NCBI RefSeq assembly: GCF_003333315.1
Contig: NZ_PSYR01000001.1
Location: 1 to 64,000, forward strand
Origin: Acidiferrobacter thiooxydans
Lineage (GTDB): Bacteria; Pseudomonadota; Gammaproteobacteria; Acidiferrobacterales; Acidiferrobacteraceae
Direction of reading: 5' to 3'
DNA length: 64,000 bases
The notes under the pieces were generated by a model, which was given only the letters and a program-made list of their open reading frames with translations, did not search any database and was not told where the DNA came from. A program made the translations under genes and the position numbers. Below are positions 1 through 64,000 of the stretch, in pieces (within the stretch, counting starts at the first letter, position 1; every line of letters begins with the position of its first letter).

Positions 1-1207
1 GCTCGCCCCGAACCGATTCGTGACGGAGTGGGTGAAGGATCGCTTTGCGGAACGGATCGCCGAATTGGCGGCGCAATATCAGGGCGGGACGGGGGCTGTG
101 AGCGTGATCGTGCAGGTCGGGAGCACGTCGGCAAAGGGCCCTACCCTGCCGAAAGCAACCAGTACCACGCGTCGCGAGACGCCGCACAGCTCCCGGCTGA
201 ACCCGGATTTCACCTTTGAAACGCACATCGAGGGGAAGTCGAACCAGCTGGCGCGGGCGGCCGCGCGGCAGGTGGGTGAGAACCCCGGCGGCGCCTATAA
301 TCCCCTTTTTATATATGGGGGTGTAGGGTTAGGAAAGACTCACTTAATGCAGGCGGCAGGGAACCTCCTGACAACCCACAAGCGCGAGGCCCGGGTGTCT
401 TATGTACATTCGGAGCGGTTCGTGGCCGATATGGTGAAGGCCTTACAACATAATGCCATCAACGAGTTCAAGAAACATTACCGATCACTGGATGCCTTAT
501 TGATCGACGACATCCAATTCTTTGCCGGCAAGGAACGCTCGCAAGAAGAGTTCTTTCATACCTTCAACGCCCTGCTCGAGGGTCAAAAACAGGTGATCAT
601 CACGGCTGATCGATTCCCGAAGGAGTTCGTGGGGGTCGAGGAGCGACTGGTGTCACGGTTTGGGTCGGGCCTTACGGTCTCGATAGAACCCCCGGAACTG
701 GAGACCCGTGTCGCCATCCTGATCAAAAAGGCGCAGCAGGAAGGAATACCTTTACGCGACGAGGTAGCGTTCTTCATCGCCAAGCGCGTACGCTCCAATG
801 TGCGCGAGTTGGAAGGGGCGCTGCGTCGTGTCATGGCAAGCGCCAATTTTACCGGCCGCCCGATCGATCTCACGCTCGCCGCCGAGAGTCTGAAAGACCT
901 CCTCGCCTTCCAGGAACGGCTGGTCACCATCGCCAATATTCAGAAAATGGTCGCCGAGTACTTCAAGATCCGCGTCTCCGATTTGAGCGCCAAGAGCCGC
1001 TCACGCCAGGTCACGCGGCCCCGCCAAATTGCCATGGCACTCGCCAAGGAATTGACCCACCACAGCCTCCCGGAGATCGGTAAGGAATTTGGGGGCCGCG
1101 ACCATTCGACCGTGATACACGCTTGCCGGAAGGTCAGTGAGCTCATAGGAGAGGATCCGCGGATCAAGGAGGATTACGCGAACCTGACGCGGATATTAAC
1201 GACATAA
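1..1207 (+). CDS. dnaA: Chromosomal replication initiator protein DnaA (5' end cut by the window)
   Basis: AAA+ ATPase that binds DnaA boxes at oriC, melts the origin and loads the helicase. The reading frame is open from base 2 (L-A-P-N-R-F-V before the first in-frame GTG at 20), which matches the conserved end of domain I, so the gene begins upstream of the window and the GTG at 20 is not its start. Visible are the Walker A loop [10 protein letters not shown] (about nt 315-345), the Walker B segment LLIDDIQFF, and the domain IV DNA-binding signature [12 protein letters not shown] near the C-terminus. About 401 residues are visible against roughly 450 for the family, so only the N-terminal part is missing. 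It lies directly upstream of an oriC-like spacer and dnaN, the classic order. Confidence 0.97.
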
Positions 1208-1449
1208 GCTGTGCATGAGAAAGGAGAAAAGCGGCTTTTGCGGGAAACGGGGTTTTTATGCACATCTGTCCACAAGCTTACCCACAGTCGCGGGCGGTAG
1301 TTATACCGGGGTTATGGGTCGCGGATAGCAAGCGGATACCGCCTGGAGAGAGGGTTATCCACAGAAAGGGTGAGGCGTAATAATAATAACCACAAAAAAA
1401 GAGAGATGTATAAACCGTTTGTGATGACGAAGAGGATAACGGTACCCAT
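1208..1449. other. oriC: Probable chromosomal origin (oriC) between dnaA and dnaN
   Basis: A 242-base non-coding spacer with several DnaA boxes. TTATCCACA (1355-1363) and TTATGCACA (1256-1264) both fit the consensus TTWTNCACA. TTACCCACA (1278-1286) is one mismatch from TTATCCACA, and weaker copies lie at 1266-1274 and, on the minus strand, at 1210-1218. An AT-rich stretch with TAATAATAATAA and an A7 run (about 1376-1412) sits beside the best box and could be the unwinding element. Position between dnaA and dnaN is a known gammaproteobacterial arrangement. Origin activity is inferred; another origin upstream of dnaA, outside the window, cannot be excluded. Confidence 0.75.
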
Positions 1450-2553
1450 ATGCGGATGAGTGTGACACGGGATGACCTTCTGAAGGCCCTGAATGTAGTA
1501 GGGAGTGTGGTGGAACGACGGCAGACGAAGCCGATCTTGACCCACGTGTTAGTGGCGGCAGGCGACGGGGAGATCGTGTTCACGGGGACCGACCTGGAAC
1601 TCGAGGTGGTAGCGCGTTGCCCCGCCGATGTGCAAGAACCCGGGAAGGTGACGGTATCGGGAAGGAAGTTTCTGGATATCGTGCGGACCTTGCCAAGCGA
1701 TAGCGTATTGCGGTGTCAGACCGAGGAGGGACGGTTCCGGGTAGCGATGGGGAAAAGCCGCTTTCAGTTGGCGACGCTACCGGTGGAGGATTTCCCAAAT
1801 CTCATGGATATTCAGTGGGATACTACGTTATCGGTAGCGCGGGGCGACCTCAGACGCGCCATTGAGAAGACACAGTTTTGCATGGCGCAGCAGGACGTGC
1901 GGTATTACCTGAATGGGGTCATGCTGGAGATGAGTGGCCAGGCGCTGAGGGCGGTGGCCGCCGATGGGCATCGTCTGGCGCTGTGCGCGGTGGAGATGGG
2001 AAGCGCGGTGGCCGGCGAGAGGCAGGTGATCGTACCGCGTAAGGCGGTGGTGGAGATGGCGCGTTTCCTGGGGGATGGGAGCCTACCGATCGAGGTCAGC
2101 CTGTCGGGCAATCATATGCGCGTGGCGCAGGACCATTTGGTGTTCGTATCGAAGCTGGTGGATGGCCGGTTCCCGGACTATCACCGGGTGATACCGCAGG
2201 CCGTTAAGAATGAGGTGGTATTACCGCGCGCGGCGATATTGGAGATGTTAGGGCGTGTCGGTGTGGTATCAACGGAGAAGTTCCGTGGTATTCGCCTTCG
2301 GTTTCAGGGAAACAGGTTGGCGGCCAGTGCTACGAATACGGATCGGGATGAGGCATGGGAGGAGTTGGAGTTGACGGGGCCGGTGCCGGAATTAGAGATC
2401 GGGTTCAATGTGACCTATCTTGTAGAGGCCATTGGGGCGCTGGAGGATGAGGAATTCCTGTTCGGTTGGAACGATAGCAACGGAGGGGTGAGGCTCAAGG
2501 CCAAAAAGAGCGGGGACGAGCAGGTGTACGTGGTGATGCCGGTGCGGCTCTAG
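1450..2553 (+). CDS. dnaN: DNA polymerase III beta subunit (sliding clamp)
   Basis: Homodimeric ring clamp that tethers DNA polymerase III and other replication and repair proteins to DNA. The 367 residues match the family length and show the three-fold repeated clamp domain pattern. The C-terminus ends in V-Y-V-V-M-P-V-R-L, the conserved ending that forms part of the peptide-binding pocket. Start codons at 1450 (ATG) and 1456 (ATG, giving M-S-V-T) are both possible; neither has a well spaced Shine-Dalgarno, the nearest purine stretch being about 1428-1436. It follows oriC and precedes recF by 32 bases, consistent with a dnaN-recF-gyrB operon. Confidence 0.97.
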   Translation: MRMSVTRDDLLKALNVVGSVVERRQTKPILTHVLVAAGDGEIVFTGTDLELEVVARCPADVQEPGKVTVSGRKFLDIVRTLPSDSVLRCQTEEGRFRVAMGKSRFQLATLPVEDFPNLMDIQWDTTLSVARGDLRRAIEKTQFCMAQQDVRYYLNGVMLEMSGQALRAVAADGHRLALCAVEMGSAVAGERQVIVPRKAVVEMARFLGDGSLPIEVSLSGNHMRVAQDHLVFVSKLVDGRFPDYHRVIPQAVKNEVVLPRAAILEMLGRVGVVSTEKFRGIRLRFQGNRLAASATNTDRDEAWEELELTGPVPELEIGFNVTYLVEAIGALEDEEFLFGWNDSNGGVRLKAKKSGDEQVYVVMPVRL

Positions 2554-2585
2554 GCGGCGAGAGGCGCCTCGGTTGGGGCGGTGTT

Positions 2586-3635
2586 ATGGCCATAAAGCAC
2601 GTGGAGGTCGAGGGCGTACGGTGTCTCACGCCGACCTTGTGGAGCCTCGATCCAGGCGTCAATGTCGTGGTGGGAGAGAATGGCGCGGGCAAGACGAGTC
2701 TGTTGGAGGCGATCAGCCTGGTATGCACGGGGAAGACCCTGAGGCCCGGCAGCAGTCGCGGAGCGCTCGCGCACGGGCAAGAGCGATTACGGGTAGCAGC
2801 GCGCTTCGGCGAGGGGCTCGAGACGGGCGAGCTGGTCTATGAAAGGACACGCTCCCAGCGTGTCTGGAAATTGAATGACGGGGTGTTACGGTCGGCGGCG
2901 CAGGCCTATGAGCGGGTGCCGGTGATGGTATTCAACCCGGAGACGCATTATGCCGTCTTGCAGGATGCCAATGCTCGCCGCGCCGGTATGTACTGGGCGA
3001 TGTTCCACGTGGAACCATTGTTTCTGGAGACCTGGAGGCGCTATCAGCGATTACTGCGCCAACGCAACGCCGCGCTGCGTCTGCGCGACGCAACCTACCG
3101 CCTCTTCGAGCCCGGACTCATTCAAACAGGTCAGGTGTTGGCGGAATTCTGGCGCCGCACGGTAGAGGCCGTCGGCAGACCCTTTGCGTCTTTGACGGAG
3201 CGCCTGGGGCTGGGGATGATCGCGGAGACACGGTGGCGCCCTGGGTGGGATGGGGAATCCTTCGCCGAGGCCCTGGAGCGGAGCCGGGCCGGCGATGAAC
3301 GGCTCGGTTACACGCAAGTCGGGCCGCATCGTGGGGATATCGCGTTCGAGATCCGGCAACGGGCCATCCAGGAAGTGGCGTCACACGGTCAGCAAAAGGT
3401 TGTGATCAATGCCTGGCGGCTGGCGGTGGTGCAGCTGGTTGCTGAAAGGGGCCGTAGGGCGTTGGTGTTGCTGGATGATCTGGCGGCGGAATTGGATCGG
3501 CGACGACGGGCCGCCTTTTATGAGACCTTGATGACCTTTGATCTCCAGGTAGTAGTGACCGCCATGGAGCCCGAACCCCTTCCCTCCCCCGTTCCCACGT
3601 TCCACGTGGAACATGGGCAGCTACACGGACCTTGA
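2586..3635 (+). CDS. recF: DNA replication and repair protein RecF
   Basis: SMC-like ATPase that acts with RecO and RecR to load RecA at single-strand gaps. The Walker A motif GENGAGKTS is near residue 32 and the Walker B/D-loop region reads L-L-D-D-L-A-A-E-L-D near the C-terminus. The length of 349 residues is normal. The gene is unusual in carrying two near-perfect ParB-binding parS palindromes in its coding sequence (3001-3016 and 3598-3613), each read in frame as F-H-V-E. It lies between dnaN and gyrB as in many gammaproteobacteria. Confidence 0.95.
   Translation: MAIKHVEVEGVRCLTPTLWSLDPGVNVVVGENGAGKTSLLEAISLVCTGKTLRPGSSRGALAHGQERLRVAARFGEGLETGELVYERTRSQRVWKLNDGVLRSAAQAYERVPVMVFNPETHYAVLQDANARRAGMYWAMFHVEPLFLETWRRYQRLLRQRNAALRLRDATYRLFEPGLIQTGQVLAEFWRRTVEAVGRPFASLTERLGLGMIAETRWRPGWDGESFAEALERSRAGDERLGYTQVGPHRGDIAFEIRQRAIQEVASHGQQKVVINAWRLAVVQLVAERGRRALVLLDDLAAELDRRRRAAFYETLMTFDLQVVVTAMEPEPLPSPVPTFHVEHGQLHGP
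3001..3016. promoter_or_regulatory. parS site 1 (ParB-binding centromere-like palindrome)
   Basis: TGTTCCACGTGGAACC matches the bacterial chromosomal parS palindrome (TGTTYCACGTGRAACA) at all but the last base. It lies inside recF, about 1.6 kb from the oriC-like spacer, where chromosomal parS sites normally cluster. ParB spreading from such sites drives origin segregation with ParA and SMC. The parAB genes are not in this window. Confidence 0.85.
3598..3613. promoter_or_regulatory. parS site 2 (ParB-binding centromere-like palindrome)
   Basis: CGTTCCACGTGGAACA matches the parS palindrome at all but the first base. It overlaps the last codons of recF, about 600 bases from site 1 and just upstream of the gyrB promoter region. 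The two sites are complementary near-misses, one lacking the 5' T and the other the 3' A. Confidence 0.83.
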
Positions 3636-6098
<2,463 letters not shown>

Positions 6099-6107
6099 AG
6101 TGTTTCT

Positions 6108-6344
6108 ATGGACGACGCCTATCGGCCCATCCCTTGTGCGGTCCAGGATCGTTATGAACGCGCCATTATCACCGGCCAGCCGCTCCTCCTGGACTGGCCC
6201 AGCGGCGATCGGCGGTTGACCGACCGCGTGCGCATCCTCGATCTGGAGACCACCGAAGGGGCCGAGTATGTGCGCTTCGCAGACCGCCACGGCTGCGTCC
6301 ACCGCGTGCGTCTGGACCATGTGCGGCTCCCCGATAGCCCCTGA
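6108..6344 (+). CDS. rof: Rof/YaeO-family Rho-binding antiterminator
   Basis: Small (78-residue) protein of the Rof (YaeO) family, which binds Rho and blocks its RNA access, reducing Rho-dependent termination. The N-terminal pattern D-D-A-Y-R-P-I-P-C and the C-terminal V-R-L-D-H-V-R segment follow the family layout of a small beta-barrel (Sm-like) fold. It starts 9 bases after gyrB, so it may be the last gene of the dnaN-recF-gyrB unit, and it is followed by convergent trmB. Identification rests on short-sequence similarity. Confidence 0.75.
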   Translation: MDDAYRPIPCAVQDRYERAIITGQPLLLDWPSGDRRLTDRVRILDLETTEGAEYVRFADRHGCVHRVRLDHVRLPDSP

Positions 6345-6370
6345 TAGCTATCGCCGCCCACCACCACCGA

Positions 6371-7043
6371 TCATGGCCCATCGCTCACGGGGGTGTCCGA
6401 TGCCCTGTGAAATCGCAGGTCGCGGGCCATCTGGCCCAGCCTGAGACCGCGTCGCTCGAAGCGCGTCCATGGGCGCTCTTCCCTCCCGCACCCGCTTAAG
6501 ACCAAGGCCGGGACCGACGAGGCCGCCTCCAGCATCGCGTCCGCATAAGGCGCCCAGTCCGTGGCCATATGCAACACCCCCCGGGGCGGAGAATGCGCGC
6601 CGCCTCCCGCAGAAACGGGCCCTGTACGAGCCGCCGCTTATGGTGGCGGGTCTTGGGCCAGGGATCGGGGAAAAACACCTGTATGACCGCGATCCGCTGA
6701 TCAGGGATCAGGCGAAACACGTCATGCACGTCGGCCTCGATCACGCGCACGTTCGTAAGCCCCGCCTGCTCGATGGCGCGCAACGCCTTCACGAGCCCCG
6801 CACGATAGACCTCGACCCCGACATAATCGCGCGCCGTGTCCGCTGCCGCCAATGTGAGTAACGACTCGCCATCCCCAAACCCTACATCTAACACGATGTC
6901 ACGACACCCTTCGCCGATCCTCGGCCACTCATGGTCGGCGATGGCAAACCGTCCCCAGAGACGTTCGCGCGCGGCCCTGGCGGCATCCCCCAGGGGCCGC
7001 TCACGACGCGCGTAGCTGCGGATCTCGCGCGGATACGCCGCGC

Positions 7044-7047
<4 letters not shown>
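6371..7047 (-). pseudogene. trmB: tRNA (guanine-N7)-methyltransferase, frameshifted
   Basis: TrmB methylates G46 of tRNAs using SAM. The N-terminal part (7047 down to about 6583) has the SAM-binding motif D-V-G-F-G-D-G-E and the family signature F-F-P-D-P-W-P-K-T-R-H-H-K-R-R. After I-L-R-P-G-G the frame is lost. The rest of the enzyme (H-M-A-T-D-W-A-P-Y-A, then R-P-W-T-R-F-E-R-R-G) continues in another frame to a stop at 6371. The break is a C6 run on the plus strand (6577-6582); one extra C restores a full-length protein. It may be a sequencing undercount or a true mutation. The start overlaps the end of thiG by 4 bases (ATGA), so the two are probably co-transcribed with thiS. Confidence 0.85.
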
Positions 7048-7832
<785 letters not shown>

Positions 7833-7834
7833 CC

Positions 7835-8035
7835 CTAACCACCCCCAATCGCCTGAACAATCTCGATCCGATCACCGTCCCGCAGGATACGGTCGCCCTG
7901 CTGGGTGCGCGGGACGATCTCGTGGTTGATCTCGACCGCGATGCGCTTACCGACAAGCCCCATCTCGAGCAACAGGGCCATGAGGCCTATGGGCTCAGGG
8001 ACGGTACGAGACGTTCCGTTCACATAAATCTGCAT
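7835..8035 (-). CDS. thiS: Sulfur carrier protein ThiS
   Basis: Ubiquitin-like 66-residue sulfur carrier whose C-terminal Gly-Gly is adenylated and thiocarboxylated to donate sulfur to ThiG. The protein begins M-Q-I-Y-V-N-G at 8035 and ends I-G-G-G. An in-frame ATG four codons upstream (8047) is possible, but the 8035 start gives the standard family N-terminus. It is the first gene of the thiSG-trmB unit, divergent from tRNA-Gly with about 60 bases between. Confidence 0.93.
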
Positions 8036-8097
8036 GGACAATGGCACCCATCCCGAAAAAGCGTTATATTGTATTGCCTCTCAGGCCATCCGGCTAT

Positions 8098-8171
8098 GCG
8101 GGTGTAGTTCAATGGTAGAACTTCAGCTTCCCAAGCTGATAGCGAGGGTTCGATTCCCTTCACCCGCTCCA
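8098..8171 (+). tRNA. tRNA-Gly (anticodon CCC)
   Basis: A complete cloverleaf with encoded CCA: acceptor stem GCGGGTG/CACCCGC, D arm GTTC-GAAC, anticodon stem TCAGC/GCTGA with loop TTCCCAA (anticodon CCC), and T arm GAGGG-TTCGATT-CCCTT. It closely resembles the E. coli glyU type. A TATATT hexamer at 8065-8070 could be its -10 element, but no good -35 is visible. Confidence 0.95.
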
Positions 8172-8391
8172 CCTCAACTTTCCAAGGGCTACAGGGACCG
8201 AGAAGGCCACGCTGGCGGCAGCACCGCCGTGGCGGCGCGCCACGAATGATGTCGACCCGCTGCCGTAGCTCACCGGGGCCTGGCCACGGGATAGCGAGAC
8301 ACGGCTAGTGTAACACCGCCCGACCCCCGAGCCTGTAACGCATGGTGCCCCCTTAAGCCTGCCGCATCAGGGCCCCCAGAACCATGATTCG
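8172..8391. other. Intergenic stretch after tRNA-Gly, no gene seen
   Basis: No convincing reading frame, terminator or repeat is visible. With the doubtful minus-strand frame that follows (8392-8793) it makes almost 800 bases of low gene density before the AbiE-like module, which suggests an old insertion or deletion next to the tRNA. Confidence 0.4.
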
Positions 8392-8793
8392 TTACTGCCC
8401 TACCCGAGGCTGCTTAATCGCCGTTCCTCGACGTTGATTCCCAGAACCCCGGCCCTGCCATCCGGAACCCCTTCCCTTGGGGGCGATTGGCATGGAATCC
8501 CCGTTTCGCTTGCCTGTCGCGCGCGCCACCCTTAAGCTCGGCCGCGACGCTTCGCTGACCCGTGGGCGCCACCCCCTTTCCTTGCCGAGCCCGTGGGGCC
8601 TCTTCCCCCATGCGCTGCGACGAAGATGGCAGGCCCGCCATCGGTCCGTGAGCCGGGAGGCGAGTGCGGGCAGCCCCTCCTGATCCCGCCGGGCCAAACG
8701 GCGAATATAAGCCCCGACATCCCGAGGCCGGCCAGCCATAGCAACCCGAGCGACCTGGACTCGTTCATCCTCATTTGTATTCTTGTGTGCCAT
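8392..8793 (-). CDS. Doubtful hypothetical protein, possible gene remnant
   Basis: A 133-residue frame whose first 50 or so residues (including M-A-G-R-P-R-D-V-G-A-Y-I-R-R-L-A-R-R) look protein-like and recall, weakly, the N-terminal helical region of some stand-alone AAA+ ATPases. The rest is rich in Arg and Gly and looks like untranslated or frameshifted sequence. It may be the head of a lost gene divergent from the AbiE-like module. No function is assigned. Confidence 0.2.
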   Translation of the reverse strand: MAHKNTNEDERVQVARVAMAGRPRDVGAYIRRLARRDQEGLPALASRLTDRWRACHLRRSAWGKRPHGLGKERGWRPRVSEASRPSLRVARATGKRNGDSMPIAPKGRGSGWQGRGSGNQRRGTAIKQPRVGQ

Positions 8794-8960
8794 AGGCGAA
8801 ACAAATTCCCCATTTTTTGGCCATGGCGCTTTTCAAATGGGTCCGCGTCGAGGGAGAGAGAATGATTTTCAGGAAAATTACGATCTTCAACGCCTGCTGA
8901 AATCCTCCAACTCGGTGGAACCCGCTTGCCAGATTTCACTAGAAATGCTATTTTCAACAT

Positions 8961-10037
8961 ATGCTGAAACAGCCAGAATCCATGAAAGAGCTGGAGGGCC
9001 GGGCTGCCGGGGCGCTTCGCGCGCTTGTGGGCGAGATTCCGGCTCTCAGGCTCGACAAAATCGAGCTTGAACCGGCGCTCCCCCATCACGGGATCGACAT
9101 CGTTGCGCGGATCAACGTGGATGACCGCCCTCACATGCTGGTTTGCGAGATCCAGTCTAGCGGCCAGCCCCGCAATGTGCGGGGGGCCTTGCTCCAGTTG
9201 CGGAACTATGTCGCGCACCTTGGGGAAGATGCGGTCCCGATCTTCATCGCGCCTTATCTTTCCCCGGAGGCCCAGGCGCTTTGCAAAGAGAACAAGGTCG
9301 GATTTATCGACCTCGTCGGCAACGCGCGTCTCGTCTTCGACAACGTCTTTATTGAACGGCGCGTGGCCGAGAGGCCGCCCGCCGATCACCGTCGACTCAG
9401 GTCGCTGTTCAAGCCGAAGTCAGCACAGGTGCTGCGCGTCTTGCTTCGCGACCCCAAACGCGCGTGGCGTGTCACGGAACTGGCAGAGACGGCCGGCGTC
9501 AGCCTCGGCCATGTCAGCAACGTGCGCGCGGGTCTGCTGGACCGTGAATGGGGGCGGGTGTCGGACCAAGGGCTTTTTCTTTCCGAGCCCGATTCCTTGC
9601 TCAATGCCTGGCGCGACGAATACGTGGCCCCGGAGGGAGAGCGGCTTGCCTTCTATACGATCCTTCACGGCAGCGCCTTTGAAGAGGCGGCGCGCCAGGT
9701 TCTTGGTGCGCCGCCGGAGAAAGCAAAAGCGGTCTTCGCGTCTTTCTCCGCGGCACATTGGCTGGCGCCTTATGGCCGCACCGGCACGCAGTATTTTTAT
9801 GCTGATGCGTCGGGGCTGGAACGGCTGAAAGAACGCCTGCAGCTCTCCCTGTCGCCCAAGGGCGAGAATGTCGTCGTCACGGTCCCGAAAGATAGCGGCC
9901 TGTTCCGCGACACAGTCGAACCGGCGCCGGGTGCTGTCTGCACCGGCGCGATCCAGACCTATCTCGATCTTTGGGTCGCGGGCGAACGCGGACGGGAAGC
10001 CGCCGAACATCTGCGGCAGGAGAAGCTTTCATGGTAG
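8961..10037 (+). CDS. AbiEi-like antitoxin of a type IV toxin-antitoxin pair
   Basis: A 358-residue protein with the pattern of the AbiEi/COG4861-like group. An N-terminal nuclease-fold-like segment (V-C-E-I-Q-S-S-G-Q-P-R-N-V-R) is followed around residues 155-190 by a winged helix-turn-helix (V-T-E-L-A-E-T-A-G-V-S-L-G-H-V-S-N) and a C-terminal domain. In type IV systems the antitoxin represses the operon through its HTH and counteracts the nucleotidyltransferase toxin without a stable complex. Its stop overlaps the next start by 7 bases (ATGGTAG), so the pair is translationally coupled. Other possible starts are nearby, for example Met8. The family call is by pattern; related HTH-nuclease proteins are alternatives. 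Confidence 0.7.
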   Translation: MLKQPESMKELEGRAAGALRALVGEIPALRLDKIELEPALPHHGIDIVARINVDDRPHMLVCEIQSSGQPRNVRGALLQLRNYVAHLGEDAVPIFIAPYLSPEAQALCKENKVGFIDLVGNARLVFDNVFIERRVAERPPADHRRLRSLFKPKSAQVLRVLLRDPKRAWRVTELAETAGVSLGHVSNVRAGLLDREWGRVSDQGLFLSEPDSLLNAWRDEYVAPEGERLAFYTILHGSAFEEAARQVLGAPPEKAKAVFASFSAAHWLAPYGRTGTQYFYADASGLERLKERLQLSLSPKGENVVVTVPKDSGLFRDTVEPAPGAVCTGAIQTYLDLWVAGERGREAAEHLRQEKLSW

Positions 10038-10900
10038 AAGTGATTCCTGCCTCCGAACCGCAGTCGGCGGCGGACTATGACGACCGCACGACGGCGGCCG
10101 TTAAGAGCGTGCTGATCGAGATCGGACAAGTGCTCGGCGGCTTCAGGGGGAAGTTTGCCGTCATTGGCGGCGCCGTGCCGTGGCTGTTGCTCGACAACGA
10201 GGAGATGCCGCACGTTGGTTCGCTGGACGTGGACCTCAGCCTCGATGCGGAAGCCTTGGACGATGGCGAGTATGCCACGCTTGTCGAAGCCCTGATGGGT
10301 CACGGTTACGCACAGCGGAAGGATTTCCGGCGGTTCCAGCTCATTCGGGTGGTCCCCGCAACGGACGGCGGCTCGCCGATCGATGTGGTGGTCGATTTCC
10401 TGATGCCGCGAGAGGCCGATATCGTGAAGAACAGCCCTCCGATTATTCCCGACTTTGCGGTGCAGAAAGCGGATGGCGCCGCGCTCGCGACGCGCTTCTA
10501 TCAGTATGTCGCAATCGACGGAGCGATGCCGGACGGTGGACGCAACCGCGTCGAGATTGCGGTCTGCTCCATACCGGCGTTGCTTGCCATGAAAGGTTAC
10601 GCGCTGCAAAATCGCCTCAAGCAGAAGGATGCCTACGACATCTACTACTGCGTCCGTAACTACCCCGGTGGCCCCGGCGCGCTCGCGGAGGCGTGCCGCC
10701 CGTTGCTTGCACATGACATCGCACAGCGAGGCTACGATTACATCGCAGGGAAATTCGACCGCGTCGACGGCTTCGGTCCCGACCGCATCCGCCGCTTCGT
10801 GCAAGACACGAACGCTTTGGGCGACCGCACGGCGGAGCAGTGGCAGCAAGATGCCTTCGGGCAGGTGGACGCGTGGCTGCGCGCGCTGCGCTTAAGGTAG
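10031..10900 (+). CDS. AbiEii-like nucleotidyltransferase toxin
   Basis: A 289-residue nucleotidyltransferase-fold protein. Near the N-terminus V-I-G-G-A-V-P-W-L-L-L is followed by S-L-D-V-D-L-S-L-D, which matches the GG...D-x-D catalytic pattern of the AbiEii/Pol-beta-like superfamily. A lysine-rich segment (K-G-Y-A-L-Q-N-R-L-K-Q-K-D-A-Y-D-I-Y) matches the second conserved block of AbiEii-type proteins. Members of this group inhibit growth by modifying RNA and can provide phage exclusion. Coupling to the upstream AbiEi-like gene by a 7-base overlap supports a functional toxin-antitoxin pair. Confidence 0.72.
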   Translation: MVEVIPASEPQSAADYDDRTTAAVKSVLIEIGQVLGGFRGKFAVIGGAVPWLLLDNEEMPHVGSLDVDLSLDAEALDDGEYATLVEALMGHGYAQRKDFRRFQLIRVVPATDGGSPIDVVVDFLMPREADIVKNSPPIIPDFAVQKADGAALATRFYQYVAIDGAMPDGGRNRVEIAVCSIPALLAMKGYALQNRLKQKDAYDIYYCVRNYPGGPGALAEACRPLLAHDIAQRGYDYIAGKFDRVDGFGPDRIRRFVQDTNALGDRTAEQWQQDAFGQVDAWLRALRLR

Positions 10901-11029
10901 GTCGCATGATCTCGCCCCGTCGCCCAAATCCGGCAGGTGCATATGAACGCCTGGCAGACTCGAATTGTCCTCATAAGGATCATAGGCTTTGGCGTAGTAT
11001 GGCGCGTTCATGGGCAGATTTGATGCTGG

Positions 11030-11290
11030 TCAGGCCGAGAGGCGGTGTTCCCAATACTGACGCCCGTGCACAACGGACAGCACGTCGCTACCTACCTTGA
11101 CGATAAATCAGGATGCGGGCGACTTCATCGGGCGGTCGTAATGGCCGGTCATCGGGTTATCTCAGGATCGATATGCTGAATATTTTTCTCTAGCGCCTGC
11201 CAGTCCTCGGTGAGATGTTTGGCTTGGTCGTAATCGCGGCTCAAGCACGTTTTCTCTGTAGAAAATCCATCGTAAAGCCGGTGATACCTA
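11030..11290 (-). pseudogene. Decayed type II toxin-antitoxin remnant (RelE/ParE-like)
   Basis: Reading the minus strand, a short antitoxin-like tail (ending D-P-E-I-T-R, stop at 11149) overlaps by ATGA a toxin-like start at 11152. The toxin-like sequence is spread over three frames: M-T-G-H-Y-D-R-P, then D-E-V-A-R-I-L-I-Y-R, then V-L-S-V-V-H-G-R-Q-Y-W-E-H-R-L (stop at 11030). The last segment resembles the C-terminal strand region of RelE/ParE toxins. The N-terminal half of the toxin and most of the antitoxin are missing. Low-confidence family call. Confidence 0.35.
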
Positions 11291-11346
11291 TGGTCAGTAT
11301 GGCCGCGCCGCTTTAGACTGGGCGCCTTTCGATTTCGGGCAGCTTT

Positions 11347-13242
11347 GTGAAGAAACGCACGCGTATCCTCGCCATCACAGCGGGCCTCATCGTGGTCCTG
11401 ATCGCGGCCGGGGTCGCCATGCTCCCGGCGCTCATGACCTTAGATGGGGTCAAGGGCCAGATCGTCGAGACCTTGAGCCAGGCGACCGGACGGCCGGTCA
11501 CGATCCACAAGCTCAGTCTGTCGGTCTTCCCCTGGCTTGGTATTCGCCTGGACGGGGCCGTGCTGGGCAATGCCCGCGGCTTCGCGCCCACCCCACTGGC
11601 GCGCGTCGACGATGCGCGCATCGAGGTGCGCCTCCTCCCGCTATTCAACCGTCACATCGTCCTGCGTCGTGTGATCCTGACGGGCCTGCGCCTGAATCTC
11701 CAGGAGAACAAGGCCGGCGTTACGAACTGGGCCACGCTGATTCATGGCCCCAAGCCCTCGCCCCGCACGCCCGCGGCCGCACAGGCCGAGGCGCATGAGG
11801 CGCCGGCCTTTGTCCTCGTGCGCGCCGCCGGGCTTATCGTAAGACACGCGCTTATTCGTTATCACAATGCCCGCACCCACGGTCGCGACACGCTGTCCGA
11901 CCTGACCTTGCGCCTGGGCGCGATCGTACCCGGACGGCCGGTCGCGATCGCCATGCGCGCGCTCCTGAAGACGGCGGGCCACCCCGCCCTTCCGTTCCGC
12001 CTCGGCGCGCAGGCAACCTATGACACGTCCGGGCTCACGCTCGCCCCGTTGCATCTCCGGGTTGCGGATCTCGTTATCCATGGCCGGGTCCACGTGTTGC
12101 ATACGGCGACCGGCCTCAGCGCCCATGGACGGCTGGTCGCGCCCCCCTTCGCCCCCCGCCCGTTGCTTACGGCCCTGGGCCTCCCTTACACGCCTCGCGA
12201 TCCGCATGTCCTGAAGCAGGCCTCGGCGAACATGGGCTTCCATTGGGACCCGTCCGGGCTCACGCTCGCCCCGCTACGCCTGACGCTCGACAAGACCACC
12301 ATGACCGGCCGCATCACCCGGATCGCCCGCCCGCTCCTGTACAAGGTCCATCTCGCCATCGATCACCTGCGGCCCATGTCCTATCTCCCTGTGCCCGCGC
12401 CCGCGAACGCGCCGCCCGCGCCACGCACGGCCTCACCCACGCATGCGGCCCCGGCCCCACCCTCGATGGCCGCAAGCCTCCCGCTGGACGCCACCATCTC
12501 CTGCGCACGTCTCCGCGTCCATGGTCTGGTGGCGACCGATCTCCAGGCCCATATCCGCTCATCCGCCGGCCATGTCGTCGTCAAGCCACTCACTATGTCG
12601 CTCTATCACGGAGGCTTCACGGGGACGATCAAGGCCGTGCTCACCCGTCATCCGCGTACCTGGCGCGTGCGCGGCCTCGTCCGCAACGTGCAGACGAGCG
12701 CCGTGCTGCGCGCCCTGCAGCTCTTTCCGGAGTTCTCGGGAGCCCTGGACGCCGACGTTCATCTCCAAGGTTCGGGGACGAAGCTCGCCGCCATCGAGCG
12801 CAGCGTCTCCGGGCGCCTGACCGCACGCATGCCCAAGGGTGTGCTCCGCGGCATCGACCTCGACTTCATTGCCAAGGACCCCAAGGCGGTGGCGGGCGCC
12901 CACAGGGCCCGGGCCAACCAGGGCACGGCCTTTACCGGCCTGCATGCCAGCGCCACCGTGGCCCGTGGCGTCGTCCACATGCATGCCCTGGCGCTCCATA
13001 CCACGCGCGCCGTCATCCGTGGACACGGCCGCGTGACGCTTGCCACGAAGAGCATCAATTATCTGCTGGAGGTGGCCCTACCGAGCGGCTTCGTCATCCC
13101 GGTGCGCGTTCAGGGTCCGGCCGGTCACATCAAGTTCAATGTCTCATTGAACCGGCTGTTCAGCGACTCGAACCACAACGGTCTCGGCTCCACGCTCCAG
13201 ACCCTGGGCGGCGCGTTGAAACACGCCCTCGGTATTCCTTAG
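11347..13242 (+). CDS. AsmA-family inner-membrane-anchored protein
   Basis: A 631-residue AsmA-type protein: a basic N-terminus, one transmembrane segment (about residues 8-28), then a long periplasmic region with repeated beta-strand pattern and a C-terminal AsmA_2-like part (S-V-S-G-R-L-T-A-R-M, then G-T-A-F-T-G-L-H-A-S-A-T-V). AsmA-like proteins are predicted bridge-type lipid-transfer or assembly proteins that affect the outer membrane and LPS. Translation begins at GTG 11347. A Pro/Ala-rich linker lies near residues 345-375. mutY follows after only 2 bases, so the genes are probably co-transcribed. Confidence 0.85.
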   Translation: MKKRTRILAITAGLIVVLIAAGVAMLPALMTLDGVKGQIVETLSQATGRPVTIHKLSLSVFPWLGIRLDGAVLGNARGFAPTPLARVDDARIEVRLLPLFNRHIVLRRVILTGLRLNLQENKAGVTNWATLIHGPKPSPRTPAAAQAEAHEAPAFVLVRAAGLIVRHALIRYHNARTHGRDTLSDLTLRLGAIVPGRPVAIAMRALLKTAGHPALPFRLGAQATYDTSGLTLAPLHLRVADLVIHGRVHVLHTATGLSAHGRLVAPPFAPRPLLTALGLPYTPRDPHVLKQASANMGFHWDPSGLTLAPLRLTLDKTTMTGRITRIARPLLYKVHLAIDHLRPMSYLPVPAPANAPPAPRTASPTHAAPAPPSMAASLPLDATISCARLRVHGLVATDLQAHIRSSAGHVVVKPLTMSLYHGGFTGTIKAVLTRHPRTWRVRGLVRNVQTSAVLRALQLFPEFSGALDADVHLQGSGTKLAAIERSVSGRLTARMPKGVLRGIDLDFIAKDPKAVAGAHRARANQGTAFTGLHASATVARGVVHMHALALHTTRAVIRGHGRVTLATKSINYLLEVALPSGFVIPVRVQGPAGHIKFNVSLNRLFSDSNHNGLGSTLQTLGGALKHALGIP

Positions 13243-13244
13243 CG

Positions 13245-14258
13245 GTGGATGAGTTCGCGCTCAAGGTGCTTGCCTGGTATCGGCGCCATGGGCGCCACGA
13301 CCTGCCATGGCAGGTCCCCGACCCCTATGTGCGCTGGCTCGCCGAAGTCATGCTGCAGCAGACCACGGTCACTGCCGTCATCCCCTATTTCCAGCGTTTC
13401 CTGGCCGCGTTTCCGAGCGTGCGGGCGCTGGCCCAGGCCTCCCAGGATGAGGTCCTGGCCCAATGGGCTGGTCTTGGCTATTACGCGCGCGCACGCCATC
13501 TCCATGCCGCCGCGCGCGTGATCACCGAACACTATGGCGACGGGTTCCCGCGCACCGCGGACGCCTGGGCGGCCCTGCCCGGGGTCGGGCCGTCGACCGC
13601 CGCGGCGATCGTGGCCTTTGCCTTCGGGGTCCCCGCGCCCATACTCGATGCCAACGTCCGTCGCGTACTGTCCCGTTACCATGCCGTGAGTGGACGAGAC
13701 GCCCGCGCCCTGCGAACGCTCTGGACGCACGCGCGTGATCACACCCCCACGCACGAAGTGGCCGCCTATACCCAGGCCATCATGGACCTGGGCGCACTGG
13801 TCTGCCGCAAGGCCCCGGACTGCGCCGCCTGTCCAGTCGCCGCGGGCTGCGCCTTCGAGGGTGAGGATGCCCCGACCGTGCGCCGCGCGCGCCCCGAGCG
13901 CGCGGTATTCATGGCGGTGATTCGTGACCCCGCCCGTGGCGTCTTGCTGGTACGCAGGCCCTCCCATGGCATCTGGGGCGGGCTCTGGAGCCTGCCGGAG
14001 AGCGTCGAACTCGACGACCTGCCGGCCGTGGTCGCGGCCTTGGGCGTGGACGGCCGAATGGGGATGGCCTGTGCGCCCGTTCACCATACCTTTACCCACT
14101 TCCGGCTAACCATAACGCCGATCCTCGTCGAGGGGGTGTCCCAGGCGTTCGGCGTGGCGGAGCATCATGACGTGATGTGGTATAAAGGGGACGGGTCTGG
14201 ACCCGGGATGCCAGCCCCCATCCGTCGCCTGCTCAACCAATTTCTGGAGGTGCCATGA
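13245..14258 (+). CDS. mutY: A/G-specific adenine DNA glycosylase MutY
   Basis: Removes adenine mispaired with 8-oxoguanine. From the GTG start at 13245 the protein has 337 residues. The catalytic Glu is in A-E34-V-M-L-Q-Q, the helix-hairpin-helix is L-P-G-V-G-P-S-T-A, and the catalytic Asp is in I-L-D135-A-N. The [4Fe-4S] cysteines are at about 187, 193, 196 and 202, with the first spacing one residue shorter than in E. coli. A C-terminal NUDIX-like domain for 8-oxoG recognition follows. It overlaps yggX by 4 bases (ATGA), a widely conserved mutY-yggX pairing. Confidence 0.96.
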
Positions 14259-14530
14259 GTCGAACCGTAGTGTGTGTGAAGCTCAAAAAAGAAGCAGAGG
14301 GATTGGCCTATCCGACCTATCCTGGCGAACTGGGCAAGCGGATTTTCGAGAACGTCTCGAAGGAGGCCTGGGGGCAATGGCTCGGCCACCAGACCATGCT
14401 CATCAACGAGTATCGCCTGAGCCCAATGGATCCCAAGGCACGCAAGTTTCTTGAAAAGGAGATGGAGGCGTATTTCTTCGGGGAGGGCTCGACGATCCCC
14501 GAGGGTTACAAGCCCCCGGGGAGCAAGTAA
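14255..14530 (+). CDS. yggX: Probable Fe(2+)-trafficking protein YggX
   Basis: A 91-residue protein of the YggX family, which protects Fe-S enzymes and DNA from oxidative damage by handling labile iron. The family features are visible: V-V-C-V-K-L-K-K near the N-terminus with the conserved Cys, Y-P-G-E-L-G-K-R-I, and [12 protein letters not shown]. Co-transcription with mutY couples iron handling to oxidative DNA repair and possibly to the MutY cluster. Confidence 0.96.
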
Positions 14531-14538
14531 ACCACCCT

Positions 14539-15264
14539 TTACGCACGCCCCTTTGTCAGGTTCGCCGTAAGGAAGTTGTGCGTCATGCGCCAACCGATCT
14601 CGGTGGCGCGCGCCTCGGCCGGCCCGGTCTTGTCCATGAAGGCGTGTCCGACATCAGGGAATACGCTCATGGTATAGCGCTTGTTGGCACGGCTTAGGCT
14701 CTCGGCCACGCGCGCATGCTCATCGGGTGCTATCGAGGCATCTTTGGCCCCGTAGCAAAGCAGCAAGGGGGCCTGAAGTTGCGGGACGCCGCCCAGGACC
14801 GAGGTACGTCCGAGTCTATCGTCGGGGTTGTCTATGCCGCCCCCATAGAAACAGAGGGTGGCGCGGATGTCCCGCGGGTAACGGGTCGCAGCCAGAAAGG
14901 CCAGGCGCCCGCCGTTGCAAAACCCCATGACCCCAAGCCTATCGGCCACCACGTCCTTGCGCGCCTTAAAATGACCGAGGGCGCGCCCGAAGGCATCCAT
15001 GATCCCGTCGTCGCCCAGGGCCTTGAGCTTCGCGATCGCCCCCTGAAAGTCCGATGACTCAAAAAGCACGCCATCAAAAAAATCGAGCACGAAGGCGGCG
15101 AAACCAAGCCCCGCGAGTCTCTCGCACACAAGCCGCATGTGGTCGTTGACGCCCCATATCTCCATGAACACGATCACGAGCGGTGCGGGTTCGCCTGCCG
15201 GTTTCACAAGGTAGCCCCGTACGCCGGATTCATCCAGATAGGCCGCAGATTTTTGATCGTCCAT
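14539..15264 (-). CDS. Dienelactone hydrolase-family protein
   Basis: A 241-residue alpha/beta hydrolase of the dienelactone hydrolase family. The nucleophile elbow is G-F-C-N-G-G with Cys instead of Ser, as is typical of the family. The acid is in Y-G-A-K-D-A-S-I and the catalytic His in D-V-G-H-A-F-M. The protein is probably cytoplasmic; the substrate is unknown, since no ring-cleavage pathway is nearby. It is convergent with yggX with 8 bases between the stops. Confidence 0.9.
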   Translation of the reverse strand: MDDQKSAAYLDESGVRGYLVKPAGEPAPLVIVFMEIWGVNDHMRLVCERLAGLGFAAFVLDFFDGVLFESSDFQGAIAKLKALGDDGIMDAFGRALGHFKARKDVVADRLGVMGFCNGGRLAFLAATRYPRDIRATLCFYGGGIDNPDDRLGRTSVLGGVPQLQAPLLLCYGAKDASIAPDEHARVAESLSRANKRYTMSVFPDVGHAFMDKTGPAEARATEIGWRMTHNFLTANLTKGRA

Positions 15265-15309
15265 AACGCTTCGCTCCTTCAGAACAGATGATGATTATGA
15301 GGACTTGCG

Positions 15310-16683
15310 CTACGCGCCGACCGCGCAACGCGCAAGCTGTGCCGTGGTCGGCTCCGCGCAGCAGTACCAGGGCTCGGACAACTGCGGGCTCTCGGGGCCG
15401 GCACAATCTGCCGCAAGCCTCGGGACCTCGCGCCCGGCCGCCTCATGCGCCAGTCGCCACAAACCTGCAAAGGTCTCCCACCGCCCCCCGCCTGCGCCAT
15501 CGGCCTGCTCCACCCACGCCTGGACGCGGGCCTGCAAGGTGTCGACGCGCGCGTCAGGATTTGCCCAGGGGTAGCCCAGGATCGCCTCGCTGAACGGCCG
15601 AAGACGCTCACGAAAGCCCGGGATACGTAGGAGATACGAACCTTCGGGGATGAGCAGGCGAATCGCCAGCTGAATGGGCGCCACGCTATTGACGAGCCCT
15701 AGGTCGTGCACGCGCGTCAGCAGGTTCACATAATCGTCCAGGGTTGTCCATGGCGTGAACGGCACGAAGGTCGGGGCAAGCGTCATCCCGGCGGCACGCA
15801 CCAGGGCCACGGCCCGGCCGATGTCCTCCCCCGTGTGTCCCTTGTCGAGATGGCCCAACACCGCATCGTCGAACGACTCCGCGGCACTCGTGATGAACAG
15901 GCAGCCGTACTCGCGTAGTCGCGGCAAGAGGTCGCGATGAGTCAGGATGTGCGAGATCTTGATCGTGGCATCGAAGGTGATGTGCGGCCAACGATCATGC
16001 AGGATCGCGAGCAGGCGCAGGGCGTGGGTGGGCCCATTCAGGAAGTCCGGGTCCCCGAAGGAAAGATGGGTGGCGCCTTGCGCGATCTGCTGCTCCGCGT
16101 CGGCGATTACCACGTCCCGCGGGATCGCCCGGAACCGGCCTTCGTAGACCGGGACCAGCGGGCAGTGACGGCAGAGATACTTGCAGCCGCGCGAGGCCTC
16201 CACGAAGCCCACGGTCTTACGCTCGCCACCCGGCAACCGGAGATGCGCGTAGCGCGCCAGGGGAGGAAGGCTCGTGCGATCCGGGATCATGAACCTAACC
16301 TTCGCAACGCCCTCCCCCGGCTTGTCGCCCGCGATCAGCGCGAGCAGGTCGTTCTCGAATTCCGGGCCCAGAACCACGTCGACGCCGAGACCCTCCAGAA
16401 GCGCCCGGTTCGGCGGGGCATAGACCCCGTAACAGACGATGCGAGCCCCTCTGGCCTTGCGCCGCAGTTCCGGCAGTAGGCCCATCGCAATGCGCGTGGC
16501 GGTATGCATGCCCAGCGCCACCCCGATGACCTGGAAGCTGTCGAGGCCCGCCCTGGGAAGGGTGGCGAGCGACAAATCGACCAGAACCACCTCGTGGCCG
16601 CGCGCGCGCAGCAACGCCGCGGGATGGGCCAGCGAGTGGGGTTGACGACCAAGCTCATAGGGGCTAATCAAAAGCACTTTCAT
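15310..16683 (-). CDS. CCAEP-tail B12-binding radical SAM protein
   Basis: A 457-residue protein from the ATG at 16683, the start chosen because M-K-V-L-L-I-S-P-Y-E-L-G is a typical B12-domain N-terminus (the frame extends 62 low-quality codons upstream). An N-terminal cobalamin-binding-like domain precedes the radical SAM core with C-K-Y-L-C-R-H-C, the CxxxCxxC site for the [4Fe-4S] cluster. The C-terminus ends W-Y-C-C-A-E-P followed by a short tail. This places it in the group known as CUAEP/CCAEP-tail radical SAM (seleno)proteins, here with Cys in the position that is selenocysteine in other members. The substrate is unknown. No obvious precursor peptide or partner is adjacent. Confidence 0.85.
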   Translation of the reverse strand: MKVLLISPYELGRQPHSLAHPAALLRARGHEVVLVDLSLATLPRAGLDSFQVIGVALGMHTATRIAMGLLPELRRKARGARIVCYGVYAPPNRALLEGLGVDVVLGPEFENDLLALIAGDKPGEGVAKVRFMIPDRTSLPPLARYAHLRLPGGERKTVGFVEASRGCKYLCRHCPLVPVYEGRFRAIPRDVVIADAEQQIAQGATHLSFGDPDFLNGPTHALRLLAILHDRWPHITFDATIKISHILTHRDLLPRLREYGCLFITSAAESFDDAVLGHLDKGHTGEDIGRAVALVRAAGMTLAPTFVPFTPWTTLDDYVNLLTRVHDLGLVNSVAPIQLAIRLLIPEGSYLLRIPGFRERLRPFSEAILGYPWANPDARVDTLQARVQAWVEQADGAGGGRWETFAGLWRLAHEAAGREVPRLAADCAGPESPQLSEPWYCCAEPTTAQLARCAVGA

Positions 16684-17006
16684 GCCCTCATGATACGGCA
16701 AACCCGCTCCCTTGTCGGCCCGTCGCCCGCCCGCATGGCCGGCGGGCCCCCCGGCCACACCCCCCATGGTTGATGCAGCGATCGCCCATGGGCCCATTCC
16801 GCCCCCATCTGCCCACAATCCTCCATGCGGCACTGGGCCATGGGTACGTCGCAGCCGGCGTATGCCCAACCTCCGGCCGAGACCGGTTTGGGCAGGGAAA
16901 TTCCTACACTGTCACCGTGTGTTCGGGGATCCGTCGCATCGAGAATGGCGGCATAGCCGCGCGGCGGCTTGACGCGGCTTGACCGAGCCGCTTTAATGCG
17001 CGCTTC

Positions 17007-17082
<76 letters not shown>

Positions 17083-17702
17083 ATAAAAACAAAGACTTAC
17101 GGCACATCCCGCAAAATCCCATTTTCCCCGCGTAAGCACTATGTAAGCCCTTAGGGCGACTTTGGGGGGTCTGGCACGCCTACGGATACGTTCCCTAATG
17201 TTCGGAAACGTTATGCTCGTCGCCAGGCGGCTCATCCCCCATCGCCCCCCGGGTTGAGCGCCAATCATAATTACCCGCCCGCTCGTCTCGGTTTCGCGGG
17301 GGAGGCGTGCGGCCAACAATTTCACGAATAAAGCCGGTTCATCGCGCGCGATCTGCATATGCCGCTCGACACCGCCAAGCGCCGCGAAGGCGTCGCGGTC
17401 GGTGCTTGCGCCAGGCCATCGGTGATCCGCGCCAGAGCCGAGCGGCGAAGAGCACGCGAACGGCGCATGCGGGCGGCTGCCGTCATGGCGGGCTTGAAGA
17501 CCGGCTTCCGCCCGGCCACGCGTCCCTCTATTTTCGTAACGGTTGCGGAATAGCACATCACGTCTCGGCTTCCTCGATCTTCCGCTTCAGTCGGGTCGCC
17601 TCCATCTCTAAAAGGCAAGGTGTCGCATGGCCTGCCGCCGCAGGTGGTCGCGCCAGTCGTACTCACCCGATACGCGGTCAGCGACGCGGGCCATCGGGTC
17701 TA
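17083..17702. other. Decayed stretch after tRNA-Phe, gene remnant only
   Basis: No intact gene. On the minus strand a frame from about 17558 begins M-C-Y-S-A, the start typical of one branch of SRAP/HMCES-type proteins in which Cys2 is catalytic, but the rest of the frame (to 17322) is not recognisable as that family. It is probably a fragment within the integrative-element remains. Confidence 0.3.
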
Positions 17703-17975
17703 TTATGCGATGCGTCGTACCTTGGGCGGGTTCTTGCCAACCTGCCAAAGGTCGTATTGCGCTTGCTGCACGAGCCAGCTTTCGGCGCTTCCGCCAAATG
17801 CCAGGGAGAGGCGCAGGGCCATGGTCGGGGCAATCCCGGTATGCCCGTTCAACAACTCGGAGAGCGCCTTGCGCGTCACACCCAGGGCCTCGGCCGCATC
17901 TGTAACCGACAGGCCCAAGGGTTCCAGGCAGAGCTCCCTTATGGTCTCGCCGGGGTGAGGGGGGTTGTGCATCAT
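17703..17975 (-). CDS. higA: HigA-family antitoxin (XRE-type HTH)
   Basis: A 90-residue protein with the HigA/VapI-type layout: H-P-G-E-T-I-R-E at the N-terminus, then a helix-turn-helix ([18 protein letters not shown]), then [17 protein letters not shown]. It neutralises HigB and represses the operon. Two adjacent ATG codons (17975 and 17972) are possible starts. It lies 11 bases after the restored end of higB, in the usual toxin-first order for higBA. Confidence 0.85.
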
Positions 17976-17986
17976 GGCAAGCTCCT

Positions 17987-18266
17987 TCACTGATAATCGA
18001 GGTAATCCACATCGTGGGCTTCCGCCCCTTCGAACCGAAAGATAAGCCGCCAATTGCCCCGATACGTTGACGGCCCAATAACCGTGCCACGTGCCGCTCA
18101 ATGCGTGTAGACGTGCCCCCGGCAGGTCCATATCCTCGGGCTTGCTCGCAGCGTCCAGGCGAGCGAGAAGCGCACGCAGCCGCTTGGCATGGTCGGCAAC
18201 TATCCCGGCCTTGCTGCCCGTCTCGCAGAACGGCTTGAGGTCCTTGTGCCGGAAGCTCTGGATCAT
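17987..18266 (-). pseudogene. higB: HigB-family toxin, frameshifted
   Basis: RelE-superfamily mRNA interferase. The N-terminal part ([10 protein letters not shown], then [17 protein letters not shown]) is followed in another frame by [10 protein letters not shown] and A-H-D-V-D-Y-L-D-Y, the canonical C-terminus. The break is at the C4 run 18057-18060 on the plus strand; here one base too many is present, the opposite sense to most frameshifts in the window. As written, the frame runs through into higA, giving an artificial fusion. Confidence 0.8.
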
Positions 18267-18329
18267 GCCGTCACCTAATGGGTTACAGTATAAGACGTAC
18301 GGGGAGACGCGCCGAGCCCCTTTGCGGGG

Positions 18330-19100
18330 TTACAACGCCCGGTCCAGGAGGGCCACGACCTCGGCGCTCTCGCGTACCTTGGCCGCCTTCAAGACAAAAG
18401 TCCTCGATCCGTCCATGGGGGTGCGCAGGCGCTCCGTGGTGATTACCAGATAGCCGCCGGTCACGTCTCCTTGGGTCTTGTGGTTCACGAGGCGCTTTAA
18501 GGCCGGAATGTCCAAGGATTCCGCTCATGGCGGCGAAGGTCCGCCGCAGGTCATGGGCCATGAACTTGACGCCGGATGTCTTTGCGATGCTTTCCAGCGA
18601 GTAGTGCGGGTTGCCGATCTGCCCTAGCGCGCTGGTAAATACGAGGCCGCCCAGGTGCTCGCGGGTGTTCAGTAGGGCCGCCACATACGGCCCCCTTGGG
18701 GAGCGCTTGGCGTGAGCGGTTCTTGGTGTTGTGTGCGGTCAGCGTCTTGGCAATGAAATTCACGTCCGCCCATTTGAGCGTGCGGCCTCCCCCTTTGCGT
18801 AGGCCGGCGAGCATGAGGGTGCGGAAATAATCCCCATAAGCGGTATTGCGTAACCGGGTCACGGCCTCCCACCACGCGGCCAGTTGGTGCGGCTGGATCA
18901 CGCTTTGCCGCAGCGCGACGCGATATCAGGAGCGGGCGCGGGACAGCACCTTCACGGCGTTGTCGGCAAGGACGGGCTGTCCCCCGGTGTCGGTGTAGCG
19001 ACCCGCCGCGAAAGTGAGCAGGGCCCGCAGGTAACCGCCCCACTTGTTCGCGCTGGTCGTTGTCTCCCGGCCTATCTTCCGATGGCGGGAAAATCATTTT
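18330..19100 (-). pseudogene. Tyrosine-type integrase, broken
   Basis: Pieces of a phage-type tyrosine recombinase lie in sequence on the minus strand. An N-terminal core-binding part (W-G-G-Y-L-R-A-L-L-T-F-A) ends at an in-frame TGA where W is expected. The same frame then continues with I-Q-P-H-Q-L-A-A-W-W-E-A-V and G-L-R-K-G-G-G-R-T-L-K-W. A second frame carries H-D-L-R-R-T-F-A-A-M (the H-x-L-R-R box), and a third carries K-R-L-V-N-H-K-T-Q-G-D-V-T-G-G-Y with the active Tyr. At least three lesions make it inactive. It lies 1.3 kb from tRNA-Phe, its probable integration site. Confidence 0.8.
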
Positions 19101-19281
19101 CGACTATCAGCTGTCCGATCTGTGCGAGCAGCGCCTCACGGTCCCCTGCGGGATCGACCCCTGGGGCGGCCTTGCGGAACATGCTTGCCACCTGGTCGAT
19201 CATCTGCCGACACCATCCGTTCATAGAGCTCAAATTAACGTGCGTCACCGTAGGTGTCCCTGGAGCAGTAGTCTCCCCGCC

Positions 19282-19690
19282 CTAAATGTTCCGCGCACCC
19301 AACCAGCGAAGGCGAAAGCCAGGATTGACTGTCACCCAAAACGCATCCATACCAGTCGAGACGTCCGCCTGAATAAACTGCGTGGCAACGGCGCCGCGGA
19401 CCTGTAGTGGGCGGACCAAATAGCCGCCAGGGTCATGCTCGCTACCACCGCGCCCTATAGAACTGGCTCCATGATCTACCGCTGCTGCGACGCCCCATGC
19501 ACCCCAAAGCGCACCGGAATACCCATTCTATAGAAGGGGCGACGGGCCAAACTGAAACCGTACCTGCTTGAATTGTAAGTGTCGCCGTAGGACCCTGCCG
19601 GACAGTGTAACCGCCAAAACCTGAAACGGGGATCAGGAACTGCCACAGGCCCTCCAGGACAGTAAAAAGCGGACCCCACCCGGCTCCGGA
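19282..19690 (-). pseudogene. Unrecognised decayed protein fragment
   Basis: Two minus-strand frames give protein-like sequence that joins across a frameshift: Y-T-V-R-Q-G-P-T-A-T-L-T-I-Q-A-G and then A-A-A-V-D-H-G-A-S-S-I-G-R-G-G-S, ending A-R-N-I with a stop at 19282. No family is recognised. It lies between the integrase and the TumE/TumA genes and is probably former element cargo. Confidence 0.3.
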
Positions 19691-19702
19691 CCCGCGCGGG
19701 CT

Positions 19703-20043
19703 TTACGGTCGCTTTGGAGCTGCCTTGGCTTTCGCCTTCATCTGCACCTGCAGGGCCGCCATCGCCTTCTGTGAGGCGCAGATTTGCTCCGGGGTCGCTT
19801 GGGGATAGCCACCCGCTTATCGCCGTTTGCCAAAGCCTGGCGCATGGTCGCATCGACGATTACGGCGTCGTCGGCAGCGCCGGTTCCGCAATGCACGATC
19901 CCCACAAAGTCGGAATCGATGTCTCGCGGGGCACGCCACCCTTTACCAACACTCTGGTGGCATGGGCGACCGTCGCGAGCGCCATTAAAGATCATGACCC
20001 CCGTCCCCGGTATGAAACTACGATACGGCTTGTTGGTGTTCAT
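19703..20043 (-). pseudogene. Unrecognised small protein, frameshifted
   Basis: About 113 residues once one G/C is added at the C3 run 19812-19814. The N-terminal part begins M-N-T-N-K-P-Y-R-S-F-I-P-G-T-G and contains F-V-G-I-V-H-C-G-T-G-A-A-D-D-A-V. The second part reads Y-P-Q-A-T-P-E-Q-I-C-A-S and ends in a lysine-rich helix before the stop at 19703. Clean composition in both halves suggests a real gene. Function unknown. Confidence 0.4.
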
Positions 20044-20168
20044 CCCTGAATCTCCCATAGCCCCAGGGAGGGGATCTTCAGGGGTATCAGCGGCAGGGAA
20101 ACCGGGGTCCTAGAGACGAGTTTGGCAGGCGCCTTGCCATACATTATCAGCAGGTGATACATTAAAAC

Positions 20169-20530
20169 ATGACGGACAAAACAGGGATCGATGCGCTACT
20201 TGACCTAAGCGGTCAAGTCATCGACCAGGAGGGCGGTTGCTGGGTCAAGCTCGAAGCGTGGCGGGTGGACCCGTCGCCCGCCATTCCTCACGGTATTCGG
20301 TATGCGCTCACCTTGCACAACGCCTACGGGACCGCGTCATGGGATTCGATAACGCGCATGCGGTATGGCGGCCAAGGCAAGATCGCTACTCGGGACGCAT
20401 CATGACTTACGATCACCAACACCGTCATACCAAAGATAAGAGCGTCCCTTACGAATTCCAGGACGCCTATCGGCTCATGAATGATTGTTTTACAGAAGTG
20501 GACAAGATTATACAGGAGGCGCGCTTCTGA
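20169..20530 (+). pseudogene. tumE: TumE-like toxin, frameshifted
   Basis: Matches the TumE family of type II toxins. The N-terminus (L-L-D-L-S-G-Q-V-I-D-Q-E-G-G, then W-V-K-L-E-A-W-R-V) is in one frame to about 20330. The rest (G-F-D-N-A-H-A-V, Y-D-H-Q-H-R-H, and V-P-Y-E-F-Q-D-A-Y) is in the next frame to a stop at 20530. Adding one G to the run at 20328-20330 restores the family sequence Y-G-D-R-V-M-G-F-D-N-A-H. It overlaps the start region of the TumA-like antitoxin, so the pair would be coupled. Confidence 0.75.
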
Positions 20531-20877
20531 ATACGATCACGATCGGCATCATGCCTCAGAAAGAGATTCGGAAACGAGTCTACGCCATTGCGCGGGGGGA
20601 ATATCGGCCCGGTCCCGACGAACCCAAGGTGTGGTTCACATCCATGAGGTCTTTGGCCGAGGTCTTGAGCGATGACAACCGTGCCCTACTGCGCGTGATT
20701 TTGGAGACAGAGCCCAAGTCCATCAGCGCCTTGGCAGAAACCACGGGGCGTAAGCCCAGCAATCTCTCGCGCACCCTAAGGACTCTCAGTCGCTACGGCA
20801 TCGTGTGCCTAGAGCGGGAGAACCGGCATGTGCGCCCTATTGTGAAGGCCTCGGAGTTTCGCATCATAGCGGCCTAG
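20527..20877 (+). CDS. tumA: TumA-like antitoxin, MarR-type HTH
   Basis: Antitoxin partner of TumE: an N-terminal toxin-binding part (M-P-Q-K-E-I-R-K-R-V) and a winged HTH (S-A-L-A-E-T-T-G-R-K-P-S-N-L-S-R-T-L). AGGAGG at 20514-20519 lies 7 bases before a CTG at 20527, which opens L-N-T-I-T-I-G-I, the expected N-terminus. The only nearby in-frame ATG (20551) drops these conserved residues and has no Shine-Dalgarno. CTG initiation is therefore proposed, overlapping the toxin stop by 4 bases. Uncertain start, confident family. Confidence 0.75.
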   Translation: MNTITIGIMPQKEIRKRVYAIARGEYRPGPDEPKVWFTSMRSLAEVLSDDNRALLRVILETEPKSISALAETTGRKPSNLSRTLRTLSRYGIVCLERENRHVRPIVKASEFRIIAA

Positions 20878-20878
20878 C

Positions 20879-21240
20879 CTACAAAGGGAGGCCCCCGGCT
20901 CTGCCCTGATCTTTACCCAGAATCATCCCGGCTGGACACGGGCTTTTGTGTCGCACATAAAACATGACGAGCCACATGGCGGCGATATCGTCCAGGCGTT
21001 GCAGGCCCAGCCACAGGGTCTGGGTGCCGGGTTCGCCATCGCCTTTACGACCCAGGAATCCCCCGAGACCTGCGACGCGATGGATGGCCTCACGCAAGGT
21101 CGGGGCGCCTTGGGGACCACGGGTTTTGGGTAGTAAACACCATTAAGGCCTTCCATTTAGTGTCTTCGAAATAGATCGTGCACGGCGCCTGCGGGACCTC
21201 ACGTCCTAATTTGTTCAGGTAATAGATGCGCCACATCACC
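20879..21240 (-). pseudogene. IS4-family transposase, C-terminal fragment
   Basis: Minus-strand pieces match the C-terminal third of IS4-family (Tn5-like) transposases: W-R-I-Y-Y-L-N-K-L-G-R-E-V-P and W-K-A-L-M-V-F in one frame, then L-G-G-F-L-G-R-K-G-D-G-E-P-G and L-Q-R-L-D-D-I in another. The catalytic DDE domain is absent. It abuts an oppositely oriented IS66 fragment near 21250, showing nested or successive insertions. Confidence 0.65.
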
Positions 21241-21256
21241 ACGCCAGGTGGGGGCC

Positions 21257-21652
21257 GGTGCTCTATAACGACGACACCACCATGAGGATCCTGCAGTTGA
21301 CCCGTGCGCAGCGGGCCGCGGCGCCGGCCGACGACGCGCACACCGAACGGACCGGGGTGTTTACCTCGGGGATCGTCGCGACCCAGGAGGGCCGCCAGAT
21401 CGCGTTGTTCTTCACCGGGGTCCGGCACACCGGCGAGAATTTGGCTCAGGCCTAAAGGTCTCCGACTGCTTGCGCAAGGCAGAGTTCGCCCAGGCCTATT
21501 GCCGCATCTCGAGCTACCTGCAGACCGTGGCCCACCAAGGCGTCAATCCCCTCGTCGCCATCCAAATGGCCCTTTCCGGGGGGCTGTACGCGCAATCGGG
21601 GAGTAGTTACAAGTCTTCCTTGGACACAGGTACGGGACGTGCAGTTTGCTAA
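21257..21652 (+). pseudogene. IS66-family transposase fragment
   Basis: Plus-strand pieces match the core and C-terminal ends of an IS66-type transposase: L-Y-N-D-D-T-T-M-R-I-L-Q-L-T-R and R-T-G-V-F-T-S-G-I-V-A in one frame, then, after an internal deletion and frame change near 21455, A-Y-C-R-I-S-S-Y-L-Q-T-V and G-V-N-P-L-V-A-I-Q-M-A-L-S-G. Only about a quarter of the gene remains. Confidence 0.6.
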
Positions 21653-21653
21653 A

Positions 21654-22420
21654 TCAGGCCCATAAGGTCGGCAGGGGGACCGCTCGAAGATTCTGCCCAA
21701 ACGATAGCGTTTCTTCGCCATCATAGAGCAGAATTCCCTACACGAAAGCGGACCCCGCAGCGGACGCAACCCGCTGAAGGCCACCGAAATCCCGCTGCGT
21801 AACCGATGCGGCGGCCTTGACTTCGATACCGACGATTTGGCCAGCCGGATTTTCAGGAACGAAATCGACCTCCAGTTGGTCCTTGTCGCGGTAATGAAAG
21901 ATAGAAATATGCTCCTTAGACCACCCGGCCCCTTTGATCAGCTCGGAGAATACGAAGCTCTCCAGCAGCGGCCCGAATTGCCCCCGGTCCGCGCGTAGCC
22001 GCGCTGTCGAATGACCGCGCAGGGCCGTTAGCAGACCCGAATCGATAAAATGGAGCTTGGGCGCCTTCACAAGCCGGGAGAGTTCATTGCGTGACCAAGG
22101 TAACACTGGTTGGACAAGGTAGACTTGCTCCAGAACGCGCAAATACTGTCCGACGGTTTTATGATCGCGTCCGGTTGGGCGGCCAATCTCCGAGAGATTT
22201 GTCAATTGACCCGCAAATCGCGCGCAGATTTCCAGAAGCCGAGGAATCTGGGCGCGCCCGGCGATGTCCGCGATCTCTGGGATGTCGCGTTCGACGATGG
22301 AATTGATGTATGCGCGGTACCAATCATGACGTCTTCGTTCGGTACGGCGCTTAACGGCATCCGGGTAACCGCCGGCCGCTACAAGATCAAGCAGGTCGTC
22401 GCCGTGCACTGATTCGGCCG
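21654..22420 (-). pseudogene. DUF4143 ATPase, N-terminus lost and nonsense mutation
   Basis: The C-terminal two thirds of an AAA-type ATP-binding protein with a DUF4143 restriction-endonuclease-like domain. R-D-I-P-E-I-A-D-I-A-G-R-A, L-H-F-I-D-S-G-L-L-T-A-L-R-G and Y-R-D-K-D-Q-L-E-V-D-F-V with I-E-V-K-A-A-A are all visible. The Walker A/B domain is missing: sequence upstream of about 22420 does not match. An in-frame TAG at 21738-21740 interrupts the last part, after which G-I-L-L-Y-D-G-E-E-T-L-S-F-G continues in the same frame to 21654. It is non-functional as written. Such proteins often accompany mobile elements. Confidence 0.75.
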
Positions 22421-23313
22421 CTTGCGGCAATTGCCTGCAAAAAAGTGTACCGCCCGTCTGACTGGGAGCGTAGCAACGTCCAGTTGGGAATCTGCATACG
22501 TCCACATGGGAATACGCCCGAGTCACGAGGCGGCCCAACTTGCGGCACTACGGCCAGGCTTAAGAAAAAGTGACGAGGACCTTTGGCTGGGGGTGGGGGA
22601 TAAGGCCCGGTATCTAACCGCGACTTTAAGGGGCGTGCATCGGATTACCAAAGGCGCGGGTGTCCCGCTATCCGCGGGCCGCCCGTCGGGGACGGGTGCC
22701 GCAGACCATGTTCCCCCGGCAATGGGCATACGCTCGGCGCATGAGGCTTGCGAAAACGGGGGACCGCGCCACACGATATCGCGCCCCCTTGGGGTATTCG
22801 CTTCGGCCTAGAGGACGGGGCTTGCATCCAGACTTCACCGGGCTCAGCGCAGCGCCCCGCATCTCGAAACGGCGGGCCCCCCTGCAAACTGATGGAAAGG
22901 GCCTAGCGCCTTACGCGGGATGGCCGGGCCGTGCTCACCGTTGGCCGATGCCCCGCAGATTCGTCGGACCCCCGTCAGGGCCTCTTGCAGATCCCCGCCG
23001 GCGGCCTTTCGGCTCCCGGATACGGACCCTCTTACGTACGCTGCGCGCACCCTACACCACCTCGATTGCCGTGCGCGGCGCACCAAATACCGCCCCCAGA
23101 AAACCCAGCCTATGACAGGCCCCACTCTGGTGATTGATCCCCGGCCCGACGCCGGGCCCGTGTGCCAGCACAAAAAGGGCGTGCCCGGCCGGGGTCGCCG
23201 GGCCTCTGGGAGAGGCGGGGAGACGCGGTCATTGAAGGACGGGCGCCCCTCGGTGTAGCGTACTGTCCATCCGCGGGCCATAGGCCATCGGTGACACTTG
23301 AAGATAGGGCCTT
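22421..23313. other. 890 bases without a recognisable gene
   Basis: Several overlapping open frames exist on both strands, but none looks like protein. An imperfect 22-base-period tandem motif (acgtccanntgggaat) occurs at about 22476-22515. This marks the right-hand end of the decayed element region, before intact chromosomal genes resume at 23314. Confidence 0.5.
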
Positions 23314-24057
23314 ATGCTTGAACTGGTCGCCCATCGCGGCTATGCCCGGTGCTTTCCGGAAAACACCCTTGCAGCCCTCGAGGGCGCGGTCGCGGCAGGT
23401 GCCCGCTATGTCGAGGTCGACGTGCAGCTGACCGCAGACGCGGTGCCCGTCCTGTTCCACGATCGGGACTGCCGGCGCCTGTGTGGTCTGCCCGGCGCCA
23501 TCGATGACTACGATTGGGCGCAGGCGGCGACCTTCACCCTGTCGTGGCCTGAGGGGTGCGGGGGCGCGCACACGCCGATCCCCTTGGCGCGAGTCACCGA
23601 TCTCGCCCGGTTTCTCGCCGCCCACCCGGCGGTCACCGCCTTTGTCGAGATCAAGCACGAGGCCGTGCGGCGCCTCGGCGCGAGGCCCGTGGTCCAGGCA
23701 GTGCATGGGCTGCTCGCGCCGGTGCTCGCCCAGACCGTGCTTATCTCGTTTTCCCGACCGGCGCTCGCGGTCGCCCGCGAGCTGTGGCCCACGATCGGTC
23801 TTGTCACCCGGCGCTACCGCGAGTTTTGCGCCCGCAGTACGGCAGCGCTCGCACCGGAGTACCATTTCTGCGACATAAAGGGCCTGCCGCGCCACGGGCG
23901 GCTCGGCCACCCGCGCACGACCCTCGTGGTCTATGAGGTCGACGAGGCGCGTGAGGCGCGCGCCCTCGAGGCGCGCGGCGTGCGCTTCATCGAGACCTTC
24001 GCCGTCGCGGAGCTTGCCGCGGCCTTGAGGATGCCGGTGCGTGAACGCCCACTATGA
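23314..24057 (+). CDS. Glycerophosphodiester phosphodiesterase
   Basis: A 247-residue GDPD-fold enzyme that hydrolyses glycerophosphodiesters to sn-glycerol 3-phosphate and an alcohol. Catalytic motifs are H-R-G-Y and E-N-T-L near the N-terminus, the metal ligands in V-E-V-D-V-Q-L with the paired F-H-D, and F-V-E-I-K-H further on. No signal peptide is seen, so it is cytoplasmic (UgpQ-like). It overlaps the start of the downstream glycerol 3-phosphate dehydrogenase by 17 bases, placing product and consumer in one operon. Confidence 0.92.
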   Translation: MLELVAHRGYARCFPENTLAALEGAVAAGARYVEVDVQLTADAVPVLFHDRDCRRLCGLPGAIDDYDWAQAATFTLSWPEGCGGAHTPIPLARVTDLARFLAAHPAVTAFVEIKHEAVRRLGARPVVQAVHGLLAPVLAQTVLISFSRPALAVARELWPTIGLVTRRYREFCARSTAALAPEYHFCDIKGLPRHGRLGHPRTTLVVYEVDEAREARALEARGVRFIETFAVAELAAALRMPVRERPL

Positions 24058-25204
24058 GGTGGTGATCGTCGGAGGCGGTATACATGGCGCGGGCGTCGCG
24101 CAGGCCGCGGCCGTGCGCGGCTATCGCACCCTGCTCCTGGAGCAGCACACGCTCGCGGCCGGGACATCGAGCCGGTCCTCGAAGCTCATCCATGGGGGAT
24201 TGCGCTATCTCGAGTCCGGCGCTATCCGGCTCGTGCGCGAATCGCTGCGCGAACGCGAGATCCTGCTTGGCATCGCCCCCGGGCTCGTCGAGCGCAAGGC
24301 CTTCCATATCCCCGTCTATGGGTCCTCGCGGCGCAGCGCGCGACACATCCACATGGGCCTTTTGCTCTATCGCCTGCTCGCGCACGGCGCGGCAGGGGGC
24401 TTCACGCGCGTCGCGCCGAGCGAGTGGGATGGCCTGGACGGGCTTAAGACTGCGGGGCTCAAGGCGGTGTTTCGCTACATGGACGCGCAGACCGACGACG
24501 TCGCCCTGACCCACGCCGTGGCCCGCTCGGCCGAGGCCTTCGGGGCCGAGATCCGTACCGGGGCGCGCTTCATAGGCGCCGAGCGCGCGGGTGCCGGCTA
24601 CGAGGTGCGTTCTGTGCATGACGGCGTCGTGAGCTCGTGTCGCACGGACGTGCTTGTGAATGCCGCCGGCCCGTGGGCGGCGCAGACCTTGAGCGGCATC
24701 CTGCCTGGACCTCCGCGGTTGCCGCACGACCTGGTCGCGGGCACGCACATCATCACCGACGGTTCCCTGACCCAGGGGTGTTACTACATCGAGGCACCCG
24801 CCGACCATCGTGCGGTGTTCGTGCTGCCCTGGCGGGGGCGGATATTGACCGGCACGACCGAGCGGCTGTACGTCGGTGACCCGGCGCTCGTGGCGCCTAC
24901 CCCCACTGAGATCGCCTACCTGCAGGAGGCCCTGGCGGCCCACTTCCCGGGGCTGTCCACGAGCGTTGCCGATAGCTTCGCGGGTCTGCGGGTGTTACCG
25001 AAGACGGGGAGCGGCCTCAGCGCGCGCTCCCGCGAGACCGTGCTGCTCGCCGATGCCCCCATGCCTCACCTCATCAGCATCTTCGGCGGCAAGCTCACCG
25101 GCTATCGCCATACCGCTGAGCGCGTCATGGACCGCTTCCAGCCGGTTCTGCCGCGGCGCGTCGCGCAGGCCGATACGCGCCGCCTCGTACTACCCGTCGA
25201 TTGA
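24041..25204 (+). CDS. glpD: FAD-dependent glycerol-3-phosphate dehydrogenase
   Basis: Oxidises sn-glycerol 3-phosphate to dihydroxyacetone phosphate with electrons to quinone. It has the N-terminal FAD-binding motif V-I-V-G-G-G-I-H-G-A-G, the GlpD signature S-S-R-S-S-K-L-I-H-G-G-L-R-Y-L, and the C-terminal I-F-G-G-K-L-T-G-Y-R. At 387 residues it is shorter than E. coli GlpD (about 500) and lacks the extended C-terminal domain. The GTG start at 24041 overlaps the GDPD gene. It converges on a kinase gene, overlapping it by 15 bases. Confidence 0.88.
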   Translation: MNAHYEVVIVGGGIHGAGVAQAAAVRGYRTLLLEQHTLAAGTSSRSSKLIHGGLRYLESGAIRLVRESLREREILLGIAPGLVERKAFHIPVYGSSRRSARHIHMGLLLYRLLAHGAAGGFTRVAPSEWDGLDGLKTAGLKAVFRYMDAQTDDVALTHAVARSAEAFGAEIRTGARFIGAERAGAGYEVRSVHDGVVSSCRTDVLVNAAGPWAAQTLSGILPGPPRLPHDLVAGTHIITDGSLTQGCYYIEAPADHRAVFVLPWRGRILTGTTERLYVGDPALVAPTPTEIAYLQEALAAHFPGLSTSVADSFAGLRVLPKTGSGLSARSRETVLLADAPMPHLISIFGGKLTGYRHTAERVMDRFQPVLPRRVAQADTRRLVLPVD

Positions 25205-26620
25205 CGATGGCATCAGCGCCCGCCAGCGCGCGTGCCGCTCCCGCAGCGGTTCATCCGCGGCCGCAAGGAATATATCCCCTGTCCCTGTCCGCCAATCACC
25301 AGGGCGGCCTGCGGCCAGGAACGCTAGGCCGCGGACCGTGGCCTCATGCTCGGCCGGGCGCCGGACCTCGATGCCGCTGAGGTTGGCGAGCGCCTGGCAG
25401 AGCCCGTCGGACGCCGCCAGGCCGCCTGTGACCACCACCGCCGCGCATGGGCCGGCCATGGCGCACAGCGCCTCGATGTTCTCCTGGACCAGGAACACCA
25501 CGCTCTCGATGATGGCCGCAGCCTTGGCCGCCCGCGTCCCGTCGCCCTCGAAGCGTACCGGCGCGTCGGCTCGCCAGTAGGGGGAGCCCAGCCCGCCCAC
25601 CGCGTTCAGAAACAGCGGGCGCGGGTCGCGATCCGCCAGGAGACGGTCGCAGTCGCCTGCCAGGTCCGCGTAGGCGAGCGTCTGACGGCCCCACGCCAGC
25701 GCCGCGCCGGCGCCATTGACAGTGCCCTCGAGCACGTCCAGATCCGGGCCCGCGCCACGCGTCGCTGGGCTCCACAGGAGTCGTCCCGGGTCGGTCGGCC
25801 CCCGTTCAAGGGGGCGCTGAAGGAATGCCCCCGTGCCGATATTGATGTAGATGGTGTCGGTACGCGGCACCCCTTCACCATAGAGCGCGGCCGCCTGATC
25901 ACCCGTGAGAATGGTAAGCGGTACGAAGGCCCCGCCCGCAGGCAGGGCCCCGAACGGGTGGCAGGTCGGCGTACATGATGGCAGGGTCTCCCATGGGATC
26001 CCGAAGACGTCCAGGAGCTCAGGGTCCCAGTCCTGTCGCTCGCGACCCCACAGCAGGGTGCGCGCGGCATTCGCCGGATCGGCGATCAGCGCCCGCGGCG
26101 TCAGTAAGCGGAATGCGAGGAAGCTCGCCAAGGGACCCATGGCCAGATGCCCGGCCTTGAACGCCGCCTTGACCGCTGGCAGATGATCCAGGCACCAGCG
26201 CATCTTGGGCGCGCCGTAATGAGGGGATAGCCGCAGCCCGGTGCGCTTCGCGATGAGCGGGGCGCGGTCCTCGTAGGTGGAGGTGAGCGTGATTGCGCGC
26301 CGGTCCTGCCAGCTCAAGACCGGCGACAGGGCCGCCCCGGTGCGCGTGTCCCAGCACACCGTGCTCGAGCGTTGCGTCGCCAGGCCGGCGGCGGCGATGC
26401 GCATGCGCGCCTCCGTCCCCACGATCTGCACCAGCTGCGCGATGACATCGTGCAGGGACCGCACGAGCTCCTCGGCGTCCTGTTCCACGACGATCCCGTC
26501 CGGGGTCGACTGCCCGACCGTGACGCGGGCGCGCGCCACGGCGGTCCCCGACGGGTCGAACAGCACCGCGCGCGTCGACTGCCCTCCCTGGTCCAGGGCG
26601 AGGTATAGCGGTTCCTGCAT
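25190..26620 (-). CDS. FGGY-family carbohydrate kinase, glycerol kinase-like
   Basis: A 476-residue FGGY kinase with ATP-dependent sugar/polyol kinase motifs: A-L-D-Q-G-G-Q-S-T-R near the N-terminus (the phosphate-1 loop, D-Q-G in place of D-Q-G-T), W-Q-D-R-R, and I-L-T-G-D-Q-A-A-A-L with N-I-G-T-G-A. The segment V-V-T-G-G-L-A is the adenosine motif. Adjacency to GDPD and GlpD makes glycerol the most likely substrate, but the loop differs from classic GlpK, so another polyol is possible. Transcribed convergently with glpD. Confidence 0.8.
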   Translation of the reverse strand: MQEPLYLALDQGGQSTRAVLFDPSGTAVARARVTVGQSTPDGIVVEQDAEELVRSLHDVIAQLVQIVGTEARMRIAAAGLATQRSSTVCWDTRTGAALSPVLSWQDRRAITLTSTYEDRAPLIAKRTGLRLSPHYGAPKMRWCLDHLPAVKAAFKAGHLAMGPLASFLAFRLLTPRALIADPANAARTLLWGRERQDWDPELLDVFGIPWETLPSCTPTCHPFGALPAGGAFVPLTILTGDQAAALYGEGVPRTDTIYINIGTGAFLQRPLERGPTDPGRLLWSPATRGAGPDLDVLEGTVNGAGAALAWGRQTLAYADLAGDCDRLLADRDPRPLFLNAVGGLGSPYWRADAPVRFEGDGTRAAKAAAIIESVVFLVQENIEALCAMAGPCAAVVVTGGLAASDGLCQALANLSGIEVRRPAEHEATVRGLAFLAAGRPGDWRTGTGDIFLAAADEPLRERHARWRALMPSSIDG

Positions 26621-26650
26621 GAGCTCCCTGCCGGCTTGAACCCGGGAGAA

Positions 26651-27082
26651 TTATAGGCGGGATTTCCGGGATTGCCCGAGCGCCTCGTACAGCGCTGCGC
26701 GCACCAGGTCCTCGTTCAGGAGATGCTGTGCCCCGGGGCGGCGCGCGGCACCCCAGATGGCGTCCGGAAAGTAGGCGTCATCCTCATAGCGCGGGATGAC
26801 ATGCCAGTGCAGGTGGGGTACCAGGTTTCCCAGCGAGGCCAGGTTCATCTTCGTAGGCCATGCCTGCTGCCTCAGGACCGCCTCGACGGCGAATACGGTG
26901 TCCATGAACGCGCGGCGTTCGGTCGGGGCGAGGTCGCTCATCTCGCGGACGTGATCCCGCCACACCACCCGGCAGATCGTCCCGACCCCCGCGGCCTGGG
27001 CCAAGACCACGAGGCAGTCCTCATTGGCCCACAACCCATCCTTCTCGTCCAGGTCGCAGAGCGGACAGCGGGTATCGGTCAT
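26651..27082 (-). CDS. HIT-family protein
   Basis: A 143-residue histidine-triad nucleotide hydrolase/transferase. The triad is H-L-H-W-H-V-I-P-R, and an N-terminal C-P-L-C pair resembles the zinc-binding start of some HIT proteins. Members cleave nucleoside phosphoramidates or adenylylated substrates. It ends 31 bases from the start of the FGGY kinase on the same strand, so the two could be co-transcribed. Confidence 0.9.
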   Translation of the reverse strand: MTDTRCPLCDLDEKDGLWANEDCLVVLAQAAGVGTICRVVWRDHVREMSDLAPTERRAFMDTVFAVEAVLRQQAWPTKMNLASLGNLVPHLHWHVIPRYEDDAYFPDAIWGAARRPGAQHLLNEDLVRAALYEALGQSRKSRL

Positions 27083-27139
27083 GCCGCGAGGCTAGCATAA
27101 GCCCGCCGCCTGCAGGTAGCCTCGCCCTGTCCGCGCCCC

Positions 27140-27145
27140 TATAAT
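27140..27145 (+). promoter_or_regulatory. Possible -10 element for the HAD-TolC-adaptor-RND unit
   Basis: A perfect TATAAT hexamer, 20 bases before the ATG at 27165, with no good -35 at 17 bases. An ATG at 27144 overlaps it and would be an unlikely start, which favours 27165. Confidence 0.35.
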
Positions 27146-27164
27146 GAAGACACTGGGGGGCGCC

Positions 27165-27821
27165 ATGATCGACTGGAGTTCGATAGAGACGACGTTTCTG
27201 GACATGGACGGCACCTTGCTCGACCTGCATTTCGACAACCACTTCTGGCAGGAGCATGTGCCGTTGCGCTATGCCGAGCGAAACGGCCTCGCGCTCGATG
27301 AGGCCAAGAGTCAGTTGTATCAACGATTCCGGCGCGCCGAGGGGACCTTGAACTGGTATAGCGTCGATTACTGGAGCGACGAGCTCGCGCTCGACATCGC
27401 GCAGCTGAAGGAGGAGGTCGCCCATCGCATCGCCCTGCGCCCGTTCGTCGAGGAATTCCTGGATGCCATGCGCAAGGCCGGCAAACGCCTGGTGCTCGTC
27501 ACCAATGCCCATGGCAAGACCGTGACCCTCAAGTTTCAACAGACCCGCATCGATCGCTACATGGACGCGGTGTTCTGCGCGCACGATCTCGGCCTCGCCA
27601 AGGAGCATGCGCCCTTTTGGGGCGAGCTGCGCGCCCTCGAGCCCTTCGAGCCGACGCGCACCCTGCTCATAGATGACAGCCTGCCGGTGTTGCGCTGTGC
27701 CCGCGACTACGGCATTCGCCATCTGCTTGCGATCCGCAGGCCGGATTTGCGCGGACCGGACAAGGATTGCGGGGAATTCATGGCGATCGAGTCGTTTCGC
27801 AACCTCCTGCCGGTCGGTTAG
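27165..27821 (+). CDS. HAD-family GMP/IMP nucleotidase (YrfG-like)
   Basis: A 218-residue HAD hydrolase with motif I F-L-D-M-D-G-T-L-L, motif II V-L-V-T-N-A-H, and motif III/IV L-A-K-E-H and L-L-I-D-D-S. The cap region and the N-terminus (I-D-W-S-S-I-E-T) match the YrfG-type purine nucleotidase. Translation is placed at ATG 27165, which gives the family N-terminus. It ends 1 base before the TolC-like gene, so the two are probably co-transcribed although functionally unrelated. Confidence 0.85.
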   Translation: MIDWSSIETTFLDMDGTLLDLHFDNHFWQEHVPLRYAERNGLALDEAKSQLYQRFRRAEGTLNWYSVDYWSDELALDIAQLKEEVAHRIALRPFVEEFLDAMRKAGKRLVLVTNAHGKTVTLKFQQTRIDRYMDAVFCAHDLGLAKEHAPFWGELRALEPFEPTRTLLIDDSLPVLRCARDYGIRHLLAIRRPDLRGPDKDCGEFMAIESFRNLLPVG

Positions 27822-27822
27822 T

Positions 27823-29175
27823 ATGCGCCAGACCGCGCTCGCGCTCGTCTTGGCGATCCTGTCCGGTTGCGCCGCCTACCACGCCAAGCCGCTGCGCGCC
27901 CCGGCGCTTGCCGCCCTGAAAGGTCCCCCGCACCGCGCCCTGGTGGCCGCCGCGCGCGCGCTCAAGGTGCCAGGCCTTAGGCCGCTCGCGCTCGATTTCC
28001 GCCGGCCGCTCACCGGTAAGGAGCTGGGGGTGATCGCGGTGATCGCCAATCCTGCCCTGCGCGCCCTGCGCGCCCGCGAGCGTATCGCCCGCGCCCAGGT
28101 GTTCGCCGCCGGACTGCTGCCCGATCCGGTCATACAGTTCAGCGCCCTGAAACCCTACGGGGTCGGGGCCGGAGGGCGCACAATGGCCTTGTCCGACGGC
28201 TTTCTCTGGGATCTGTCGCGGCTTGTCACCCGCTCCACGGATATCCGCATGGCCCAAGAGCGCGCCTCGGCGGTCCGTTATCAGGTGGCATGGCGCGAAT
28301 GGGTGGCGGCGAACGAGACGCGGCTGGCGGCCCGCCAGGTGTATTGGCTGAAGGCCGAGTGGGTCATCGCCCACAAGGCCTTGGCGCTCTGGAAAGGGCA
28401 CGAGTCGCTGCTGCGCGGCGATCTGCGTCGCCACCTGATCGCCCGCAGCCGTTGGCTCTTTTTCCAGGCCGCGCAAGATGCGCTGCGTATGAAGGCCGCG
28501 GCCCTGCACCGTGCCTTGCGCGCCGCGCGCGTCGCCCTTGCCGGCCAGTTGGGTCTTGCGCCCGCGACCCCGCTCGCCATGGCCCGGCCGCACCGGCTGC
28601 GCCCGGTGGTGGGCGCGCCGCGCGCGCTCTTCCATCATGCCGTATCGCGCAGGCTCGATCTCGTGGCCATGGTCGCGGCCTACCATAGCGCCAATGCCGC
28701 GCTTTTGCGCGCCGTGCTCGACCAATATCCGCGCCTGAGCCTCGGCGCGGCGGGGGCGCGCAACAGTTCGGGTGTGGCCGAGGCCGGCCTGCAGTTGAGC
28801 CTTGTGCTGCCGCTATTCAATGCCAACCGTGGCGCCGTGGCCATTGCCCGCAGCAAGCGCGCCGCGCTCTTCAAGGACTATGTCGCGCGCCTCGCGGCCG
28901 CCCGCTCCCAGATCTACCGCCTTGCCGGGGCCCAGGCGAGCCTCGACCGCGAGCTCGCGCGTTTCAAGGGGCGCGGTCTTGTGCTGGCGCATACCGCGCG
29001 CGCCGCGCAGGCGGCCTACCGCGTGCATGCCCTGGGGCTCGTGTCCTATCTCACCTTGATGCAGGAGCTCACCACCGTGGAGCTGAAGATGACCGCCCTA
29101 CGCCTCGCGCGCGCGGCGACCACGCTCGCGCTCATAACCGCCACCGCCAGACCGTGGTCGGGGAAAACGGCGTGA
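27823..29175 (+). CDS. TolC-family outer-membrane efflux lipoprotein
   Basis: A 450-residue outer-membrane channel-type protein. A short signal ends in L-S-G-C, a lipobox giving an N-terminal lipidated Cys, as in NodT/OprM-type members. Long helical, Ala/Arg/Leu-rich segments cover the rest, with the two-fold repeat expected of TolC hairpins. It is unusually rich in Ala and Arg. The stop overlaps the GTG start of the adaptor gene (GTGA), and the following gene is an RND pump, so the three encode a tripartite efflux system. Confidence 0.8.
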   Translation: MRQTALALVLAILSGCAAYHAKPLRAPALAALKGPPHRALVAAARALKVPGLRPLALDFRRPLTGKELGVIAVIANPALRALRARERIARAQVFAAGLLPDPVIQFSALKPYGVGAGGRTMALSDGFLWDLSRLVTRSTDIRMAQERASAVRYQVAWREWVAANETRLAARQVYWLKAEWVIAHKALALWKGHESLLRGDLRRHLIARSRWLFFQAAQDALRMKAAALHRALRAARVALAGQLGLAPATPLAMARPHRLRPVVGAPRALFHHAVSRRLDLVAMVAAYHSANAALLRAVLDQYPRLSLGAAGARNSSGVAEAGLQLSLVLPLFNANRGAVAIARSKRAALFKDYVARLAAARSQIYRLAGAQASLDRELARFKGRGLVLAHTARAAQAAYRVHALGLVSYLTLMQELTTVELKMTALRLARAATTLALITATARPWSGKTA

Positions 29176-30143
29176 GGCCCCTCTTCTGGGGGTTGATGCT
29201 CGTCCCGGGGCTGGCGTGGGCGGCCGCCCCGCTGGCCGTCCATGTGACGCGTGCCGCGCGCGCCACCTATCGTCCCGCCATCCCGGTCTTCGCACGCGTG
29301 CGCGGACCCGAGCATACGATGGTCCAGGCGCCCTATGATGCGATCATGGCCCCCCTGCCCGTGGCCCCCGGCAGTACCGTGGCCGCCGGCGCCATCGTCG
29401 CGCGCTTGGTGCCCATGAGTCTGGCCGCCACGGTGCGCGCCCTGCAGGCCAAGGCCCAGGCCGCGCGCACCGTCTATGAGCAGGCGCGGGTGTTGGCCCG
29501 GCAGGGGTTGGTCACGCCGGCCCATGCGCAGGGCCTGAAGGCGCTCTGGCGGGCCGATGTCGCGGCCTGGCACGCCGCCGCCGAGCGCTTGGCGCGCGGC
29601 GCGGTGCGCGCCCCGTTCGCCGGCAGCGTGCGCTATACGGCGGCGCCCGGCGCGTGGCTTGCGCGCGGCGCGGATGTGGTTGCCATCGGCGGGGCGGGCA
29701 GTGTTTACGAGCGCTGTGCGCTCACCGTGCACGAGGCCAACCGGCTCTACGTCGGGGCACGTGCCCTGATCGCCGCCGGTGGCTTTCTGCGGCCGGCCGG
29801 GCATGTCTATGCCCTGGCCGCGCGCGCCGATTCCCTGGGGTTCGTGCACGCCTACGTGCGCGGCCTGCGCGCGCCCTTGCGTCCCGGACAGGTCCTGCAC
29901 CTCACGCTCCTCGGGCACCGGCAAAGCGCGATCGCCGTGCCGCGATCGGCGCTCATGGTGCGCCATGGGCGCGCGCGCGTGTATGTCCTGCACGACGGAC
30001 GGGCGCGGGCGGTGGCGGTGAAGGTCCTGCGGATCGATGGCCGGCGGGTGTTCGTCGCCGGGGCGGTGGGTCGCGGTGCGCCGGTCATCGATTCCGGTGT
30101 CGCGCGGTTGCGCGCCGGGGTGGCGGTGCGAGTCATTCGGTGA
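29172..30143 (+). CDS. Periplasmic adaptor (membrane fusion) subunit of RND efflux pump
   Basis: From GTG 29172 a 323-residue protein starts with a signal peptide (P-L-F-W-G-L-M-L-V-P-G-L-A-W-A). A lipoyl-like half motif (A-P-Y-D-A-I-M-A-P-L-P-V), a helical hairpin (about residues 90-135), a second lipoyl half (R-A-P-F-A-G-S-V-R) and beta-barrel and membrane-proximal domains follow. It links the RND pump to the TolC-like channel. Both neighbours overlap it by 4 bases. Confidence 0.85.
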   Translation: MRPLFWGLMLVPGLAWAAAPLAVHVTRAARATYRPAIPVFARVRGPEHTMVQAPYDAIMAPLPVAPGSTVAAGAIVARLVPMSLAATVRALQAKAQAARTVYEQARVLARQGLVTPAHAQGLKALWRADVAAWHAAAERLARGAVRAPFAGSVRYTAAPGAWLARGADVVAIGGAGSVYERCALTVHEANRLYVGARALIAAGGFLRPAGHVYALAARADSLGFVHAYVRGLRAPLRPGQVLHLTLLGHRQSAIAVPRSALMVRHGRARVYVLHDGRARAVAVKVLRIDGRRVFVAGAVGRGAPVIDSGVARLRAGVAVRVIR

Positions 30144-33100
30144 AGGCCTATCTCGAGGCCTTATGGGCCAACCGCCATACCACGGCCTTGGTCGCGCTGC
30201 TCGTGCTCGCCGCCGGGACCGCGGCCTTCAACGTCTTGCCGCGCAGCGTGTTTCCGAACGTCAATTTCCCGCGTGTCTCGGTGTTGGTGAGCGACGGCTA
30301 TCTTCCGGTGCATGTCATGCTCGTGCGCGTGACCGAGCCCTTGGAGCAGGCCGCCAAGGGTGTGCCGAATGTGACATTGGTGCGCTCGACCACGAGTAAC
30401 GGCTTGAGCAAGATCCATGTCTTCTTCAATGGCGCCATCACCCCGAACAACGCCTACCTGCTGCTCGAGGCGCGCCTCGGACAGGTGACCTTGCCGCCGG
30501 CCGCGCATATGAGCGTACGACTCATGATGCCGAGCATCTACCCGTTCGCCGAGTACGCCCTGGTCTCGCAAAAGCAGACCAGCAGCGCCATGATGCCGAC
30601 CTATGCCTTTACCCTGAAGCCCCGGCTGCTGGATGTCCCCGGCGTCTATACCGTGGCCTCCATCGGCCGCGGCTGGCCCCAGGTGCATGTCGACCTCTCG
30701 CTGCGGCGTCTCATGAGCCATCATATCGGGCTATCGCGCATCGTAGCCCTCCTGCGCGCCCACCAGGGGCCCTATTTTGGGGGGTGATGGCCGGCTTTCA
30801 TGACAGCTTTCTGTTGACCGCCGCCGGCCGTCCCGCGACGGTCGCCGCGCTCCGCCGTCTGCCCGTCCCCCTGGGCGGTGCGCGCGGCGCCACGCTGCCG
30901 CTGTCGGCGCTCGCGCATATCGCCGTAGGTCCCCCGCCGCGCATCCGCGGCTCGGCCGTCGCCCACCACGCCCATAGCCTCTTGATCGAGATCGCCGCGC
31001 AGGCGAGCGCCAACGTTGAGCAGGTCGCGCACGGCGTGGCCCACGCCATCGCGTCTTTGCGCAAGGGTCTGCCGCACGACGTGCGTCTGGTGCGCGACTA
31101 TGACCTCTCGCGGCTCATCGTGGCGAGCCTGCATGACGTCTGGATGGCGCTCATCCTGGGCACGGTCATCACCTTCGCGGTACTGCTGGCCTTCCTGCGG
31201 CGCTTCGACACCGCGCTCGCCACCCTGGTGGTCGTGCCCTTGTCGCTGGCCGGGACCTTCGTGGTGCTGTACATCCTGCACCTTGGCCTCAATATCATGA
31301 CCCTGGGCGGTATCACCGCCGCCATCGGCGCGCTCGTCGACCACGCCATCGTCGTGATCGAGCAGGCGACCCACGCGCACGCCCCGGGGACCGTCGCCGA
31401 GCGCCGCGCCCGGGCCTTGCGTGCCGCCGGCGAGGTCCTGCCGATGATGACCTTCGCGACGCTCACCTCGGCCTTGGTGTTCGTGCCGCTCATCCTTCTG
31501 ACCGGCACCATCGGCATTTTGTTTCGGCAGATGGCGGTGGCGCTCGTCACCGCGCTGGTCGTGTCCCAGGCGGTAGCGCTGTCGGTGACCCCGCTGCTCG
31601 CCACCTATCTTGCCGGGCGCGAACGGTCGTCCCCCAAGGCGTGGCGCCCGGCGCGCCGCGCGCGCGTGGCCTATGCCCGCGCCCTGCGCCGCGGTCTGCG
31701 CACGCCGATCCTGGGGGTGGTCGCGAGCCTCGCGATCCTGGCCGCGGCCTACGGGGTCTTCCGGATCTTGCCCACGGCCTTCCTGCCGGCGTGGAATGAG
31801 GGGGTGATCGCGGTGCCGTTTCGTACCGCCGTGGGCAGCTCGGCGTCCCAGACGCTGGCCGTGGGGCGCGGGCTTGTGGCCATTGCCGCCCACGATCCCG
31901 AGGTCGCGACCGCCTCGGTGGTGGTCGGCCAGAGCCTCGGCAATCCGCGCGCGACCCCCAACAAGGGCGATATCGTCATCACCTTGAAGTCGCAGGCCTC
32001 CGCCGTCGCCACCATGCGCATCCTCGGTGCCCGCTTCCGCGCCGCCTACCCGAGCCTATCGATGCTGAAGCTCCATCAGCTCCTGGTGACGCAGCTCGGC
32101 AACCTCTCGGGCGCCCATGACCCGCTGGACGTCGAGGTCTTTGGGCACAGCGTTTCGGCGCTCGCGGTCTATGCCCGGCGCCTCGAGGCACGGCTCGCTA
32201 CGAGCCACGACTTCGCCAACGTGAGCTTTGCCACCTCCTCGGCAGGCCCCACGATCACCATGATCCCGCGCACGCGCGCCCTGCAGGCCGGGCTCACGCC
32301 CCCGCAACTTGGGGCGCAGCTGCTGGCCGGCTACTGGGGGGTGCCCGCGGGCTATCTCCTGCGTGGTGCCCAGATCCTGCCGATCGCGGTGTCGACCAGC
32401 CCGGCGGGCGGCATGACTGGCGCCCTCGGGCCGCGTCTCTTCGTGCATGCGCCGCACGGCCCCTATGCCCCGCTCGCGGCCTTCGCCCGCGAACGCAAGC
32501 AGCGCTCGGTGCCGGTCATCACTCACCAGAACCTGGTGCCGTTCGCCGACATCGAGGTCCGCCCGCATCGGGCCATGGGGCTGACCCAGGCGGCGGCGGT
32601 GGCGCGCCGCCTGATCGCGAAGAGCCCGCTTCCACAGGGGATCACCGCGCGCATCGGCGGTTACTACAAGGAGCAGGCCAAGAGCTTCGCGCAGATGGAG
32701 CTCACGCTGGTCTTCGCGCTGCTCGTGCTGCTCGTGCTGGTCGGCTATCAGCTGCGCACCCAGCGCGCCGCGCTCGCGGTGCTGGTGGCGACCTCCTTGA
32801 GCGCCCTGGGCGCGCTCGCCGCCCTGTGGCTGCGCGGCATCCCTCTGGACAGCACGTCGTTCCTGGGCCTCCTGCTGGTGTTCGCGATCGTCGTCAATAA
32901 CGGCATCCTGATCTTCGGTCAGGCGCGTCACTACAAAAGCCCCCCGGGCCGCATCGAGGTCGAGCTCGCCGCCCGCCGGCGCTTGCGTCCGATCCTCATG
33001 ACCATGGCCGCCGACGTCCTAGGGTTCCTGCCGCTCGCCGTGGGGGTAGGTCACGGTACCGATCTTTTGAAGCCGCTGGCCACCGCCGTCATGGGCGGGC

Positions 33101-33177
33101 TCATCCTGGCGCTGGCCGCCTCGCTGTTTATCGGCCCGATGCTTTATATGGCGTTTTCGCGTCCACCCAAGCCCTGA
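30140..33177 (+). pseudogene. RND efflux transporter permease, frameshifted at a G6 run
   Basis: An inner-membrane proton-driven exporter, about 1012 residues when restored. The first part (GTG 30140 to a stop at 30787) has the N-terminal TM segment and the porter domain beginning F-P-N-V-N-F-P-R-V-S-V. The second frame (to 33177) has the remaining porter, docking and TM domains, including G-G-I-T-A-A-I-G-A-L-V-D-H-A-I-V-V-I-E. One more G in 30779-30784 joins them as Y-F-G-G-V-M-A-G-F. In AcrB the TM4 pair is D-D; here it is D-H, so the proton relay may differ. The substrate is unknown; HAE and heavy-metal groups are both possible. It is the last gene of the TolC-adaptor-RND operon. Confidence 0.85.
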
Positions 33178-33763
33178 GGTGGGCGGCGGTCTTATCCATC
33201 TCGTTTCTGAGCTTGCGCCGGATCATCCACGGCCCTATGAGCGGCGGGATAAAGAACGAGGGCGCAAGCGTCGCATCGAAGTGCGCCTCGGTGCCGCCGA
33301 CCACCGTCCGCAGGCGCCATTGCGAGTAGCCCGACCGAAAGCTCGACAATCGTGGGATGATGACACCGCGCACCCAGTGGTGTCCGCGGGTGGTCATGGC
33401 CTCGGTTTGGGTGACCGGAAAGCAGATGAAGAGGACGCAGCTTGTGATGTGCATGCGCAGCAAGGTCAGTCCGTCGCGCCGCATCACGGTGCTCCGCTTG
33501 ACCGCCGGATTCAGCCGCTTGATATCGGCGTAATCGGTGATGACCTGCCAGACGCGCCGGATTGGGGCGCGCAGTCTCATATCGAGACTCATGTGAAAGC
33601 GGTCGCCGTGCGCCGATACCGTGATCCTCGGGGGCTGGCTGGCCCACGCGGGCATAAGCACGGGCGCCCCGAGGGCGGCGACGAGAACGAGGTGGCTAAG
33701 CCGTGCGCGCCCAGGTCTTGAAGCGTTTGCGGCAATACGCGAGGAGCGCGTCGTAATCACGGA
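33128..33763 (-). CDS. Periplasmic START/polyketide cyclase-like domain protein
   Basis: The SRPBCC (START-like) fold is suggested by A-P-I-R-R-V-W-Q-V-I-T-D-Y-A-D, the pattern of helix-grip proteins, with the C-terminal helix ending D-K-T-A-A-H-L-R-A-W. A hydrophobic segment (H-L-V-L-V-A-A-L-G-A-P-V-L-M-P-A-W-A-S) looks like a signal peptide, implying periplasmic lipid or hydrophobe binding. The start is uncertain: GTG 33763 gives a basic n-region but overlaps the end of the YkgJ-like gene, while GTG 33661 would truncate the signal. The 3' end overlaps the RND gene by 50 bases. Confidence 0.6.
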   Translation of the reverse strand, partial: SVITTRSSRIAANASRPGRARLSHLVLVAALGAPVLMPAWASQPPRITVSAHGDRFHMSLDMRLRAPIRRVWQVITDYADIKRLNPAVKRSTVMRRDGLTLLRMHITSCVLFICFPVTQTEAMTTRGHHWVRGVIIPRLSSFRSGYSQWRLRTVVGGTEAHFDATLAPSFFIPPLIGPWMIRRKLRNEMDKTAAHLRAWVDAKTPYKASGR

Positions 33764-34091
33764 AGTGTGCGCGAAAGTGGCGCTCGGCCGGCTCATCGAG
33801 CTCGCAGAAGTCGTTGGAGTAGTCGCGGCAGATCGGCGGGCGCGCGGTGTAAATGCCGCACGCCCCGCTCGCCTCGAGGTGCGCGCACGGCGCATGCACG
33901 AGCAGAAACCACCCATCCTCATCCTGATAGACCTCGATGCCTTCGTGGCTGACTTGCCATAGGAGGTGCTCAAAGTCGCTGCGCGCACGGGGGGTGGGGA
34001 TCTTCTGCGTGATATACCGGCAGCAGATCGACGGGCAGCTCGCGCACTTGCCGCGATCATCCACGATGCGCACCGGAAACACGGCCCTCAT
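33696..34091 (-). CDS. YkgJ-family cysteine-cluster protein
   Basis: A 131-residue protein with the YkgJ/UPF0153 zinc- or iron-binding cysteine pattern: C-A-S-C-P-S-I-C-C near the N-terminus, then A-P-C, C-G-I-Y-T-A-R-P-P-I-C-R-D-Y and D-F-C-E-L. Function unknown; Fe-S or zinc binding is expected. The ATG at 34091 (M-R-A-V-F-P-V) is chosen over a long upstream extension that has no protein character. It overlaps the START-like gene. Confidence 0.8.
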   Translation of the reverse strand: MRAVFPVRIVDDRGKCASCPSICCRYITQKIPTPRARSDFEHLLWQVSHEGIEVYQDEDGWFLLVHAPCAHLEASGACGIYTARPPICRDYSNDFCELDEPAERHFRAHFRDYDALLAYCRKRFKTWARTA

Positions 34092-34177
34092 GGCCGCCAC
34101 CCGCCGATCCCGTGAGCCGCGACCATCGCCATGGGCCGCCGGCCGGCCGTGGCGCCGGCACCGATCCGCGCCGGCAT

Positions 34178-36052
<1,875 letters not shown>

Positions 36053-36186
36053 TCACGGACCGGAAGGCCCGTCCTTAAGGGTCTATCAAACCTAATGGAT
36101 TTGGTCAGCGATTGCAAGGAGCCGCTTGCGCCCTTAGGGCAAAAGGCTTAACCTCGGAACTCACGTTTCGGACCCCCATACTACGC

Positions 36187-36852
36187 ATGTCCCAAACATC
36201 CTTCGATGTCGCGCGGTCGGCTATGGTTGCACAGCAGATCCGCACCTGCGAGGTACTGGATGAGCGCCTGCTCGAGCGTCTGCGCACGGTACCGCGCGAG
36301 GCCTTTGTTCCCGAGGGCCAGCGGGCGGCGGCGTTCGCCGATGCCCCTATCCCCATAGGCCGCGGCCAAGTCATGTTTGCGCCGATGCTCGATGCCCGGC
36401 TGGTGAATGCCCTAGCGCTCACACCCACCGACCGCGTGCTCGAGGTCGGCACCGGCACCGGCTACCTGACGACGGTCATGGCCGGGCTCGCACGGATTAT
36501 CTACAGCGTCGAGATCATACCGGAATTCAAGCTGCGCGCCGCCGTATCGCTGGCCGCGCAGGGGGTCGCCAATGCCCTGCTCGAGGTCGGGGACGCAGCC
36601 CGCGGCTGGCCGCGCCACGCGCCCTATGACGCGATCCTCGTGAGCGGCGCGCTGCCCCTGGGTCCGGACGCGCGCTTCCGGGAGTCGCTGGCCGTGGGCG
36701 GCCGTCTGGTGGTGATCGTAGGCGAGCCCCCGGCCATGGAGGCCCGCCTCATTGTCCGCGAGGGCGCGGATCGTTTCAGTGAGCGTTCCTTGTTCGAGAC
36801 CGATGTACCGGTCCTTATGAATGCGCCCCGGCGGGAGTCGTTCTTTTTTTAG
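36187..36852 (+). CDS. Protein-L-isoaspartate O-methyltransferase family protein
   Basis: A 221-residue SAM methyltransferase of the Pcm family: R-E-A-F-V-P (substrate-loop region), then L-E-V-G-T-G-T-G-Y (SAM motif I), G-D-A-A-R-G-W and P-Y-D-A-I-L-V-S-G-A. Starting at ATG 36187 gives the family N-terminus. The typical P-x-L-L repair-type C-terminus is weak, so it may act on another substrate. It is followed after 12 bases by a rhodanese gene, probably in one transcript. Confidence 0.8.
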   Translation: MSQTSFDVARSAMVAQQIRTCEVLDERLLERLRTVPREAFVPEGQRAAAFADAPIPIGRGQVMFAPMLDARLVNALALTPTDRVLEVGTGTGYLTTVMAGLARIIYSVEIIPEFKLRAAVSLAAQGVANALLEVGDAARGWPRHAPYDAILVSGALPLGPDARFRESLAVGGRLVVIVGEPPAMEARLIVREGADRFSERSLFETDVPVLMNAPRRESFFF

Positions 36853-36864
36853 GGTTCGCGTGCC

Positions 36865-37182
36865 ATGCGTGAGATCGCTGTTCAAGACCTCCATGCCCGC
36901 CTGAAGGCGGGCGAGACACTGGTGCTTCTGGACGTACGCGAGCCGTGGGAGCGCAATCTCTGCGCCCTGCCAAACTCCCTGCACGCCCCCATGCAGCAGG
37001 TCCCGACGGCCATCAACAGCCTCAACCCCGAGGACGAGGTGATCGTCTACTGCCACACCGGCGTACGCAGCTTCCACGTCGGCAAGTTCCTGGAGCACAA
37101 CGGCTTCAAGAATGTCGCGAACCTCCGTGGTGGCATAGAGGCCTGGGCGCGCGAGGTCGACAAGACCATGGCGCGTTACTAG
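36865..37182 (+). CDS. Single-domain rhodanese
   Basis: A 105-residue rhodanese with active-site loop C-H-T-G-V-R-S and the C-terminal H-N-G-F-K-N-V-A-N-L-R-G-G-I-E-A-W. It transfers sulfane sulfur, possibly for thiamine, Fe-S or tRNA thiolation. The start follows pcm by 12 bases, and an isochorismatase-like gene begins 3 bases after it, indicating an operon of three. Confidence 0.93.
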   Translation: MREIAVQDLHARLKAGETLVLLDVREPWERNLCALPNSLHAPMQQVPTAINSLNPEDEVIVYCHTGVRSFHVGKFLEHNGFKNVANLRGGIEAWAREVDKTMARY

Positions 37183-37185
37183 CCG

Positions 37186-37758
37186 GTGTTGATCGAGGCG
37201 CGCCGCAGCCTTCTCATTCTGGTCGACCTTCAGACCCGGCTCTATGCGGCGATGACGCCGTGTTCGTCGCACTTTCTCGCACGTATCCGGCTGCTGGCGC
37301 ATGCCGCCGACGCGCTCGATATCCCGGTGCTGGTGACGCGCCAGTACCCGCGGGGTCTGGGACCCCTGCTTCCAGAGCTTGCCGAGGCCTTGCCGGATTC
37401 GGTGCCGACGTTCGACAAGATGACGTTCTCGTGCTGTGCCGATCGCGCCATCAGCGAGGCCCTGGAAGGCGACCGCGACCAGGTGCTGCTTGCCGGTATC
37501 GAGACCCACGTCTGCGTGCTCCAGACGGCCCTGGACCTCGCGGCGCGGGGCCGGCACGCCTATGTGATTACCGACGCCTGCGCAAGTCGCGCACCCGCCG
37601 ATCATCGCCAGGCGCTCGCGCGCCTGAGCCGCGAGGGTGTGCGGCTGGCCTCGGTGGAATCGACGGTCTTCGAGTGGCTGCGGGATGCGCGCCACCCGCA
37701 GTTCCGGGAGCTCGCCCGCGCGATCAGAGACCTGCCGAAGACGGACTCGGATTCGTAA
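37186..37758 (+). CDS. Isochorismatase-family cysteine hydrolase
   Basis: A 190-residue cysteine hydrolase. The catalytic residues are D in I-L-V-D-L-Q-T-R-L, K in F-D-K-M-T-F-S, and C in G-I-E-T-H-V-C-V-L-Q-T-A. Members hydrolyse amides or vinyl ethers such as nicotinamide; the substrate here is unknown. Translation starts at GTG 37186 or the next TTG. The 3' end overlaps waaA on the opposite strand by 35 bases. Confidence 0.88.
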   Translation: MLIEARRSLLILVDLQTRLYAAMTPCSSHFLARIRLLAHAADALDIPVLVTRQYPRGLGPLLPELAEALPDSVPTFDKMTFSCCADRAISEALEGDRDQVLLAGIETHVCVLQTALDLAARGRHAYVITDACASRAPADHRQALARLSREGVRLASVESTVFEWLRDARHPQFRELARAIRDLPKTDSDS

Positions 37759-39004
37759 GGAAGGGCGCAAGCAGCGCGTGCGTGCGCCCCAGGGCCCCCT
37801 GATGGGCGCGCACCAGCGATTCGCCGGCGGTGCTCGCTGTCTGCCGTAGCCGCGCATCGCCGAGATACAGCCGCGTGGCCGCGATCAGCCCGTCCTCATC
37901 GGCGACCTGGATCCCGGCGCCGGCCTGCAAGGTGAGTTGCGCGATCTCATCGAAGTTGAACATGTGCGGCCCGAAGACCACGGGCACGCCCAAGGCCAGG
38001 GCCTCGAGCGGGTTGTGCCCTCCGGTGTCGACGAGCGAGCCGCCGATGAAGGCGCAGTCGCTGGCCGCGAAAAACAGCATAAGCTCCCCCATGGTGTCCC
38101 CCAACAGCACTTGGGTTGCGTCGGTTACCGGAAGGCCGGTGCTGCGTGCCACCACCGCCAGTCCCGCCGCCCGCACGAGCCGGCCCACCGATTCGAAGCG
38201 CTCTGGATGCCGTGGGGCGAGCACCAGCAAGAGGCGCGGGAAGCCTTCCCTCAAGACCTTATAGGCGCCGAGAACGGTCTCCTCCTCGCCCTGGTGGGTG
38301 CTGGCCGCGACCCATACCGGCCGATCGCCCCAGGCAAGCCTCAGGGCCTGGGCCGCCTCACGCAGGCCGGCGGTCGGCTGCAACTCGAACTTCATATTGC
38401 CGATCACATGCACGCGCGAGGCGGGGGCGCCTAGGGTGCGCAGGCGCGCGGCATCGGCCGCCGACTGGGCGGCGATCACGGCCGGTATGGCCAGGGTCTT
38501 TGCGATCAGCCGCGGGATGTGCCGGTAGCGCCGGCGGGACCGTTCGGACAATCGCACATTGGCGAGAAACACGGGGATGTGGCGGCGCTCAAGGGCGGTA
38601 AAGAGCTGCGGCCAGATCTCGGTCTCGAGGATCACGGCGACGCGCGGCCGGGTCCTGTCAAGAAAACGTGCCACCGCCCGCGGCAGATCGAAGGGCGCGA
38701 AGCGGTGGATCACGCTATCGCCAAACAGCATGGCCACCTGCGCCGCCCCGGTCAGTGTCGTCGTGGTGATCAGTAATGGCGCATCCGGGTGCTCATCGAG
38801 CAAGCTGCGAATCAGGGGCGCGGCGGCACGCGTCTCGCCCACTGATACCGCATGCACCCAGATCGGTGCCCCGGCAATCGGCTCGCCATACCCCAAACGC
38901 TCCGTCCAGCGCGGCGCATAGTCCGCGTCGTGACGCGAACGCCACCAGAGCCGCAGGAGCGCAAACGGCAGCAGGACGCGCGCGATGAGCGTGTACCACA
39001 TCAT
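37724..39004 (-). CDS. waaA: 3-deoxy-D-manno-octulosonic acid transferase WaaA
   Basis: Transfers Kdo from CMP-Kdo to lipid IVA at the cytoplasmic face of the inner membrane. The 426 residues have the N-terminal membrane anchor (Y-T-L-I-A-R-V-L-L-P-F-A-L), the conserved V-H-A-V-S-V-G-E with the catalytic Glu, L-I-T-T-T-T-L-T-G, and the C-terminal G-G-S-L-V-D-T-G-G-H-N-P-L-E nucleotide-sugar motif. It overlaps waaC by 4 bases, giving waaC-waaA in one transcript. Confidence 0.96.
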   Translation of the reverse strand: MMWYTLIARVLLPFALLRLWWRSRHDADYAPRWTERLGYGEPIAGAPIWVHAVSVGETRAAAPLIRSLLDEHPDAPLLITTTTLTGAAQVAMLFGDSVIHRFAPFDLPRAVARFLDRTRPRVAVILETEIWPQLFTALERRHIPVFLANVRLSERSRRRYRHIPRLIAKTLAIPAVIAAQSAADAARLRTLGAPASRVHVIGNMKFELQPTAGLREAAQALRLAWGDRPVWVAASTHQGEEETVLGAYKVLREGFPRLLLVLAPRHPERFESVGRLVRAAGLAVVARSTGLPVTDATQVLLGDTMGELMLFFAASDCAFIGGSLVDTGGHNPLEALALGVPVVFGPHMFNFDEIAQLTLQAGAGIQVADEDGLIAATRLYLGDARLRQTASTAGESLVRAHQGALGRTHALLAPFLTNPSPSSAGL

Positions 39005-39960
39005 GCCGCGTCCCCCAGCCCCAGCCGGCCGAGGGCGGTCAGCACCTCGTCTACCGTCGGGCAGGATTGGAGACCCCCGAGGTCGACCGCGTCGCGCGCC
39101 AGCACCCCAGTCTGGCGCGGGTCGCTGTCACGAAAGATTCCGACCGTCGGCCTTCCCAGGGCCGCGGCCAGATGCAGGAGGCCGGTATCCACGCCTACCG
39201 TCATCCGCGCGCCCGCGATCAGGCCCGCCAATTCCCTTATACCAGTGCGCGGCAGGGCCTCGACCCGGCCCCCGATTGCCGCGGCGATCTCGGTGGCGGC
39301 CGCCTGCTCGCGGGCGTTGCCCGACGGCAGCAGGATCCGCAAGCCCCGTTGGCAAAGCGCCTTCCCGAGCGTCACCCAGTGCCCGGGGGGCCAGAGCTTC
39401 GAGGCCCGGCTGGTGGCATGGAAGGCGACGCACACGGGCTCGCCGGTGTGGCCCGCAGGCGTCATGGTCAACCCATAATCCGGCATGGTCGCGGGGAGCG
39501 GGTACCCCAGCGCACCGGCCCCCAGCATGCGGTTACGCCACACGGCATGGCGGTCCCAGCTCATGGCAAGGCCCCGGGCGTAGAGGGTCGCCGCCAGCGG
39601 CTCACGCGCCGACCGCCGGTCCGGGCCGTAGAGCGGCCCCTGGGCGAGTCGGGCGACGAGCGCGCTCTTGACCAGGCCTTGGGTGTCGAGGATCAGGTCA
39701 TAGCGCGTTTTCGTAAGTCGCGCGCGCAATTCCTTCACCCCCCGCCATGTCTCCCGGTCCCAGGGTGCGCGCAGCCAGCGCCTGATGTCTGCCGGTATCA
39801 CCGAATGGATCGCCGGATGCATCGCCGGAATGTCGGCGAACGCCGGCTCCACGAGCCAGTCGATTACGATACCGGGCCGCATGGCGGCCATATCGGTGAC
39901 CATCGGGAGATTGTGAACGACATCGCCGAGCGACGAGGTCTTGACGAGAAGGACATGCAT
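39001..39960 (-). CDS. waaC: LPS heptosyltransferase I WaaC
   Basis: GT9 enzyme adding the first L-glycero-D-manno-heptose to Kdo. The 319 residues include the N-terminal L-L-V-K-T-S-S-L-G-D-V-V-H-N-L-P (acceptor-site motif with catalytic Asp) and V-G-V-D-T-G-L-L-H-L-A-A-A-L (donor-binding signature), with D-L-I-L-D-T-Q-G-L-V-K-S-A-L typical of WaaC. It overlaps waaA by 4 bases. Confidence 0.94.
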   Translation of the reverse strand: MHVLLVKTSSLGDVVHNLPMVTDMAAMRPGIVIDWLVEPAFADIPAMHPAIHSVIPADIRRWLRAPWDRETWRGVKELRARLTKTRYDLILDTQGLVKSALVARLAQGPLYGPDRRSAREPLAATLYARGLAMSWDRHAVWRNRMLGAGALGYPLPATMPDYGLTMTPAGHTGEPVCVAFHATSRASKLWPPGHWVTLGKALCQRGLRILLPSGNAREQAAATEIAAAIGGRVEALPRTGIRELAGLIAGARMTVGVDTGLLHLAAALGRPTVGIFRDSDPRQTGVLARDAVDLGGLQSCPTVDEVLTALGRLGLGDAA

Positions 39961-40008
39961 GCGCTTATGTTACCGCCTGACAACAAGGACTGCTCACGGG
40001 CCTCATTG

Positions 40009-40776
40009 TTAGGACGATTCGTCGGCTCGACCCCGTTGCTTTCTGAGGAGCCACAGCTTCATGTATTTATAATAGGTGGTTTCGGCGTTGGATATGGCGA
40101 GCATCAGGCCTTCGGGGCCATCCAGCAATCCCCTTCTGACGAAGTAGGTACGCACGAACGACCATAGGCCGTGCGCGAGCGCGAGCATCACGCCCCCCCG
40201 CTGGCCGCCCTGTGCGGCCATGGCCGCACCGGCCGCGGAGTAATGGTCGACCTTGCGCAACACCTCCTCCAGATCACGGTAGGTCTCGTGGCGCAGCGGC
40301 TCGCGAAGGGTCGCGACAGGACCCGATACCAGAAGCCGCTCGTGGACGAGATCATCGCTGAAGCGCGCGCGGCCCCGGCGAAAGAGGCGCGTTACATAGT
40401 CCGGATACCAGCCCCCGTGACGCATGAAGCGCCCACAATAACTGGATAGGCGCGGCATCCGGAAGGCGTCTGCCTGGGGCCCGGACGCCAGCACCGCCTG
40501 GATCTCGGCCTGGGCCTCTTGCGTCAGGTATTCGTCGGCATCGAGCGACAACACCCACGCGCCTGTGGCGTGATCGAGTGCGCGGTTCTTCTGCGGCCCG
40601 AAGCCCGGCCAGTCCGTCTCCACGACCCGCGCGCCCCGCTGTCGGCAAAAGGCTACGGTGCGATCGGTGCTCCCCGAGTCCAATACGATGATCTCGTCCG
40701 CCCAGGCCACGGAGGCGAGGCAACGCTCGATCATGTCTTCCTCGTTGTGCGTAATGACGATGACGCTTAATGACAT
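40009..40776 (-). CDS. GT2 glycosyltransferase, WaaE/KdtX-like
   Basis: A 255-residue family 2 glycosyltransferase for LPS core assembly. It has V-I-V-I-T-H-N-E-E (UDP-sugar binding), D-S-G-S-T-D-R-T and the metal-binding L-S-L-D-A-D-E-Y. F-G-P-Q-K-N-R-A-L is characteristic of the WaaE/KdtX-type beta-1,4-glucosyltransferase. The ATG at 40776 (M-S-L-S-V-I-V) is preferred over an upstream extension. It lies 48 bases before waaC on the same strand and may lead the same operon. Confidence 0.88.
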   Translation of the reverse strand: MSLSVIVITHNEEDMIERCLASVAWADEIIVLDSGSTDRTVAFCRQRGARVVETDWPGFGPQKNRALDHATGAWVLSLDADEYLTQEAQAEIQAVLASGPQADAFRMPRLSSYCGRFMRHGGWYPDYVTRLFRRGRARFSDDLVHERLLVSGPVATLREPLRHETYRDLEEVLRKVDHYSAAGAAMAAQGGQRGGVMLALAHGLWSFVRTYFVRRGLLDGPEGLMLAISNAETTYYKYMKLWLLRKQRGRADESS

Positions 40777-40869
40777 AGCGAAGCCTTTTGGTAAGCCCTC
40801 CGAGGCGCTAGGCGCGTGCGACGGAATCCCCGTCCCTAATGAGATGCCGCGGATGGTGCTTAATAACAT

Positions 40870-41259
40870 TCCAGGTCCTATCTTACCGCCGCCGATGCAG
40901 CCTTATCTCATAGCTTGCGTGTAGCCGACGTAGGGCGCCACCTGCACGCGACTCGCCCCTGTCGCCATTGCCTACCGGTGGCATTAACAAACAACTCCGT
41001 CGTTCCGCATCTACCGGCGTCCGGAACACTTTACCGATCGACTTTTCAGCTACAGTGGACACAGGCCCCGCGCCAAACCACACGAAACCGCGCTGCGCAA
41101 TCAGGCCGGTCGCCTACCCAAGCGTGGGATTCAGGCGGCACGTTGATAATCTTGCGATTGGCCAGCCAGCTCCCCAAAAACCGACACCTAAGTCATCGTT
41201 AATAAACTAAGTCAACCACGTGATCATCAAGCCGTCGCGCTTGGCTTACAGGACATAGT
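40870..41259. other. 390 bases with no gene seen
   Basis: Intergenic stretch upstream of the GT2 gene with no convincing frame or hairpin. It adjoins the remains of an ISAzo13 transposase, so part may be lost IS sequence. Confidence 0.4.
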
Positions 41260-41900
41260 GCCACTTACCGTAGCACTTGTCGCGCTCGCGGATAACGCGC
41301 GTCATCTCCTCGCCGGTGACGTCGCAGCCGGCGGGATATTTCTGTCGGTCCCACCGCCACGTGACCTTAAAGACCCTTCACTCTCATGGTGGCGGAGATG
41401 AGCTCGACGATGGTCTTGTAGTCACGCCGCGGCCCACTACACCAGTTCGAGGCGGTGAAAGAGAACAGCCTGCGCTCGATCCTGTTCCGCTTGCGGGTGC
41501 CCGGAACGAAATGGCGGCAACTCCAGGGCCGCTGCCTCCACCCGTTGCTGCCGCCACTATCGGCTGTCATCAGGATCTTCCGGGTATCGGGGGGCGCGCC
41601 ACCCGCCTTGAATCGAGACTATGGCGATGGCGCGCCCCTGCAGATCTACCGCAACGCTGATCCTGGGCGGCTAGGCGCCCGCTCGTCGATCAGCCCCTCC
41701 AGGGTCGGCACCGGCTCCGGGTCGCGCGACGTGATGGATTTGGAGTCTGTACCGGGGCTGCCGGCCAGCGGCGTGCCTTCCTTAAGTTCCTGCGCCCCTT
41801 TGTGGATCGTCTTGCGCGACCGACGATAGGCCCGCGACGTGATCGAGCCGCCACCGTAGTCCAGACGCCCCGTTTCGCTCGCGGCATTATCCGTCACGTG
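41260..41900 (-). pseudogene. ISAzo13-family transposase remnant
   Basis: Minus-strand pieces of an ISAzo13-type transposase. N-terminal-side frames read T-I-H-K-G-A-Q-E-L-K-E-G-T-P-L-A and L-E-G-L-I-D. A later frame (41570-41367) reads T-A-D-S-G-G-S-N-G-W-R-Q-R, P-G-T-R-K-R-N-R-I-E-R-R-L-F-S-F and Y-K-T-I-V-E-L-I. A last piece reads Y-P-A-G-C-D-V-T-G-E-E-M. At least three frames and internal deletions make it inactive. It separates the waaC-waaA side from the O-antigen-ligase side of the LPS locus. Confidence 0.7.
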
Positions 41901-42021
41901 CGCCCAACCCCGCGCGGCCCCGCCGCACGAACCTCCTGCCCAAGCATCCCCGCCGCCGTGCCCATGAAACCCGGGCCTACCGCAGATGGCCCCCTGATTA
42001 TCCCTTGTTTATTAGCGGTAC

Positions 42022-43410
42022 CTAAGCCGCCTTCCGCCGGACCACCCCGCTGGCCAAAGGACAGAGTAGACCAATGAAATAAAGAAACTGCTCAAGCGTG
42101 TAGTTCTGCATGTCATTGTCCATAGCCATTCTTATGCCGAAAGAAAGTATGATAAGCAGCCAAAATCGAGCATAAAACGCGCCATGCCCGGAGAAGTTAT
42201 GTATCGCCAATTTGCCCATCGAGAAAAACCACGCCACCCATAAAGCGAGACCGGGGATCCCGGTACCGATGCCGATCGTAATCAGCGAGTTGTTAAGGCC
42301 CGTATCGCCCACCAGACTTCCGTACTTAAGCCTAAGCGCGTGACCGAACGCCGAGCGCCCAAAGCCGACCCCGAGAGGGTGAGCGGCAATCGCACGCAGC
42401 CCCTCCTTGATCCACGCTATTCTCAGATAGTTCGATGCGCTGACGATTTGGCCATTGGGGAGATGCGGTAACGGGAAAATCCGTCCGTTCAACCACGCTA
42501 GGTGCTGTTTCGTGTCAAGCGCGATCGGGATCGTCGCCCATAAACTACTCCATCGCGGATCGAGTACGACATCTAGAGCGCTCGCCCCTATTATCACAAT
42601 CAGGCTGACGGACGCCACAAAAAGTGCCCGCCCCGGCGCTGTCCGTGAGTACTTCCGGTAGCCGATAAACCCCACGAACAGCATAAAGATGCCGACATCA
42701 AAAAGCTCGTTACGCATCGCCTCGAAATAGATACTCAGCAAACAAGCGCCAAGAAGGCCCCATAAGGCTCCTTGTGCTAGGCGAAGAGCCCGCTGCCCCT
42801 CCATGCGTAAGCTCAGTTCAGCAATTAGGGCGCTTAGAAGAAAGTTGGTGAGATAGCTCGCCTTTCCGGGGCCGGCAGTCAAGCCCCCCAGTCGCGCCAT
42901 GTGTGTCCAATCGCCGCCGTGGAGCAGCATCCAAAGCCCTTGGACATCGACCGCAAGGACCTGGATGCTGAGGATGCCAAGCAAGCCGATGACCGCCGCC
43001 GGCCCCAGGCGGTCACCGGCTTGCTTGGCGGTCAATGCCCCTAGCGCCAGAGCGACAGCTGCGCTAAACCATTGCCCGGTGATTTCGGAAAGGCTCCAGT
43101 GCGGAAACGGAGAAATAAAGAACGCTACGACCAGGATCCAGAGGGTGAAGAGCATATAAAGGCTTGTGATCGCCCTTGCGGGCCCGGCCACGAGCTCGCC
43201 CAATCGCGTCCACTGGGTCCTGGGTATAAGGACGCTCAAAAGAATCACCATTAAAATATTCCGAAGCGCGATCGAGTGAGGCAGTGGCCATACGAGCGCC
43301 AGACAGCAGGTCAAACCAAGGATAAGGAGCATTCTCTTGTCAGCGACCGGCACGGCGTCGCACGGCGCGCCCTCTTGAAGCTGCGCCCCTAACTTCCTAA
43401 ACATAATCAT
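42022..43410 (-). CDS. O-antigen ligase-family membrane protein (WaaL-like)
   Basis: A 462-residue polytopic membrane protein, about 11-12 predicted TM segments, with a large periplasmic loop before the C-terminus. The loop carries H-P-L-G-V-G-F-G-R-S-A-F-G-H, matching the Wzy_C/O-antigen-ligase H-(N/P)-x-x-L..G pattern. It transfers O-polysaccharide from undecaprenyl diphosphate to lipid A core. Wzy polymerases have a similar fold, so WaaL versus Wzy is not certain, but the core-LPS context favours a ligase. Confidence 0.8.
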   Translation of the reverse strand: MIMFRKLGAQLQEGAPCDAVPVADKRMLLILGLTCCLALVWPLPHSIALRNILMVILLSVLIPRTQWTRLGELVAGPARAITSLYMLFTLWILVVAFFISPFPHWSLSEITGQWFSAAVALALGALTAKQAGDRLGPAAVIGLLGILSIQVLAVDVQGLWMLLHGGDWTHMARLGGLTAGPGKASYLTNFLLSALIAELSLRMEGQRALRLAQGALWGLLGACLLSIYFEAMRNELFDVGIFMLFVGFIGYRKYSRTAPGRALFVASVSLIVIIGASALDVVLDPRWSSLWATIPIALDTKQHLAWLNGRIFPLPHLPNGQIVSASNYLRIAWIKEGLRAIAAHPLGVGFGRSAFGHALRLKYGSLVGDTGLNNSLITIGIGTGIPGLALWVAWFFSMGKLAIHNFSGHGAFYARFWLLIILSFGIRMAMDNDMQNYTLEQFLYFIGLLCPLASGVVRRKAA

Positions 43411-43606
43411 CTACGGTTGACCTCCTTCCTCATGCCGACGATGTTGGCCATAGCCCGGCGGCAGGCCGAGCCTTGCCCGGATCCGTTCGCCACGCCCCTA
43501 TTTTCGCAGTCCCACTGGGCCCGAGTAACCCACGGCCCCTTCCCCTGAAGCGCTCGCGCCTTCCGATCGAGCGCGCATAAGCCAAGATTTGTCTGCGGCA
43601 TCACTA

Positions 43607-44598
43607 CTAATATCCGATCCCCTGATCGCCAACGGCTCGTGGTAGCTCGAGAAACGCCCCTAAAACCTTGTCCACGGTGATTTCCGGAACGCTCGCCGCG
43701 CCCACGATCCGATGCACCCCCCCCAAGGTCGCCAATCATTGATGAATCTATTGCAATAGAGGCCGAGCACCGGGACCCGCAGGGCCGCTGCCAAATGGCA
43801 GTGCCCACCGTCACAGGCGATGAGATTCGAGGATGCGGCCAACACGGCCATAAGGTCGGCGACCATATCCGTCCGAAAAAACGTGACTGGGAGGCCGACG
43901 AGCTCTTTGCTTAGCGTTGCTGCCCGGTCATCGTCCCCGGGGTGCCCTGGCTGCGATTTCGGGCCGGGAGACCAGAGCACCACGAACCGTCCGCCAAGCG
44001 CCACCGCTTTTTGCAAAAATTCGAGGTATCGTTCGAGCGGCCAACGCTTTTCCGGGCTCCGCGCGCTCAGATGAATAGCGGTGGGAGCCGGGCCTGCCGG
44101 GCTCCGTTCCAACAGCGCCCGCGTGCGGGCCACAGCCGTCGGGTCGGGATAGACGCAAGGCGCGGCAGGTTGCGGATATAGCCCTATCCCGTTTAGCACC
44201 GACAGGGTCCGGACCACTTCATGCCCGGTGTCCGGGTCATGGCATCGCGTCAAATAATGCCGACATCCAGCGAGATAACCCAACACCTTATCTTTGCGTC
44301 GCGTTGATCGGCTCGCTTGGATGACACACTCGAAGCGTTCTTTGCGTAATCTCGAAAGCGCCGCCATGTTTTCCGCAAGTCGAGCCCGAAGGTTCTGGCC
44401 GGGCCGCTTTTCCTCATGGCTTGGCAGGGCATAAACGGCGTCGATGAGCGGATTGCCATCCAGCACTGCCCGATTATATGTATTGACGAGGGCGCACAGG
44501 CGGGCGTCCGGGAAGCGCGTCTTCAGAACCGCGAAGAGTGGCGTGGTGCATACTAAGTCACCAATGTTGTCGCGCCGGATCACAAGGAAGCTTCGCAT
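43607..44598 (-). pseudogene. GT9 heptosyltransferase-like enzyme, frameshifted at a C8/G8 tract
   Basis: GT9-family enzyme with N-terminal V-I-R-R-D-N-I-G-D-L-V-C-T-T-P and donor motif A-C-D-G-G-H-C-H-L-A-A-A-L. The main frame runs to 43660 with an unrelated tail after W-R-P-W-G-G. Adding one C in the plus-strand run 43717-43724 continues as V-H-R-I-V-G-A-A-S-V-P-E-I and V-D-K-V-L-G-A-F-L-E-L to a stop at 43607, the normal GT9 ending. The tract is in coding sequence of an LPS gene, the classic setting for slipped-strand phase variation. It is a close paralogue of the enzyme at 45987-46979. Confidence 0.82.
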
Positions 44599-44616
44599 AT
44601 CAGCCGCGTTATCCGT

Positions 44617-45756
44617 TCAGGGGCCAACGCACGCACGCGCTGCCTGATCCAGCACTTTCTGTGCCGCATCGAGAACGAGCCCCGGCGTCAAGTCGCGCAT
44701 GCAGCGCCTGTCGTTTATGCATTCGTCGGCGCCTCTCATGCAGCGCCGAAGCCCCGCGAGGACGCCACGCCGCCTAAGGTACCATGGCTGATCGCGACAG
44801 CTGATGTCGGGCACTAAGAGCGCCTGGTAGGCCATGCCCTGCCAAAATCGCCCGGGATCGTAAAAGGCGGGGTCACACTGGCCAAACAGAACAACGGTTG
44901 GTGTTCGAGTGAGCTTTGCGAGGTGCGCTATCCCGGTGTCCGGGACGATAAGAAGTCGCGCCTCAGCCAACAGGTTCCAGAGGTCTGCAAGGCCCAATGT
45001 GCCCCGGTACTGGACATGTCGCTTTTCCGGATCGACGGCCTCGGCAATATGCCCTTGGCCTGGTCCCGTTGTCAGGATGACCGTAAGGCCGCGCCGCGTC
45101 AGCCAGTCGGCGATCGCGCGCCATCTGTCGGGCTCCCAGTCGCGAACAGGCGAGCTGGCTGCGAGATGCAACACCGCGAAAGAACCATCGTGTGTCAAGG
45201 GTTGGCCGAGGGGGGGCGCCGGCCAATCGGCTGGATCGTAGACCGCCGATCCGTCCCCGCCTGCCAGGCGTGCCCACATGTCGCTCACGGGCTCGATCTT
45301 TGGCGGATAAGGGACTAGCTCATCGACGGGCAAGCGGTAGTGCCACTTGTCGCCTTCAAATCCCCGAACCCACCGCGCCCCCGCCGCGCGCGCAAGCCAC
45401 GCCTGGCGATTCTCGAACGGAACCACCGCAAGGTCATAGGGGCCGCTGTCTCTGAGCGCAAAGAAGGTGGTGGGATCGCGCCGGTCGTAGGGGATGGCGG
45501 TGAGGCCATAAGGATGCTTGGCGTACAAAGGCGCGTAGGCTGGGGGGATTGTCAGAACAATCGAGGCGCCCGGATAAAGTTTGCGCAAATTCGCGATTAA
45601 TGGCGTCAACAATATCACGTCGCCAAGGCCTTCGTAATAAAGGCTTACCAGAATCCGATTGACCCGGTGTGGGGAGGCGCGCCGCGCCAAGAATTGCGTG
45701 GCTGCAAAAGCGCCGATGATTAGCCGCGTTGGTGTCTTGCTATTTCGCTTGCTCAT
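44617..45756 (-). CDS. GT9 heptosyltransferase-like enzyme with Cys-rich tail
   Basis: A 379-residue GT9 protein: Y-E-G-L-G-D-V-I-L-L-T-P (acceptor side) and V-P-D-T-G-I-A-H-L-A-K-L (donor side). The last 85 residues hold several Cys (C-R-D, R-R-C-M-R-G, E-C-I-N-D-R-R-C-M), possibly a metal-binding or disulfide-rich extension. The closest relative in the window is the gene at 50517-51635, which shares the long middle segment W-L-A-R-A-x-G-A-R-W-V-R-G. Start codon at 45756. Confidence 0.85.
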   Translation of the reverse strand: MSKRNSKTPTRLIIGAFAATQFLARRASPHRVNRILVSLYYEGLGDVILLTPLIANLRKLYPGASIVLTIPPAYAPLYAKHPYGLTAIPYDRRDPTTFFALRDSGPYDLAVVPFENRQAWLARAAGARWVRGFEGDKWHYRLPVDELVPYPPKIEPVSDMWARLAGGDGSAVYDPADWPAPPLGQPLTHDGSFAVLHLAASSPVRDWEPDRWRAIADWLTRRGLTVILTTGPGQGHIAEAVDPEKRHVQYRGTLGLADLWNLLAEARLLIVPDTGIAHLAKLTRTPTVVLFGQCDPAFYDPGRFWQGMAYQALLVPDISCRDQPWYLRRRGVLAGLRRCMRGADECINDRRCMRDLTPGLVLDAAQKVLDQAARACVGP

Positions 45757-45986
45757 TGTCGATCGCTGCTACCCGGTCGCTTTTGGCAAGCAACGCCTCC
45801 ACTCCCCTTTCAAGACCAAGGCCCATACGCCCCGCGAATTCGCCACATGCCCCACCGGCCGCGTCGGCGCCCGCGGAAAGCGAACGCGATCGCCCGCGGC
45901 CCAACTGTTTGGCTGCGAATAGTGTCGGGGTGTGAGCACCGCACCAGGGTAGCAGAAATCAACGGTGGCTGCAGGGCTCGCGTAGC

Positions 45987-46979
45987 CTACCGCCATAGGC
46001 GCTCGAGCACGGCGTCGACCGGTATGGCATCCACGCGCTTGCCGTGGAGGACGACATGGCCCGCGCCCCAGGGGCGCCACTGAATAACCTTGTGATTGCA
46101 ATACAGGCCGACCACCGGTGTTCCCACGGCGGCCGCGATATGGACATGGCCCCCATCGGACCCCACGAGCACGCGGACGGCGCTAAGGCCCGCCGCGAGA
46201 CTCAAGAGATCCCTTGTGGGGTAGCCCAATGCCGGCAGGTCCCGGCATCGGTCGAGCAGTTCGCGGGCGCGCGCGTCATCTCCCGGGTGCTCGGCGCGCG
46301 ACGCCTCGCCGGGGGACCAGAACACCACGAACCGATGACCGCGGCCCGCGCCCTCGCGGATCAGGGCCGCGAAATGGCCCAGGGGCCAGCGGTTCTCGTC
46401 TTCTCGGGCACTGATGTGAAGGCCTATGGCCTGTTCATAGCCATGGGCCGCCAAGGTTTCGCGGGCGTCCGTGACCGCCTGCGGGGCCAGCACCAGATGC
46501 GGTGCGGGCGCCGGGCCGGGAATATCCAGCGTGCGCAACAGCCCGTAGACCCTCTCGACCTCGTGAAGCGGCCGGTTCGTGCCCTGGTCCAGGATCTGCT
46601 CGGAGATGCCGGCAAGTCGGGTCAGGGCGCGCATCTCGGAGCGTGGGCGGCTGCCGGCATGCAGGACCGTCCGATAGCGCTCTTTGCGCAGCCCGGCGAC
46701 AAGCCCAAGCCTGTCACGCACGAGCGCTCGCATCCCTCCATCCGGTCTGTGCTTGGACTTGGTATAGACATGTACGCGATCGATGTGGGGGTTTCCGTCG
46801 AGCAGCGGGGCGTTGTAGGAGTTGACGAGCGCGCCGATGTGGGCATTGGGGTAGCGGCGCCGGATCCCCTCGAATACGGGCAGAGTGCATACGAGGTCGC
46901 CGATATTATCCCGACGGACGACGAGAATGCGCGGCGCCTCGCGCGTCGGTCGGGGGGCGGGGTCCGGTGGCAAAGACAT
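45987..46979 (-). CDS. GT9 heptosyltransferase-like enzyme
   Basis: A 330-residue GT9 protein from ATG 46979 (the frame extends 77 further codons upstream without protein character). N-terminal V-V-R-R-D-N-I-G-D-L-V-C-T-L-P and donor motif G-S-D-G-G-H-V-H-I-A-A-A-V are shared with the gene at 43607-44598; the two are evident duplicates flanking the 44617 gene. It probably adds heptose or a related sugar to LPS core. Confidence 0.85.
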   Translation of the reverse strand: MSLPPDPAPRPTREAPRILVVRRDNIGDLVCTLPVFEGIRRRYPNAHIGALVNSYNAPLLDGNPHIDRVHVYTKSKHRPDGGMRALVRDRLGLVAGLRKERYRTVLHAGSRPRSEMRALTRLAGISEQILDQGTNRPLHEVERVYGLLRTLDIPGPAPAPHLVLAPQAVTDARETLAAHGYEQAIGLHISAREDENRWPLGHFAALIREGAGRGHRFVVFWSPGEASRAEHPGDDARARELLDRCRDLPALGYPTRDLLSLAAGLSAVRVLVGSDGGHVHIAAAVGTPVVGLYCNHKVIQWRPWGAGHVVLHGKRVDAIPVDAVLERLWR

Positions 46980-47238
46980 CCCGATAGTGTATCGGAATCG
47001 CGGGCGCTCGTGCGCACATTTCCGAAAGACCGATGCAATCATCCTATAGAAACCCGACCACGATGGATCGCGTCGCCCAACCCGGATGCCCGGGCCACAA
47101 CCCTTGCGTTGCGGGACGGCTAGCGCTCCTATGGCAATGACGACGCAGCCGCACCGAAGGACGGGCTTGCCCGCGCCGGCCTCGTCTCCCCGAGGAATCT
47201 CTAAAGCCACGCTTACTGGCGGTGATATCCTTAATTCT

Positions 47239-47267
47239 TTGAGGCGCGGACTGGGCAGGACTATAAT
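47239..47267 (+). promoter_or_regulatory. Sigma-70-type promoter for the DUF6036 toxin-antitoxin module
   Basis: TTGAGG (47239-47244), a 17-base spacer and a perfect TATAAT (47262-47267). It points into the leader ORF and antitoxin on the plus strand. Confidence 0.65.
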
Positions 47268-47306
47268 CGCCCCAGGGGCCGTGACTCGTTAAAGGAGGAT
47301 GCGGGA

Positions 47307-47375
47307 ATGGAGCGGCTTATGCCGTTGCGCGCCCCACCCCGACCCAAAGGCCGGGGCTTCCCGCGCGACCGATGA
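47307..47375 (+). CDS. Putative 22-residue leader peptide of the toxin-antitoxin module
   Basis: ATG 47307 has a strong Shine-Dalgarno (AGGAGG, 47293-47298, 8-base spacing). The 22-codon frame is basic and proline-rich and ends in a TGA that overlaps the ATG of the next gene (ATGA at 47372-47375). The antitoxin has no other good ribosome-binding site, so its translation may depend on this leader. Alternatively it could be the true N-terminus separated by a frameshift. Confidence 0.4.
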   Translation: MERLMPLRAPPRPKGRGFPRDR

Positions 47376-47725
47376 ATCCCGTGACGGCGCCAAGGCCCAC
47401 CCCCGTTCGCACCCACGCACAAATTGACCACTTCAACCTACGGTTGCATGAGGAGGTGGCGAAGTGTGTGCGCGCCAATCCCGCCATGCTGGATCGGGCC
47501 CGCGCGAACATCGCCCGCTGGAAACAGCAGCCGGGATGGAGCGGGCCACGCGATCTGGATGTTTGGTCCGCAATCCTCGCGGGGCCGCTGGAGGGCGTCC
47601 TGTCGGCGATGGTGGCGCGCACGGAAGAGGGGGATCGCCTGCGCCAGAGTTCGCCATTCTGCGGCATTATCACCCAGGCTCGCCGGATGGAGATTTTTCG
47701 GGAGATTTACCGGCGTGAATCGTGA
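47372..47725 (+). CDS. Predicted antitoxin-like partner of a DUF6036 nucleotidyltransferase
   Basis: A 117-residue helical protein with a basic N-terminus and the pattern R-A-R-A-N-I-A-R-W followed by A-I-L-A-G-P-L-E-G-V-L and L-R-Q-S-S-P-F-C-G-I-I. This layout is typical of small proteins encoded just before DUF6036-type nucleotidyltransferases and presumed to be their antitoxins. It overlaps the next gene by 11 bases. Function is inferred from context. Confidence 0.6.
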   Translation: MNPVTAPRPTPVRTHAQIDHFNLRLHEEVAKCVRANPAMLDRARANIARWKQQPGWSGPRDLDVWSAILAGPLEGVLSAMVARTEEGDRLRQSSPFCGIITQARRMEIFREIYRRES

Positions 47726-48282
47726 AAGCCTCGAACATATCCTGCGAGCCGCGTCGGCTATTACAAAACAAGATCGGTTTCTGATTAGCGGATCCCAATC
47801 CATCATCGGCGTGGTCAGTGAGCCGCCGGGGGTATTGGGGCCTCCATGGAGGCAGATATCGTGGCGCTCGATGCTCCCGATCTCACCGACCTCGTTGAGG
47901 GGGCGATTGGAGAGCGGTCCATGTTCCATGAAACCTTCGGGTATTATGCGCAGGCCGTTGGATTGGATACCGCCATTTTGCCCGACGGCTGGGTAAGCAA
48001 CTGAAGTCCATCCAGAGCCCGGCCAGCAGCGCAGTAGGGCCCGCCCTCGATCCCGCAGATCTGGCCGTCGCTAAACTGGCGGCTGGACGCGAAAAGGACC
48101 GACCGTTTGTTGCGGCTCTTTTTGCCTACCGGTTCGCGGATCCCGCTGTCGTGCGCGCGCGCATCCAAGAGGTTCCCGCGGCACGACTTATGGCTTATGG
48201 GCCCACCGTATCCGTTCTCGAAGGCGGGCTTGTACGGATCATGTCGTCTGTCCAGAACCACGGGCGAAATGGCGGACCATGA
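47715..48282 (+). pseudogene. DUF6036-type nucleotidyltransferase (putative toxin), frameshifted twice
   Basis: GTG 47715 opens N-R-E-S-L-E-H-I-L-R-A-A-S-A-I and I-S-G-S-Q-S-I-I-G, the nucleotidyltransferase GSQ(S/A)I motif. Frame two carries M-E-A-D-I-V-A-L-D and F-H-E-T-F-G-Y-Y-A-Q-A-V-G, and frame three L-D-P-A-D-L-A-V-A-K-L-A-A-G-R-E-K-D ending at 48282. One extra G at 47837-47840 and one at 47991-47993 restore a single protein, so it may be intact in reality. The family is related to MNT-type antitoxin/toxin nucleotidyltransferases. Confidence 0.7.
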
Positions 48283-48691
48283 TTGGGGGAACGGAAACGC
48301 GGTCGGATCCGGTGCGCCGGCACCGTTGAGAAAGTCCGCACGCCCTCCATCGGCGCACGGATCTTGGCGCTGCTCCGGGTCCGGAGCCGACCCAGACCGT
48401 TTTGCCGACAGGCCCTGCCCGGATTGGCCGACTCGTCTTGGGCCCGCACGCCTTTGGGTGAGCCAACGCGGAAGATCCTCCGTCGATAGCCCGGCAACCG
48501 CCACGGTCTTGGCGGCAGGGGCGGCATGAGGGACCAAGGCCCGTCGCCTCGAAGGATGGCCATTGACCCGCAGTCTGGTCTGAAGCCCCCGGGGTGGGCG
48601 TCGTGCGCACAGACCCGCCGAAGGGGGGGTGCCCAATGTCCCTTACGGCGGCCCGGCCTTGCTATGATGCCCGGACTTTACGGGAGGGTTT
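48283..48691. other. 410 bases with no gene seen
   Basis: Several overlapping frames on both strands, all GC-biased and without family features. The last 30 bases contain the asnB ribosome-binding region (GGGAGGGTTT just before the ATG). Confidence 0.4.
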
Positions 48692-50509
48692 ATGTGCGGG
48701 ATCGGGGGTTTTGTCGGTAGGCGCGTCGTCGACCCGGGGCAGTGGGGGGCGATGCTCGGGGCCCTGAAGACCCGCGGCCCCGATGCCCAAAAGGCCGTGA
48801 TGTGGGACGGGTCTTTTCGGGAGACGGACGGCGCAGGTACGGCCGGCCTTTTGCATGCGCGCCTTAGTATCCGCGATCCGCGCCCCGAGGCCGATCAGCC
48901 CATGGCCAATGCTCGCCGGGATATCTGGATCTGCTTCAATGGCGAGGTCTACGGCTACGAGGCCGACCGCGCTGAATTGATACGCCAAGGCTACGCCTTT
49001 CGCACCACGAGCGACACGGAGTTCATTCTCTACGCCTACGAGGCCTGGGGAGATGCCTTCATCGAGCGGCTGCGCGGCATGTTCGCGCTCGTCATCCTCG
49101 ACCTCCGTTCCAAACGGCTCTTCGCCGCGCGTGACAGGTTGGGCCTAAAGCCCCTGCTCTACTACGCTGACGGCGGGGACTTCGCGTTCGCCTCCACCCT
49201 GCGCGCCTTGGTTCCCTATCTCGGGGGCCAGGCCCGCATCGCCCCCGAGGCCGTCGATGCCTATCTCGCCCACCGGTATATCCCGGCCCCGCAGACTTTG
49301 GTGCGGGGCATCAAACGCCTGGCCAACGGCACTAGCCTCGTGTGGGAGTTCGGGGAAGGACGTCCGCCCGAGCTGCGCCGGTATTGGCAGCCTCATCCTG
49401 CGCCCGGCGACTTCCGGGAGACGCTCGATAAGGCCGTGGCTCTGCGCACCGCCTCCGACCGGCCTGTGGGGATCTTTCTGAGTGGCGGCATCGACTCCGC
49501 GGTGGTGGCGTCGAGCCTTGTGCGCCAGGGCTATACGAACATTACCGCCTTTACCGCAACCTTCCCCGGGACCGCTTACGACGAGGGGCCGCAGGCGGCG
49601 CGCATGGCCAAGGCCCTGGGGCTCGCCCATAGGGCGATACCCGTGGAGCCGCGTCTCGCTGACGACTTCGACCGCATCGTCGCCGATCTCGACGAGCCGT
49701 TCGCCGATCCCAGTGCCTTGCCGCTTTGGTATCTCGCGCGGGCCGCAAGCGCGGAGGTCAAGGTGGTGCTGGGCGGCGATGGGGGCGATGAGTTGTTCGC
49801 CGGCTACAAGCGCTATCGCCAGCACCTGCGCAGCCGCTGGCGCGGCTCTGCCACGATCTCGCTTGCCTATGATGGCCTGCCGTGGGAAAAGCCGGCGCGC
49901 TGGCGTGAGGAGCTGGGATTGACCTGGCAGGAGGCCTATGTGCTGCGCTTCTCGGGGCTGTCGCCGGCCGTGCGCCGCTACCTGCAGCCCGATCTCCCTG
50001 GGGCCCCCGCCGTGCATTGGCGGGATTTCCCCTCGGACCAAAGGGGTCTCGCCGCCCTGCTGGCCATCGACTTCGCCAATTACCTGCCGGAGTACATCCT
50101 GCGCAAGGGCGACCTATGCACCATGGCGCATGGGCTTGAGCTGCGTGCCCCCCTTCTCGACCACCGATTCGTGGATCTCGTGACCGGCCTGCCCGCAAAC
50201 CGGCGCTTCACGCGTCCCGCCAAGGCCCCCTTGGTCGAGACCTGCCAAGTCTGCCGCGACGAGGGCCTGTTGACCGCCAAGAAGCGCGGCTTCTCGCCAC
50301 CCCTGAACCGTTGGCTGCGCGAAGACCTCTTTGCGCGGCTCCCGGACCTTGGGGCGCGGTTGGGGGCTGCGACCGACGGCCAGCTCCGGGCGCAACGCGT
50401 CGATACCTTGGTCGCGGCCTACATCGCTGGCCTCGACAAGCTCGCCGAGCCGGTCTACCAGTTGCTCGTGCTGGATGTCACCCTGCGCTCGCTTGGCCTC
50501 GCGACTTGA
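48692..50509 (+). CDS. asnB: Asparagine synthase (glutamine-hydrolysing)
   Basis: A 605-residue class II amidotransferase. Cys2 in M-C-G-I-G-G-F is the glutaminase nucleophile, with R-T-T-S-D-T-E and R-D-R-L-G-L-K-P in the N-terminal domain. The synthetase domain has the PP-loop L-S-G-G-I-D-S-A and G-G-D-G-G-D-E-L-F-A-G-Y. It could make asparagine or, as in several O-antigen and capsule loci, amidate a sugar carboxyl. The surrounding LPS genes support the latter, but that is inference. It is the only plus-strand gene of size inside the minus-strand LPS block. Confidence 0.9.
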   Translation: MCGIGGFVGRRVVDPGQWGAMLGALKTRGPDAQKAVMWDGSFRETDGAGTAGLLHARLSIRDPRPEADQPMANARRDIWICFNGEVYGYEADRAELIRQGYAFRTTSDTEFILYAYEAWGDAFIERLRGMFALVILDLRSKRLFAARDRLGLKPLLYYADGGDFAFASTLRALVPYLGGQARIAPEAVDAYLAHRYIPAPQTLVRGIKRLANGTSLVWEFGEGRPPELRRYWQPHPAPGDFRETLDKAVALRTASDRPVGIFLSGGIDSAVVASSLVRQGYTNITAFTATFPGTAYDEGPQAARMAKALGLAHRAIPVEPRLADDFDRIVADLDEPFADPSALPLWYLARAASAEVKVVLGGDGGDELFAGYKRYRQHLRSRWRGSATISLAYDGLPWEKPARWREELGLTWQEAYVLRFSGLSPAVRRYLQPDLPGAPAVHWRDFPSDQRGLAALLAIDFANYLPEYILRKGDLCTMAHGLELRAPLLDHRFVDLVTGLPANRRFTRPAKAPLVETCQVCRDEGLLTAKKRGFSPPLNRWLREDLFARLPDLGARLGAATDGQLRAQRVDTLVAAYIAGLDKLAEPVYQLLVLDVTLRSLGLAT

Positions 50510-50516
50510 TGGTCGG

Positions 50517-51635
50517 TTAGGCCTGTTTCTCGGCCAGCGCCTCCACGACCGCGTCCATAACTGCGTCTTGAGAAATGCAAGCGCTGCAGCGGGCACCAAA
50601 CGAGCAATCCTCGGGTTCGCGCTTACAGATCTGGACCCAGGATATGTCATTTTCAAAGAGGAGCGTTTCGTTTCGACACGGCATGTCCGTGACAGTCACG
50701 GCGCGATAAGGGATGTCGCGGTAAAATAGCCCTGGCCCGTAGAGGGCTGCTTGTCCCGGCCCGAACAAGACCACCGACGGGGTGGTGGTGAGTCGCGCGA
50801 GATGCACGATCCCCGTGTCCAGTGAGACGAGAATCCGGGCCGCGGCCAGCAGATGCCACATGTCGCGCAGGTCCAGTCGCCCAGCGACATTCTGGAACCG
50901 CCCCTCGGGATCGGCCGCATGCGCCAACGCCTCCTGTCCTGGGCCCGCGCTCAAGATGACATGGAGGCCCTGCTGCGCCAGCGTCGATGCCACGCCTCGC
51001 CAGTTCTCGGCGGGCCAATACCGCAACGGCGAGCCGGCGCCGAGGTGCAAGACGGCGTATGGAATGTCGGGCGGTGTGAATCGGCCGCGCCGAGGGGGCG
51101 GCCAGTCCTTGGGGTTGAAGCGCTCGTCATCGGCCGACGCATCACCGGCAAGTGCTGCCATCATGTCGGGCAGGGTGGTAAGCCGGTCGGGTGCGGGTAG
51201 GGCCTCGTCCAGCGATACCCGGTAATACCAGGCGCCGCCCGCGTAGCCGCGTACCCACCGGGCGCCTCCGGCGCGCGCCAGCCAGCCATGGCGGCTCTCG
51301 GCGGGTACGATGGCGAGATCGAAGGGCCCGAGGGCGCGCAGCCGGGTCAGGCTGTGGCGATCGCGGGGTTCGAGCGGTACGGTTGTCAGACCGTAGGGCT
51401 GTCCTTCATAGAGCGGGAGGAAGGCCGGCGGGCAGGTCATGACGAGCTGTGCTTTCGGGTGACGGTGTCTGAGCCGCGCCACGAGCGGCGTCAGCATCAG
51501 GGTATCGCCGAGCAGCAGATTATGTGCGACCAGGATACGACGGACGTCTTCCGAAGGCGGCCGGCGTCGGCCGCGGGCGAGCGCATGCCAGGCGATACGC
51601 GTGCGCAAAGGGAGCCGGCTCGCACGCCTAGTCAT
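50517..51635 (-). CDS. GT9 heptosyltransferase-like enzyme with Cys-rich tail
   Basis: A 372-residue GT9 protein: L-L-L-G-D-T-L-M-L-T-P-L-V-A-R-L-R and S-L-D-T-G-I-V-H-L-A-R-L. The middle segment (W-L-A-R-A-G-G-A-R-W-V-R-G-Y-A) is shared with the gene at 44617. The C-terminus has a cysteine cluster (C-R-N-E-T, I-C-K-R-E-P-E-D-C, R-C-S-A-C), again like that paralogue. It overlaps the start of the upstream GT4 gene by 8 bases. Confidence 0.85.
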   Translation of the reverse strand: MTRRASRLPLRTRIAWHALARGRRRPPSEDVRRILVAHNLLLGDTLMLTPLVARLRHRHPKAQLVMTCPPAFLPLYEGQPYGLTTVPLEPRDRHSLTRLRALGPFDLAIVPAESRHGWLARAGGARWVRGYAGGAWYYRVSLDEALPAPDRLTTLPDMMAALAGDASADDERFNPKDWPPPRRGRFTPPDIPYAVLHLGAGSPLRYWPAENWRGVASTLAQQGLHVILSAGPGQEALAHAADPEGRFQNVAGRLDLRDMWHLLAAARILVSLDTGIVHLARLTTTPSVVLFGPGQAALYGPGLFYRDIPYRAVTVTDMPCRNETLLFENDISWVQICKREPEDCSFGARCSACISQDAVMDAVVEALAEKQA

Positions 51636-52767
51636 GATCGCTCTTCGCGCGCAGGAGGTCTTCGTAAAAGGCTACGAAACGTTCGCCCATGAGCCGCAGA
51701 TCGTAGGGTTCGATAGCTGTGCGCGCCGCTTGACCCATCGCCGCGCAGCGCGCGCGGTCAAGAAGTGACGCGCAGGCCTCTGCCAGACCATCGGTGTCGA
51801 GGGCATCGCGAACAAAGCCGGTCTCGCCCTCGACGAGCAACTCGAAGTTCCCGGCCGAGCGGCTCGTGACAACCGGCAGCCCGCAGGCCATGGCCTCGAG
51901 CACGACGTTGGGCGAGGGATCGTAGAGGGCCGGCAGGATGAAGGCGTCGGCGGCGCCATAAAATGGCCGGGGATCGCTCTGGCGCCCGGCGAACCAGAGG
52001 CGGTCTCCGATCCCGAGCGTCTGCCCCAGCCGCCGGTAGCGCGCCTCGTGTCGGTCCTGCCCGACCACCAGCAGGCCCGCCGAGGCGGGCAACAAGGCGA
52101 TGGCCTTCATCGCCTCGGCGAGCCCCTTACGGTAGAAGCCCGACCCCACGAACACGAACACGGTATTGCCAAACGGGATGCCGTGGCGCTGCCGCACCGC
52201 ATCGTGGTCGGCCTTTACGTCCGGATGGAAGTGTCGGATATCGACGCCATTGTAGAGGACCACGAGCTTGCCCCTGGTCTGCGGGAAGGCGGCGGCGATC
52301 TCATCGCGCACCATGCGCGACCCGCAGATGACCGCGCGCAGACGCGGGTGCGTGAGGGCCTTGGCCTCGGCGGCCAGTGCGTAGACGTGGTAGGGGTTGA
52401 GCCGCAGCCGGATCCGCCCCCAGAGGTCGGTCGTCCTGCGGCGTTGCGCAAGCCAGCTGCGGTGCAGGCCATCGCCGGCCCGGAAGATGTCGGCGCAGGC
52501 CATGCGCTCGTGGCTCTGCACGAGGTCTGCCTTGAACGTGCGCAGTTTGCGGCAGGCACACAGGGCAAATCCGAGGTCCCGCCAGATCGAACCGAGATAG
52601 CGGGGATTGCAGCGCTCGATGCGCATGTCGCTTGTGCCCTGCGGCCAGTCGCGCGTCACAAGCGTGATCTCCACGCCCCGCGCGGATAGGGCCTGGGCGG
52701 CCCGTGCCACGAAGCGTTCGGCGCCGCCGTCGGGGCGGTAGCGTTGGCGGATCAGGACGACGCGCAT
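51628..52767 (-). CDS. GT4 glycosyltransferase (WaaG-like)
   Basis: A 379-residue GT-B retaining glycosyltransferase: N-terminal R-Q-R-Y-R-P-D-G-G-A-E-R, G-V-D-I-R-H-F-H-P, and the C-terminal E-x7-E region P-A-L-Y-D-P-S-P-N-V-V-L-E-A-M-A-C-G-L-P-V-V. The pattern matches WaaG-type core glucosyltransferases. Translation starts at ATG 52767. It overlaps the waaQ-like gene (16 bases) and the GT9 gene (8 bases), forming a waaQ-waaG-GT9 operon. Confidence 0.87.
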   Translation of the reverse strand: MRVVLIRQRYRPDGGAERFVARAAQALSARGVEITLVTRDWPQGTSDMRIERCNPRYLGSIWRDLGFALCACRKLRTFKADLVQSHERMACADIFRAGDGLHRSWLAQRRRTTDLWGRIRLRLNPYHVYALAAEAKALTHPRLRAVICGSRMVRDEIAAAFPQTRGKLVVLYNGVDIRHFHPDVKADHDAVRQRHGIPFGNTVFVFVGSGFYRKGLAEAMKAIALLPASAGLLVVGQDRHEARYRRLGQTLGIGDRLWFAGRQSDPRPFYGAADAFILPALYDPSPNVVLEAMACGLPVVTSRSAGNFELLVEGETGFVRDALDTDGLAEACASLLDRARCAAMGQAARTAIEPYDLRLMGERFVAFYEDLLRAKSDHD

Positions 52768-53867
52768 GCGCGTGTCTTCGTGTCCTCGAGGAGGTCCGTG
52801 ATGGCCTGCAAGGCCTCGTCGACTCCCACCGCCCCCATGCATTCGCTCAACTGTCCGTCGCCGCAGCCGGCAAACCCACAGGGCCGGCAACTATAAGTCG
52901 AGGCGGTGAGGACGCGCGCCGGTACCTGCCAGGGCGCCCACTCCTGGTCTCCGCTCGGCCCGAAGATGGCGACCACGGGTGTACCCATGGCCGAGGCCAT
53001 ATGCATCGGCGCCGAGTCCACGCCTATGAAGAGCCGCGCCCTTTGCAAAAGGGCGGCGAGTTCCTTCAGGGTCAGTGTCCCGCTCCAGTCGATGAGCGTA
53101 TCCGAGGGCTGAAGCGGTGCGAGGATCTCGCCGATCACCTGGCGCTCCGCGGCATCGGGCCCTGATGTCACGACGAGGGTGTGTCCCGCGGCCTGGAGCT
53201 TGCGTATGAGCGCGGTCATGGAGGTTGCGGGCCAGGCCTTGAAGAGCCAGCGTGACGTCGGGTGGATGACGAGAAACGGGCGCGCGGCAAGCCCGGCCCG
53301 CGTAAGGCGCCCATCCACGCCGCTCCAGGCCTCGGGTCCCGCCACTAGGCGCAAGGCCTTCTCTTCGGGCGGTATCATGAGCCCCAATCGGCGCAGGGCG
53401 TCGAGATGGGTCTCCACGGTGTGACGTTGGCGGGCGGGGACATCATAGAGGTGCGTGAAGCTTTTGCGCCACCAGCGCCCCCGCCGTCCCGGATAGCGGC
53501 GCGCGACCGCGTAGCGCGGCTTCAGGATTCGGGCAAGCACGGCCCCGCGCGGGTGTTCGGTGAGGTGCACAATAAGGTCGTAGTGGCGGTCCTTCAGGGC
53601 TGTCAGCAGCCGTCTTTCGGCGGCGATCTTCCGGGAGAACGGCAGGTCGCGCGTGCGCCGGTCGATCGTGTGGATGGTGGCAATGTCGGGATTGAGGCGC
53701 AGCATGTCGAGGCTGTCTTCATAGATCAAGGCATCCACTTCGACCTTCGGGATCAAGGCGCGCAGGACCCGGAATACAGGCGCGGCCAGCAAGACATCGC
53801 CATGGTGGCGGAACTTTATGACGAGGGCGCGGCGTACGACGGCGGGATCGATAGCATCGGGGAGCAT
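52752..53867 (-). CDS. waaQ: LPS heptosyltransferase III-like (WaaQ)
   Basis: A 371-residue GT9 enzyme: V-I-K-F-R-H-H-G-D-V-L-L-A-A-P (acceptor motif) and G-V-D-S-A-P-M-H-M-A-S-A-M-G-T-P (donor motif), the latter characteristic of WaaQ. C-terminal Cys residues (C-R-P-C-G-F-A-G-C-G) follow. Translation starts at ATG 53867 (M-L-P-D-A-I-D). It heads the minus-strand block and an insertion sequence lies only 58 bases upstream, so its promoter may have been altered. Confidence 0.88.
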   Translation of the reverse strand: MLPDAIDPAVVRRALVIKFRHHGDVLLAAPVFRVLRALIPKVEVDALIYEDSLDMLRLNPDIATIHTIDRRTRDLPFSRKIAAERRLLTALKDRHYDLIVHLTEHPRGAVLARILKPRYAVARRYPGRRGRWWRKSFTHLYDVPARQRHTVETHLDALRRLGLMIPPEEKALRLVAGPEAWSGVDGRLTRAGLAARPFLVIHPTSRWLFKAWPATSMTALIRKLQAAGHTLVVTSGPDAAERQVIGEILAPLQPSDTLIDWSGTLTLKELAALLQRARLFIGVDSAPMHMASAMGTPVVAIFGPSGDQEWAPWQVPARVLTASTYSCRPCGFAGCGDGQLSECMGAVGVDEALQAITDLLEDTKTRACASS

Positions 53868-53925
53868 CGCATCACAATAACGAAGCCCCGTCGGCTTGTC
53901 CACGCAGAGCCTTGTCCAATGACAC

Positions 53926-53942
53926 ATGAGCCTGAAGGAGGG
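53926..53942 (+). repeat. Left terminal inverted repeat
   Basis: ATGAGCCTGAAGGAGGG, 16 of 17 bases matching the complement of the right end. Confidence 0.75.
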
Positions 53943-53998
53943 GTGTGATTCCAACGTGAGGTGAGCCTGAAGGGGCCGGGGTTGGGCATCATCGGAGG

Positions 53999-55261
53999 AT
54001 GATGATCGTGACCCTCAAGACCCAAGGGCTCCAGACGCTGGAGCACATCCGTGCCTTCCTCGAAGGTACCCAACCCCTCGGTTTCGAGGCCCCGGCCCGC
54101 GAGGTGACCTACGAGTGGATTGTCGCCGAGCTGCGCCGCCTCCGGTACACCCGCCAGGGCAAGGCTGACAAGGGCTTGGTGCGGCGCTATCTGGAGAAGG
54201 TCTCCGGCCTGTCTCGGGCGCAAATGACCCGGCTCATCCAGCAGTTCCGCGATACCGGCCGCATCCGCGACCGCCGCGGCCCGCCCGCCAAGCCCTTCGC
54301 CCGCCGCTACACCCCGGCCGATGTGCGCCTGCTCGCCGAGCTCGATGCCCTGCACGGTGCCCTCTCGGGACCGGCCACCCGCAAGCTCTGCGAGCGCGCC
54401 TACGAGGTGTTCGACGATGCGCGCTACGAGCGCCTGGCCCGCATCTCCAACGGCCACCTCTACAACCTCAGACAGTCACAGACCTACCGGCGGGTGCGCG
54501 GCGCCGTGGACAAAACCCACCCGGTCAAGGTCAACATCGGCGAGCGGCGAAAGCCACGCCCCGAGGGGCGCCCCGGCTTCCTGCGGGTCGATTCCGTCCA
54601 TCAGGGCGACCTCGACGGCATCAAGGGGCTCTACCACATCAACCTCGTCGACGAGGTCTCCCAGTTCCAGTTCGTTGGCTCCGTCGAGCGCATCTCGGAA
54701 CACTTCCTGCTCCCGGTCCTGGAGGCCCTCATCGAGGCCTTCCCCTTCGTTGTCCTCGGCTTTCACGCCGACAACGGCTCGGAGTACATCAACACGCGCG
54801 TCGTCGCCTTGCTGGAGAAGCTGCGCATCGAGCAGTTCACCAAGTCCCGCGCCCGCAGGACCAATGACAACGCCCTGGTCGAGTCCAAAAACGGCTCGGT
54901 GGTGCGCAAGCACCTCGGCTACGCCCACATCCCCGGGCGCTTCGCAAGCCAGGTCAACGCCTTCACCCAGGGTGTGCTCTCGCCCTATCTCAACTTCCAC
55001 CGGCCCTGCTTCTTTCCCACCGAGGCGGTCGATGACAAGGGTCGGGTCCGCAAGCGCTACCGCTATGAGGACATGATGACCCCCTACGACAAGCTCAAGT
55101 CCCTGCCCGAGGCCCACCAGTACCTGAAGCCCGGCATCACCTTCAAACAGCTGGATGCAATCGCCTATGCCATCAGCGATAATGAGGCCGCCCAACGCCT
55201 CAACCAGGCCAGGGCTGAACTCTTTCGTTCCATCAACAAGGCCCAAAACCCGGCCGCCTGA
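53999..55261 (+). CDS. DDE-type integrase-core transposase
   Basis: A 420-residue transposase with an N-terminal helix-turn-helix region (S-G-L-S-R-A-Q-M-T-R-L-I) and a retroviral-type rve core. The first catalytic Asp is in L-R-V-D-S-V-H-Q-G-D, the second in F-H-A-D-N-G-S-E-Y-I-N, and the Glu in N-A-L-V-E-S-K-N-G-S. No frameshift is present. The IS family is not firmly assigned; IS481 or a related integrase-core group is possible. It is flanked by inverted repeats. Confidence 0.88.
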   Translation: MMIVTLKTQGLQTLEHIRAFLEGTQPLGFEAPAREVTYEWIVAELRRLRYTRQGKADKGLVRRYLEKVSGLSRAQMTRLIQQFRDTGRIRDRRGPPAKPFARRYTPADVRLLAELDALHGALSGPATRKLCERAYEVFDDARYERLARISNGHLYNLRQSQTYRRVRGAVDKTHPVKVNIGERRKPRPEGRPGFLRVDSVHQGDLDGIKGLYHINLVDEVSQFQFVGSVERISEHFLLPVLEALIEAFPFVVLGFHADNGSEYINTRVVALLEKLRIEQFTKSRARRTNDNALVESKNGSVVRKHLGYAHIPGRFASQVNAFTQGVLSPYLNFHRPCFFPTEAVDDKGRVRKRYRYEDMMTPYDKLKSLPEAHQYLKPGITFKQLDAIAYAISDNEAAQRLNQARAELFRSINKAQNPAA

Positions 55262-55277
55262 GGGGGCTCACCTACCG

Positions 55278-55294
55278 CCTTCCTTCAGGCTCAT
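55278..55294 (-). repeat. Right terminal inverted repeat
   Basis: On the minus strand reads ATGAGCCTGAAGGAAGG, one mismatch from the left end. Confidence 0.75.
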
Positions 55295-56017
55295 TTCTGA
55301 ATTGGAAAGGACTCGCAGAGCCCGAGGACTCAGCCATTCTTAGTGGGCACCGATCATGAATAACCGATAGCGTGCCCGTGTGTGGGCACAGCTACCCAAT
55401 AGCTGACACAAATGCTCGTGTATGGGCATTCCTACACCGCCACCGGGTGTTCCGGATTTTATGGCTGCACATTGAGAGTTGCTGTATGAACCCTTTTCCC
55501 CGGTGGCCACTGACATCACCGGCAGGCGGCCCCGCAACGCGACACTCGCCCGTGGTCCGAGCCCATTCGGGTGGCGCGCCCGCTTCCAGGTCCTCCTGCC
55601 CCCGAGATCGTTTGACAGCTCATACCGCGCGCGTGCCGCGCCCGGGCGTCATCTTGTCCGTAACTTCGGGCCTCGACCGTGACCCATATCCGCCGCTACC
55701 TCTCATCCCAAGCGGCAGCATGACCATAAATCTCTCGCGCAGCACCCGCTTTCACGGATCCATGCAAGGGAATGTAATCCAATTCAGTTAACGGTCTAGG
55801 TTATTCTTTCACAGACCCTAATCCGCTTGAACGGCTCCCAGGCGACACTCGCCCAGGTGCTGGAGGTTTTGAGCGAGACCATGATGCTGGCGTGAACGTG
55901 TGCGCCATGCTATCCAGGAACAGCCGTACCCCGCGTTTTGCCTGGGTCACGGTTCGGCAGGCCGCCACGATGCCGAGCCTTCCGGGGTGTGTCGACGGAT
56001 ACGAAAATCCCGAAGTC
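55295..56017. other. 720 bases without a gene, with an imperfect hairpin repeat
   Basis: No convincing coding sequence. Near 55372 a hairpin GTGCCC-GTGTGT-GGGCAC is followed 40 bases on by a related motif (ATGCTCGTGTATGGGCAT). The rest is probably remnant sequence beside the IS. Confidence 0.45.
55372..55437. repeat. Two imperfect direct copies of a hairpin-forming motif
   Basis: The 26-base units at 55372 and 55412 agree at about 19 positions. The first forms a perfect 6-bp stem with a 6-base loop (55372-55389). Possibly a protein-binding site or an old IS end. Confidence 0.4.
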
Positions 56018-56026
56018 TGCTATACT
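56018..56026 (+). promoter_or_regulatory. Extended -10 promoter for the gtrA-gtrB module
   Basis: TGCTATACT is an extended -10 element (TGn plus TATACT) 38 bases before the TTG start of gtrA. No good -35 is present, as is common with extended -10 promoters. Confidence 0.5.
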
Positions 56027-56064
56027 TTTCGCCCATCTCCCAAAAAGACAATAAGGGGCTTCCG

Positions 56065-56472
56065 TTGGCCGCAGAGGCTACCGGGCAATCATATCGCCGA
56101 CTTTTCGCCTTCGCGCTCGTCGGTACGTCCGGGTTCCTGGTCGATGCCGGGGTGGTGCTCGGGCTGACCGAGCTCGGGGTGGGGGTGCTGGTCGCCCAGG
56201 CGGTGGCGTTTGCGGTGGCGGTGACGGTCACTTGGCTTGGCAACCGTTCGTGGACCTTTCGGGATCGCGCCGGTCGTCTCACGCTCCCCCAGGAATGGGC
56301 GCGCTATGTCTCGGCCAATGCCGTGGGGTGGGTAGTCAATAACGGCGTCTATGGCATGCTTGTCCTCGCTGTGCCGGTCGTGGCGCGCGAGCCGGTCTGG
56401 GCGGTGGCCGCAGGCTCGCTCGCCGGCCTTGCCTTCAATTACACGGCGACCCGCCGGGTGGTCTTCTCGTGA
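56065..56472 (+). CDS. gtrA: GtrA-family flippase-like membrane protein
   Basis: A 135-residue, four-TM protein of the GtrA/DPMS3 family. The N-terminal motif F-A-L-V-G-T-S-G-F-L-V-D is typical, followed by T-W-L-G-N-R-S-W-T-F and N-Y-T-A-T-R-R-V-V-F at the end. It is believed to flip undecaprenyl-phosphate-linked sugars. Translation from TTG 56065 is proposed because AAGGGG (56053-56058) lies about 6 bases upstream and longer starts add no TM or conserved sequence. It overlaps gtrB by 4 bases (GTGA). Confidence 0.85.
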   Translation: MAAEATGQSYRRLFAFALVGTSGFLVDAGVVLGLTELGVGVLVAQAVAFAVAVTVTWLGNRSWTFRDRAGRLTLPQEWARYVSANAVGWVVNNGVYGMLVLAVPVVAREPVWAVAAGSLAGLAFNYTATRRVVFS

Positions 56473-57476
56473 ACAGCGCAGGCCCTGCGTCCGCCGCTTT
56501 CGACGATCAACCCGTCTTGTCGTTCGTGGTCCCCTGCTATAACGAGGCCGCCAATATCCGTGCTCTCTATGAGCGGATCTGCGCCGTCATGGCCGCGTGT
56601 CCCGAGACCTGGGAGTGCATCTGCGTGAACGATGGCAGCCGTGACGAGACGCTTGGCGCCTTAACGGCCCTGCAGGATAAAGACCCCCGCGTCCGAGTCA
56701 TCGACCTTTCGCGCAATTTCGGCAAGGAGGCGGCGCTCACCGCGGGTCTTGATCACGCCCGAGGGGCGGCTGCGATCCCCTTGGATGCCGATCTCCAGGA
56801 CCCGCCCGAGCTCATCCCGGAGCTCGTCGCCCACTGGCGAGCGGGTTATGACGTGGTCAATGCCGTGCGCCTGTCGCGCGAGGGCGAGAGCCTCGTGAAG
56901 CGCGCCAGCGCGCACGCCTTCTATCGAATATTCAACCGCATCAGCAAGGTCCCGATCCCGGAAGACACGGGTGACTTCCGACTCCTGAGCCGCCCGGTCC
57001 TGGACGCCTTGCGACAATTGCCCGAGCGCCGACGGTTCATGAAGGGCCTGTTTGCCTGGGTAGGATTTCGCACCACGTCGGTGAGCTACCACAGGGCTCC
57101 GCGGCAGGCCGGACACACGACCTGGAATTATGTGCGTCTCTGGCGTTTTGCCATGGATGGCATCCTGTCGTTCAGCGATGCCCCGCTGCGTGTCGCCTCT
57201 TACCTGGGGCTTGCCGTGTCGCTGCTGTCCTTTCTCTATGCCCTGAACCTTCTGGTTCAGACCTTGCTCTTTGGGAATCCTGTCAAGGGCTACCCCTCCC
57301 TCATGGTGGCACTGCTCTTTCTAGGCGGCGTGCAGTTGATGGCCCTCGGTGTGATCGGCGAATACCTGGGGCGTGTTTACGATGAGAGCAAGGGGCGGCC
57401 AGTCTATATTATCCGCCATCCCCTTGAGGCCGATCGCAGGATCGCCGAGTTGCCACCATCTCCCGCCAATCATTAA
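56469..57476 (+). CDS. gtrB: Undecaprenyl-phosphate glycosyltransferase GtrB-like (GT2)
   Basis: A 335-residue membrane GT2 of the DPM1/GtrB/ArnC type: V-V-P-C-Y-N-E-A near the N-terminus, N-D-G-S-R-D-E-T, L-D-A-D-L-Q-D-P-P-E and R-N-F-G-K-E-A-A-L-T-A-G-L-D-H-A. Two C-terminal TM segments (about residues 235-310) follow. It makes Und-P-sugar for a membrane glycosyltransferase. The GTG start overlaps the gtrA stop. Directly downstream is a membrane protein that could use the donor. Confidence 0.9.
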   Translation: MNSAGPASAAFDDQPVLSFVVPCYNEAANIRALYERICAVMAACPETWECICVNDGSRDETLGALTALQDKDPRVRVIDLSRNFGKEAALTAGLDHARGAAAIPLDADLQDPPELIPELVAHWRAGYDVVNAVRLSREGESLVKRASAHAFYRIFNRISKVPIPEDTGDFRLLSRPVLDALRQLPERRRFMKGLFAWVGFRTTSVSYHRAPRQAGHTTWNYVRLWRFAMDGILSFSDAPLRVASYLGLAVSLLSFLYALNLLVQTLLFGNPVKGYPSLMVALLFLGGVQLMALGVIGEYLGRVYDESKGRPVYIIRHPLEADRRIAELPPSPANH

Positions 57477-57497
57477 AGGGCACAAGGAGCTGATTGG

Positions 57498-58784
57498 ATG
57501 TACCAAGGCTGTAACCAAGTGCCGCCCAGCGACTCATCGAGCCCAGCCGCGTACCGGACTTTTGCCCGCTTGGCCTGGCGCCAAACAATGGGCCGGCATA
57601 GCGATGTCGTTCGGGTATGGATCCGCGCACTAGGCCTTTACGGGGTCTTGACCGTGTTCGGGGTATGGCTGGGCCTGCATGTGTTGCCGCACGGCCCGAC
57701 ATGGGTCAACGGCGGACTCTTTCGTAGGGCCTGGTTCTGGGACGGGGGATGGTATCTTAGTATTGCAGAGCACGGTTATGCCTGGAACGGTCATGCCGGT
57801 ATCCAGCAGAACGTCGCCTTTTTTCCATTATACCCGTTGATAGAGCGCCTATTTCACGGTCTCGGGTTTTCGTGGGCGGCTGCCGCCATCATTCCCTCTC
57901 TGCTCTTCGCGATCCCTTTGCCGCTGATCTTTTCGGCCCTGCTCCGTCATGCCAATGCGGATATACGGCGCGATTTAGCGACCTATGCCCTCATGCTCTA
58001 TCCCGGAGCCCAGTTCTATTTAGCTGGCTACCCCACTTCCCTTATGAATGTCATCGTTATGTTGGGATTGTGGGCCATATTGGCCCGCCGTTACTGGCTG
58101 GCTGCCACCATCGCCGGCATCGGTACGGCTGCCGGGCCATTAATGATGCTCTTGAGCATGGTTGTATGCGGGTCCTATATCCATGATCGCTTCCGAGGGT
58201 CGGATGTGGACATGGGCCGGACCTTCGGCTCCTTGCTCGCGATGGGTGCGCTCGCAATATCAGGCTTCTTGTCCTATACGGGCTTTCTCTACGCCAGATT
58301 TGGCGATCCACTGGCATTTCTACAGGTCCAGCGTGCATGGGGACACCTCCCGCTGGCGACGCATGTCTACCGATTCCTCACTTTGGCTGGCGTCTTTGGC
58401 GGTGGCTATTCAAAATTTCTTATGTCCCTCATTCCTTTCGCAAACACGCAGCCCCTCCGTGTTTTTGAGGCGTCTCTGCAGAACACGCTCAACACTCTCA
58501 CCTTTGTTATCCTTGCCTGTTCCCTCTGGTACGCTAGGCGAAGGCTGCCTCGCGTTATGATGCTGTACGCCGCGCTCGTTCTGGTCGCCTACCTGTGGCT
58601 CTTGGGGTCTGTACAAGGCCCCGTATCCACGGCGCGCCTAGTCTTCATCGCGATTCCGGCCTTTATCGCTATTGGCTCCATGGCTTCACGATTCCCGCGA
58701 ATTACCAGCGGGATCCTACTATTCTTCGCCCTGACGCTTGTCGTCCAGACCGCCCTATTCGTTGCCGGCTACTGGGTGGTATGA
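57498..58784 (+). CDS. PIG-V-like integral membrane mannosyltransferase
   Basis: A 428-residue polytopic protein with about 9-10 TM segments. The loop W-F-W-D-G-G-W-Y-L-S-I-A-E-H-G-Y and F-F-P-L-Y-P-L-I-E-R match the GT76/PIG-V-related family (COG5542), in which this acidic pocket binds a lipid-linked donor. It starts 22 bases after gtrB and may be the glycosyltransferase (GtrC role) acting on an LPS or other acceptor. The acceptor is unknown. Confidence 0.75.
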   Translation: MYQGCNQVPPSDSSSPAAYRTFARLAWRQTMGRHSDVVRVWIRALGLYGVLTVFGVWLGLHVLPHGPTWVNGGLFRRAWFWDGGWYLSIAEHGYAWNGHAGIQQNVAFFPLYPLIERLFHGLGFSWAAAAIIPSLLFAIPLPLIFSALLRHANADIRRDLATYALMLYPGAQFYLAGYPTSLMNVIVMLGLWAILARRYWLAATIAGIGTAAGPLMMLLSMVVCGSYIHDRFRGSDVDMGRTFGSLLAMGALAISGFLSYTGFLYARFGDPLAFLQVQRAWGHLPLATHVYRFLTLAGVFGGGYSKFLMSLIPFANTQPLRVFEASLQNTLNTLTFVILACSLWYARRRLPRVMMLYAALVLVAYLWLLGSVQGPVSTARLVFIAIPAFIAIGSMASRFPRITSGILLFFALTLVVQTALFVAGYWVV

Positions 58785-59322
58785 AAGCACTCAAAACATC
58801 CGCTGGCGCACGAATGCCCTGGCGCCCCCTAAAGGTTGTATGGTCTGATCGCCGGGTGACTCAAGACGGGCCACATCCTGTGGGCAGCGCAGCCACGGGG
58901 GGCCGACCGGCGGGCCTAGCGCCTAAGGCCACCCATGGCAAACGCCTACAAACGTGCGCAGACGCGGAGGGACGGGCCTTCCAACCAGCCGGGCTTTCCG
59001 CGTGCCGGCGCCTAGGCTTCAAGCATCGGTCCCTCTTGCGCTCATCGAGACGCAAGATGTGGTGGCCTAATCTCGTATCCGCGACCCTGAGAGGGCCCAT
59101 CCGTCGCCCGCGCACCCGCCGGCCACCCCCGCGCTGGGGGCACCGCCAATCACCGGTTGACAGGCCCAACGAGCGACAATCAGGTGGCATCCGAAGCAAA
59201 ATAAAGGAACAAAGATCGTTCCACACAAATGTTCGTAAAGCCCCGCAACAGAATCAACAATACTGTATCGAGGTGTCCGGGCCTTCTCGCGTGACATTAA
59301 CCACAGCTGTAGGCCATATCGA
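58785..59322. other. 540 bases with no gene seen
   Basis: Frames here run into the preceding gene and lack family features. GC-rich, with no clear promoter (TTGACA at 59157 has no -10 at the right distance). Possibly a degraded gene between the PIG-V-like protein and the next membrane protein. Confidence 0.4.
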
Positions 59323-59745
59323 ATGACGCGGAATCAGAATAAACAGAGAGTGCTTGCCGTAAGCGCCCACGCCCTGGGGTTCTTACTGGGACTTATGCCA
59401 GGTCTTATCCTGTGGTATGTGTACCACGACCGGGGTTCTTCCTGGTTGAGTCGGCATGGCCTCGCTGCGGCAAGGTTCCAGGGCGCCATGCTCTTCATCT
59501 ACATAGGACTAGTCAGTCTCTATGACAAATGTCGCATCACGAACAAAGAGATCATATTGCTTGGGAATGGATCTTTAGCCCCCCTGCTCCAGCGCCCCGA
59601 GGCTATATCCATAGCCATCCTTTGTGTACTGACATTCGTTGCAGCGTGGTTCACGAACCTAGCGTTAAGTGTGCGCTCCGCTGTGGCGGCCGCGCGCAGT
59701 CAGGGCCCCGCCTACCCAACGCGCTTTATGGACGCATGTCTGTGA
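59323..59745 (+). CDS. Small membrane protein resembling DUF4870
   Basis: A 140-residue protein with three predicted TM segments: L-G-F-L-L-G-L-M-P-G-L-I-L-W-Y-V near the N-terminus, F-I-Y-I-G-L-V-S-L-Y in the middle, and I-A-I-L-C-V-L-T-F-V-A-A-W-F near the C-terminus. The segment W-Y-V-Y-H-D-R-G-S-S-W-L-S-R-H-G-L resembles the conserved core of DUF4870. Function unknown. It overlaps the next gene by 10 bases and is probably co-expressed with it. Confidence 0.6.
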   Translation: MTRNQNKQRVLAVSAHALGFLLGLMPGLILWYVYHDRGSSWLSRHGLAAARFQGAMLFIYIGLVSLYDKCRITNKEIILLGNGSLAPLLQRPEAISIAILCVLTFVAAWFTNLALSVRSAVAAARSQGPAYPTRFMDACL

Positions 59746-61447
59746 AACAACACAAGATACGTCGTCCTCTGCAACATATCTCTGCGGTCGTTTTTTACGT
59801 CGTGGCATCGATCATTCTCCTGGGCCTACCCATCCATTTCGATTGGCGCAGCAAGATCGCCGGGACAGACTCTACGGACCCCATGGTGTTCCTGTGGTGG
59901 TTCGCGCGCTGGTCTCGGGTTTTAGCGAGTCATTCGAGCTTCCTCTATACGCATCTCATATGGGCCCCCATCGGCCAAAATATTGCCTGGACTACATGCA
60001 TACCCGGGCTCGCCATTCCTCTTTCGGGCATCACCTCGATTGGCGGCCCCATCCTGTCATTTAATATCGCCGCCACTACCGCCCCTGCTCTAGCGGCCAC
60101 CGGTCTTTATCTCGCGTGTCGCGAGATCGACCTTCCTTGGGGGCAGCGGTCTTCGGGGGCTGGCTTTTTGGCTTCTCCAGTTACGAATTCGCGCAGCTTC
60201 TGGGTGAGCTGAACCTTGCGGTGGTCTGGGCTTTGCCTTTCCTGCTCTGGTTTTTCCTCTTGCGCTTACACGGTCGCATCGGACGGAAAACCTTCATTGC
60301 CACATCCGCCGCGCTACTGGCGTTCGAGTTTTGTGTGTCAAGCGAGATATTCGCCACCGGAAGTGTTTGTTCTGCCATTGCCATGACGCTGGCCGTATTG
60401 TCCCCGGCCTTGATGGACGGCGCTCCAAGCCTAAAAAGTACAATTTTAGAGGCTGGTGCCGCTTTTCTGCTCTCCTTGGTTATTCTGGCGCCTTATATCT
60501 ATTCTATGCTGGGGCCGGCGTCCGGGCACCTGCAGAATGCGATAGGCATATCGCCCTCGGACGTCGTGGCGGACCCGCTCAATTTTGTTATACCAACCGA
60601 TGTCCTTTGGTTGGGTACCCGCCTATTTGGTCCCATGGGAAGCGACCTTGCTGCGGGGATGTCCGATAAAGATGCATACCTCGGGCTTCCGCTAGTCAGC
60701 ATCATGATCCTCTATGCCCGCGAATTCGGCTTCGCACCGAAGGCGCGCTACCTCCTGGTCATGCTCGTTACGTTCGCCATTCTAAGCCTCGGCTCAAGGT
60801 TGCGAATTCTCGGCCAAATAACCCCCGTGATTGAACCATGGATGCTCTTCACGCACCTCCCTTTGCTCGACAAGGCGCTGCCTGCGCGCCTCGCGCTCTA
60901 TGTCTCCATGGTGGCCGCGATCATTGCGGCGACGTGGTATGCTCGTTCTTCCTCGGCGCTTTGGAAAAGACGCTTGGCGGGCGGTCTGGCCGTACTGTTT
61001 CTGCTTCCCAATGTAGACTCGCTTCCCATGCATGGATCGTTGCCGGATCCGCCGTTCTTCCTCACGGGCCAATATAAGGATTACATCAGGCCCGGAGAGC
61101 GAGTCATCGTTCTGCCATATGGGCCTGGCATGTGGTTTCAGGCACAGACGCGCTTCTATTTTCGTATGGTGGGCGGATATGTCGGAGGGGCGGAACCACG
61201 ACCTTTTTCCGAGATCGCGGTCGACAACACGCTAAATGGAGGGCCTCTTGTTGCGGGCTACAAGAGATCCTTTCGGCAATTCCTGAGAAAATACAAAGTC
61301 GGCGCATTAATAGTCTATGGCCCTCAAAGTAAAAACGTACGGACTCTTTTGGCCAGCCTGCCGGTGCGGGGCACCGCGGTCGCTGGTGTCACCGTATTTG
61401 CTCTGACGCGAGGGCTGGGGTCGATGCGGAATCGTCGCACAAACTAA
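59736..61447 (+). pseudogene. Large membrane glycosyltransferase-like protein, frameshifted at a G5 run
   Basis: A polytopic membrane protein of about 571 residues when restored, resembling GT-C-type/YfhO-like transferases. The first frame (ATG 59736) contains the first TM and a luminal loop (D-S-T-D-P-M-V-F-L-W-W-F, with acidic residues typical of the GT-C loop) and ends at 60212. The second (to 61447) has the remaining TM segments and a soluble C-terminal domain. Adding one G at 60139-60143 joins D-L-P-W-G-A-A-V-F-G-G-W. It follows the DUF4870-like gene by overlap. Acceptor and donor are unknown. Confidence 0.65.
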
Positions 61448-62080
61448 GCTTGAGATGCCCCGGAAAACCTTGCTCGGCGGCACATGGCGAGCGTTGCGTG
61501 ACCGCGCATGGTCTCGGCAGAAATCGATGCCGTGGCTGGTGCTTGTTGGCGTTTCGTCTCGACCGCGAGCCGCCGAGGCTGATTTCCGAGTCGCGTCTGT
61601 TGGGTTGAGCCGGGTAGTGTGCCACGCCCCGCTCGTATTTCGGTCCGCGTCCTAACCTATTCGAGATCACACAAAGTATATCCGCTCCATTAACCCCTGA
61701 GAGCGGTCACGGTATTTGGCGGAGCATTATTCACGATCCGTGAGGGACGCGGGGCGCAAATCAAAGAGAGCGGGCTTGACGCCGCCAGAGGCGCGGCGAA
61801 TGGATCAGTACGGCGGGTCGTTCAGCGGCGGCATAGGATCGCCGGAGTCCTTCCGTGCCGGCCGCTCGTTGGTGTGGCGATGGAGCTGGGCGAAGTAGCG
61901 GCTCCGGAAGAACATCTCCAGGAAGTCGTGCAAGGCGATGACCGCCTCGTCGGGCAGGTCGGATCGTCGCTAATCCCAGATCGAGGGAATGCGCTTAGCG
62001 TGACGTGCGGATCGATGGGCCTGGCCGATCAGCCCGGTTTCTAGAAAACCCCTTCTTTAGCGGTTGCCCTTCAATTGAGG
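61448..62080. other. 630 bases, no complete gene
   Basis: Minus-strand frame 61973 to about 61803 encodes a protein-like 55-residue fragment (D-L-P-D-E-A-V-I-A-L-H-D-F-L-E-M-F-F-R, then R-Y-F-A-Q-L-H-R-H-T-N) bounded by stops on both sides. It is possibly the end of an older gene. No other coding signal is seen. Confidence 0.35.
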
Positions 62081-62610
62081 TTAACCGCCACCGGACTTCA
62101 CATAACGTATGCGGATCACTGTCGAGCCAATGCAGCTGTCATCGCCACTTGCGGCGGGCCTTTCATTATTCGTGACCCTTTCCGTAAAGGCCTGAGTGGC
62201 CAAGGCCTCAAGAACCCCATGTCATCCCGAGGCAGTTCCTTGATCGACGAGCGAGACCCAATGCTGCTCGTTGTGTACACGATCCGCGCGTGCCTTGCGA
62301 GACCTCCGCAGACCCCCATTACCTTAAGTACTTTAGCAATTCCCAAGCCCGTTTTGGGCCCAATTGCCTTATTGATTCTGGCGCTCGCTTGCCTTAACTC
62401 CCGAACGTGCTGCGCGACCCGCCTTTCGTGCGCCGTGCCGTCATGGTACTCAACCCAGCTGACAGAGAGATCCTCCTCATGGTCTCGCAATACGAGGGCC
62501 TCAGGGAAAAACCTGATAACGCTTCCGTCGCCATCCCTGATAAGCCGCGCCCATGGCACGCGCCGCAAGACGTGATGCTCATCAGGCAACCGCTGCCCTT
62601 CTTTAACCAT
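62081..62610 (-). pseudogene. Second gene of an uncharacterised two-gene module, frameshifted
   Basis: About 177 residues with L-P-D-E-H-H-V-L-R-R-V-P-W-A-R-L, I-R-F-F-P-E-A-L-V-L-R, D-L-S-V-S-W-V-E-Y and S-S-I-K-E-L-P-R-D-D. The C-terminal part continues in another frame (E-A-L-A-T-Q-A-F-T-E-R-V) to a stop at 62081 after one extra C at 62215-62218. Recurrent small-protein features suggest a conserved family; its function is unknown to me. It begins immediately after the stop of the first gene (62611). Confidence 0.6.
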
Positions 62611-63192
62611 CTAAATCAGCCACCTCTGAGGTTCATATGGTTTAAGGCTTTCAACCAGACGCGACACATGAACATCGCCAGCAAAGCGCTCGGGTTCGTT
62701 CTCTACGTCTTTCGATATTACCCAGCGTACCCGATCGTTCGGCAGAAATTCTATCGTTAAGCGATCAGTGTCATGTACCCATGCGGCAAGTAAATATCCT
62801 CGATAGGACAGCCCAAGCCCCGGCCTTGCTTTGGGCGCAAGCTGAAAAATGGCCTTTAGGAAAGTAGCAAAGGACGCCTTCTGAATGGGGGCATCCTCAG
62901 GATCCCACTCCTCGGGATCGTGTAAGGAATCCAGCTGCCTAAACAACATATCGCGCCATTCACGGCTCATATGCATCGCGATTTGCGAAGTAAGCACCTT
63001 TACATTCGCCGTTGCCTCAAAGAGTCGCCCTTCTAGTGACCCAACCTCATTTGGAGCTTGTAGAGATCCGGGTGATGGGGGAATTTTGAGCGCGTTCACC
63101 TGGGCCGTTAAAGCCTGACCAATGTCAGAAAAAGAAAAACTCCCAGCTTGGTAAGGCGGTGAGTTGCGGTCCGCGACGAATTGATTATCCAT
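62611..63192 (-). CDS. First gene of an uncharacterised two-gene module
   Basis: A 193-residue cytoplasmic-type protein with W-R-D-M-L-F-R-Q-L-D-S-L-H-D-P-E-E-W-D-P-E-D in the middle, R-P-G-L-G-L-S-Y-R-G-Y-L-L-A-A-W, D-R-L-T-I-E-F-L-P-N-D-R-V-R-W-V and a C-terminal H-V-S-R-L-V-E-S-L-K-P-Y-E. No enzyme motif, signal peptide or TM segment is seen. It is the leader of the pair with the 62081-62610 gene, with no bases between them. The region is more AT-rich than its neighbours, suggesting acquisition. Confidence 0.65.
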   Translation of the reverse strand: MDNQFVADRNSPPYQAGSFSFSDIGQALTAQVNALKIPPSPGSLQAPNEVGSLEGRLFEATANVKVLTSQIAMHMSREWRDMLFRQLDSLHDPEEWDPEDAPIQKASFATFLKAIFQLAPKARPGLGLSYRGYLLAAWVHDTDRLTIEFLPNDRVRWVISKDVENEPERFAGDVHVSRLVESLKPYEPQRWLI

Positions 63193-63487
63193 TTCTGAAA
63201 AGACTCCGGGGTTGATCGGTCACGCAGGATTCAAACACATGATTCTTTCTATATATAATTCTGTCAATAAGATCAAAAGTACCCACGTTTTTTTGGGAAC
63301 GTCTGCTGGTCTTACTATATCTGGGTCTATGACAAAAGACGCGTGCTCCAAAATTGTCGAGGCTGAGCCCGCCTATACGGCGGGTATCACCAGCTTTGCC
63401 ATTTAAATAATGAGAGATTTTACCTTAAGTTGCTACCTCAGAGTTCCATGCACTGGCAAGGATCGGACAAAAGCCACGCAGCAATTC
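63193..63487. other. AT-rich intergenic region with a hairpin
   Basis: Upstream region of the two-gene module, clearly AT-richer than the rest of the window. It holds a promoter candidate (63239-63267) and a CCCGCC-TATAC-GGCGGG stem at 63368-63384 that lacks a T run and is unlikely to be a terminator. Confidence 0.5.
63239..63267 (-). promoter_or_regulatory. Sigma-70-type promoter for the two-gene module
   Basis: On the minus strand, a perfect TTGACA (63267-63262), a 17-base spacer and AATCAT (63244-63239, 4 of 6 to TATAAT), about 47 bases before the ATG at 63192. Confidence 0.5.
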
Positions 63488-64000
63488 TCAATGTGAATCG
63501 ACGCCCCGTCGGAGCGCCGGGGTGCTCGATCTCCGGGGCTTGCTGGGGTGTGTGGCGGGCGTTGGCGCGGGCGGGTAAAGCAGGATCTGCTTGAGGCTTG
63601 CCCTATGCGGAGATGGTGGCGGCCGGCGCGGGCGCGACCGGTGGTGAGGCCTACGTCGGTCCAGTGGGCGACCCGATAGCAATGTCCGGCATTGCCAGCC
63701 GAACAGTCCGTCGGGTGGGCGGGATCGGGGAGGGTCTCGGTCAGGGGGGCGGGACTCCGTAGGCGGCCGTCCAATGAGCGGTGACCGTGCGCAGGGCGAG
63801 CGCGAACATGGGGCTTGCAAGGTTTTGAATCGGCACATGGAGCAGGATCAGGAACCGGGAATTGCCGATGATCCGCTGGAGGCCCCGGGCCCAGGTGGCG
63901 GCGTCCCAGCCGAGCTACTGATCGCGCCCCCGGAGGCCCCTGGCCGGCCGATACGGCGTTGAAGTGCCTCCCACAATACCTGGATTGGATGGCCACCGAC
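63488..64000 (-). pseudogene. DUF4338 (DruA-like) protein, partial and frameshifted
   Basis: Minus-strand frames carry pieces of the DUF4338 pattern seen in DruA-like proteins: I-I-G-N-S-R-F-L-I-L-L-H-V-P, A-S-P-M-F-A-L-A-L and T-A-H-W-T-A-A-Y-G, then, after a break at the G6 run 63744-63749 (one base short), C-Y-R-V-A-H-W-T-D-V-G-L-T-T-G-R, and finally L-K-Q-I-L-L-Y-P with a stop at 63488. The N-terminal half lies beyond the window end. At least one further frameshift lies near 63605. Such genes occur alone as mobile-type units as well as in Druantia defence loci. Confidence 0.5.

Follow-up and report, generated by a model that had tools for sequence, protein, structure and literature searches.

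The radical SAM gene at 15310-16683 of the window (the whole 64,000-nucleotide stretch of Acidiferrobacter thiooxydans DNA analyzed here) belongs to the CUAEP/CCAEP-tail family, and the recurrence of an amino-acid ligase and an iron helper beside members of this family in three bacterial phyla points to an undescribed pathway. In its fullest form, which we hold to be speculative and on the doubtful side, the proposal is of a widespread pathway comprising the CUAEP/CCAEP enzyme, an ATP-grasp ligase and either YggX or Nfu, with a peptide containing a methionine-like amino acid as product and a part in iron or Fe-S protection. The amino acid would perhaps carry selenium, sulfur or a metalloid.

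The reading frame of the gene runs exactly from 15310 to 16683 on the minus strand, ATG to TAG, with 457 codons for amino acids, and the 457-residue protein ends in SEPWYCCAEPTTAQLARCAVGA. It matches the equivalog NF040546 (CUAEP/CCAEP-tail radical SAM (seleno)protein) at 556.5 bits, past the cut-off of 500, and is the sole NF040546 match above cut-off in the window genome. Both features of the radical SAM superfamily are present: the domain itself (PF04055, residues 162-301, 15781-16200, minus strand; 41.3 bits, cut-off 29.5) and a CxxxCxxC motif, C167/C171/C174 (16162-16185, minus strand), read from the translation. The three cysteines are putative 4Fe-4S ligands by analogy, and the motif (residues 167-174) is invariant in 158 of 158 relatives as well as in all four RCCLKC-tail proteins introduced below. 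The tail, SEPWYCCAEP in translation (residues 436-445, 15349-15378, minus strand), holds the adjacent pair C441-C442, encoded by TGC TGC (15363-15358); the window gene is thus a Cys form with no in-frame UGA. The radical SAM protein of an Acidiferrobacteraceae locus (L021) is 66% identical to it. A first-pass annotation had assigned the protein to the CCAEP-tail radical SAM family, an assignment borne out by the NF040546 score and by CCAEP at 441-445, and had called its substrate undefined, in keeping with the NCBIfam entry: the family is named there, by a name that states no reaction and gives no substrate. A literature search on CUAEP, CCAEP and RCCLKC, with most subscription journals outside its coverage, found no paper.

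The family was sampled as 161 non-duplicate loci: 80 from a contig scan (the 80 best among 559 relatives; the tail is part of one of the two scan patterns), 79 from whole-profile searches, one on a Thermomicrobium plasmid, grouped with Chloroflexota, and that of the window itself. For the contig-scan loci, record titles served to assign the phylum. Regions were taken for 36 of the 40 Acidobacteriota matches and 40 of the 63 Chloroflexota matches. One exact duplicate (L167, identical to L026) was dropped, bringing 162 loci to 161, and near-identical genomes were otherwise kept. A loose tail pattern, in which both residues of the pair and position 437 were free and W, A, E and P partly fixed, matched in 158 of the 161 loci, once as CCSEP; the three misses comprise two contig ends and one loss of the tail (L163). 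Among the profile-search loci alone the tail was found in 76 of 79. The pair reads Cys-Cys in 102 loci, Cys-Sec in 55 and Sec-Cys in one, and is unreadable in three, so that across the 158 readable tails position 441 is Cys in 157 and Sec in one, and position 442 Cys in 103 and Sec in 55. E437, W439, E444 and P445 are invariant in these 158 tails, E437 and the pair having been left unconstrained by the pattern. Conservation this strong makes a catalytic or binding role for the tail likely, in line with the first-pass annotation, which took the tail to be probably functional and named a lack of conservation among homologues as the finding that would speak against it; the tail proved to be kept in 158 of 161 loci. 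The description of the group as rare did not hold, since the gene is found in 40 of 247 Acidobacteriota genomes and 63 of 251 Chloroflexota genomes.

The same annotation stated that some relatives encode selenocysteine where the present protein has cysteine, and this is what the sample contains, with Sec at 56 of 161 loci and TGC TGC in the window. In 55 loci the in-frame UGA takes the place of the second tail Cys; in one (L087) it takes that of the first. A covarying 6-bp hairpin lies 3' of the UGA, and most of its pairs occur in several base combinations among Sec sequences. Each pair forms in 38-49 of 49 Sec sequences, compared with 28-53 of 93 Cys-form sequences, these counts being taken over sequences with the usual CAG/CAA spacing. 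No consensus hairpin structure was predicted from the 93 Cys windows. The stem is visible by eye in the Sec-Cys gene L087, and the Sec forms (54 windows, of 55) fold locally into more stable structures than the Cys forms (102 windows; p 5e-10). On these sequence grounds, selenocysteine in the relatives is genuine. At least 14 interchanges between Sec and Cys are counted on the FastTree tree (trees here are FastTree trees of the first 430 residues of the proteins), and all 71 Pseudomonadota loci in the sample are Cys forms. Of five Sec genomes, three (G042, G043, G044) have a SelB match above cut-off; G045 has a sub-cut-off match over positions 87-578 at a contig start, G041 yields fragments only, and the Thermomicrobium plasmid record, which comes without its chromosome, has none. 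SelB also scores above cut-off in three of five Cys-form genomes other than that of the window (G046, G047, G048), so having SelB does not oblige a genome to use the Sec form. In the window genome no SelB match is over cut-off, the two lower ones, over positions 2-267, being EF-Tu-like. Residue 449 is a further point of interest: a Gln codon sits at the hairpin loop of Sec genes, and Gln is found there in 144 of 158 members including Cys forms, Q449 perhaps surviving from an ancestor with Sec.

Clustering of neighboring ORFs revealed an ATP-grasp protein whose C-terminal domain is that of L-amino-acid ligases (LAL_C2). By profile, this ligase lies within 7 kb of the radical SAM gene in 95 of the 161 loci, directly downstream and on the same strand in 62 of them (neighbor frequencies throughout are raw counts over the 161 loci), and its linkage changes 27 times on the tree. 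Among solved structures, BL00235 (3vot; 242 bits) comes nearest to the ligase profile, and the ligase of locus L022 aligns with it at Z 39.4 and rmsd 3.1 over 401 residues; the products listed for BL00235 in PMC6920838 are Met-Gly and Met-Met. Across 251 Chloroflexota genomes, CUAEP genes occur in 63 and the ligase in 82, the ligase being found in 62 of the 63 CUAEP genomes vs. 20 of the 188 others. The 198 genomes of the window's class include 11 with CUAEP and 38 with the ligase (nine of the 11 CUAEP genomes vs. 29 of 187 others). The 41 nearest genomes include 31 with the ligase, 22 with CUAEP (20 above cut-off plus two fragments) and 16 with both, and the association is absent (p 0.73; co-occurrence p values are from Fisher tests, which ignore shared ancestry). 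The ligase is missing there from six of the 22 CUAEP genomes and found in 15 of the 19 non-CUAEP genomes, so that each of the two can occur without the other. The window genome encodes its ligase elsewhere (C1:1283849-1285066; 469.2 bits), divergent to a second yggX that scores 94.3 bits over profile positions 3-78 of 88. When ligase loci were opened, five from CUAEP genomes and 11 from genomes without it, yggX was nearby in 15 of the 16; at the L247 ligase locus there was no yggX in the 4.6 kb upstream, the usual yggX side. No plasmid record matched the L022 ligase query at E 1e-30. As a separate observation, several Chloroflexota ligase matches contain one in-frame stop, TGA in G514, G358, G447, G431, G415 and G313 and TAG in G369, G509, G477 and G455, for which a selenoprotein ligase, a frameshift or a match-end effect are candidate explanations.

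What YggX does in iron and Fe-S metabolism has been a long-standing question. The yggX gene of the window (PF04362 Iron_traffic, 14255-14530, plus strand; 145.5 bits, and 142.4 bits to NF003817) is convergent with the radical SAM gene at a distance of 0.8 kb. The first-pass annotation had seen no adjoining partner, and had suggested a comparison of neighborhoods as a check. With yggX 0.8 kb away, and with the ligase and YggX or Nfu recurring across phyla in the 161 loci compared, that statement has to be revised. Within 7 kb of the radical SAM gene, YggX occurs in 62 of 161 loci, Nfu in 33 and both in none, where 12.7 loci with both would be expected (without tree correction); ligase, YggX and Nfu are all missing at 40 loci. 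On the tree, YggX linkage changes 19 times, Nfu linkage nine times, and a switch between YggX and Nfu occurs five times. Because there are only these five changes and a test of independent pairs on the tree was not significant, the mutual exclusion of YggX and Nfu is suggestive only. Strong YggX matches (at least 97 bits in Chloroflexota and at least 104 bits in Acidobacteriota, weaker matches being set apart) are found in 41 Chloroflexota genomes, 39 of which have CUAEP. The 12 Nfu-linked Chloroflexota genomes include none with strong YggX and one, G393, with a weak paralogue. In 24 Chloroflexota genomes, two of them with CUAEP, the best YggX match is a short, divergent paralogue scoring 43-65 bits. 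The 247 Acidobacteriota genomes comprise 40 with CUAEP, 47 with strong YggX and 17 with both (p 2e-4). YggX is near-universal in the window's class (184 of 198 genomes), and its presence there says little; two or more YggX occur in 34 of these genomes, and 27 of the 34 also encode the ligase (p 3e-18). The reference list of PMC8593673 includes a title that names yggX, gshA and the labile iron pool, and no paper on YggX together with ATP-grasp was found in a search with most subscription journals outside its coverage.

Several other neighbors were considered and set aside. A dienelactone-hydrolase-family gene (14539-15264, minus strand; PF01738, 140.3 bits) lies 45 bp downstream of the radical SAM gene on the same strand, and such a gene adjoins the radical SAM gene in five of ten searched loci of the window's family (L012, L013, L021, L263, L264). 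It was rejected as a family-wide partner since only one of the other 160 sampled loci (L021) has it. Genes encoding a GBBH-like protein, a fructosamine kinase, a formyltransferase, a POT transporter and a DUF169 protein, the last four identified from one member each, are lineage-limited or few in number; the GBBH-like gene is upstream of the radical SAM gene in 22 of 82 first-round loci, all in Pseudomonadota. Antisense ORF clusters among the first-run neighbors were dismissed as frame artefacts. The POT-family peptide transporter gene adjoins the radical SAM gene in nine Acidobacteriota loci and lies 2.3 kb off in a tenth (L142, L144, L147, L150, L153, L154, L156, L159, L162, L096), a placement that would suit a peptide product. 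In the window, mutY (13176-14258, plus strand; TIGR01084, 290.7 bits, cut-off 286.5) lies directly upstream of yggX, probably as background gene order. A tRNA-Phe gene (17007-17082) is followed by ORFs that look by eye like pieces of a tyrosine integrase (17007-19097 in all), which suggests an eroded integrated element beside the radical SAM locus, and a single ORF at 17703-18266 (minus strand) reads in translation as a HigB-type toxin that continues in frame into a HigA-type antitoxin, seemingly a fusion of the pair. Overlapping genes for proteins of 358 and about 289 amino acids at 8961-10900 resemble an AbiE-type pair by eye, with no NCBIfam match.

The next-best family for the window protein is NF040542 (ArsL, the radical SAM enzyme of arsinothricin biosynthesis), at 236.3 bits and below its cut-off of 450, and the enzyme is distantly related to ArsL. 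In PMC8552651, ArsL is predicted to move the aminocarboxypropyl (ACP) group of SAM onto As(III). This group is an alpha-amino-acid fragment, so its transfer gives a gamma-substituted 2-aminobutyrate, as methionine likewise is. The set used for comparison consists of four plasmid proteins, one annotated arsL (L015) and three named RCCLKC-tail radical SAM protein; ATP-grasp genes are present at three of these four loci and missing near the arsL-annotated one. ACP chemistry, the methionine-containing products of BL00235 and the ATP-grasp genes at RCCLKC loci together fit a scheme in which a methionine-like amino acid is made and then ligated. The mechanism we tentatively favor, at somewhat less than an even chance, is the following. 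The [4Fe-4S] cluster at C167/C171/C174 would cleave SAM, and the ArsL-like enzyme would use SAM to assemble a methionine-like amino acid on an acceptor gripped by the tail pair. This acceptor may be a soft element or a chalcogen held on the Cys-Cys or Cys-Sec pair, which would explain why Sec can occupy either position. The ATP-grasp L-amino-acid ligase would then couple the resulting amino acid to another, giving a peptide, while YggX, or Nfu in other lineages, would supply or protect the Fe-S cluster of the enzyme. For the CUAEP enzyme both the ACP-transfer chemistry and the substrate are proposals, and ACP transfer is itself a prediction for ArsL.

The predicted fold of the enzyme lends itself to another reading. 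An AlphaFold2 model (mean pLDDT 92.4, 66 sequences) compared as a whole is nearest to AprD4 (6fd2; Z 27.1, rmsd 3.6, 399 aligned), with OxsB (Z 25.2, rmsd 3.9, 411 aligned) and MgmA (24.5) tied in the next place and TsrM (23.8) following. A profile search for solved relatives likewise gave AprD4 and MgmA, and a single-sequence search for one found none. The matches to AprD4, OxsB and TsrM begin at model residue 1, and an N-terminal B12-binding-like domain at about residues 1-120 (16324-16683, minus strand) may be proposed from this fold and from a PF02310 match of 20.0 bits, under the cut-off of 32.1. Of the earlier label B12-radical SAM, the radical SAM part stands, and the B12 part comes down to that sub-threshold match and the likeness of fold. 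All four enzymes are of the deoxyadenosyl or cobalamin type, in part going by their entry titles. The tail pair might act as a redox relay, reducing an intermediate or resetting an enzyme of ordinary 5'-deoxyadenosyl or cobalamin-methyl chemistry in the manner of the Cys-Sec end of thioredoxin reductase, a reading also suited to Sec at either place of an adjacent pair. Such a relay is possible, though on the unlikely side, since both tail cysteines and 38 of 64 conserved positions are common to the RCCLKC-tail proteins, and since on its own it leaves the amino-acid ligase unexplained.

If homology to ArsL and the common CC pair are weighted most heavily, the enzyme could be an ArsL-like arsenic enzyme making an arsinothricin-type amino acid that a ligase then turns into a peptide, as the ATP-grasp genes at three RCCLKC-tail loci would allow. 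The neighborhoods make this improbable. Searches with queries from ArsL-type loci (ArsB, ArsR, ArsQ, ArsM, ArsN1, an aquaporin, transporters and others) by blastp found ArsR, ArsB, ArsQ and ArsN1 near CUAEP genes at none of 82 loci and ArsM-like ORFs at two (L041, L088), with one or two queries per gene and ORFs of at least 90 aa, a search that very short or diverged genes could escape. The score under the ArsL cut-off and the proline that takes the place of the third tail Cys in all 158 members also weigh against an arsenic enzyme. With almost no ars genes by the 82 loci, an arsenic role was rejected as the default, and the acceptor of ArsL cannot simply be transferred to CUAEP.

That the neighbors are incidental and the enzyme works alone in an unrelated pathway has a small chance of being right: it would account for the 40 loci without ligase, YggX or Nfu and for the missing ligase association in the 41 nearest genomes, but the linkage recurs in several gene orders across three phyla, and the ligase is found in all but one of the 63 Chloroflexota CUAEP genomes. 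Modification of a protein, with YggX as the candidate substrate, is very improbable in spite of YggX within 7 kb at 62 of 161 loci, a same-strand yggX immediately upstream at 20 of 43 Chloroflexota-group loci and CUAEP in 39 of the 41 strong-YggX Chloroflexota genomes, because Nfu stands instead at 33 of 161 loci, strong YggX is missing from all 12 Nfu-linked Chloroflexota genomes, and YggX is common without CUAEP. Should the pathway of radical SAM enzyme, ligase and YggX or Nfu be real, YggX would serve it as an Fe-S helper, in a role equivalent to that of Nfu. Roughly one sixth to one quarter of the sampled genomes of the two phyla have these (seleno)enzymes, whose name leaves the reaction unstated, and the neighboring genes give the family a concrete, testable pathway, consisting of a radical SAM step and amino-acid ligation, together with a tie to YggX.

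Within NF040546 the window protein is a Cys-form member in which no difference from the family was found: it shares the tail, the CxxxCxxC motif and a score above cut-off. The likeness to AprD4, OxsB, MgmA and TsrM is one of fold over the whole model, at an identity of 17-20%, and none of the four is known to have a tail Cys pair. The partner ligase has its best match, by both sequence and fold, in BL00235, at 23% identity. As for the ArsL type, all four RCCLKC-tail proteins have the same residue at 38 of the 64 positions that are at least 97% conserved in the 158 CUAEP members; the shared positions include the cluster cysteines, F209, D211, D213, E269, K281, R342, W373 and C441, and the column of the second tail Cys also holds Cys in four of four. 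The two types differ in that the region before the tail is longer in the CUAEP/CCAEP protein, and in that the RCCLKC tail of ArsL has a third Cys where CUAEP/CCAEP members have Pro.
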